Below, piece by piece: positions 1-36,982 of a stretch of DNA of 36,982 nucleotides. This stretch comes from Acidobacteriota bacterium (lineage in GTDB: Bacteria; Acidobacteriota; Blastocatellia; UBA7656). Each line of letters begins with the position of its first letter. The stretch's first letter is position 1. Both the position numbers and the translations under genes were made by a program. The stretch spans positions 45,152 through 82,133 of the forward strand of contig JBBPIG010000030.1 in NCBI GenBank assembly GCA_038040445.1, in the 5' to 3' direction. Below the pieces are notes generated by a model, which worked only from the letters and a program-made list of their open reading frames with translations, did no database searches and was not told where the DNA came from.

Positions 1-117
1 TCTATCCTCGATCTTCTATCCTCGATCTTCTATCCTCGATCTTCTATCCTCGATCCTCTATCCTCGATCTTCTATCCTCGATCTTCTATCCTCGATCCTC
101 TATCCTCTATCCTCTAT
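1..117. repeat. 14-bp tandem repeat downstream of lipA
   Basis: The unit TCTATCCTCGATCT recurs about eight times with T/C variation at its last base, then degenerates to shorter TCTATCC words that run up to the lipA stop codon. It may extend beyond the left edge of the window. No open frame is evident. It resembles the other short-phrase arrays that fill gaps in the first 12 kb of this window. Confidence 0.9.
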
Positions 118-119
118 CC

Positions 120-1019
120 TCACGTCTCCGCGATCTCGTTCACCATCTCGGCCATGAAGGAACTGCGCACGAGCGGGCCTGAGAACACCGCCCGAAAACC
201 GAGGCGCTCGCCGTGCTCACGGTATTCCTCGAACACCCCGGGATGGACGTACGCTTCAACAGGCAGGTGAGCCCGCGTCGGCTGCAAGTACTGTCCGATG
301 GTGACGACGTCGACCTCGTGCCGGCGCAGGTCTTCGAGCAATTGCTTCACTTCATCGCGGTACTCGCCGAGTCCCACCATAAAGCCTGACTTCGTGAGCG
401 CGGCTGGTGAGTGCCGGCGAGCTTCTTGAAGCACGTTGAGCGACTGCCGGTAATCGGCTTGCGGCCGCACCGTCTGATACAACCTCGGAACCGTCTCGAC
501 GTTGTGATTAAACGTATCCGGCGCCGCGTCGAGCACGGTATGAAGGGCGGCGCGGTTTCCTTTGAAGTCCGGCGTCAGCACTTCGATCTTTGCGTTAGGC
601 AATCGGCGACGCACCGCGTGAATCGTTCTTGCGAAGTGCGCCGCGCCGCCGTCAGGCAACTCATCGCGGTTCACTGAAGTGATCACGACGTAGCTCAACT
701 GAAGCTCGGCTGCCGCTTCGGCCACTTGTTCCGGTTCATCGCTCAATGATTCCATCGGCAGCCCGCGCCCGGTTTTGACTGAGCAGAATCCACAACTGCG
801 CGAGCAAACGTCACCTAGGATCATGAAAGTCGCAGCGCCGCGCGCGAAGCAATCGTTGCGATTTGGGCACCGCGCTTCTTCACAGACCGTATGAAGCCGG
901 CGCGTGCGCAGCATTTTCTTCAGCTCGTGATCGGCGTCGACGTTGCGAACCGGCTTGCGCAGCCATTCCGGCAATCGCGGCCCCGCACGTCGAATCGGCT
1001 TTTCTATCTGGATCAGCAT
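120..1019 (-). CDS. lipA: Lipoyl synthase (radical SAM)
   Basis: This enzyme inserts two sulfur atoms into octanoyl groups on lipoyl domains of 2-oxoacid dehydrogenases and the glycine cleavage H protein, in the cytoplasm. Both iron-sulfur cluster motifs of LipA are visible: the auxiliary-cluster cysteines C46, C51 and C57 (CEEARCPN...C), and the radical SAM CX3CX2C at C72, C76 and C79. The C-terminal RSSF motif near residue 285, which supplies the serine ligand in this family, is also present. The length of 299 residues is normal. The first Met is plausible, with IEKPIRR and RLPEWLRKP following as in homologues. There is no lipB in the window. The gene lies between low-complexity repeats on both sides, so it probably forms its own transcription unit. 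Confidence 0.97.
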   Translation of the reverse strand: MLIQIEKPIRRAGPRLPEWLRKPVRNVDADHELKKMLRTRRLHTVCEEARCPNRNDCFARGAATFMILGDVCSRSCGFCSVKTGRGLPMESLSDEPEQVAEAAAELQLSYVVITSVNRDELPDGGAAHFARTIHAVRRRLPNAKIEVLTPDFKGNRAALHTVLDAAPDTFNHNVETVPRLYQTVRPQADYRQSLNVLQEARRHSPAALTKSGFMVGLGEYRDEVKQLLEDLRRHEVDVVTIGQYLQPTRAHLPVEAYVHPGVFEEYREHGERLGFRAVFSGPLVRSSFMAEMVNEIAET

Positions 1020-1201
1020 AGCTAAACGGTTCGGGGTTCGGTGTTCGCCCTTCGGGGTTCCGGGTTCAGAGTTCCGGGTTCAGCGTTCTTGGTGAGCGAC
1101 GGTCGTACTTCAGGTGTTCGCGCCTTTGATCTCACTCGATTACTCTTATCCCCTGAACCCTAGACTCCTAACCTTGAACCCTGAACCTCTGAACCCGAAC
1201 C
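1020..1201. repeat. Gap of degenerate GGGTTC / GAACCC phrases
   Basis: The gap between lipA and the SPOR gene consists of GGGTTC-type words (1027-1090) and, further on, their reverse complements in CCCTGAACCC-type words (1152-1200). RNA from here could fold back on itself imperfectly. No coding potential was seen. Confidence 0.7.
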
Positions 1202-1666
1202 TTAGTTCCCCGTCCACGGGAAGATCATCACGCCCTTGAAGCCCTGGCTCGCAAGCTCGTTGGCAACCTGTTGAGCGTCCTCGCGACTGTTGTACGGCCC
1301 GATGCGCACTCGATAGAGCGTGTCCGAACCGGTCGGGTTTTGCGTGTGAGCGCTCGGATACTTGCGCCGAAGCTGCGACGTCAGCTCGTTGGCCTTTTCA
1401 ACTGTACCGAACGAGGATCCGACTTGAACGATGTAGCGCGCGTCGCTGGAGGTTTGCTGCGGTTGAGTGTTTGAGTTGGCCGGTGCCGGTTTGACGGCCG
1501 AGGCCTGATTGGCTGAACTGGCGCCTGGCACGTTCTGATTCGTCGTGCGGCTGTTGTTAGCGTTGGCGGTTGTATCTTGCTTCACGACGAAGAGCCCCGC
1601 CCAAAATGCGCCCAGCAGCAACCCGACGCCGATGATGAAGATTGCTATGACTTGCTTGTTGCTCAT
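1202..1666 (-). CDS. SPOR-domain membrane protein
   Basis: This is a 154-residue protein with one N-terminal membrane segment (about residues 6-28). A Ser/Thr/Asn/Gln-rich linker covers about 30-75, and a C-terminal SPOR domain about 76-150 (YIVQVGSS at its start, YRVRIGPY inside it, ending GVMIFPW). SPOR domains bind denuded septal peptidoglycan, so a role at the division site or cell wall is likely, but the partner cannot be named. The architecture matches FtsN/DedD-like SPOR proteins, only shorter. The inverted repeat at 1688-1800 separates it from the slipin gene upstream on the same strand. Confidence 0.88.
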   Translation of the reverse strand: MSNKQVIAIFIIGVGLLLGAFWAGLFVVKQDTTANANNSRTTNQNVPGASSANQASAVKPAPANSNTQPQQTSSDARYIVQVGSSFGTVEKANELTSQLRRKYPSAHTQNPTGSDTLYRVRIGPYNSREDAQQVANELASQGFKGVMIFPWTGN

Positions 1667-1687
1667 CTTGATTCCTGATTCCTGGTT

Positions 1688-1800
1688 TCTGGTTTCTAGT
1701 TCGTAGTTCGGCCTTCAGGCGGAAGTTCGTACCCCACCGTTGTGAAAGTTGCGCCTTACAAAATTCCGCCTGAAGGCCGAACTACGAACTAGAAACCAGA
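1688..1800. repeat. Perfect 37-bp inverted repeat, 39-bp spacer
   Basis: The arms at 1688-1724 and 1764-1800 are exact reverse complements over 37 bp. The right arm ends two bases beyond the slipin stop codon. The core (TTCGTAGTTCGGCCTTCAGG) recurs in variant form in the inverted repeat at 5738-5887. A transcript would fold into a very long hairpin. It could serve as a 3'-end or processing structure, or be a MITE-like element; there is no T-tract. Confidence 0.92.
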
Positions 1801-1802
1801 AA

Positions 1803-2600
1803 CTAACTCGTTGGTCGATCCGGCACGACGACCTCTGCCTTTGTCGCGTTCACGTTGAAAAATGCTTTGATCATATCGAGCGGGATCGGAAAGACTACGG
1901 TGGTGTTCTGCTCGACCCCGATCTCCGTGAGCGTTTGAAGATAACGCAACTGGACGGCGACGGGCTCGACCGCAATCACTCGCGCCGCAGCGAGCAGTCT
2001 CTCCGACGCTTGATACTCACCTTCCGCGTGAATGATCTTCGCGCGTTTCTCGCGTTCGGCTTCCGCTTGCCTGGACATCGCGCGCCGCATTTCCTGCGGG
2101 AGGTCCACGGCCTTGATCTCGACCTGCGACACCTTGATGCCCCACGGATCGGTGTGCTTGTCGAGGATCTCCTGCAGCCGCGCGTTGAGCTTATCGCGCT
2201 CCGACAGCAGATCGTCCAACTCCGCCTCACCAAGCACCGAACGCAACGTGGTCTGAGCAAGCTGCGAGGTTGCGTACAGGTAGTTCTCAACCTCGACGAC
2301 CGCCAGAAGCGGGTTGATCACCCGAAAGTAAACAACCGCGTTGACCGACACCGTTACGTTGTCGCGAGTGATCACGTCCTGAGGCGGCACGTCGAGCACA
2401 ACGGTCCGCAGGCTTATGCGAACGATGCGGTCGATCGGCCTGAAGACCAATATGAGGCCGGGTCCCTTTGGCTCGGGCAGCAAGCGTCCGAGGCGAAAGA
2501 TCACGCCGCGCTCGTATTCCGGCAGAATGTTGATCACGCTGAGAATGTAGAGCAGGGCGATCGCGACGGCGATGATGGGGAGTGTGAATAGTTCTGGCAT
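1803..2600 (-). CDS. Slipin / stomatin-like SPFH (band 7) protein
   Basis: The start is set at 2600 because it gives the classical slipin N-terminus ([20 protein letters not shown], a single membrane segment) and is preceded by AGGAGA. The frame stays open for 34 further codons, but those read as low-complexity basic sequence. The band 7 domain follows: [12 protein letters not shown], then [39 protein letters not shown], and the C-terminal [20 protein letters not shown] coiled region. The protein would be about 265 residues. Slipins are membrane scaffold proteins that act with NfeD-type proteases. The NfeD gene lies just upstream on the same strand, a pairing well known in bacteria and archaea, so the two likely work together in membrane quality control. 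Confidence 0.95.
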
Positions 2601-2840
2601 GAGGTCTCCTATTCTAGTTGCTAGTTCTCGCGAGCGAAAGGCGTAACACGACCGACGACGGACGACCGCGGACAGACCGAAGTCTGTCGGGTCATCAGTC
2701 ATCGGTCAGCCGTCATCGGTCGTCGATCAAGTCTTCGCAGATGAGGCCATCTGCGATTCGATGAGCGACAAACACCTGAATCGTGATTGACTCTCCGGTA
2801 ATGGAGGGCAGGCCTTTTCATACCTGTCGTAATCAGCTAC

Positions 2841-4172
2841 CTATTCATCAACTGCTGAAGCCTTCTTCGGGATGACAGCCGCGTCCCTCTCCGCTTCGAC
2901 CTCGAGCGTTAGTCCCTCCATCCCGGTCACCCGCACGCTCTCACCCGGCGCAAGGCTCATTTGCGAGCGCGCCCGCCACAACTCGCCTCGAACGAAGATC
3001 GTTCCCTCCGGAGAGATCGCGGTCTCAGCTCTTCCGGTAAGCCCGATCATTCCAGATGTGCCGGTGGTCACCTTCGATCGCCGCGCGCGAATCGCAAGTC
3101 TCAGTATGAACGTGAATATCACTCCAAAGGGAATCACGACCGCGAGCACAAGTCGGAGCGGCAGCCGCAACTCGGGGTTTGGAACGTCGATCAGCATCAG
3201 CGAACCCACGACCGCCGCGATTATTCCGCCTATGCCGAGAATGCCATAGCCTGCGACCTTCGCTTCCAACACAAACAATCCAATCGCAACCGCGATCAAC
3301 AGCAGACCGGTCAGATTGATAGGCAGCATGTGAAAGCCATACAACGCGAGCACGACCGACAAAATCCCTACGACGCCTGGCACTACCGCGCCCGGATGTT
3401 GAAACTCGAAGTAGACGCACAGCGCGCCGAGCGCGAAAAGAACAAACGCGATCTGCGGATCTGCAAGCGCCATCAGCAAGCGCTGGCGAACGTTCGGGGT
3501 GATCGTCACCAACTGCTCGCCTTCCAATCGCAAGACCATCTGACTCCCATCGACTCGGGTGATTGTTCGCCCTTCCAACTGCGCGAGCAGGTCCTGCTCA
3601 TCTCTCGCGATGATCTCGATCAAGTGTTTATCCAGCGCTTCACGCTCGGTGAAGGATTTGCTCTCGCGAATAGCTGACTCGGCCATCTGAGGATCGCGCC
3701 CGCGTTTCTCGGCGTGGCTGCGCAGGAACGCCGCCGCATCGTTGACGACCTTCTCGGACATGGTCTTATCCAGGTCTCGGCCTCCGGCCGTCACTGGATG
3801 AGCTGCGCCGCTGGCTGTGCCAGGAGCCATCGCAGCTACGTCGGCGGCTAGCAGAATGATGAACCCGGCTGAAGCCGCGCGCGCGCCGCTCGGCGCAACG
3901 TAGATGATGATCGGAACTCGCGAGCTGTCCATGCGCGAGATGATTTCACGCATCGACGTATCGAGCCCGCCGGGCGTATTGAGCGTGATGATCAAAGCTG
4001 AAGCGCCTTCACGTTCGGCTCGCGCGATTGCGGACGTGATGACTTCGGCGCTTGCGGGAGTGATTTGATCGTCGATCTTGAGCTCAAGGACATCCGCTCG
4101 TGCGTTAGTCGCCGAGGCAATCACTACGAGCAGCAGAGCGACGATGATTATGGTTTGTCTAAGCGCGTTCAT
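2841..4172 (-). CDS. NfeD-type membrane-bound ClpP-class serine protease
   Basis: The start at 4172 gives a clean signal peptide (MNALRQTIIIVALLLVVIAS...NARA). The open frame runs to 4340, but that extension overlaps intergenic repeat copies at 4246-4338 and is rejected. The N-terminal half is a ClpP-like protease domain with LNTPGGLDTSMREI, and ARAASAG carrying the likely nucleophilic serine. Next come four to five hydrophobic segments (from about VRQRLLMALADPQIAFVLFA) and a C-terminal OB-fold NfeD domain (GLTGRAETAISPEGTIFVRGELWRA and on). Relatives such as the archaeal PH1510 protease cleave stomatin partners. The slipin gene 240 bp downstream is the probable partner. No strong Shine-Dalgarno is visible at the chosen start. 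Confidence 0.93.
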   Translation of the reverse strand: MNALRQTIIIVALLLVVIASATNARADVLELKIDDQITPASAEVITSAIARAEREGASALIITLNTPGGLDTSMREIISRMDSSRVPIIIYVAPSGARAASAGFIILLAADVAAMAPGTASGAAHPVTAGGRDLDKTMSEKVVNDAAAFLRSHAEKRGRDPQMAESAIRESKSFTEREALDKHLIEIIARDEQDLLAQLEGRTITRVDGSQMVLRLEGEQLVTITPNVRQRLLMALADPQIAFVLFALGALCVYFEFQHPGAVVPGVVGILSVVLALYGFHMLPINLTGLLLIAVAIGLFVLEAKVAGYGILGIGGIIAAVVGSLMLIDVPNPELRLPLRLVLAVVIPFGVIFTFILRLAIRARRSKVTTGTSGMIGLTGRAETAISPEGTIFVRGELWRARSQMSLAPGESVRVTGMEGLTLEVEAERDAAVIPKKASAVDE

Positions 4173-4245
4173 AGCATTGCGCTCGATTGGTAAACTGGAT
4201 GATTCCGATTGCAGTCTAGCACAACAGAAACGGGGTGCGCTGGGT

Positions 4246-4338
4246 ATCGATGCCACCGGCTTGCCCGGAGCTACGTGGGCGAGCGTCGAGAACTCTTCTG
4301 CGATACCACCGGCTTCAGCCGCGTGGTCCTTCAGGTTC
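4246..4338. repeat. REP-like family B, inverted copies upstream of nfeD
   Basis: The 37-bp unit at 4302-4338 is the near-exact reverse complement of those at 4697-4735 and 4761-4797 (core CACGCGGCTGAAGCCGGTGG). A diverged half copy lies at 4246-4278 (GATGCCACCGGCTT...). The core GGCTGAAGCC is itself an imperfect palindrome. These copies overlap the over-long nfeD reading frame and argue against that start. Confidence 0.85.
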
Positions 4339-4392
4339 AACCTAGCAAGGTGCTGAGAAAGCCAAACAGAGCCTGACTAAGGGAGGTCCGAA

Positions 4393-4651
4393 AATCCCAC
4401 CAACGCAGTTGGTGGTTCGTTTATACGCGGCCTACAAAAAAGCCCGAAGCCTGCTCTTGAATCCCACCAACGCAGTTGGTGGATCGTTCATACCCAGCCT
4501 ACCTCGCTGCTCGGATTCACCTTCCGGCTGATCAGAGCTAGGTCGTATATGAACGATCCACCAAAACTGCGTTGGTGGGATTCGGGACCTCCGCCCAGTG
4601 TCCCGTGTGTAGGCTGAGTATGAACGAACCACCAACTGCGTTGGTGGGATT
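4393..4651. repeat. REP-like family A, four copies in two orientations
   Basis: Four copies of a roughly 40-bp unit contain CCACCAACGCAGTTGGTGG, which folds on itself (CCACCAAC/GTTGGTGG). Two are in direct orientation (4393-4434, 4460-4502) and two inverted (4545-4582, 4609-4651). Each is followed or preceded by a conserved tail of the form TTCGTTCATAC..GCCTAC. This 470-bp gap between nfeD and the M55 gene holds no supported gene. The pattern is that of REP/BIME elements, though no RAYT transposase is in the window. Confidence 0.9.
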
Positions 4652-4696
4652 GTACCGGGATACTAGTGTGTCGTCGACTTTTTCAGCAGCCTGCTA

Positions 4697-4797
4697 GAAC
4701 CTGACGCACCACGCGGCTGAAGCCGGTGGTATCGGAACCCCGGCGGTGCCATTCTAGCCTGAACCTGACGTACCACGCGGCTGAAGCCGGTGGCATC
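4697..4797. repeat. REP-like family B, two direct copies
   Basis: Two direct copies at 4697-4735 and 4761-4797 share GAACCTGACG, then ACCACGCGGCTGAAGCCGGT, ending GG[T/C]ATC. They lie just downstream of the M55 peptidase gene stop at 4811. The inverted relatives are at 4246-4338, so family B brackets family A. Confidence 0.88.
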
Positions 4798-4810
4798 TCA
4801 CGAGTTCGCG

Positions 4811-5719
4811 TCACGGTTCAAGCGAAGGCTCGTAGCTTGTGATGAACTCCAAAAACTTCGACACCTCGATGATGTCCTTGCCTATGAAACGTATGCTGTG
4901 CGAATCGGTGCGCTGAACGATTGACAGGTAGCTCAGCAGCTCGGACGGGCGATAAGCCTTGAAGCGCACATCGAGCTGCACGGGTTCCTTGATCTTGTAA
5001 GGTTTGAACTCTTTGATTCGTGTGATGGCTTTCTTAGTCTTCTCGCGAATCAACTGGTAAGCCGTCTCAGGCGTCAGCGTCTTCGCCGAATGAAAGCTGA
5101 TCGCCCACTTCACGACCGCGCCCTCAATGTTGCCCAAAAGGCCGGTCGCTTCTTTAACGATGGCGTCATCGCCTGAAATCATAATAACCGGAACGTTGAA
5201 GTGACCGGCTATCGCCGCGTTGATTCCTGCTTCGGGCATCGAAGTCCCGTTCAAGCGAACGTCGGCGAGCCGCGCGCTCGAAATCGTATGAGCCCGCACG
5301 CCGGACATGTTGGTTGTGCTCGTGTGGTAGCCAAGGAAAATCACGCCGTCGAAGGTCTCATCGATGCCCTCCATCATCATCAGCGGGCGAGGCCACGAGC
5401 GGACTATGGTGACGTTCCTGGGGAGCCTTTCGATCAACAGGTTCTCGCCGTTGCCGTGCGAGTCGCTTATGACAATTTCAGTGGCGCCGGCCTCGAAAGC
5501 GGCTTCTGTAGCCGCTTTCACTTCTTCGGTCATGAACTCGCGGAAGCGATTGTATTCGAAGCCTTGAGGCCCGAGCTGGTCGCCGGTGACCGCCCCGACT
5601 ACGCCTTCCATATCGGCGGAGATGTACAGCTTCAGTTTTCTGTTCTGCACCTTCGCCGTGACCGAACCACACAGGATCGCAACCACCAGAGCCAACAGCG
5701 TTCTTCGGAATCTCATCAC
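4811..5719 (-). CDS. Exported M55-family D-aminopeptidase (DppA-like)
   Basis: This 302-residue protein has an N-terminal signal peptide (about residues 1-22, MMRFRRTLLALVVAILCGSV). All metal-binding positions of the M55 family are present: D36 and E38 in ISADMEG, H88 in SDSHGNG, H132 in LGYHTSTT and E163 in GTSMPEAGINA. DppA-type enzymes hydrolyse D-amino-acid-containing peptides as self-compartmentalising decamers. The signal peptide implies that this one acts outside the cytoplasm, perhaps in peptidoglycan peptide turnover (inference). The usual dipeptide transporter genes are not adjacent. Repeat-filled gaps isolate it on both sides, so it is probably monocistronic. Confidence 0.94.
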   Translation of the reverse strand: MMRFRRTLLALVVAILCGSVTAKVQNRKLKLYISADMEGVVGAVTGDQLGPQGFEYNRFREFMTEEVKAATEAAFEAGATEIVISDSHGNGENLLIERLPRNVTIVRSWPRPLMMMEGIDETFDGVIFLGYHTSTTNMSGVRAHTISSARLADVRLNGTSMPEAGINAAIAGHFNVPVIMISGDDAIVKEATGLLGNIEGAVVKWAISFHSAKTLTPETAYQLIREKTKKAITRIKEFKPYKIKEPVQLDVRFKAYRPSELLSYLSIVQRTDSHSIRFIGKDIIEVSKFLEFITSYEPSLEP

Positions 5720-5737
5720 CTATCCTCCTCCTTTGAG

Positions 5738-5887
5738 AGAGTTCGTAGTCCCGCCTTTAGGCGGAAGTTCAGAGTTCAAGCTTTAGCTTGCTTCCAGCGC
5801 TTTACGAGATCGAATCACGCAAGCTAAAGCTTGAACTCTGAACTCCTGAACTCTGAACTTCCGCCTGAAGGCGGGACTACGAACTCT
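5738..5887. repeat. Long imperfect inverted repeat upstream of the M55 gene
   Basis: The left arm at 5738-5790 and the right arm at 5820-5887 are reverse complements, except for an extra AACTCTGAACTCCTG-type duplication in the right arm. Each includes a nested palindrome CAAGCTTTAGCTTG / CAAGCTAAAGCTTG. The outer part, TTCGTAGTCCCGCCTTTAGG, is a variant of the repeat at 1688-1800. No gene lies in this gap. Confidence 0.9.
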
Positions 5888-5912
5888 TCGGACTACGAAC
5901 TCTTCCGTCTCC

Positions 5913-7712
5913 TTATCTTTGATCTGCTTGATGGATTAGCCGGCCGTCAAAAACGGTCATCGCGACGCGGCACTTATGCAAATCGGCGGGATTCGCCTTG
6001 AATGGATCTGCGTCGAGGACAATCAGGTCCGCAAGCATCTTCGGCGCAAGCTTGCCCTTTACCTTCTCTTCAAATGACGCGAATGCTCCGGCGCTCGTAT
6101 AAGCAGCAAGCGCCGTATCGACGGATACGCGTTGCTCGGGCAGCCAGCCTCCCGCAGGTTCCCCTTCGGTCGTCTGACGATTGACCGCGTTGTGAAGCCC
6201 ACGCATCGGATCGACGCTGATCGCGGCGGGCCAATCGCTACTGAAGACCAATCGTGCTCCGGCTCTCTCGAGCGATCTCCAGGCGAATCCACGAGCAGCT
6301 CGCTCGGGGCCGATGGCCGGCAGCCACACGCCGTTGGTTCCCGGGTCGGCGTGAATCGGCTCCATTGAAGCCATAACACCGAGCTGCGCAAAGCGCGGGA
6401 TGTCCGAAGCCGCGATCGTCTCAATGTGCTCGATTCGGAAGCGAGAGTCGTGCGGGCCGTTCGCTCTGCGCGCCTGCCCGAATGCGTCGAGTGCCATCCG
6501 CACGCCGCGGTCTCCGATCGCGTGTATGAGAACCTGAAGCCCCGCGCGATCAGCCATCATCACCAGGTTGTTGAGCTGTTCCCGGGTGTAAGCAGGACGT
6601 CCCGAGGTCCCGGGCGCGTCAGTATACGGCTCGAGCATCGCCGCGGTATGCGTCTCAATCACCCCGTCCAAAACGATCTTGATCGCACCCACACGCAGCC
6701 GCGGGCCTGAGTACGTTTTCGCCAACGACGCGACGCGGTCGATATCTGCCTGGGTAGAGCGGTGACCAACCGAGATGGCAAAAGAAACTCTCGCGGTCAA
6801 CTCTCCGCGATCGAATAGTTCCTTGTATAGACCTACTTCATCGGCGCTGCCGCTGGCGTTTTGAAAGCTGGTGATTCCCAGCCGAGCCGCCATCTTTAGA
6901 GCACGCCGGAGCGCTTCGATCTTGCGTTCGCGCGTTGTCTCCGGGATTTTTGACCGCACTAATCTCATCGCGCTTTCTTTCAACACGCCCGTCGGCTGCC
7001 CCGTCTTCTGATCGATCACCACTTCGCCGTAGCCTTCGAACTTGGATTGGCCGTTGACGCCTGCAATCTCCAACGCCTTTGAATTGGCCCACGCGGTATG
7101 CCCATCATACGAAGAAAGAAAGACCGGCCGCTCACGCACCGCGGCATCGAGGTCCGCGCGACTGGGCAGCCGCTTGCCGGGCAGATACGAGTACTCCCAG
7201 CCCGAACCGGTGATCCACGACTCGTCAGGATTATCCTTCGCGAAGTCTGCTACGCGCCGCTGGATCTCTTCGAGCGAGCGAGCGCCATCCAGATCGACTT
7301 GAAAGGCTCGCAGTGCGCCGCTCAGAAAGTGAATGTGGGCATCGTTGATGCCGGGCATGGCAAACCTGCCACTGAGATCGATCTTCAGCGTGTTCTTGCC
7401 GGCAAGAGCGGCGATTTGCCGGTCGCTGCCAACCGCGATTATCGTCCCGCCGGTGATCGCGACGGCCGTCGCCCAGGGCGCTGCTTCATTGCCGGTCCAT
7501 ATCCGGCCGTTGGTGAGTATGAGCGTAGCTTTCCGCTCAGAAGGTCCGCGCGTTTGTGCCGGGAAAAGGCACTCAGCGTACGCGGCCATTGCGGTCAACA
7601 AGAGGCATAGTAGTACGCGACGAGCGGGGGCAAGCCACCCTTCCCGACCGGCTTCCTTCGAACGGAATCTGCCGAATCTGCCGAATCTAAATGATTGCAT
7701 AAGTCCACGCAT
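5913..7712 (-). CDS. Exported amidohydrolase family 3 protein (YtcJ-like)
   Basis: This is a 599-residue metal-dependent hydrolase. Visible family landmarks are the HXH metal motif in MPGINDAHIHFLSG, the strand lysine in AIKIVLDGVIE, a histidine in VLIHAIGDRGV, another in RIEHIETI, and the aspartate in VFSSDWPAA. The C-terminus returns to the small beta domain (LADLIVLDADPF). A hydrophobic stretch, ARRVLLCLLLTAMAAYA at about 30-46, suggests export, preceded by an unusually long basic leader. The codons for FRFGRFGRF come from a short GATTCGGCA-type tandem, so the leader may be repeat-derived; Met5 at 7700 is an alternative start. The substrate is unknown. The DUF4350 gene ends 51 bp upstream on the same strand, so the two may be cotranscribed. 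Confidence 0.9.
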   Translation of the reverse strand: MRGLMQSFRFGRFGRFRSKEAGREGWLAPARRVLLCLLLTAMAAYAECLFPAQTRGPSERKATLILTNGRIWTGNEAAPWATAVAITGGTIIAVGSDRQIAALAGKNTLKIDLSGRFAMPGINDAHIHFLSGALRAFQVDLDGARSLEEIQRRVADFAKDNPDESWITGSGWEYSYLPGKRLPSRADLDAAVRERPVFLSSYDGHTAWANSKALEIAGVNGQSKFEGYGEVVIDQKTGQPTGVLKESAMRLVRSKIPETTRERKIEALRRALKMAARLGITSFQNASGSADEVGLYKELFDRGELTARVSFAISVGHRSTQADIDRVASLAKTYSGPRLRVGAIKIVLDGVIETHTAAMLEPYTDAPGTSGRPAYTREQLNNLVMMADRAGLQVLIHAIGDRGVRMALDAFGQARRANGPHDSRFRIEHIETIAASDIPRFAQLGVMASMEPIHADPGTNGVWLPAIGPERAARGFAWRSLERAGARLVFSSDWPAAISVDPMRGLHNAVNRQTTEGEPAGGWLPEQRVSVDTALAAYTSAGAFASFEEKVKGKLAPKMLADLIVLDADPFKANPADLHKCRVAMTVFDGRLIHQADQR

Positions 7713-7763
7713 TGGAATTCGTTAAACGCCTGGTGTAGCGAAAAGAGTTCTTCAGCAATTCGT

Positions 7764-8936
7764 CTAAAAGCCGAGTTCCGCCTCAATCTGCCGAATGCGC
7801 GTGACAAGCTTCAGCAGTTCAGACTCGCTCACCTGTTCTCCTCGCGCGATCTCTTCGCATCGCGAGAGGAGTCCGGTCAATCCGCGCTCATCAAGCTTGG
7901 CTCGGCGCGCGGCGGCGGCCGCCAGCCTGGCGTTGTCGATCTTCGCCGGAACTGCGCTGAAACGGCAAAGCCGTTTGCGAAACTCAGAGTATATGTTCTC
8001 CATCGCCAGGTCGCTCGCCTCAGCCAGCCGCGTGATGTTAGCCATCGAAGAAACGAACTCGAGATTGGTTGTTCTTCGTTCGCTCCTGAGAGGGATCGGG
8101 CGGCCGAACCTGCGACCGTAACTGTAGACGACAAGTACGGCGATCAACCCGGCCTGAGCCATCATCCACGGAATAGGCGTGCCGCGAAAGTAAGACATCA
8201 GACCACCGCCGGGCGATGACCCGCCGTAGCCGTGATGGTATTCGTCGAAGGCGACGTTTCCCGCCGGACGCTCGGCCAACAGGTTGAGCGCGAGAATCAC
8301 ATTGTCGGCTTGCGAGATGCCGTTGTTGGCGACGACGTATGGATCACTCAGCAGTACCACGCGTCCTTTGCCGACCTGTGCGTCGGCGAGAATCGCAGCT
8401 TGATCGTCTCCGATGTGATACGTGGCGGCGCGGCTGTCAACCCTGACTCGGGTCGCGTAAGCCGAAAGCGCGACACGCTGGACGTTGCGAGTGAAAAGAG
8501 TTGGCTGCAACGGATGAACCGCCGACGATGAGCGGGCTTGTTCGGTATGCACTACCGCATCGCCGAGGGTCACATTGCGAATATCCCGGTCGATGATTAT
8601 CAGCAGACCTCCCGCTTCAATCCATTTGTTTAGCGCGATGAATTCATCTTCGTCGGGATTGTGAGCCTTAGGCGGCGCGATGACGACGAGAGAGCCGGGC
8701 TCGTGATATTTCAGCTCGGTGAACGGCTTCTCGAAGCGCACTACGCGATAGCCGCTCTCTTCGAGCAAAGTATAGAACGCCAGGGTGCCGTAGGGAGTCG
8801 AGCGGTATGACGAGCGATCGCCTGTCAGTTCGTCTTCTTCTGTTGCCCGCGTGTCGACGAAGAAGACGAAGTTGAGCGCAACCAGCACCAGGAACAAACC
8901 GGCTATCAGCAGAATTGCGTTCGCGTTTCGTTTCAT
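7764..8936 (-). CDS. DUF4350 domain membrane protein
   Basis: This is a 390-residue protein. An N-terminal membrane anchor (about residues 6-26, AILLIAGLFLVLVALNFVFF) is followed by a DUF4350-type extracytoplasmic domain (STPYGTLAFYTLLEESGYRVVRFEKP, then LVVIAPPKAHNPDEDEFIALNKWIEAGG). A second membrane segment lies near residues 245-260 (WMMAQAGLIAVLVVYSYG), followed by a soluble C-terminal helical tail. DUF4350 proteins usually sit in operons with a MoxR ATPase, a DUF58 protein and other membrane proteins. None of these is next to it here, which is unusual, and the function remains unknown. Eight GGTTCAG units lie just upstream of its start codon. Confidence 0.88.
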   Translation of the reverse strand: MKRNANAILLIAGLFLVLVALNFVFFVDTRATEEDELTGDRSSYRSTPYGTLAFYTLLEESGYRVVRFEKPFTELKYHEPGSLVVIAPPKAHNPDEDEFIALNKWIEAGGLLIIIDRDIRNVTLGDAVVHTEQARSSSAVHPLQPTLFTRNVQRVALSAYATRVRVDSRAATYHIGDDQAAILADAQVGKGRVVLLSDPYVVANNGISQADNVILALNLLAERPAGNVAFDEYHHGYGGSSPGGGLMSYFRGTPIPWMMAQAGLIAVLVVYSYGRRFGRPIPLRSERRTTNLEFVSSMANITRLAEASDLAMENIYSEFRKRLCRFSAVPAKIDNARLAAAAARRAKLDERGLTGLLSRCEEIARGEQVSESELLKLVTRIRQIEAELGF

Positions 8937-8941
8937 TCGTC

Positions 8942-9100
8942 GGTTCAGGGTTCAGGGTTCAGGGTTCAGGGTTCAGGGTTCAGGGTTCAGGGTTCAGGGT
9001 TGAAGTGAATCACTCGATCCCCAACCCGGAACTTCGAACCACAAACCCGGAACCGGGTCGTCACAACCCGGAACTCTGAACCACGAACCCGGAACCGCGA
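8942..9100. repeat. (GGTTCAG)8 tandem array plus inverted AACCCGGAAC phrases
   Basis: Eight exact GGTTCAG units occupy 8942-8997. The segment 9015-9096 then contains at least four AACCCGGAAC-type words, roughly complementary to the first array. The block lies immediately upstream of the DUF4350 start and downstream of the M1-like gene. No coding potential was seen. Confidence 0.92.
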
Positions 9101-9101
9101 A

Positions 9102-11507
9102 TCATTTCACATTGAACAGTGCTTGAGGGACGTCTTCCAGGAGCCAGGCGCTTCCGGCGCGATGCAACACGAACACCGCCGTGCCCGCCTGGTCTCTGCC
9201 CTCGGCCTTGACCTTGAGCCCGACATCGAGTGCCACACGATTGGAGTCGACTTGATCGGCGTGCAGTATCTCCGTCGTCCACGACGCGGGTCTGTTAACC
9301 GTTAGCCCTTGAACGAACCGCTTCAGGTTGTTCTTGATCACTAACTTGAAGAGCTTGTCCGAGTCCGGCTGCTTGATTGCCGCGTCGAGCTGAGTGATGT
9401 AAGCGCGCAGAGACTCGTCGATCTGAGGAGCAGCGCCGCCGGTTCGCTCCGCCTGTATCAACCCTTCGTGAGCCGCAACCTGCGCTGCCGCTTCATCGGC
9501 TTCGACGGCGGCCGCGCGAAACTGCCGCATTGCTTCGGCGGCTTGATTGCGCGCCATTGCCACCTGGCCGAGCGTTACTCGAGCCCACGCCAACGCCGGT
9601 CCAACAGGCGGGTCGAACTTGATCGCAGCGTTAGCTTCCGCGGCAGCGTCATCCATTTTCTTTTGCGCGGCAAGCGTTCGAGCCAGCCACGCGTGCAACA
9701 CGGCATTGCGCCCGTCAACCCGAACCGCTTGTCTCAGCATTGTCTCGGCTTCCGAATATTGCGCCTTGTTGAATGTCGCTATGCTTTCATTCAACAGGGT
9801 CTGCGCAGATTGGCGGGTCGTCTTTAAGTCCCCATCCCTCGCGTCGTTGTCGTAGCTGGTTTGAATGATGAGTTTGTCCGGATCGACCTCAACCGAGACG
9901 ATCTTCTCAGCGGTGGGGACCTCGGCGGTTGCGAGGCCTTCGGATTGGACCATCACCGAAGCGGTCACCTGTTTGCCCGAAGCAGTGACCGCCAGCAGCT
10001 TGACGGTGACGTCGCCCGTGCCCAGATTACGAAGATTGATCCGCTGCGTCCCCGGCTTGTCTGAAGGAAGCGGCGAGCCGACGATGATGTCCGGCTCGAC
10101 GATTGACTCAACCCATTGCTGAAACAGATTGTCGACTTCGGGCGGCGCACCCTTCGTCAAAGCGGCTCGCAGATCGTCAGTCGTGACGATCTTGTTTTGC
10201 GCGCCCGAGAGTATCGCCTTAAAGGCGGCAATGAGCCTTTCGCGGCCGGCCGCTTCCGCAAGCAACCTGTATACAAGCGGTCCCTTGCCGAACACCGCCA
10301 CACTGTAGTTAGGCAACAGCAAAGTCTGAACGCCTAACTCCGCATCGCGCCCCGATTTTGCGATCGGCGCGTAACTCCACCGCATGTTGGTGAACAAATC
10401 GCGGGCTGCGTCCTTGCCAAAGCGATCCTCGAAGTAGAGCGCGGCAAGATACCGCGGCAGCGAGTCGCGAAGGAACGCCGCGCTGCGAGCCTTCACCGCC
10501 GCGCGACTCTCCTGTGCGGATCGCGGCTCGCGCCCCCTCAAGCGCACGCGTCCATCAATCCATATGCGCGCGACGGCGTCGGCGAGTACTTCGACGACTC
10601 CCGCGTTGAGCGAGTCGCGGCGGAAGACTTGCTCGTTTAGCACAAGCACGCCAGGCTCTGTGAGATTTCCTGCGCGAACCGAGGATATTATTCGAAACGT
10701 CGAGCCTGGGGGCGGAGACCCAAGTGTCCTGGTGAGAAAATCGATGACGCGCCCCGCCTCCTCGCCCAGACGCGCGACGATCGCCCGCGGCTCCGCAGGC
10801 TTAGCGCCCGCCGAGACCGCAGTGATACCCGGCTGGACAAATATCTCAACCTTGACGCCCCCGTGATCGGAGCTGACCGGCTGGTCGAAGCTGCCGGCTA
10901 CGACGAGAGGCTGTGAATTGAGCGGCTGTTCAAAAGTTGAGTTCTGGCCCTCGGTCCTCAGCGTGCCCGAGGATAGCGCGCGAAAGCCGGCGGCCGGCGA
11001 CGCGGCGCTTACGGTCAACGTGAAGGGCGCCGTGGGTGGACCATAGAGCGTGAACGCTGTAGAGGGCGCCGGAAACCAGACTGCTTGAGGCGCCAACAGC
11101 ACCTCGCCTGGATAGACGTGAATCAACGGTGTGGATTCGGCTGCCTCGATGCGGTAGCTCACCTCGACAGTGGCCGTTGCTCCCGCCGCGATCGATGACT
11201 GTGGTGTGATGATGATCTGATTAAGCGTCGTGACCCGGCGATCTTCGACGGTCTCGACCTGAGCGGGTGCGCCATTAACCTTAGCGGCGGTTACCTTGGC
11301 CAGCTTCGTAAGTCTCAAATAGAGCTTTGGCTTCGGCGCCTGGCCGGCGTTGGATATGCTGAGTTCCGCTCGCGCATCGACTGCGCTGGCGGCGGTGTCG
11401 ATGCGCAGGTTGATGTTGTAGCGATCGACTTCAACTTCCTGCGCCGCCGCGCTGACTGATAGGGCTGCGGTGATAAAAAGGACCGGGAAGAATCTTTTGA
11501 GCATCAT
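9102..11507 (-). CDS. Exported M1-like (catalytically degenerate) protein with TPR region
   Basis: This is an 801-residue protein with a signal peptide (residues 1-22, ending VSAAAQ). Residues 24-470 follow the M1 aminopeptidase layout: an N-terminal beta domain, then EPGVLVLNEQVF where GAMEN would lie, then VEVLADAVARIWIDG (305-319) where HEXXH-x18-E is expected. The zinc motif is absent, so peptidase activity is unlikely. Residues 375-470 keep the M1 helical tail (GKGPLVYRLLAEAAG). A beta domain spans about 470-555. TPR-like helices cover about 565-690 (LLNESIATFNKAQYSEAETM and two more pairs), and a C-terminal domain of about 100 residues ends the protein. It may be a binding or scaffold protein rather than an enzyme; the ligand is unknown. 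Confidence 0.85.
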   Translation of the reverse strand: MMLKRFFPVLFITAALSVSAAAQEVEVDRYNINLRIDTAASAVDARAELSISNAGQAPKPKLYLRLTKLAKVTAAKVNGAPAQVETVEDRRVTTLNQIIITPQSSIAAGATATVEVSYRIEAAESTPLIHVYPGEVLLAPQAVWFPAPSTAFTLYGPPTAPFTLTVSAASPAAGFRALSSGTLRTEGQNSTFEQPLNSQPLVVAGSFDQPVSSDHGGVKVEIFVQPGITAVSAGAKPAEPRAIVARLGEEAGRVIDFLTRTLGSPPPGSTFRIISSVRAGNLTEPGVLVLNEQVFRRDSLNAGVVEVLADAVARIWIDGRVRLRGREPRSAQESRAAVKARSAAFLRDSLPRYLAALYFEDRFGKDAARDLFTNMRWSYAPIAKSGRDAELGVQTLLLPNYSVAVFGKGPLVYRLLAEAAGRERLIAAFKAILSGAQNKIVTTDDLRAALTKGAPPEVDNLFQQWVESIVEPDIIVGSPLPSDKPGTQRINLRNLGTGDVTVKLLAVTASGKQVTASVMVQSEGLATAEVPTAEKIVSVEVDPDKLIIQTSYDNDARDGDLKTTRQSAQTLLNESIATFNKAQYSEAETMLRQAVRVDGRNAVLHAWLARTLAAQKKMDDAAAEANAAIKFDPPVGPALAWARVTLGQVAMARNQAAEAMRQFRAAAVEADEAAAQVAAHEGLIQAERTGGAAPQIDESLRAYITQLDAAIKQPDSDKLFKLVIKNNLKRFVQGLTVNRPASWTTEILHADQVDSNRVALDVGLKVKAEGRDQAGTAVFVLHRAGSAWLLEDVPQALFNVK

Positions 11508-11508
11508 T

Positions 11509-11608
11509 AGTTTCTGGTTTCTGGTTTCTAGTTTCTGGTTTGTAGTTGCTGGTTCTCAGTGGTCTACCAACTCTTAACCAGAAACCAGAAACTAGAAACC
11601 AGAAACCG
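11509..11608. repeat. Inverted GGTTTCT / AGAAACC phrase repeat
   Basis: Tandem TTTCTGG / TTTCTAG words at 11510-11541 are answered by their reverse complements at 11577-11607, giving arms of about 25 bp around a loop of about 36 nt. The block lies between the kdsA stop (11618) and the start of the M1-like gene (11507). The same words form the outer ends of the inverted repeat at 1688-1800. Confidence 0.88.
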
Positions 11609-11617
11609 TTCTACGCG

Positions 11618-12454
11618 TCATTGCAAACTATCGCGCACGAGTTCGTGAATCGCTTTGAGCTTCTCGAGGAGAGGCTCGAGCCGTTCAAGGGGCAAACTGT
11701 TCGGTCCGTCTGAGAGCGCAGCCGCCGGGTTGTCGTGCACTTCCATGAAAACGCCGTCCACGCCGCAAGCCACGCTGGCGCGCGCGAGGTACTCGATGAA
11801 CTCGGAGTCGCCTCCGCTTGCCGAGCCCAATCCCCCGGGCCGCTGCAGGCTGTGCGTCACATCGTGCACCACCGGATAACCGAAGCTTCGCATGATGGGC
11901 ACGCCGCGAAAATCCACGACGAGGTTGTTGTAGCCAAAGCTCGAGCCGCGCTCGGTGAGCATCACTCGCTGATTGCCCTGCGAAGTGGCCTTCTCGATCG
12001 CGTGCTTCATGTCGTGGGGCGCCAGGAACTGCCCCTTCTTGATGTTGACGGCGCGGCCCGACCTTGCGGCTTCGACTATGAGATCCGTCTGCCTCGACAA
12101 AAACGCGGGTATCTGAAGAACGTCGGCGACCTCGGCGGCGGCTTGCACCTGTGCGGCTTCGTGAACGTCGGTCAGCACCGGGACGCCGGCCTCGGTTCGC
12201 ACGCGGCCGAGTATGCGCAGCGCTTCTAGGATTCCGAGCCCCCGATGGGCATTGATCGAAGTGCGATTCGCCTTATCGTAAGACGACTTGAAGATGTAAG
12301 GAATGCCGAGGCGATCGGTGATCGAGCGAATCGCTGAAGCCATCTTCTGCGCGTGGGATTCGCTTTCGACCAGGCAGGGGCCGGCGATCAGGAACAGATC
12401 ACTGCCGCCAACTTCGACGCTTCCGACTTTGAAGGGTTTAATCGCGACCGGCAT
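11618..12454 (-). CDS. kdsA: 3-deoxy-8-phosphooctulonate synthase
   Basis: KdsA condenses arabinose 5-phosphate with phosphoenolpyruvate to give Kdo 8-phosphate, the first committed step of Kdo synthesis for lipid A-core. The 278-residue length is standard. Family landmarks include LIAGPCLVESESHAQKMA, FKSSYDKANRTS, LGILEALRILGRVRTEAGVPVLTDVHE, and the C-terminal HDVTHSLQRPGG and EVHDNPAAALSDGPNSLPL. The active-site motif region KKGQFLAP is intact. The first Met fits homologues. kdsB, the next dedicated enzyme, is 14 kb away at 26534, so the pathway is split. The gene shows that the host makes Kdo and therefore has an LPS outer membrane. Confidence 0.97.
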   Translation of the reverse strand: MPVAIKPFKVGSVEVGGSDLFLIAGPCLVESESHAQKMASAIRSITDRLGIPYIFKSSYDKANRTSINAHRGLGILEALRILGRVRTEAGVPVLTDVHEAAQVQAAAEVADVLQIPAFLSRQTDLIVEAARSGRAVNIKKGQFLAPHDMKHAIEKATSQGNQRVMLTERGSSFGYNNLVVDFRGVPIMRSFGYPVVHDVTHSLQRPGGLGSASGGDSEFIEYLARASVACGVDGVFMEVHDNPAAALSDGPNSLPLERLEPLLEKLKAIHELVRDSLQ

Positions 12455-12806
12455 AAATGAAGGGTTATTCTACACGGCGCTGGTTGGAATTTGAAAGAGA
12501 GAGGCGCAGCGCCCTTGACCTTACAGATCGGTTATGGATGATGCTAGCGCCGTTTGTATCGGGCGCTTCCATACCGCACTCGACGACCAGGCCAGGCGCC
12601 GATGACTCCACCCACGCCTCAGCGGAAGCCGGCAAGGCAGGTTCCGGCCTTCCATATGGGACTGTCACGACCGTTTCGCCGTAGTAGGGTCATACCCGAG
12701 AGAACTCAATGATCCGGGCAACAATCAGGAAGCTGGACCAACACCTTGTCCTCTCAGTGACGAGCGGTTTCCGAGCCGTGTTATAGTCATCATCGAGACG
12801 GGCTAT
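12455..12806. other. Gene-free gap upstream of kdsA
   Basis: These 352 bp separate the divergent kdsA and the small plus-strand gene at 12807. Short open frames on both strands look random, and I see no repeat, hairpin or strong promoter. The kdsA promoter must lie here but is not recognisable by eye. Confidence 0.5.
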
Positions 12807-13097
12807 ATGTACGACGAGCTAGAACAGAAAATGCGGGAGATAATTTGGAGGAGATGGACGTCAGGCGAATATCCAACACTTGATGACCTCCATCCGAACA
12901 TATACACCGGTGAGATTTATGATGAGCTCATTGAATCAGGTGTAAGTGTTCCCAAGGGCGCGATGGAACAAATACTAAAGTTCTGGATGGCGCAAGGCTA
13001 TGTAAGAACAAAAGCGATAGGGGGCGGCCCCGACGAGAAACAATGTCATGGAAGTATGAAAATCGTCGCGGTATATGAATCCCTGGGAGTGTCCTGA
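12807..13097 (+). CDS. Hypothetical small protein, 96 residues
   Basis: Not recognised. The protein begins MYDELEQKMREIIWRRWTSG and is rich in charged residues. The middle (PTLDDLHPNIYTGEIYDELIESGVSVPKGAMEQILKFWMAQGYV) could form helices with a winged-helix flavour; that is a guess from residue pattern only. There is no signal peptide or membrane segment. The composition is more AT-rich than its neighbours. No clear Shine-Dalgarno precedes the ATG, so the start, and even the coding status, are uncertain. It is isolated, with a pseudogene fragment and the convergent uup gene downstream. Confidence 0.5.
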   Translation: MYDELEQKMREIIWRRWTSGEYPTLDDLHPNIYTGEIYDELIESGVSVPKGAMEQILKFWMAQGYVRTKAIGGGPDEKQCHGSMKIVAVYESLGVS

Positions 13098-13124
13098 TTT
13101 GAATTGGGACGCGCTACGCAGTCC

Positions 13125-13178
13125 GTAACCATCGACACTATCCTCGGAGGTTCGGCTATCAAGCAGGTCATCTCTGAT
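13125..13178 (-). pseudogene. Short decayed copy of a hypE 3' segment
   Basis: Read on the minus strand, this stretch aligns with the hypE-like remnant at 18356-18402. Identical blocks include GTAACCATCGA, ACTATCC and GGTTCGGCTATCA (plus-strand sense), interrupted by a 7-bp insertion. In the same frame it reads IAEPPRIVSMVT against IAEPEGIVSMVT. It begins 5 bp beyond the uup stop codon. It is far too short to function. Confidence 0.6.
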
Positions 13179-13183
13179 GGAGC

Positions 13184-15061
13184 TCAAGCAAGCTCCGCGA
13201 GCGCGGCCCATCGATCGATGTCTTTCTCCAACTCTTGATTGAGCGACTGAAGCTCGGTGTAAGCCGCCTCAACCGCCAAGAAGTCGCTCGATGATCCCGC
13301 CAACACGCGTTCGAGCTCAGCTTTTCTCGCTTCGCTAAGCTCGATTCTCTTTTCCAATTCCTCAAACTCGCGCCGCTCCTTGTATGAGAGCTTGCGTGGC
13401 CCGGCGGATGCTCCGGCCGAGGGCCTCGTGACGCTCGCCTTTGCTTCGATAGTTTCAGCCGCGACTAGCTGGCGAGCCTCGAGAAAGGCGCTGTAGTTGC
13501 CGGGATGCTCCTTGATTCGTCCGTTTCCTTCGAAGCGAAAAATGCTCTCAACGGTACGATCGAGGAAATAGCGGTCATGGCTGACGACAACCAGGCATCC
13601 TGCGAAAGAGTCGAGATATTCTTCCAGACGCACGAGCGTCTGAATGTCGAGATCATTCGTCGGCTCGTCCAACATCAAAAGATTCGGAGCGCCCATCAAC
13701 ACTCTGAGCAGGTACAGACGACGCTGCTCGCCCCCCGACAGACGCGAGATCAGATCGTATTGCATCGCCGGCGGAAAGAGGAACTTCTCAAGCATCTGGC
13801 TCGCGGTGATCACCTGTCCATCGGCCGTCTCGATTCTTTCAGCGACTTCGCCTATGTAGTCAATCACTCGTTGTGAGCCGTTCAACTCGCGGTTCTCTTG
13901 ATCGTAGTAGCCGATGACGAGCGTCTGCCCTCGATCAATGCGGCCCGCATCCGGCTCAATACGCCCAGCGATTATGTCGAGCAGAGTTGTCTTGCCGGAA
14001 CCGCTCGGGCCAATGACGCCAATGCGGTCGTTACGCTTCAGGATGTAGCTGAACCCTTCGATCAGCCTCTTGTCATCATAGGATTTCGATATGCCGTCGA
14101 GTTCGAGGATCTTCTTGCCCATCCGGCTGAAACCTATGGAGATGTCCAGCTCGGGTTTGGTTGATCTGGCAGGTTGTTTCTGTAGTTCTTCGGCGCGTTG
14201 GACGCGGGCCTTTTGCTTTGTGGCGCGGGCCTTTGCGCCGCGCCTGAGCCATGCGAGCTCGCGCCGAAGCAACGCTTCCTGCTTCTCACCGGCGGCCGCG
14301 TCTTGAGCTTCCTGCTCCTCTTTCTTTTCGAGATAGTAAGCGTAGGCGCCGGCAAAACTCTGCACGCGGCCTCGATCTATTTCGAGTATGCGATTGGTGA
14401 CACGATCGAGAAAGTAGCGGTCGTGAGTGACCAGAAGAAGCGCGCCCACATAACGGGCGAGATATGTCTCAAACCACGCAATCGTATCGGCGTCCAGGTG
14501 GTTAGTAGGCTCGTCCAGGATCAACAGGTCAGGGCGCGACACGAGCGCGTGAGCGAGCGCGACTCGCTTACGTTCGCCGCCAGAAAGCGAGCCCATCCGC
14601 GCCCCTGTATCGCGAATGCCTAGTTGACTCAGAACGGTCTGAGCGTTTGTTTCCAGGTTCCAGGCGCCTGCCGCTTCGAGTTGATGCGCCAGCGTTGCAA
14701 CTCGATCGAGCATTCGTTCATCGCCCGGCCGCAGCGACAAATCGTGGCAGGCCATTTCGTAATCTCTCAGCAACCGCATTGCTTCGTCGCTGGCAGTAAA
14801 AACGGCATCAAGCACCGTCTGGTCCGGGTCGAATTCCGGGTTCTGCGGCAAGAAAGCGATGACGCGCTCATTGGCGATGATGGCGCGGCCTTTCTGGGGT
14901 TGTTCGTGTCCGGCGATTATTCGCAGAAGGGTAGATTTGCCTGAGCCGTTCAATCCTATGAGGCCGACTTTGTCGCTATCCTCGAGGCCGAACGTCACGC
15001 CTTCAAATAGACACCTGGGGCCGTAACTCATGCCGATGTCTTCGAGAGAGATGATAGTCAT
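13184..15061 (-). CDS. uup: ABC-F family ATPase, Uup-like
   Basis: This 625-residue protein has two fused ABC ATPase domains and no membrane part, the ABC-F pattern. The first domain has Walker A GLNGSGKST, signature LSGGERKRVALA and Walker B LLILDEPTNHLD. The second has GPSGSGKTT, LSGGEQRRLYLL and LLMLDEPTNDLD. Between them lies a long basic linker (KKEEQEAQDAAAG... RRGAKARATKQKARVQRA), and a C-terminal coiled-coil domain (about 540-620) is typical of Uup. Uup-like proteins act on ribosomes and affect precise transposon excision. The assignment to Uup rather than another ABC-F branch rests on length and the C-terminal coiled coil. No clear Shine-Dalgarno is seen. Confidence 0.93.
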   Translation of the reverse strand: MTIISLEDIGMSYGPRCLFEGVTFGLEDSDKVGLIGLNGSGKSTLLRIIAGHEQPQKGRAIIANERVIAFLPQNPEFDPDQTVLDAVFTASDEAMRLLRDYEMACHDLSLRPGDERMLDRVATLAHQLEAAGAWNLETNAQTVLSQLGIRDTGARMGSLSGGERKRVALAHALVSRPDLLILDEPTNHLDADTIAWFETYLARYVGALLLVTHDRYFLDRVTNRILEIDRGRVQSFAGAYAYYLEKKEEQEAQDAAAGEKQEALLRRELAWLRRGAKARATKQKARVQRAEELQKQPARSTKPELDISIGFSRMGKKILELDGISKSYDDKRLIEGFSYILKRNDRIGVIGPSGSGKTTLLDIIAGRIEPDAGRIDRGQTLVIGYYDQENRELNGSQRVIDYIGEVAERIETADGQVITASQMLEKFLFPPAMQYDLISRLSGGEQRRLYLLRVLMGAPNLLMLDEPTNDLDIQTLVRLEEYLDSFAGCLVVVSHDRYFLDRTVESIFRFEGNGRIKEHPGNYSAFLEARQLVAAETIEAKASVTRPSAGASAGPRKLSYKERREFEELEKRIELSEARKAELERVLAGSSSDFLAVEAAYTELQSLNQELEKDIDRWAALAELA

Positions 15062-15108
15062 TGTGCTGAAGCTGGGTATTCCAGTGAAGCTCTCGTGTCG
15101 TGGGTTCG

Positions 15109-15321
15109 CTAGTGTCTTTCATCTGATGCGTCAAACACTTCCTGCACCCTGCCAACGTCTCCACTGACGAGCCGCACTTTAATCCCGTGCGTGTGAAACG
15201 AAGACTTGGTGAGGATGTCCTTGACTATGCCTCGCGTCAGTGTTGCCGTGCCTTGATCCTTTTTCAGAATAATATCCACCTCGGCTCCGGCGCGGACGTT
15301 CTTTCGGTGTTGACCATTCAT
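15109..15321 (-). CDS. ywbE: YwbE family protein (DUF2196)
   Basis: This 70-residue protein is recognisable along its whole length: MNGQHRKNVRAGAEVDIILK, then KKDQGTATLTRGIVKDILT, then HGIKVRLVSGDVGRVQEV. It is a small beta-rich KOW-like fold of unknown function, widely conserved. A Shine-Dalgarno (TGAGGTCC, read on the minus strand) lies just upstream of the ATG. It lies 105 bp downstream of the antitoxin gene and 47 bp upstream of uup, all on the minus strand, so cotranscription is possible. Confidence 0.92.
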   Translation of the reverse strand: MNGQHRKNVRAGAEVDIILKKDQGTATLTRGIVKDILTKSSFHTHGIKVRLVSGDVGRVQEVFDASDERH

Positions 15322-15372
15322 AGGACCTCACGAATAACATCGCTCTGCATAATAAACCTAAACCTCCTGTCT

Positions 15373-15412
15373 TCTCGGCGAGTTTCTCTGCGAACCTCTG
15401 CGCCCCTGCGGT
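15373..15412. repeat. CGCAGAG-type dispersed intergenic word
   Basis: On the minus strand this gap reads AACCGCAGGGGCGCAGAGG, followed by TTCGCAGAGAAACTCGC. This is a variant of the ACCGCAGAGGCGCAGAG phrase that recurs between genes in many bacterial genomes. Only one copy is in this window. Confidence 0.45.
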
Positions 15413-15426
15413 TAATCCCACTCGCT

Positions 15427-15720
15427 TCATTCTTCTTCCGCTATGCCCTTCTCAGCAAAGAATTCCCGGAAGAACTCTGCCGCCGGTTTGCCGGCGTTAT
15501 TTTTCATGCTTTGGAGCCCGCGCTTTATTCCTTCGATGGTTTCCATTCTGTCTTTCGCTTCCAACAATTCTTGGTAGCTCTCGGCGTCTTGGACAACCAA
15601 CTCGGCTTTTCCGTTTACGGTCAGCACGACAGGCGCTTTGGCCTTCTTCATTTGGCGCACCAGCTTCGCGGTGTCGCGCTTGAATGTGCTGAGGCTATGA
15701 ATATCACGGGTAAGTTTCAT
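15427..15720 (-). CDS. Phd/YefM-family antitoxin, orphan
   Basis: This 97-residue protein begins MKLTRDIHSLSTFKRDTAKL and continues APVVLTVNGKAELVVQDAESYQELLE, the hallmark of the Phd/YefM DNA-binding N-terminal fold. The C-terminal half (about 55-97) is the helical, toxin-neutralising part. Such proteins bind and inhibit RelE/ParE or Doc toxins and repress their own promoter. No toxin gene lies on either side: the downstream 105 bp is repeat-like and then ywbE starts. It is therefore an orphan antitoxin, or it works with a toxin elsewhere. The palindrome TGACAATGTCA at 15754-15764, 34 bp upstream of the start, is a candidate autoregulatory operator. Confidence 0.88.
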   Translation of the reverse strand: MKLTRDIHSLSTFKRDTAKLVRQMKKAKAPVVLTVNGKAELVVQDAESYQELLEAKDRMETIEGIKRGLQSMKNNAGKPAAEFFREFFAEKGIAEEE

Positions 15721-15753
15721 AGGGTTGCTCCATTGCTAAATCTGCACTGAATT

Positions 15754-15764
15754 TGACAATGTCA
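15754..15764. promoter_or_regulatory. Candidate antitoxin operator palindrome
   Basis: TGACAATGTCA is a perfect 5+1+5 palindrome 34-44 bp upstream of the antitoxin start codon. Phd/YefM proteins commonly bind short palindromes overlapping their own promoter. No second copy was found, so this is only a candidate. Confidence 0.35.
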
Positions 15765-16103
15765 GTTTTAGCATGTCCGGGCTGTTCCGTCACACGTCAA
15801 ACAGTCGCAAGCAACCCCACCTCTTGGTTGCGAAGTTCTAAAAAACGCGATGTTGTTAGTTGTGTGACTTTGGAAATGAATTTTTGGTTGCAGATTCAGT
15901 GACTGTGTGATATACCATATTCCATCTTAGACAAGACGCACTTTCTATTCAGCTATTCTTAGGAGTTTGTTTCTCTCAGTACATGCATTCCGAACGCTGC
16001 GGAGGGCGAATTGTGCCCGAATCGGCCGCTCTGCGATATGCGAATCGGGGATCGGCTCTACCGGCGCAATGCTGGCGCCTAAGGTAAATCAAGGAGGTTA
16101 CTG
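15765..16103. other. Divergent intergenic region ahead of the heme-protein gene set
   Basis: This is the gap between the antitoxin gene and the three-gene set starting at 16104. It is AT-richer than its surroundings, especially 15835-15960, as expected of promoter DNA. A weak TTGGTT/TGATAT pair near 15885-15915 is possible but unconvincing. The strong Shine-Dalgarno AAGGAGG just before 16104 is clear. No gene is supported. Confidence 0.5.
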
Positions 16104-16367
16104 ATGTCAGACGAGAATCCAACCTGGGACGATGATATCGAAGGCTTTTTCACCCAACTCGATATCGGGTGCATGAGGAATGTGGCCGGTTTCGACCCAC
16201 CCCTGGACCTGAGTGACTACGAATCCGTCAAGAAAAACGCCACCCGGATCCACGGCGCGGTTAGCGCCGGGAGAATGCCAAAAGGGGACAGACCCTGGGC
16301 ACCCGAGAAAGTCGCTGTGTTCAAGAAGTGGATCGACATAGGCGCCCCTAAGGAAGCTACTCCTTAG
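16104..16367 (+). CDS. Small cytochrome-c-like protein lacking the heme motif
   Basis: This is an 87-residue protein with an excellent Shine-Dalgarno (AAGGAGG). Its pattern, I..FF..LDIGCM...DLSDYESVKKNA, ending GRMPKGDRPWAPEKVAVFKK, then WIDIGAP, resembles the C-terminal part of small cytochrome-c-like modules, in which MP...W...F..W...GAP is common. It has no CXXCH and no signal peptide, so it cannot be an ordinary c-type cytochrome. A relative (LDL....V..N...I..AV..GRMP....W...F..W..GG) is encoded at 17907, on the far side of the heme-motif gene. The three genes read as one operon. Function unknown. Confidence 0.8.
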   Translation: MSDENPTWDDDIEGFFTQLDIGCMRNVAGFDPPLDLSDYESVKKNATRIHGAVSAGRMPKGDRPWAPEKVAVFKKWIDIGAPKEATP

Positions 16368-16427
16368 CGACAACGAAGTCTCAATGCAAGCGGCTTGGTG
16401 TGCGATTGGATCAAAAGGAGAAACCTC

Positions 16428-17903
16428 ATGAGAAAGCTCATCAGTGTGATTGCCCTGATCATATTCGTGTGGGTCGTCGCGGCCCAGTCACGCTCGACAA
16501 TTTACCTCTCGACCGCCACAGCACCCACCTCGCTGGCCGACGAATTAGAGCGGCTGTGCAAGTGCGATCGACAATTCGGTCCGCCTGCCCCGGTCCTCGA
16601 TCCCAAAGTGCTGCCGGTTGACGTTAGCCTGAAGGACAACAAGACCTGTATTGAAGGTAGTTGCCAACCCTGCTTTGATTGTTACGGGTGGCAACTCTTT
16701 CTCACTTTGAACTGGCCTGCGAAGCCGTCGGGTGAACCCGACCCTGATGCTTACTTCGGCAGACCGGGTTTCCTGGGCAACGTAGGGTGGGAAACCTTCG
16801 CGAGTGTCTATGACATATTCGGAGGAGGACAACCACGGGCGTGGGCAGAACTCGGTAGCGGTCCCAGAACCGTAGAGGGCACATCAGCGGTCATCCACCA
16901 GAATTTGGTGGACTACCGGCAGGCGGATCACAATTGGTTGACCGATTGGGATCGAAATCTCGTTCGCTTCGAAATCCGGGTCAACAAGGACGAATTTGAC
17001 TATATCGTTCAAAACCAATTGTATGATCAAGACGGCCTCTATAAGGCATTCACAACCCCGACGGGCGCCGGCGTAGATCTTCCATCCGGAAAAGCTGGAG
17101 GGATCGGCTCCATAGAAATCAAGGCGGCGTGGCGCATCGTTCCAAAAGATCGTGAAGAGTACTTTAGGAAGAACTACAAGATCGCGAACGTAAAAATCCC
17201 GCCCAGCCAGGATGATGTTCTTGTGGCACTGGTCGGACTGCACATCACTAAGAAGACTCCCAACTCGCCACAGTGGGTCTGGGCAACTTTCGAACACCAG
17301 GACAATGTCCCGGATGGTCCGCCTGATCCGTCGAAAAAATACAACTTCTTCAACCCGGCCGCGCCCAGCAACTACAAGCCAAACTACAACGACCCGCCGG
17401 CGCGAAGATCGGACCGCCGGGTGCCCGTGCAAGTCGTGCGCGCAAGCCCAATCGATTCTCGAGCGATTGAGATCAACAAGGCCGTCCATGCCCTGATATC
17501 CGCCAAGTATCCGGATTCAGTTTGGAGAAACTATAACTTGATCGACGTCCAGTGGCCGACCATGCCCGTCTTCAATCGGGACCCAAAATCCACCGCAGCC
17601 TTGCCTTCCGGAAAGCCGGCTCCCATTGTGGTCGCTAATATCACAATGGAGACATATATGCAGACCCAGAAGAGCGGAGGCGCCGCGGGAACGAGCCCGG
17701 GAGGCGCCGATCGTACGGATCCAGGAAATCTTCCGGCTACTGACCCCAACTACGGAAAATCCAGTTGCATCGGTTGCCATCGGTTATCGGCGATCACACC
17801 AACCTTTGTGGGGAAAAGAGGTTCCTGGAAGACCGACTACAGCATGATCTTTTTCAAGGCCAAACCCAAAATGATTACCCGCAAGACCACTGCAAGGAGA
17901 TAA
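16428..17903 (+). CDS. Exported protein with one CXXCH heme motif, unknown family
   Basis: The start at 16428 is chosen because AAAGGAG precedes it and it yields a signal peptide (MRKLISVIALIIFVWVVAAQ). The mature protein of about 470 residues has a Cys-rich N-terminal part (LCKCDRQ, CIEGSCQPCFDC) and then WQLFLTLNWPAKPSGEPDP. The latter resembles the WQ-F-ALNWP motif of a family of uncharacterised proteins often annotated as cytochrome c-like. One heme-attachment motif, CIGCH, lies at residues 447-451 of 491. This points to a periplasmic redox or heme protein. The two flanking small genes are related to each other and were probably recruited with it. No cytochrome oxidase or maturation genes are nearby. 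The family assignment is tentative. Confidence 0.85.
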   Translation: MRKLISVIALIIFVWVVAAQSRSTIYLSTATAPTSLADELERLCKCDRQFGPPAPVLDPKVLPVDVSLKDNKTCIEGSCQPCFDCYGWQLFLTLNWPAKPSGEPDPDAYFGRPGFLGNVGWETFASVYDIFGGGQPRAWAELGSGPRTVEGTSAVIHQNLVDYRQADHNWLTDWDRNLVRFEIRVNKDEFDYIVQNQLYDQDGLYKAFTTPTGAGVDLPSGKAGGIGSIEIKAAWRIVPKDREEYFRKNYKIANVKIPPSQDDVLVALVGLHITKKTPNSPQWVWATFEHQDNVPDGPPDPSKKYNFFNPAAPSNYKPNYNDPPARRSDRRVPVQVVRASPIDSRAIEINKAVHALISAKYPDSVWRNYNLIDVQWPTMPVFNRDPKSTAALPSGKPAPIVVANITMETYMQTQKSGGAAGTSPGGADRTDPGNLPATDPNYGKSSCIGCHRLSAITPTFVGKRGSWKTDYSMIFFKAKPKMITRKTTARR

Positions 17904-17906
17904 CTT

Positions 17907-18188
17907 ATGTCTAACGTACCACCGAGCGCGCTGGCTGGGCCGCCATTCTCAACAACCGTCAAGCCTTACTTCACCGAATGCTATAGGGACCACATGTCAT
18001 TCATGCTGGACCTCTGGAGCCCCTCGGACGTTTGCTCCAACTACGACGGGATTAGAGACGCCGTCGTAAATGGCCGCATGCCGCCTCCAAAGGATCAGGG
18101 CTGTGAAGGTGAGTGGAACCCCGACCAGAGGAGCAAATTCTTGAGCGATTTTGACGCCTGGCACAAGGGCGGCTGCAATCCAGCCTGA
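17907..18188 (+). CDS. Second small cytochrome-c-like protein lacking the heme motif
   Basis: This 93-residue protein starts 3 bp after the stop of the heme-motif gene, with AGGAG before the ATG, so it is in the same operon. It has TVKPYFTECYRDHMSFMLDL, then VCSNYDGIRDAVVNGRMPPP, then W...F..DFDAWHKGGC. The GRMP-W-F-W-GG pattern matches the 87-residue protein at 16104. It has four cysteines but no CXXCH and no signal peptide. It is probably a divergent paralogue of the first small protein; function unknown. Confidence 0.8.
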   Translation: MSNVPPSALAGPPFSTTVKPYFTECYRDHMSFMLDLWSPSDVCSNYDGIRDAVVNGRMPPPKDQGCEGEWNPDQRSKFLSDFDAWHKGGCNPA

Positions 18189-18258
18189 AACAATTCGGTG
18201 ACGGCAGCGCTCGCGGGATGTCCCCGCACCACGTATCAGTTCGAAAAAAAAAGACTGG

Positions 18259-18502
18259 TCACAAGGGCAGCTTCGCGCGGGAACTTATGCGCAGGGACTT
18301 TCTTGGCAATTGCTCGCCAGCCAGCATGTCCACGATGCGAGTCCCGCCGAAGCCGGTAACCATCGAGACTATCCCTTCCGGTTCGGCTATCACCTCTCCG
18401 ATCACGCAAGCGGCTCGGCCCAGCGGGTTTTCTCTCATCCGCGCGACAAGCGACTCGGCGACGTCGCCGCGCTCGGGGTCTCGAAGGTAGAGGGAGTACA
18501 GA
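18259..18502 (-). pseudogene. HypE C-terminal remnant
   Basis: On the minus strand, in one open frame ending at the TGA of 18259-18261, the sequence reads DPERGDVAESLVARMRENPL, then GRAACVIGEVIAEPEGIVSM, then VTGFGGTRIVDMLAGEQLPR. This closely follows the C-terminus of HypE, the [NiFe]-hydrogenase maturation protein, whose genuine end is normally GEQLPRIC. Here the essential C-terminal cysteine is missing: the frame runs on KSLRISSRAKLPL. There is no start codon, no N-terminal part and no other hyp gene. The fragment begins right after the stop of the M49-like gene. A shorter decayed copy lies at 13125-13178. Confidence 0.78.
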
Positions 18503-18503
18503 C

Positions 18504-20201
18504 TTACTTGCCCTTCGCCAAGACGAAGTTCGGCTCAATATCCACCGGCACATTGCCAAGTTTGTCGAGCGCCTTCTGCATCTCCGGCCGGATCAAGCCT
18601 AACTTGTCGAGCATCGCCTTCGCTTTTTCGTATGATCCTTCCGCCTCGATCGTCATGATCTCGCTTGCCAGCTTGCGCACCGCGTCCTTGATCTTCGAAG
18701 TGTCGATGCTGTACGTCCCGGCAGCTTCATCTATCTTGATCCCGCCCTCGTCGAGCAAGTAGTTGAACTGGAGCGCCTGGCCTTTGCCGTGTGCTTCGGT
18801 TATTCCGAAACGCACCGATCGAAATGAGCTGGCCAAATAAGTCGTGTAAAGGTCGCGCTCCATGGAGCGCTCGACCGCGCCTTTGTCGATCAAGTATTGC
18901 AGAGCCCACAGACCGGTGATGTCCGCCTTCGCCTCTTCGATCGCCGAGTACAGTTCCTTCAATTCTTTTCGAACGCTGGTGTCGCGCCCTCCGACCTTGA
19001 TGTTGTGAGGTCCGAGCCCGTGCATGAGCTCGTGCGCGAGTATGTGGGTGAAGAACGCATCAAACGAAATCTGAGATTGCTGCAACGGGTCCATTACCAC
19101 TCTTGAGATGGGAACCAGCGCCTGATTGAACTTGGCTTGCTGGACGTTCTTGAGCATCACCCGTTTCGAGCCTTTTTCCTTGACGACCTTTTCATCGTTA
19201 GGAAGGTTGAACGCCGCGGTCTGTACACCGCGATTGCCATCGCCCGAGCAGAACACGTTATCGACAACCCGAATCGGAGAAGCGGCGCCGAGTTTTGGAT
19301 TGCGATAACGCGGATCGATCGGCAAGTTGTTCTCGAGGTCTTGAAGGTGGCCGCTGAACTTGACCAGCTTCGCAGACTCGGCTTCGTCCCTCAGAGTGAT
19401 GAACGCTTCGAACGCTGCCTTGTATCCGAACAACTCGTCTTCGTAGGTTTCGTAAGGCCCGATCGTCACGTCAATCGGAGCATCCAGGTCCATCCAGGCG
19501 ACGTCGCTTGCGTAGTAGTCGTCGGACGCGAACGCCTCCGCGCGCTTTGTAAGAAAGTTCTTGAGCGTCTGGTTGCCGGTCAGGTCCGCCGCTTCTCTCA
19601 GGAGCTTCGCCGCCGGTTCGAGGAACTCGCGATACTCTTCGTGATAAGGAACAATCTTGAGCTTGCCGTCCGCTCCTCGCCTGATAACGGTGAAAAACCC
19701 GGTGGCCCGGTTCTTATCCTCCTCCGAGAGACCGTGCACCCAACCGTTGAATTCGTCCTTCGACATATCGTCGGGATAGAACCCACCATGCGACGGCTTT
19801 TCGTGCGGAGCGCCATCGATAAACGGCTCGTTCTTGTCCAGGCGCGACCACGGCCCTTTGTTGATCATGAAATGGTGCAAGCGCTCGCGACCTTCAGGGC
19901 TCGTGTCCGCCTCGAGTTTCTTGAGCAGCGCTTCATTTCCGCTCCAGACCTGGCGGAGGAAGATTGGATCGAGCAGCTTTGCCGCCTGGATGAGCTTATC
20001 GAGAGCCTTGCGATCGTTCTCCGAAAGATGTGACGTATCGGCCGATAGATCAGTCGGAGCAAACCGGCGGATCTTGGCAGTCAGAGAGTCGGCGGGCCCT
20101 TTTGATTCAGACACCTTCGGCTCCTCCTTCTGAGAGGTGCAGGCAACAAGCACAACGCCGATCGCCATCGCCAGCGAACAGGTCTTGATAGATGACTTCA
20201 T
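18504..20201 (-). CDS. M49-like (dipeptidyl-peptidase III family) zinc lipoprotein peptidase
   Basis: This is a 565-residue protein. A lipoprotein signal has lipobox LVAC with C21. Zinc motif H390-E-L-M-H394 lies in FFTHILAHELMHGLGPHN, and the second metal/catalytic motif EEAKAD (422-427) is about 30 residues later. These align with the HEXXGH...EECRAE pair of DPP III, except that the usual extra residue in the first motif is absent, so the motif is a plain HEXXH. Other family-like stretches are IGPYETYEDELFGYKAAFEA and NVFCSGDGNRGVQTAAFNLP. The protein is predicted to be membrane-anchored and to cleave peptides outside the cytoplasm. A candidate promoter lies at 20261-20289. Confidence 0.88.
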   Translation of the reverse strand: MKSSIKTCSLAMAIGVVLVACTSQKEEPKVSESKGPADSLTAKIRRFAPTDLSADTSHLSENDRKALDKLIQAAKLLDPIFLRQVWSGNEALLKKLEADTSPEGRERLHHFMINKGPWSRLDKNEPFIDGAPHEKPSHGGFYPDDMSKDEFNGWVHGLSEEDKNRATGFFTVIRRGADGKLKIVPYHEEYREFLEPAAKLLREAADLTGNQTLKNFLTKRAEAFASDDYYASDVAWMDLDAPIDVTIGPYETYEDELFGYKAAFEAFITLRDEAESAKLVKFSGHLQDLENNLPIDPRYRNPKLGAASPIRVVDNVFCSGDGNRGVQTAAFNLPNDEKVVKEKGSKRVMLKNVQQAKFNQALVPISRVVMDPLQQSQISFDAFFTHILAHELMHGLGPHNIKVGGRDTSVRKELKELYSAIEEAKADITGLWALQYLIDKGAVERSMERDLYTTYLASSFRSVRFGITEAHGKGQALQFNYLLDEGGIKIDEAAGTYSIDTSKIKDAVRKLASEIMTIEAEGSYEKAKAMLDKLGLIRPEMQKALDKLGNVPVDIEPNFVLAKGK

Positions 20202-20260
20202 GGTTCACCATCCGGGAGATTAATTGCTGCGGTTGAAGCACCCCGTCCGAAGCGTCTTCG

Positions 20261-20289
20261 TTCTAATGCCCATCGGCTTCGTTTGTCAA
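20261..20289 (-). promoter_or_regulatory. Candidate sigma-70 promoter of the M49-like gene
   Basis: On the minus strand TTGACA (20289-20284) is followed after 17 bp by TTAGAA (20266-20261). The -35 is perfect and the -10 weak. The inferred leader to the start at 20201 is about 50 nt. Confidence 0.45.
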
Positions 20290-20589
20290 CACGAAGAGAG
20301 TTGCCATCAGCGCGGCACAGGAGGCGTTTCGGTTGGAATCTCGTCATCGTCCAATCCCGTCTTCATGACCGTGTCTGCGTAACCCAAAGACACGTAACCC
20401 AAAGAAGGCTCGACTTTTGGGGACCAGTCTGTTAGCCTCACTGTGGAGTTCAGCAGATCGAACGCTGCTGTTTTTGTTATTAGCTTTTAGGAGCCTCCCG
20501 CTGACTGTTTGGAGAGTGTTTGACTCTGCTTTCTCATCCTCTTTCCCGCAAAGCCTCGGAAGTTCCTCATAACCAGTTCTAGGAGAACT
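20290..20589. other. Leader region of the RNA-binding protein gene
   Basis: This is a 300-bp gap between two divergent genes. It contains a direct repeat of GTAACCCAAAGA (20377 and 20394) and an AGGAG Shine-Dalgarno just before 20590. The last 190 bp are relatively T-rich, and long 5' leaders are common for cold-induced RNA-binding protein genes. No promoter could be fixed by eye and no gene is supported. Confidence 0.4.
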
Positions 20590-20937
20590 ATGAGTAAAAA
20601 AATCTACGTCGGAAATCTGTCGTATCAAACGACGGAAGCCGACCTCACCACCCTGTTTGAACAGGTTGGTCAGGTTGATTCAGTTAATGTTATTACGGAC
20701 CGGGACACCGGACGCTCGAAGGGCTTTGCTTTTGTCGAGATGAGCAATGAGGATGCTGATAAGGCGATCACCCAGCTCAATGGAACAGAGGTGAATGGCC
20801 GCACTCTGACAGTCAATGAAGCGCGGCCGCGCGAGGAGCGCTCAGGCAATCGCGGCGGCTACGGCGGAGGACGCAGCAGTGGCGGCGGCGGTGGCCGAGG
20901 TGGCTACGGCGGCGGCGGCGGCGGCGGCCGCTACTAA
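20590..20937 (+). CDS. RRM-domain glycine-rich RNA-binding protein
   Basis: This 115-residue protein has a single RNA recognition motif with RNP2 IYVGNL (residues 5-10) and RNP1 KGFAFVEM (44-51), followed by a Gly/Arg/Tyr tail (88-115). This is the architecture of cyanobacterial Rbp proteins and of plant glycine-rich RNA-binding proteins, many of them cold-induced RNA chaperones. A clear Shine-Dalgarno (AGGAG) precedes the ATG. It lies 218 bp upstream of a DEAD-box helicase gene on the same strand, with IF-1 and a desaturase beyond, consistent with an RNA-remodelling role in the cold (inference). Confidence 0.96.
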   Translation: MSKKIYVGNLSYQTTEADLTTLFEQVGQVDSVNVITDRDTGRSKGFAFVEMSNEDADKAITQLNGTEVNGRTLTVNEARPREERSGNRGGYGGGRSSGGGGGRGGYGGGGGGGRY

Positions 20938-21155
20938 GGCCGGCCCGTACGCAGAGTGAAGAACGATGGATGGGATCATCGAAAGTGTATCCTGTCCATC
21001 TCCTTCAGTCATCGAGCTGCGGAGACGATTGCACGGAACCAGCGAGATAGAACGCTCCAATCAATCTGCCCCCTTCAGCAAACACATTTTCAAGAACCAC
21101 TGCTTCCATAGAATGCAACAACAAACTTTGGAGCAGTGCACCGAAAGAGAGATTC

Positions 21156-22373
21156 ATGAGTTTAAACAGTTTTAGCGAGCTGGGCCTGTGTGCTCCGCTT
21201 GCAGATGCACTTGAGAAACAAGGCATCACCGATCCAACAGAGATTCAAACGAAGACGATACCGCACGCGCTTGCGGGACGAAACATAATGGCTTCGGCGG
21301 AGACGGGTTCAGGCAAGACGTTGGCCTTTCTTCTCCCCATCATTCAGCGGCTGAGCGGTCCCGGCCCGACGCGCGCTCTTGTACTCGCTCCAACCCGGGA
21401 GCTAGCTCTGCAGACTGAAGCAAACGCGAAAAGCTACGGCCGCACGGCCGGGCTTCGCACGGTGGCGGTTGTGGGCGGCGAGAGCTTGCCCAGACAGATC
21501 AGGGCGCTTCGAACCGGCGTTGACATCCTGGTTGCAACGCCCGGCCGGTTGAACGATTTGATCGAGCGAGGCACGGTGCCGCTCAAGGCGGTTGAGGTGC
21601 TCGTGCTCGACGAGGCGGATCGAATGCTCGACATGGGCTTTCTGCCGCAGGTCAGGCGAATCATCAAGCATCTTCCCACAAAGCGTCAGACTATGTTATT
21701 GACGGCGACGCTTTCTCGAGATGTAGAACGGCTAGCCCAGGAATTGCTGGCGAACCACGTTAGAGTTGAAGCATCCAGAGTGGCGCAGACCGTTGCGACA
21801 CTCACTCAGAAAGCCTTCGCAGTGCTCTCGCACGCTAAGACTCCAATGCTGCTTGCATTGCTCAGAGAGCACTCTGGGGAAAGCTTTCTGGTCTTCACAC
21901 AGACCAGACGGTGCGCCGACAGAGTGGCGCGAATACTTACGGCCAACAAGCACGACGTCGTCACGCTACATTCTGATCGCAGCCAGGCGCAGCGCAATAA
22001 GGCGTTGGACAGCTTTCGTTCCGGACGCGTGCGGGTCCTGGTAGCCACGGATGTTGCCGCCCGCGGTATTGACGTGGATGATATCTCATTTGTTATAAAC
22101 TATGAGGTGCCCGCGACCGCTGACGATTACATCCATCGCGTCGGGCGAACAGCTCGCGCGGGCCGGAACGGCGCGGCTCTAACACTGGTAAGCCCGGAAG
22201 AGGAATCGACGCTGGCATCCATTGAGCGGATCGCGGGGATCAGGCTGGAGCGCTCGAGGCTGATGGGGTTTACCGATGGCAGGTCCGAGGAGCAGGTAAG
22301 ATTGACGAGTGAGATTGGCCGGCTCCGCTCGTCTTCAACGCGCTCCTTCAGGGCGAATCGCGCATCGCGCTAG
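21156..22373 (+). CDS. DEAD-box ATP-dependent RNA helicase (RhlE-like)
   Basis: The full set of DEAD-box motifs is visible in 405 residues: a Q-motif region (GITDPTEIQTKTIP), ASAETGSGKT (46-55), PTRELA (79-84), TPGR, DEAD (152-155), TAT (183-185), the ATDVAARGID region and HRVGRTARAG (327-336). The C-terminal tail after the core is short and basic (SSSTRSFRANRASR). It unwinds structured RNA, in ribosome assembly, mRNA decay or cold-induced remodelling. A GAAAGAGAG stretch precedes the ATG. It sits between an RRM protein gene and infA. RhlE is the closest E. coli type by length and simple tail; CsdA-type function cannot be excluded. Confidence 0.95.
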   Translation: MSLNSFSELGLCAPLADALEKQGITDPTEIQTKTIPHALAGRNIMASAETGSGKTLAFLLPIIQRLSGPGPTRALVLAPTRELALQTEANAKSYGRTAGLRTVAVVGGESLPRQIRALRTGVDILVATPGRLNDLIERGTVPLKAVEVLVLDEADRMLDMGFLPQVRRIIKHLPTKRQTMLLTATLSRDVERLAQELLANHVRVEASRVAQTVATLTQKAFAVLSHAKTPMLLALLREHSGESFLVFTQTRRCADRVARILTANKHDVVTLHSDRSQAQRNKALDSFRSGRVRVLVATDVAARGIDVDDISFVINYEVPATADDYIHRVGRTARAGRNGAALTLVSPEEESTLASIERIAGIRLERSRLMGFTDGRSEEQVRLTSEIGRLRSSSTRSFRANRASR

Positions 22374-22452
22374 ATAGTCTCGCTTATCCGCCGGCCATCG
22401 TCTAGCAATCGTCAACGGCGAGTCGTTGGCGCGAAGAATAAACACGATGTGA

Positions 22453-22471
22453 CCCGGGTTCGCAACCCGGG
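22453..22471 (+). promoter_or_regulatory. Strong hairpin just upstream of infA
   Basis: CCCGGGTT and AACCCGGG (22453-22460 / 22464-22471) form a perfect 8-bp stem with a CGC triloop. No T-tract follows, so it is not a classical terminator. It occupies the place where a ribosome-binding site for the ATG at 22479 would be, leaving AGAGGT at 22485-22490 free. Confidence 0.6.
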
Positions 22472-22496
22472 CCACGCGATGGAAAGAGGTGACATC

Positions 22497-22718
22497 ATTC
22501 CAAAAGAAGACATGATTCCGGTTGATGGAACTGTAGTCGAGTGCATGGGAAACACCACCTTTAAAGTGAAGATAGCCGAGGGGCACGAGGTGTTGGCCCA
22601 CCTCTCCGGTAAGATGCGCAAGCACTACATCCGGGTCCTGGCGGGTGACAGGGTGACCGTTGAGTTGTCGCCTTACGACCTGACCAAGGGGCGCGTGACC
22701 TTTCGTCATCGAAGCTAG
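22497..22718 (+). CDS. infA: Translation initiation factor IF-1, apparent AUU start
   Basis: IF-1 binds the ribosomal A site during initiation. The product, from [20 protein letters not shown] through [19 protein letters not shown] to [13 protein letters not shown], covers all of this OB-fold protein of about 73 residues. E. coli IF-1 begins MAKED; here the aligned position is I-PKED, encoded by ATT at 22497. AGAGGT lies 6 nt upstream of it, ideal spacing. The only in-frame upstream ATG (22479) would add MERGDI, has no Shine-Dalgarno and abuts a hairpin. The ATG at 22512 would cut the conserved N-terminus. AUU start codons are known for infC, where they permit IF3 autoregulation. The neighbours are an RNA helicase and a desaturase. 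Confidence 0.88.
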
Positions 22719-22746
22719 ACTACAAGGTTGGTTATCGCGCCTTAGC

Positions 22747-22856
22747 TTGACCACAGCCTCCACTGTGTATACTCTAGATACATCTGCAATGGTGTAGAAA
22801 GCCATCCGGTCTAGTGGTAGCCGGTATGACTCCACGGAATGCCACTTAGTGGAGTC
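22747..22856 (+). promoter_or_regulatory. Candidate promoter and hairpin between infA and the next gene
   Basis: TTGACC (22747-22752) and TATACT (22768-22773) are spaced by 15 bp, a slightly short sigma-70 spacing. Downstream, GACTCCAC (22828-22835) pairs perfectly with GTGGAGTC (22849-22856) across 13 nt. The combination could be a promoter with a structured leader for the genes from 23013 on. Evidence is weak. Confidence 0.35.
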
Positions 22857-23012
22857 TTCGATGCAAGCGCCGGTCAATCACCTCGATGACAATTTACGAA
22901 CTCTCGCCGCCATATGCCTTGGTTCGGTCTTCGCAACTTTGCCGTCGGTTTTGACTTTCTACTGATAAGAGGTAGCCCAGGATCTCGCTTAGCGCGAAAG
23001 GGCGGCAGACGC

Positions 23013-23252
23013 ATGATGACCAACCTGGTTGATATGGAAGTTGCCAAAGGCCGGCTCGCGTCTGGTGAACGGCCCTACGCGTTTGAGATAAGCGATCACG
23101 TCACATTGGTTGGGCCTGCTTGCGGATTCGGAGCTGATTATCTACGTCATCTTCGTACCGAAGGGCGATACGCAGAGAGTTTCGAAGAAGCGACTCAAAT
23201 AGCCGATGCGAGAGGCGCGACCATCATAGGGATCTGGTTTGTGAAGAGCTAG
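23013..23252 (+). CDS. Hypothetical protein, 79 residues
   Basis: Not recognised. The frame is open from 22914 (112 residues), but the start at 23013 is preferred: AGGGCGG precedes it, and the upstream part is rich in odd hydrophobic/basic residues. The product (MMTNLVDMEVAKGRLASGER...DHVTLVGPACGFGADYLRHL...ATQIADARGATIIGIWFVKS) looks soluble and compact, with alternating beta/alpha character. The stop lies 15 bp before the desaturase ATG, so cotranscription with that gene is likely. Function unknown. Confidence 0.6.
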   Translation: MMTNLVDMEVAKGRLASGERPYAFEISDHVTLVGPACGFGADYLRHLRTEGRYAESFEEATQIADARGATIIGIWFVKS

Positions 23253-23267
23253 CTGCTTACAAGCGCC

Positions 23268-24245
23268 ATGCGGAAACGGGTGAGCGCTGGCAGCGTTAAG
23301 TTTGTCCAACAGCGTATCGAAAGACGGGATAGACAAGTGAGATCAACGAAATTAGTAGATGAGCAGCCCTGGGCCCGACCCTGGTGGCAATATTCAGAGG
23401 GAAACGGTCCCGTTCTGTTTTATATCGCTGCTGTTCACGTGCTTGCGGTGGTGGGTTTGCTCTTATTCCCCTTGCCTGGTTGGCGCGTGCTGGCAGTGGC
23501 TCTCGCAGTCGCTTCAATCGGGGGCGTTGGAACATCCGTGTGTTATCACCGCAGCCTTGCTCACCGCTCTTTGCGGCTGAATCGCGTCGTAGAGAATGTG
23601 CTCGTATTCTTCACGATCTTCAACGCATCGGGTGAGCCTATGTCTTGGGTGGCCAATCATCGCCATCATCACGCGAAAGCGGATACTGTCGAAGATGTCT
23701 CGAGCCCTCGCCACGGAGGCTTCTGGTGGGCGCATATCAAATGGGTTTATCAATGGTCGGGCTCGGAAGTCAGCCGCTGGTGCCCTGATTTGAATCAGCC
23801 CAGATACAAGGTGTGGAAGAAGCTCCAAACGCCGATCATTGCGCTTTCAGTATTCTCGGGGCTAGTTTGGGGATGGGAAGCGTTTTTCTGGATTGGCGCG
23901 ATCCGGTTGGTCTATGCGCTGCACTTTCAAATGTTCGTCAACAGCTTACTTCACATGACGCCCGGGCTGCCTGAGGGCGTGGATTCCAGTCGAAACATCT
24001 GGTGGCTCGGTCCGTTGCAGTTTGGGGCGTGGGGCGAGAACTGGCATAAGAATCATCACTCTGATGCAAACGCGGCAAGGTTCGGGCGCAGATGGTGGCA
24101 GATTGATTTCGGATGGTATGTGATCTCGGGACTCAAGGCGCTCAGGCTTGCGAGCGACGTCCGGCCAACAAGAGACAGCCTTAAGAGAGAGACCAGTCCG
24201 GGCAAAATGACACCCGCGGATGCTGCGGCTTTGAGCAATCAGTAA
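23268..24245 (+). CDS. Fatty acid desaturase (acyl-CoA / delta-9 type)
   Basis: This 325-residue membrane protein has the three histidine boxes of the desaturases: H94-RSLA-H99, H131-RH-H134-H135 and H260-KN-H263-H264. Hydrophobic segments lie around 47-67, 73-90, 107-120 and 190-225. These enzymes use a di-iron centre, O2 and an electron donor to introduce a double bond into acyl chains, which keeps membranes fluid in the cold. Box order and spacing fit the acyl-CoA/stearoyl delta-9 group. A GTG at 23337 is an alternative start; neither start has a strong Shine-Dalgarno. Its neighbours suggest a shared cold response (inference). Confidence 0.95.
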   Translation: MRKRVSAGSVKFVQQRIERRDRQVRSTKLVDEQPWARPWWQYSEGNGPVLFYIAAVHVLAVVGLLLFPLPGWRVLAVALAVASIGGVGTSVCYHRSLAHRSLRLNRVVENVLVFFTIFNASGEPMSWVANHRHHHAKADTVEDVSSPRHGGFWWAHIKWVYQWSGSEVSRWCPDLNQPRYKVWKKLQTPIIALSVFSGLVWGWEAFFWIGAIRLVYALHFQMFVNSLLHMTPGLPEGVDSSRNIWWLGPLQFGAWGENWHKNHHSDANAARFGRRWWQIDFGWYVISGLKALRLASDVRPTRDSLKRETSPGKMTPADAAALSNQ

Positions 24246-24260
24246 GCATTGGAAACAGAA

Positions 24261-24518
24261 ATGAGTACGCTCGATCAAAAACTCCTTCAGACCATTTTGG
24301 TGAAGATAGACAGTAATCTGAGCCAGGGGATTCTACCCGTGCACAACGGTCACTTAAAGGACCTCTCTGCTGAAGCGGATGTGCTCGAGTACCTGCTCTT
24401 TATGAAGAAAGAGGGATTGATCAGCGGCGACTTAGTGACCAAGGGCACCAACAGCACGCCTTTTAGGATGACCAATATCAGGCTGACATACTTAGGTATC
24501 AGGGTGCTCAGATCGTAG
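24261..24518 (+). CDS. Small protein with winged-helix-like pattern
   Basis: Not firmly recognised. The 85-residue product (from ATG 24261; a TTG four codons upstream is also possible) reads MSTLDQKLLQTILVKIDSNL...LEYLLFMKKEGLISGDL...RLTYLGIRVLRS. The order helix, helix, LLFMKKEGLI, then a beta turn and RLTYLG-IRVL is what DUF2513-like winged-helix proteins show (YLxxxGLI...LTxxGxxxL). A DNA-binding or antitoxin-like role is possible but unproven. The next gene starts 42 bp downstream. Confidence 0.65.
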   Translation: MSTLDQKLLQTILVKIDSNLSQGILPVHNGHLKDLSAEADVLEYLLFMKKEGLISGDLVTKGTNSTPFRMTNIRLTYLGIRVLRS

Positions 24519-24560
24519 CTCGAGATCGACGATCGTTGTAATGAAAGGAAAGTATTTTTG

Positions 24561-25076
24561 ATGGCGATAAATACCACCTCAAAGGGAGACGACGCTCGTC
24601 TTTCAGGCCGCTCTCATAAAACACGGGGCGGCGAGAAACAAGCGCTGGTAGCGCGTGTTGAAATTGCCGAGGCTTCTCGATGTGAGAGAGACGCAGGCGA
24701 TCAAGTAAACCGTTTCCTGCTTTGCACGCTGGTCAGCGAATCTTCAAAACGAATAAAGGCCAGCGCGGAGAGAGCCGGCGAATCAATGCCGTTGGCGACG
24801 ATTGTCAGGGGCGTTCTGCGGGCTTATCGCGTGGCGGCCGCGGATAAGGACGGGCCGTTGTCGGGGTCGGAGCTGGATATTGACGGACTCAAGAGGCTGA
24901 ACGAAAAAGTTCTCAAGGGTGAGATCGCGCGGCACACGCGCGAGAGGGTTAAGAATAGCGAAGCGAGGCTTGCCCGGGCGGAGCGACTCGGTGATGACTC
25001 TAGGATCAAGGCCGAAAAGAGCGAGCTTGAGCTTGCGATCGAAGTGCGTCACCGGCTTGCCGAAGTTTATCGTTGA
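24561..25076 (+). CDS. Hypothetical helical protein, 171 residues
   Basis: Not recognised. The start is the ATG at 24561, preceded by AAAGGAA. The first 30 residues are polar and probably disordered. Residues 30-100 are helical, with FLLCTLVSESSKRIKASAER and LATIVRGVLRAYRVAAADKD. The C-terminal third is a strongly charged probable coiled coil (ARHTRERVKNSEARLARAER, then KAEKSELELAIEVRHRLAEVYR). There is no signal peptide or metal motif. It lies between the winged-helix-like gene and another unknown gene, all on the plus strand with short spacers, so the three probably form an operon. Confidence 0.7.
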   Translation: MAINTTSKGDDARLSGRSHKTRGGEKQALVARVEIAEASRCERDAGDQVNRFLLCTLVSESSKRIKASAERAGESMPLATIVRGVLRAYRVAAADKDGPLSGSELDIDGLKRLNEKVLKGEIARHTRERVKNSEARLARAERLGDDSRIKAEKSELELAIEVRHRLAEVYR

Positions 25077-25130
25077 ACTGTTTCGATGTTATTCGCAAAG
25101 CATAGTTGCTTTTTCCAATCTGGAGGGAAT

Positions 25131-25661
25131 ATGAAAATGAAGATGGGCGACGTACTCGCCTACAAGGATTCGGAGGTTTCAGTGCGCTACGGCACCGGAG
25201 TCGTCACTGCCATAACGACCGATGAGTATTCCATTCTTTGGTCAGGGCGCGGCTTGACCAAATACAGGCGCGCGATTCTCGATGACAAATTGGAAGAGAT
25301 CTTTCAGCGGGTGGACAAACAAGCGGGACTTCCGAAGCAGCGCCACCTTCATCTCGGCACATCCAAGGTCGGAGTGCCCTTCAATGAGAACTACGATCGC
25401 GCGAGAGTTGAATTGCTGTGTGAGCAGCTGAAATTGTCAGGAGCGCGCAAGGCGAAAGACGTGGCGGATGGCCTGGCCGCGGAGTTGTTCACCAAGAAGC
25501 TTGCGCTGCGCGGCGCGGCCAAGAACGTATTACTGCAGCTTGCCGAGCTATGCAACACTCGCAGCTCCGCCAGCGATGAAGCTCAAAACATAAGCAGAGA
25601 GCTGTTCTTCGGTTATGTGCTTCAGAAGTCGGATTTCGTAGTAGCCGAAGTCGAGAAATGA
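25131..25661 (+). CDS. Hypothetical protein with KOW/DUF3553-like N-terminus
   Basis: The start at 25131 is preceded by GGAGGG and gives 176 residues. The N-terminal 55 residues (MGDVLAYKDSEVSVRYGTGV, VTAITTDEYSILWSGRGLTK) resemble a small SH3/KOW-type barrel as in DUF3553 or CarD-like modules: repeated V/I strands and a G-x-V-T turn. The rest is helical (RARVELLCEQLKLSGARKAK, AAKNVLLQLAELCNTRSSAS). No catalytic motif was seen. It is the last of three adjacent unknown plus-strand genes and converges on the minus-strand Cys-rich gene with only 19 bp between stops. Confidence 0.7.
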   Translation: MKMKMGDVLAYKDSEVSVRYGTGVVTAITTDEYSILWSGRGLTKYRRAILDDKLEEIFQRVDKQAGLPKQRHLHLGTSKVGVPFNENYDRARVELLCEQLKLSGARKAKDVADGLAAELFTKKLALRGAAKNVLLQLAELCNTRSSASDEAQNISRELFFGYVLQKSDFVVAEVEK

Positions 25662-25680
25662 ATAGCGGGTAGACGCGTCC

Positions 25681-25968
25681 CTACGATTCGTTGATCGTAA
25701 GAGCGTCCGGCTCCGTAGCGGGAACATTCAACTTGGTATTTCCTTCTCGCGCGGCAATCAGCTTGACCTTCTTCAGCTCGGTTCCCTTGATTCCGAAAAA
25801 AGTCGCCATTTGGATGATCTGGCTGGGGCTCACGAAATCGTTTGGGTCGGAGCAGAACTTCCCTATGCCGGGGTCGAACTCGCGGCAACCCATTCGCTTG
25901 GGTATGTTCAGGCCGAATGTGCATTCGCCGCTTGTCGTGTACTGCAAACAGAACTCACAGATTATCAT
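25681..25968 (-). CDS. Small Cys-rich protein, putative zinc ribbon
   Basis: The start at 25968 (rather than 26076) gives 95 residues beginning MIICEFCLQYTTSGECTFGL, then NIPKRMGCREFDPGIGKFCS. The spacing CX2C...C...C...C suggests a metal-binding head. The rest (SPSQIIQMATFFGIKGTELKKVKLI) is helical. It begins 14 nt after the stop of the small membrane ORF, with GGGGGCGAAAG acting as a possible Shine-Dalgarno, so the three small genes read as one unit. Function unknown. The residues upstream of Met37 in the longer frame are the membrane ORF read in another frame. Confidence 0.7.
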   Translation of the reverse strand: MIICEFCLQYTTSGECTFGLNIPKRMGCREFDPGIGKFCSDPNDFVSPSQIIQMATFFGIKGTELKKVKLIAAREGNTKLNVPATEPDALTINES

Positions 25969-25982
25969 CTTTCGCCCCCGTT

Positions 25983-26096
25983 TCAGCGCATCAGGATCCC
26001 GAACACAATCGCGATAACAACAACGATTACCAAGGGTATCAAAACCTTGGTGGTTCTTGCCAGGATGCCGATCCAAAGATCGCTGCCGCCATTCAC
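25983..26096 (-). CDS. 37-residue single-span membrane peptide, GTGA-coupled
   Basis: A GTG overlaps the stop of the zinc-ribbon ORF (GTGA). The frame encodes VNGGSDLWIGILARTTKV followed by LIPLVIVVVIAIVFGILMR, a textbook transmembrane helix, then stop. It is either translated by coupling or is the second half of a single zinc-ribbon plus membrane-anchor protein split by a frameshift. It is too short for automatic gene calls, but the hydrophobic helix is unlikely to be chance. Confidence 0.55.
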   Translation of the reverse strand: MNGGSDLWIGILARTTKVLIPLVIVVVIAIVFGILMR

Positions 26097-26260
26097 GATT
26101 CTACTACCGCTTCTCGATCGGCGGGAGTATTTGGTGGAACGGGGTTGAAACTCGAAATCACCAGACGCTCCCCGTCGATTCCGCAGTAGTTGTCCTCTTC
26201 AGGATATTCTCGCTTGCAAACCGGGCATACCTTTTCAGTCGCCTTTGTGTCTGTTGCCAT
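26093..26260 (-). CDS. 55-residue zinc-ribbon protein
   Basis: The frame starts at ATG 26260 with an AGGAG Shine-Dalgarno (read on the minus strand: CAAGGAGCAATGC, then ATG). It encodes MATDTKATEKVCPVCKREYP, then EEDNYCGIDGERLVISSFNP and a short tail. CPVCKREYPEEDNYCGIDGERL is the single zinc-ribbon motif common in bacterial membrane proteins. In such proteins a transmembrane helix usually follows; here it is in the next frame (25983-26096). It is the first gene of the small minus-strand group. Confidence 0.65.
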   Translation of the reverse strand: MATDTKATEKVCPVCKREYPEEDNYCGIDGERLVISSFNPVPPNTPADREAVVES

Positions 26261-26495
26261 GCATTGCTCCTTGTGACGTACCGGCTCAATTCTACAGATG
26301 GACTTTCACGCACAAGCGTGAGTCTCGTAGGAACGTGAGTAGCAAAGATCTTACATCGACTGGTGAGCTGTTTACCTCAGGTGGTCTGGGGGATTCCAGA
26401 GAAGCTGAGAAGGGAGTTAGCTATGCTCGGTTCTTCAAAACCATATCCTAGGGGTATGGGTTTGTCAACGGAAGTCACCTTTTGGCCTGTCGCGT

Positions 26496-26523
26496 TTGAC
26501 AATGTTCAGAGCTTTGCTATAGG
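26496..26523 (+). promoter_or_regulatory. Sigma-70 promoter of kdsB-pyrG
   Basis: TTGACA (26496-26501) and TATAGG (26518-26523) are spaced by 16 bp. The expected transcription start is near 26530, only about 4 nt before the GTG start codon of kdsB, so the mRNA would be practically leaderless. No Shine-Dalgarno is visible, in keeping with that. Confidence 0.55.
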
Positions 26524-26533
26524 CTGAAAGCCC

Positions 26534-28989
<2,456 letters not shown>

Positions 28990-29058
28990 CCGCGCGGCCA
29001 CGATTTGACCGCGCCATCTCACAGTTACGCGTTGAACCGCCGGTTCATTTCATTCCGC

Positions 29059-29087
29059 TTGACTTGATTCCGGCCAATACATAAGAT
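29059..29087 (+). promoter_or_regulatory. Sigma-70 promoter of the exported duplicated-domain gene
   Basis: TTGACT (29059-29064), 17-bp spacer, TAAGAT (29082-29087). The expected start is near 29094, leaving a leader of about 139 nt before the ATG at 29233. Confidence 0.5.
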
Positions 29088-29232
29088 ACCGCCTCTCGAT
29101 GGGAGCGAGATCGGTCAGCCCTGATGGTCCGCCTGTCGCGGCCTCATTTTGAACCTCACTCAACTGGTCGCCGATGGCTCAACGGTGCATTCACGAGCGG
29201 TAACACGGCAACCAAACAACTTGGAGGAACCC

Positions 29233-30072
29233 ATGAAAAGAACAGCTTGGAGAGTACTAAGTCTAGCTCTGTGCCTAGCGATGACGGCGTTGATAGCCGT
29301 TGCCCAGAACACAACAGCGGCAATGGCCGCGCCCAAGAAACCCGCGGCTCAGAAGGCTAAACCGATGGCGGACGCACAGCCGCAGCAGTGGTCATCGATT
29401 ACTGTGGTTCGCGTCAAACCGGATATGGTTACCGAGTGGCAGGACCTGCAAAAGAAGGTCGTCAATCCCGCGCTCAAGAAAGCCGGAGTGAAAGAACGAA
29501 GCGTCTTTGAGACTGCGGTGTTCGGCGAGTCGTACGAGTACGTGGTGATAACTCCGATCACAAGCTTCGCCCAGTACGATGAGCCAATGTCGCCGTTGCG
29601 AAAAACTCTCGGCGAGGATGCTTTTCGGGACTACCAGGCCAAGGCGCGTCGTTGCATCGTTAGCTCACACACTTTTGGCGACCTGGCTCGGCTTGATTTG
29701 AGCTACATGGGCAAGATGATGACGATGACCGGGCCCCCTAAACTTGCGGTGGTGAACTCGCTCAGTATTGTCCCAGGCCGCGCGGCGGCGTTCGAGAACC
29801 TCGTGAAAAGCGATGTTCTGCCGGTGATGAAAAAGGCAGACGTGATCGGCTACTTCATCAGCCAGACCATGTTTGGCGGCGATGGTTACGGCTATACCTC
29901 GGTGGTCTTCTACGACTCTTTCGCGGAGATCGGCAAGGGATCGCCTTTCCTGCGGGTGCTCGGCCCGGCGGGAGCTGCAAGCTTTTTCGCAAAGTTTGCC
30001 GGAGTAGTAGCGCATCAGGAGAGAGCGGTCGTGCGCTTCAATCAGGACCTTAGCTTCTCCGCTGCGCAATGA
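29233..30072 (+). CDS. Exported protein with two ABM/NIPSNAP-like domains
   Basis: The ATG at 29233 is preceded by GGAGG and gives a signal peptide (MKRTAWRVLSLALCLAMTAL, ending AVAQ). After an Ala/Lys-rich linker, residues from about 55 on form two similar halves. The first reads ITVVRVKPDMVTEWQDLQKK then VVNPALKKAG. The second reads LAVVNSLSIVPGRAAAFENL then VKSDVLPVMKKADV. Each is followed by a strand pair and a helix, the pattern of dimeric alpha-beta barrel (ABM/NIPSNAP-like) domains fused in tandem. The 279-residue protein is therefore a pseudodimer, probably binding a small molecule. No catalytic residues can be assigned. It is flanked by its own promoter and terminator-like hairpin. 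Confidence 0.8.
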   Translation: MKRTAWRVLSLALCLAMTALIAVAQNTTAAMAAPKKPAAQKAKPMADAQPQQWSSITVVRVKPDMVTEWQDLQKKVVNPALKKAGVKERSVFETAVFGESYEYVVITPITSFAQYDEPMSPLRKTLGEDAFRDYQAKARRCIVSSHTFGDLARLDLSYMGKMMTMTGPPKLAVVNSLSIVPGRAAAFENLVKSDVLPVMKKADVIGYFISQTMFGGDGYGYTSVVFYDSFAEIGKGSPFLRVLGPAGAASFFAKFAGVVAHQERAVVRFNQDLSFSAAQ

Positions 30073-30098
30073 TGGTTGTGCTCACGGAATAGCAGTAA

Positions 30099-30129
30099 TG
30101 CCGGGCGCTCATCGTTCGAGCGCCCGGCA
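30099..30129 (+). terminator. GC-rich hairpin after the exported gene
   Basis: TGCCGGGCGCTC (30099-30110) pairs perfectly with GAGCGCCCGGCA (30118-30129) over 12 bp with a 7-nt loop, 27 nt after the stop codon. There is no T-run, so it may be an intrinsic-like terminator or a 3'-end stabiliser. Confidence 0.7.
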
Positions 30130-30204
30130 GCGCTCCGCCGACCGTACCCCATCAGCAAATCACTCTACTCGATTACCCTCGGTTTGATATACTCCTTTGC
30201 TGTA

Positions 30205-30387
30205 ATGACCACCTGTTCCAAGTGCAACCAGGCCTCAAATGTTTTGAGGATCTTGAAGTGCGTGTTGTGCTTTAAGCCGGTGTGCGAGAAGTGCGCGATC
30301 AGACGCTATGCTCAGAGGTTCTGCTCGCAAGATTGCGCGAGGTCATTCTTGCTCGACGAGAATGGAGACATAGGAGAGGAATCCTAA
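30205..30387 (+). CDS. 60-residue Cys-rich zinc-finger-like protein
   Basis: The start at ATG 30205 gives [20 protein letters not shown], then [20 protein letters not shown], then [20 protein letters not shown]. Eight cysteines in four pairs (CX2C, CX2C, CX2C, CX3C) suggest two zinc sites of a treble-clef or B-box-like fold. The open frame runs back to 30076, but that part resembles intergenic sequence including the hairpin. A TATACT element lies about 15 nt upstream. The stop is 26 bp before hemB, so the genes are probably cotranscribed. Function unknown. Confidence 0.7.
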
Positions 30388-30413
30388 GGCCTGGTCGGCA
30401 GGAGCTCGAAACC

Positions 30414-31382
30414 ATGAACTTGATCGAACGACCGCGAAGGCTGCGCCGCACTGAAACGTTACGCGCGCTCGTGCGCGAAACCAGATTGTCCCCGGACGAC
30501 TTAGTCTATCCGCTGTTTGTCTGCGAAGGCGAAGGTGTGCGCCGCGAGATCGGTTCGATGCCCGGCGTGTTCAACTTTTCGATCGATGAGCTGGTCAAGG
30601 AAGTCGAAGGTGCGCGCGGCGTCGGCGTGCGATCGGTGATCCTTTTCGGCGTGCCAGATGAAAAGGACGCCGTTGGCAGCCAGGCCTACGCTGAGGACGG
30701 CGTCGTGCAGCGCGCGATTCGAGCGGTGAAGCGCGAAGTAAAGGGCACGCTGGTAATCGCCGATAATTGTTTGTGCGAGTACACCGATCACGGCCACTGC
30801 GGAATGATCGAAGGCGGCGAGGTGCTTAACGATCCGACTCTTGATGTGCTCGCCCGCACTGCGGTCGCGCAAGCGGAAGCCGGCGCCGACATTATCGCGC
30901 CCTCGAATATGATGGACGGGTTCGTTGCCGCGATTCGCGAAGCACTTGATGACCGGGGCTTCGAGCACATCCCGATAATGTCTTATGCGGTGAAGTATGC
31001 TTCGGGCTTCTACGGTCCGTTTCGGGAAGCGGCGCAATCGGCTCCTCAGTTTGGCGACCGGCGAGGCTATCAGATGGACCCGGCGAACGCGCGCGAGGCG
31101 CTGCGCGAGGCCGAGCTGGATTTTGAGCAGGGCGCCGATATCCTGATGGTGAAACCCGCGCTTCCCTATCTCGATATCATTCGCGCTGTTCGAGAGCGGT
31201 TCGATCTTCCCGTCGCCGCCTATCAAGTGTCCGGCGAATACGCGATGATCAAGGCCGCGGCGAGGCTGGGTTGGATAGAGGAGGAACGCGTTGCGTTGGA
31301 GTCGCTTACTTCGATCAAGCGCGCCGGTGCGGGCATCATTCTCACCTACTACGCGCGTGAGCTCGCCCAGCGGCTTGGCTAA
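30414..31382 (+). CDS. hemB: Delta-aminolevulinic acid dehydratase (porphobilinogen synthase)
   Basis: HemB condenses two 5-aminolevulinate molecules to porphobilinogen for heme and other tetrapyrroles. The start at 30414 gives 322 residues. The active-site zinc cysteines are present (C119, C121 and C129 in [14 protein letters not shown]), so it is the zinc-dependent type. The two Schiff-base lysines are K194 in YAVKYAS and K247 in [10 protein letters not shown]. The frame is open upstream to 30282, but that part overlaps the small Cys-rich gene. No other heme gene is in the window, although an exported heme-motif protein is encoded at 16428. Confidence 0.97.
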
Positions 31383-31516
31383 TCAGTTCGCAGGCCAACC
31401 CGCCGAATGATGAATCCTGAATACAATAATCTGATGGCGTGCTACAGTTCTGGTCGCGTAAGCTACCGTGCCGTATAATCGTCCCAGCCATGGCTTTGAT
31501 TCACAAGGAGCGACCA

Positions 31517-31819
31517 ATGACGCCAACGATGACAATAGACGAAGTCGTGCGGGACATTCACGCCCTCGAAGCCGACCTGGAAAACTACGAGCGCAAGTAC
31601 GGCATCCTTTCCGAGACGTTTTATGAAGCCTACCATTCGGGCGAAGAACCAGCGGATGATGCGTGGATGTTGGATTGGAGTGATTGGGCTGGAGCGTATG
31701 AAATCCGGGAGCGCCGTCGCCAGGAGTATCAGGAGTTGATTCTGAATCTGACTGCGCAGACCTCACTCTCAGAAGTCCTGAAACGAGTCGCACGCCGTGA
31801 ACCACTTGAAACTCGCTAA
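31517..31819 (+). CDS. Small helical protein, antitoxin-like, orphan
   Basis: AAGGAG 7 nt upstream selects the ATG at 31517, giving 100 residues. The sequence MTIDEVVRDIHALEADLENY, ERKYGILSETFYEAYHSGEE, then DWSDWAGAYEIRERRRQEYQ resembles small bacterial proteins that often sit beside DUF6516-type (TumE-like) toxins (inference from the YERKYG-S-FY and WAGAYE pattern). No such toxin is adjacent: a terminator follows. If the assignment is right, it is a solitary antitoxin or has another role. All-helical, cytoplasmic. Confidence 0.75.
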   Translation: MTPTMTIDEVVRDIHALEADLENYERKYGILSETFYEAYHSGEEPADDAWMLDWSDWAGAYEIRERRRQEYQELILNLTAQTSLSEVLKRVARREPLETR

Positions 31820-31866
31820 ATGAGCACGAAAAACGGCTCACCCCGGCTCACCCCGGCCGGCACGAA

Positions 31867-31895
31867 AAAGGGCCTGCTTTCAGAGCAGGCCCTTT
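31867..31895. terminator. Bidirectional intrinsic terminator
   Basis: AAAGGGCCTGC (31867-31877) and GCAGGCCCTTT (31885-31895) form a perfect 11-bp stem with a 7-nt loop between two convergent genes. Its A-rich 5' flank and T-ended stem allow it to work in both directions, ending the gene at 31517 and the FG-GAP gene. Confidence 0.88.
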
Positions 31896-31923
31896 CCCGG
31901 TCTAACGAACTCCGTACTCCGGT

Positions 31924-34900
31924 CTATTGCCAAACTCGCTGTTGCACGATTGGCTGCGAATCCGTTTCGTCCGCAGCGGCCAGCAACAACTGCTCCCCGG
32001 AACGGAACACCTTGAATAGGGTGATGCCGCACGGCGGTTTGGTTATGCGAATGACGCGAGTGGCGCCGTTCGGCAAGAACACTCCGAGCTCCACGCCGTT
32101 GATCGTTCCTTTGCTCAGGTACTTCCGTCCTGCCTTCTTGATCTTGGGAGACTTCGAGAACGTGAAAAAGGTGGTTCCCGATGCATCAGACGAGACCTCG
32201 ACCACGGTAGTGTCTGAGAACACAACCTCACTGCCCACTGCCGGTGGCGTTGTCAGCAGGAATAGCCGAAAGTCATCTTGGATGAACATGCTGCTGGTGT
32301 CTATAGTTGGCCCTACGTCTGAAATCACGAAGTTCGCCGCACTTATTATCGATGTTCTCTGATTAGACAGAGTGGTGGTGACAACGGCGACTCGCGCTGT
32401 TGACGTGCAGATGGACGGAACAGTCCAGGGGAAGCTCCGCGCCGCCGAAACGAGCGCGGGCTGAGATGGATCGCCGCCGGGGGCTATCTTTATCGGGAAG
32501 GTCAGCCCGCTGTCAGTCGACAGGTTGAGATCAAAACCTTTGACCAGAGCCGCGACCGCCGGATCGATCGTCCACGTGATTGTAAACTGCTGTCCGAACC
32601 TCAGGCTCTCGCCGCCGTTGGGGCTCACAAGGGTGGCGATCACACCAACGTCGGTGATGGTGAAATTCGCATTGCTGGCATCCTGGGCCGTCAAGTCCCC
32701 ATTGTCGGTAACGATCACTCGAATGCGGCCCTGTGTGGTGCTGAAGCCGACCGGCACCTTCCATGTAAACATGCGGGCGGTACCGGCCAGGGTCGCCGGT
32801 ATCGTGAAGTTGAAGTTAGCGCCCCCGTCGGTGGAGAGCCTAAGCTCGAACTTCTGGATCGTGGCGTCGCCATTCGGATCGGAAGCGGTCCACTTGATAT
32901 CAAAGTCCTGGCCCACCTGTAAGATCTCACCTCCGTTTGGCGCCGTGAGGGTGACGCTCGGGGGCTGATTGGTTGGAGGCGGCGCCGACGTTGAAGGCAG
33001 GATGTAGACGATACCGGCTTGCGTGCGAGTGCCCGCGGCGGTCACCGCGTTGGCGAATGGAGCGCCAATGATCAATTCTCCGCCCTGATTGTTGTTTATG
33101 TCAGCCGTGCCTATTGCCCATCCTAGTTCGTCGCCGATGGTGATGCTGGCGATGCCACTGCCGTTTGAGTTGGTCTGAAAGGTCGCCCCGTCGAGGCTGG
33201 TCTCGATCTTTACCGTCGTTCCAGCGGGTGTAGTCTGGACCCACGATATCGAGGACGTCGATGCGGTTGTTGCGGCAGGGAAGGTGAAGGTGCTGAGGCG
33301 CGTCCCGGTCAGAAAATGCCGATCGGTAGGATTGACGATAGTAGCGCCTCCGGTCAACGTGCCGTCGTTATTATTCGCGGTCAGATCATCTGTGTTGCCG
33401 GCATTGAAGTTCCAGTTAGCCGCAAGACCCGTTTCGGTGCCCGCCAGCTCGTTTTTGAAATTGTCTAGAATCTGCTGAGCGGTACGCGCAACGTTCCAGA
33501 CGCGAAGGTCATCGACGTTTGCTTGCAGAAAGCTGGTGCCGGGCGAGTCCTTTCCGATCAGTATCGGATCCGTCTGATCGACTGCGCCCGTCGGGAACGT
33601 CACATTCTGAGTGACGTCCAAAGTCCCGTTCTTAAAGAACTGAACCCGATTCTGCGCGCGATCGAACACCACGGCCCAGTGCTGCCAGGTATCAACCGGT
33701 ACGACGCTTGTGCTCTGCACTGTTGGTTCATCAACAAGCCCGGTAGCACCATCGCCGAAATGGGCGGCGACCTTGAAGGAACTGCCCGATGCTAACGCGA
33801 CCGCCCAGCCCTTATCCGTAGCGCTGCTCACGGCCGGGCGCGAGCCAATAACTTGCGGAAAGGTCCCGGTGCCCGCGCCGGTCCTCTTGATCCAAAACTC
33901 CACCGTCCAGCTTCCAGCCCCGGGCTTAAGAGATGCGCTGTTCGTCACCGTCATGAAGCCGGTCGTGCCGTCCAGCGCGAGCGCCGGGCTGGTCGCAAGC
34001 TCTAAATCGCCCAGCGCGGTTGTGTCGCCCGTTATGGGCGTGCTGGCGGCGATCACTTTCGTTAGCGTCCCAATATTAAACTGGGCCTGGGTATCATCGT
34101 TCACAACCGGGGGATTGCCGTTAATGCTCACCAGTAGCTGTTGAAGAAAAGGCGTCACGGCTTGATCACCGGTGGTGAGAGTTTGTCTTATGCTCAATTG
34201 CTTGCTCGACAGATCATTGTTTACGCCCGACTGTCCGAATATCCGCAGATTGTCCTGCGAGAGGGACAAGTCGCGCACCGGCACCAGCAGCAAGTTCGAA
34301 CCCCCGAATACGATCGAGACGATCCCACCTCTGTTGTTTGCGCCGGGCGCTCCCACGATCAAGTCGGGAGTGTTATCAGTGTTGTCCGTAGTGTTGTAGC
34401 TGCCCGCCGCGACGATCGAGCCGAATCGGTCGCCTGCTTGATTTCCGAACACAGTGACGGTTGCGCTACCGCTTAAAAGGTCGAATCTCTTCTCGGAGCC
34501 GACAGCCGGATTCAATGCCGCGCCTCCCTGTAAGACATAAGCCTCGCCGGCGCTCGCACGGGCATCGGCTGGTCCATCCGCGTCCGGCGCGCCCATCAAC
34601 AAGTCGGGTGTGCCGTCGCCGGTCACGTCGCCCGTTGCCACCGAGACTCCGAGGTGGTCCGCGTCATCGCTGCCGTAAACGGAGACGTTCTGTTGGGTAG
34701 CATTGATATCGAATGACTTTGATGTGCCCACCGCCGGAGTCAGGTTGGTGCCGCCAAATATTGCGAACACCGCGCCGGTATCGGTAGCTACAGGAACAAG
34801 CGCAACGGCGGTCCTATCGGCAAGCGGCGCTCCCGCTATTATGTCGGCGATTCCACCGCCGTTTATGTCAGCTATCGCGACAGAAGCGCCCAGTGCGTCT

Positions 34901-35850
34901 CCAGTTTTTCCGAACACAATGACATTGGCCGGTGTGGCTACAAGGTCGATCACCGTTGTTGCGCCGCCGATCGGATTAAGCTGTGATCCTCCGTATTGCG
35001 CATAGGCGGCCCCGGCGCCTGGCCGGGAGCTTCCGTCTGGGCCGTTGTTACCCGGAGCGCCCACTAGAATGTCTTTGACGGCTTGCTGGGCAGGAGTTTG
35101 AGCGGTGAGGCCACCCACGTTACCCACTGCTACCGACGCGCCAAACTGGTCGCCCGTGTTCACCCCGAAAAGCGCCACGTTCGCGGCATTCGCAGTGGCC
35201 AGATCGATTGTGTGAGGGTTGCTCAAAGCAGCGGAGCCGAAGATCACGAACACGGCTCCAGTGTCATTGCGCGCCGGCGGAGGTGGCGCCACTGCGCCTG
35301 GGAAATCGGCTCCTGGGGCTCCGATCGAGATGTCATCAATACCGTCACCGTTAACATCGCCAATCGCCAGAGAGAAGCCGAGCTTGTCGCCTGTCTTTGC
35401 GCCCAGAATCGTAATCTCGGCTTGACCGGCATTAGTATCGATTGTCCCCGATAGCCCCGACTTTCCGAGAACGATGTAAGCGATTCCCGCGCTGGTGCGA
35501 GTTTGCGGTGGGCCTACCGCCGGGTTAACCGTGAAGGTTGCATCGGGCGCGCCGGTCACCACATCAGGAATACCGTCTCCGTTAACGTCCCCCGTGGCTA
35601 TCGCGTGCGCGCGCATGTTGGTGAGGTTAACGCCAAAGTTTCCCGCCGTGCCGTTGCCGCTGAGATGTTGGTTTGTAGTTGCGCCGAGAATTGTTGCGTT
35701 CGCTTCGGTCGCGACATTTATGAACCGGAGCGCTTCTGCTTGTTGGAACCCGGCGCTGGTTGAAAGAAGTAAGGTAGACGGGATGATCGCGGTAAGAGAT
35801 GCCACCGCCAGGACGTTCGCTAGCGTTCTTATCTTTTTGTAAAACTTCAT
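31924..35850 (-). CDS. Giant secreted FG-GAP / LamG / Ig-like protein
   Basis: The start at 35850 (MKFYKKIRTLANVLAVASLT) has AGAGGAGG upstream and begins a signal peptide; the protein has 1308 residues. Residues below count from this Met. Six FG-GAP (integrin-type) units span about 75-510, each with a calcium-type loop such as GDVNGDGIPDVVTGAP, GDVNGDGIDDISIGAP or GDVTGDGTPDLLMGAP. A LamG/concanavalin-like domain follows (about 625-830, SWTVEFWIKRTG, DDLRVWNVARTAQQI). A seventh FG-GAP unit (ADINNNQGGELIIGAP, about 915-930) comes after it. Two Ig-like domains (LTAPNGGEILQVGQDFDIKW, SPNGGESLRFGQQFTITW) cover about 970-1180. A C-terminal beta region ends without a visible sorting signal. It is probably an extracellular adhesion or carbohydrate-binding protein. 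Confidence 0.93.
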   Translation of the reverse strand: MKFYKKIRTLANVLAVASLTAIIPSTLLLSTSAGFQQAEALRFINVATEANATILGATTNQHLSGNGTAGNFGVNLTNMRAHAIATGDVNGDGIPDVVTGAPDATFTVNPAVGPPQTRTSAGIAYIVLGKSGLSGTIDTNAGQAEITILGAKTGDKLGFSLAIGDVNGDGIDDISIGAPGADFPGAVAPPPPARNDTGAVFVIFGSAALSNPHTIDLATANAANVALFGVNTGDQFGASVAVGNVGGLTAQTPAQQAVKDILVGAPGNNGPDGSSRPGAGAAYAQYGGSQLNPIGGATTVIDLVATPANVIVFGKTGDALGASVAIADINGGGIADIIAGAPLADRTAVALVPVATDTGAVFAIFGGTNLTPAVGTSKSFDINATQQNVSVYGSDDADHLGVSVATGDVTGDGTPDLLMGAPDADGPADARASAGEAYVLQGGAALNPAVGSEKRFDLLSGSATVTVFGNQAGDRFGSIVAAGSYNTTDNTDNTPDLIVGAPGANNRGGIVSIVFGGSNLLLVPVRDLSLSQDNLRIFGQSGVNNDLSSKQLSIRQTLTTGDQAVTPFLQQLLVSINGNPPVVNDDTQAQFNIGTLTKVIAASTPITGDTTALGDLELATSPALALDGTTGFMTVTNSASLKPGAGSWTVEFWIKRTGAGTGTFPQVIGSRPAVSSATDKGWAVALASGSSFKVAAHFGDGATGLVDEPTVQSTSVVPVDTWQHWAVVFDRAQNRVQFFKNGTLDVTQNVTFPTGAVDQTDPILIGKDSPGTSFLQANVDDLRVWNVARTAQQILDNFKNELAGTETGLAANWNFNAGNTDDLTANNNDGTLTGGATIVNPTDRHFLTGTRLSTFTFPAATTASTSSISWVQTTPAGTTVKIETSLDGATFQTNSNGSGIASITIGDELGWAIGTADINNNQGGELIIGAPFANAVTAAGTRTQAGIVYILPSTSAPPPTNQPPSVTLTAPNGGEILQVGQDFDIKWTASDPNGDATIQKFELRLSTDGGANFNFTIPATLAGTARMFTWKVPVGFSTTQGRIRVIVTDNGDLTAQDASNANFTITDVGVIATLVSPNGGESLRFGQQFTITWTIDPAVAALVKGFDLNLSTDSGLTFPIKIAPGGDPSQPALVSAARSFPWTVPSICTSTARVAVVTTTLSNQRTSIISAANFVISDVGPTIDTSSMFIQDDFRLFLLTTPPAVGSEVVFSDTTVVEVSSDASGTTFFTFSKSPKIKKAGRKYLSKGTINGVELGVFLPNGATRVIRITKPPCGITLFKVFRSGEQLLLAAADETDSQPIVQQRVWQ

Positions 35851-36453
35851 TTGATCTCTGCCTCCTCTAGGTAAGTCTAGTCGGTTCGTTTTGCCAACCT
35901 TCATTCATTGGAAACTGAGAAACTGGCTAAGCGCGCCGTTCACGGTCAGCTCGCTTTCCTGAGCGCTTGGATTGTCCACTGCCGAGCGAGTTGAGCCTGG
36001 GAGGAAGAGGCTCCTCACAACCAACTTCAAGAAGTCTATCACCCGGCGCTGGTGCGGGGCAATCGTGGTGTCCGACGACCGAATTGACACTGCCGAGACT
36101 CGTGATTAACAAGATCCTTTCGTCAGATCCCGCGGGGAGCATGGATCTGAGACATGGACAATCACGCCTCCCCCAACCTTTGACTCGAGGTGACAATACA
36201 AAGACGAATTACTGCAACTCATATGCCCGACAGCGAGGAAAGGGTTTCATCCTCTATTCGGAAAAAAGCGCTTGGTCGATCCCTGATTGAGCCTCGATCA
36301 GGGTGCCTCCATGTATACTAAGTTCGCCAATTAAGTATCCAGCCGACATTCACTACCCATTTGCGATCGATTATTCCAGGTGCTCATTTTCCTTTCAGCT
36401 CCCGAGTTGCCGACAAGACAAGACACGCCGATCTAGTGGGCTGGCTCTAGGTT

Positions 36454-36465
36454 AATCGTACGATT
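36454..36465. promoter_or_regulatory. Operator-like palindrome 1 (AATCGTACGATT)
   Basis: A perfect 12-bp palindrome. Its core ATCGTACGAT differs by one base from the core ATCGTGCGAT of the palindrome at 36516-36529. A TATACA-like -10 overlaps it on the minus strand. Confidence 0.4.
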
Positions 36466-36515
36466 GTATACCAAATAGCAACATTGACTACGCTCTTCTG
36501 ATTGTCCGCAGCAAG

Positions 36516-36529
36516 GTATCGTGCGATAC
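36516..36529. promoter_or_regulatory. Operator-like palindrome 2 (GTATCGTGCGATAC)
   Basis: Six perfect base pairs each side of a TG centre. The distance between its centre and that of palindrome 1 is 63 bp, about six helical turns, so a regulator could bind both on the same DNA face. Confidence 0.4.
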
Positions 36530-36819
36530 TCTCGATCCGCTAGCGGCTTCCGTGCGAGTCCTTACAGTCCCTTGGAGAAAGGCGGCTGAGGCTTATTGCC
36601 GCAGAAGCAATTCATCATTGTTGCAGAGTTGATTCATAAAGGAGCCCAAGTGTGCGGGGCTCTGTCCTGCTTGCCCTGGCGTTGGCTTCGCCATCGGGCC
36701 GACTGACTAGCCAGCGTTTGAGTCCAGAGAATGAAGTTCGTCAACTGCGTGACAGAATCAAGTGGCGCTCGCTTAGGCGCGCGCACAATAAAGGAACGGA
36801 TTTCTGTAAAGGAGAGAGG

Positions 36820-36982
36820 ATGTCAGGAAAGAAAACCAGCCAGCAAAAGCGCTCAGGTTTGCTGACCCGGCGCAGGCCCCAAGTCGTCATTGCTGTTGCC
36901 TTCGTGCTGAGCTTGATCGCAGCCTTAACTATGCTGGCTAACTCCGGCGCGTTCGATTCTGCGCTCAGGCAAAAGGAGAAGA
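36820..36982 (+). CDS. Start of an exported or membrane protein (cut by the window edge)
   Basis: AAAGGAGAGAGG precedes the ATG. The visible 54 codons encode MSGKKTSQQKRSGLLTRRRP, then QVVIAVAFVLSLIAALTMLA, then NSGAFDSALRQKEK. That is a basic N-region followed by a hydrophobic segment, hence a signal peptide or membrane anchor. The rest lies outside the window, and the family cannot be told. Confidence 0.8.
   Translation, partial: MSGKKTSQQKRSGLLTRRRPQVVIAVAFVLSLIAALTMLANSGAFDSALRQKEK

Follow-up and report, generated by a model that had tools for sequence, protein, structure and literature searches.

The S1–C–S3 locus

The window, a 36,982-nucleotide stretch from an Acidobacteriota genome of 6.7 Mb, carries three successive + strand genes that we designate S1, C and S3. 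S1 (16104–16367) and S3 (17907–18188) encode heme-less cytochrome c-like proteins of 87 and 93 amino acids, both matched by an HMM of the S family described below (E 3.4e-34 and 5e-31, respectively, with each protein part of the seed). Between them lies C (16428–17903), which encodes an exported protein of 491 amino acids with a single CXXCH motif and a predicted giant P460/c'-beta fold; we prefer its ATG at 16428 to the TTG start given in the mechanical ORF list.

Simple hydropathy analysis identifies a strongly hydrophobic N-terminus in C, with a signal peptide extending approximately over 16428–16487, and the sole CXXCH of the protein, the heme motif CIGCH, is found near the C-terminus at 17766–17780. 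The N-termini of S1 and S3 are hydrophilic by the same measure, and neither protein contains a signal peptide or a CXXCH motif. An earlier interpretation of this DNA, the sequence-only reading, had described an exported central protein with one CIGCH motif flanked by two proteins possessing neither motif nor signal peptide, and all of this holds. The mismatch in export that it pointed out is seen also in the four other loci with both an S protein and C that were checked (L014, L163, L177 and L159). Scans of Pfam and NCBIfam up to E 1 returned no family for S1, C or S3, apart from one Pfam match to S1 at E 0.3, which is below cut-off.

Each gene is preceded by a strong Shine–Dalgarno sequence on the + strand, AAGGAGG at 16091–16097 for S1 and AAGGAG at 16415–16420 and 17894–17899 for C and S3. 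These ribosome-binding sites had been cited together with tight spacing as an argument for an operon. The former are present at all three genes, but the gaps are 60 bases (S1 to C) and three bases (C to S3), so that spacing is truly tight for C and S3 alone. No promoter-like site was found at the trio, and terminator-like sites, of which there are four and none on the + strand, are as many as the mean of 4.0 obtained with shuffled sequence; a single transcript covering S1, C and S3 is therefore likely.

The flanking genes look unrelated to the trio. Upstream are genes for a Phd-type antitoxin, a YwbE family protein and a two-domain ABC ATPase; the antitoxin (15427–15720, − strand, TIGR01552) is followed by a short overlapping ORF (15179–15430, − strand) at the position expected for a toxin. 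Downstream, a Peptidase family M49 protein (18504–20201, − strand, Pfam E 1.6e-15) has a start that by eye is lipoprotein-like, and beyond it, on the + strand, are an RRM RNA-binding protein (20590–20937), a DEAD-box helicase (21156–22373) and an ORF at 23268–24245 with an NCBIfam match to a DesA-like desaturase at E 6.1e-26, below cut-off, and no Pfam match at E 1.

The S family and its cytochrome c-like relatives

The sequence-only reading had proposed that the two flanking proteins are related to one another and cytochrome c-like, and both proposals have been borne out, the kinship of S1 and S3 via intermediates only: a search with S1 does not reach S3 directly but both reach a free-standing protein of the same genome, L002 (E 8e-11 and 2.9e-13). 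Cytochrome c domains are usually recognised by their CXXCH motif. S-family profiles match c-type cytochrome domains that possess this motif, including domains within the longer proteins L018 (domain E 3.6e-4) and L134 (E 7.9e-9), and in all 25 CXXCH domains were matched at E 1e-4 or better. The two kinds of domain have a pattern in common that comprises MPP and a conserved tryptophan. They differ in that S lacks both the CXXCH motif, the histidine of which is replaced by methionine, and a signal peptide.

Across an alignment of seven S copies, two methionines do not vary; numbered as in S1, they are Met24 and Met58. HMM alignment places Met24 (16173–16175) at the position of the CXXCH histidine and Met58 (16275–16277), which forms part of a GRMP motif, at that of the axial methionine. 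These columns were examined in 59 domains from the loci collected, 25 with CXXCH and 34 without, a set that includes overlapping loci, two overlapping entries from the same protein (L172) and a number of copies that are almost identical. In the Met24 column, 24 of the 25 CXXCH-bearing domains have histidine, whereas methionine is present in all 30 of the CXXCH-lacking domains, fused copies included, for which this column is filled. In the Met58 column, methionine is present in 25/25 of the former and in 30/32 of the latter with a residue at that position. The position of the heme histidine is thus now occupied by methionine in heme-less S, with the axial methionine retained, and on these alignments the S domains form a family that is related to cytochrome c but appears to have lost the covalent attachment of heme.

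Structural comparison is in keeping with this. The AlphaFold2 model of S1 (pLDDT 79.2) is all-helical, and following structural re-alignment its best match is FoxE, a c-type cytochrome, at Z 5.9 with 80 residues aligned, ahead of a second row at Z 2.5; a Foldseek search with the same model gave no match at E 0.001. Among solved structures, the only strong match of the S profile is to the last domain (residues 659–744) of the fungal cyclopenase AsqI (PDB 5yy2/5yy3), at E 2.8e-12, or 1.7e-11 in another profile search. The match is near full-length and both methionines are retained in AsqI, but there the domain is joined to a zinc enzyme of hemocyanin-like type. For this protein, the available portion of the crystal paper (PMC6053404) describes a single zinc site and no heme.

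S is a portable domain, found on AsqI as well as on several other enzymes. We also considered whether S might contain a TTQ or CTQ cofactor and rejected this: Cys23 is present in 8 of the 30 heme-less S domains for which this column is filled, and the tryptophans are absent by eye from the VioB-like copies in alignment A4.

The C proteins and the P460/c'-beta fold

Relatives of C were found at 27 loci of named genomes and in 51 plasmid records; seven of 58 genomes encode one, as do 14 of the 297 examined from the phylum, with the window's own genome counted in both. The single CXXCH near the C-terminus is invariant in all 27 rows of alignment A3, in which the window protein is included, and in a larger alignment of 56 C sequences it is conserved in 49/49 of those with residues in this region. 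A few relatives (L113, L118) have three CXXCH motifs. Five further residues are invariant in the 56 aligned sequences: Lys232 (17121–17123), Trp235 and His272 in 53/53, and Asn404 and Glu408 in 51/51, of those with a residue at the position.

The predicted structure of C (pLDDT 76.9, pTM 0.83) does not look like a cytochrome c fold. When the model was compared with 933 chains by structural re-alignment, the top 17 of the 36 entries listed were all P460 or c'-beta proteins, with Z scores of 5.5–6.4 over 126–137 aligned residues and the next entry at 3.0, although these 17 are variants of about six proteins and a Z below 8 may mean merely a common arrangement. The first three Foldseek matches were also to P460, at E 0.12–0.28, with nothing at E 0.001. 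On the strength of the model, C looks like a giant, divergent member of the P460/c'-beta fold. Its predicted sheet re-aligns best with the characterised superfamily (PF16694; PDB 6hiu, 2je2, 7ead), the fold of which is a five-stranded antiparallel sheet, and C resembles that superfamily in its single C-terminal CXXCH and in having an invariant lysine at the aligned cross-link position, but members of that superfamily are compact proteins of ~140 amino acids, whereas C has 491, has no Pfam match and shows sequence similarity to them that is near noise.

The case from sequence by itself is marginal, and we reject sequence as sufficient by itself to link C to P460. In a search of the PDB with a C profile, P460 entries were obtained at E 1.5 and 2.4, ranked behind an unrelated protein at 0.16. 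The profile alignment is nevertheless in register, with GSIEVKAAW on DGAILVKLSW and CXXCH on CXXCH, and so places Lys232, albeit weakly, on Lys78 of Methylococcus P460 (McP460). Lys78 is described in the available sections of two papers as the lysine bound to the heme (PMC6427953, PMC11928373), and Gly73 and Lys78 are given in the first of these as being among five residues conserved across 144 aligned P460s. The position of the distal Asp102 of McP460 is, by eye, not acidic in the profile consensus, judging from a table in the second (PMC11928373). Alignment of A3 and A2 with P460 relatives by hhalign recovered the CXXCH stretch only, and a core slice scored 16.4, a value exceeded by 5 of 100 column shuffles. 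The Pfam P460 model PF16694 does not match the window protein; it weakly matches three of the 27 A3 rows (best E 0.0035), with an unrelated model, DUF3716, scarcely worse (5/27, best E 0.0081). One C relative, L036, has a separate Pfam P460 domain ahead of its C-like part (E 3.5e-6).

In L024, L025, L027, L032 and L037, C is preceded by a protein of another single-CXXCH family; the L027 member has no Pfam match.

S and C across genomes and their possible role

S and C occur together in 18 loci, the window included, with S free-standing in eight and fused to another protein in ten. A survey covered 49 C loci, or 48 once L082, a duplicate of L014, is set aside; in 12 of these a heme-less S is present in a gene neighbouring C, and six further loci were reached via plasmids or via S. 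The remaining 36 have no S in the stretch examined, some of these stretches being short or cut by contig ends, and the S match in L018, being to a CXXCH cytochrome, was excluded from the count. The small proteins thus do co-occur with the central gene in other genomes, spanning the Acidobacteriota and the alpha- and gammaproteobacteria, and on this point the sequence-only reading keeps its ground. What it took to be a symmetric layout turns out to be a local feature. In Acidobacteria bacterium isolate RYN_26 (L014) three S genes surround C, such that the S–C–S arrangement recurs, but order and copy number vary (S-S-C-S, S-C, C-S and C-gene-S); in L078, S lies immediately before C.

Several of the free-standing S genes are proteobacterial. 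Paracoccus zhejiangensis has C followed by S, as do two Shewanella at second loci in the genomes that contain L031 and L033, with one of these C genes only partly open. Rhizobium leguminosarum and Bradyrhizobium elkanii encode C, a repeat protein that by eye is beta-propeller-like, and a free-standing S, which in R. leguminosarum is 87 amino acids long; these rhizobial plasmid sets occupy 5776–8952 in L163 and 3282–6258 in L175. One plasmid search in the survey returned seven records including that of the query itself, of which two others (H18 and H22) were examined, and a plasmid search with an S3-type protein returned no match.

Where S is fused, the proteins involved are diverse. In L015, a LodA-like protein with a terminal S is followed by C and then by a LodB/GoxB-like protein, an arrangement that resembles LodA/GoxA–LodB/GoxB quinoprotein systems. 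In Paracoccus denitrificans (L159) a tyrosinase with an N-terminal S is separated from C by one gene; the annotated start of this tyrosinase (2347) falls inside the S domain (2248–2514) and an ATG is present upstream at 2236. In eight loci (L016, L020, L026, L028, L031, L033, L035 and L121) a protein neighbouring C ends in S. The VioB model matches all three of these that were tested (L016, E 7.5e-13; L020, 2.6e-19; L026, 1e-8), in each case far under cut-off and over the first part of the model, and in L016 and L026 the match spans most of S; this sets these proteins apart from, as well as beside, VioB/RebD-type synthases. The L028 protein and three S-ending proteins from Shewanella fall into the same BLAST cluster as the VioB-like ones. 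The seed of the S profile includes the copies from L016, L026 and L028 but excludes those from L020, L031, L033, L035 and L121. A profile built from the three VioB-like S copies (placed in A4 by eye) recovers the remaining Shewanella proteins that bear S (E 2.4e-7 to 1.2e-6), and one built from the latter matches a free-standing S at E 5.5e-6. No solved structure was found by sequence for a VioB-like relative at E 0.1.

How strong is the association? Twelve heme-less S places stand out as the strongest in the 297 genomes (E <1e-13, no CXXCH), and half of them have a C gene no more than 1.5 kb away. The profile used had seven seeds, however, six of them from places in G000 and G016 that were known through C or S1, and five of the six places beside C are themselves seeds, so that a fair test is limited to the six non-seed places. 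One of these six, in G290, is beside C. Amongst 21 C-bearing genomes, two of four non-seed strong S places (E <1e-12) are beside C, both of them in Shewanella. By our own arithmetic random placement would put S beside C about one time in a thousand, far below what is observed.

S is also found without C in the stretch, at eight places (L074, L075, L076, which is at a contig end, L077, L079, L080, L179 and L180), either alone or fused to a protein that by eye is ferritin-like, tyrosinase-like or similar to a small dehydrogenase subunit. In L080 (7426–9246), S is at the end of the ferritin-like protein, near genes that by eye are LodA-like and Dyp-like; a search of that genome with PF17990 gave no match at E 0.001.

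C, for its part, has varied oxidoreductases as neighbours. In L030 it lies beside a GMC oxidoreductase that is accompanied by a small subunit with a Tat signal, the Azospirillum locus is annotated likewise and L081 appears similar by eye, whilst another neighbourhood includes a molybdopterin-binding protein. That a protein with one heme is found beside differing dehydrogenases and oxidases is explained most simply if C is their electron partner, perhaps as acceptor, a suggestion drawn from gene neighbourhood. Among the neighbouring proteins scanned at the trio itself, no LodA-like gene and no other enzyme of the kinds that S is fused to elsewhere was recognised. The one PF17990 match in its genome is on another contig (L132, G000:C4), where a LodA-like gene (7753–9531, E 3.6e-74) in which no S was found is followed by a gene that is LodB-like by eye (9578–10759); this pair is a possible partner of the trio.

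Taken together, these results lead us to propose, with a probability of roughly 0.4, that S1, C and S3 constitute a single redox module in which C acts as an exported heme protein with a redox function and S, lacking heme, serves for docking. C would be a c-type heme protein built around an enlarged sheet of P460/c'-beta-like form, binding a single heme covalently and possessing the invariant lysine; following export, its heme would be attached in the periplasm and it would pass on or take up electrons. S1 and S3 would serve as adaptors, or docking subunits, linking C to an oxidoreductase, and would be separate subunits where free-standing, as here; in other genomes, S is instead fused to such an enzyme (LodA-like, tyrosinase or VioB-like) with C encoded alongside. 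That S lacks an export signal and C has one counts against contact between them, which would require some further route: S might be exported folded with a partner, or might act before export. The heme-handling role raised in the sequence-only reading finds no support, and both the likeness of C to P460/c'-beta and the portability of S were missed there.

The possibility that S is no more than a structural or stabilising relic, shuffled among oxidases and adjacent to C through shared gene clusters without contact, is one that we take seriously but doubt. S is found on unrelated enzymes and alone without C, most C loci (36/48) are without S, and among the non-seed strong places of the 297 genomes just that in G290 adjoins C. 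Even so, 1/6 and 2/4 are both far in excess of the one in a thousand expected by chance, and the pairs recur in three separate bacterial groups. S might instead be a cofactor domain, with non-covalent heme b or Cu(I) held between Met24 and Met58 in a two-methionine site usable in the cytoplasm. In favour of this, methionine occupies the former heme-histidine position in 30/30 heme-less domains and the axial position in 30/32, even if the copies are not all independent, and a neutral relic would be expected to drift. We regard this as rather unlikely, as the methionines might merely pack the core and AsqI retains both, yet a single zinc site and no heme are described for it in what is available of the crystal paper. 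Unlikelier still is an extended version in which the S family is a new type of redox domain, a cytochrome c fold that gave up covalent heme with His/Met ligation in exchange for two methionines binding heme b or Cu(I), that can be used without export, plugs into oxidases in fused or separate form, and pairs across the export divide with a giant lysine-cross-linked P460-type cytochrome.

Two other readings centre on catalysis. C might be a P460-type enzyme in which a lysine-cross-linked heme oxidises a small substrate, with the S proteins as regulators or substrates. The invariance of Lys232 and its alignment with McP460 Lys78, described as heme-bound in the part of PMC6427953 available, would fit this, as would the conservation of His272, Asn404 and Glu408, but the C–P460 alignment is weak and the residue opposite the distal Asp102 is not acidic; we consider it improbable. 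The set of C, repeat protein and 87 amino acid S in R. leguminosarum, and the similar set in B. elkanii, resemble the layout of QHNDH. In a QHNDH-like complex, a small subunit that has no signal peptide but bears a protein-derived cofactor would be exported folded and assembled on a cytochrome, and in the rhizobia on the propeller-like protein. Here the cysteine needed for CTQ is not conserved (the 8/30 noted above), and an S–C complex of this kind seems very improbable indeed. We continue to favour a redox module with S as docking domain.

The sequence-only reading had called the system undescribed. A limited search of the open-access literature found no description of the S–C combination or of a cytochrome c-like domain without CXXCH, and for P460 with tyrosinase and operon nothing beyond nitrifier genomes; given the extent of the search, the term is provisional, as is our view of the pairing of a P460-like fold with a cytochrome c fold as a new arrangement of two known kinds. 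As a branch of the cytochrome c domains with methionine in place of the heme histidine throughout the copies examined, S would represent a new accessory domain, carried by a quinoprotein-like protein, tyrosinases and VioB-like proteins, and C would add to the P460/c'-beta fold a large group with members in several phyla. The S domain provides a handle on many genes annotated as encoding hypothetical proteins, and the invariant lysine of C is directly testable for a cross-link to heme.
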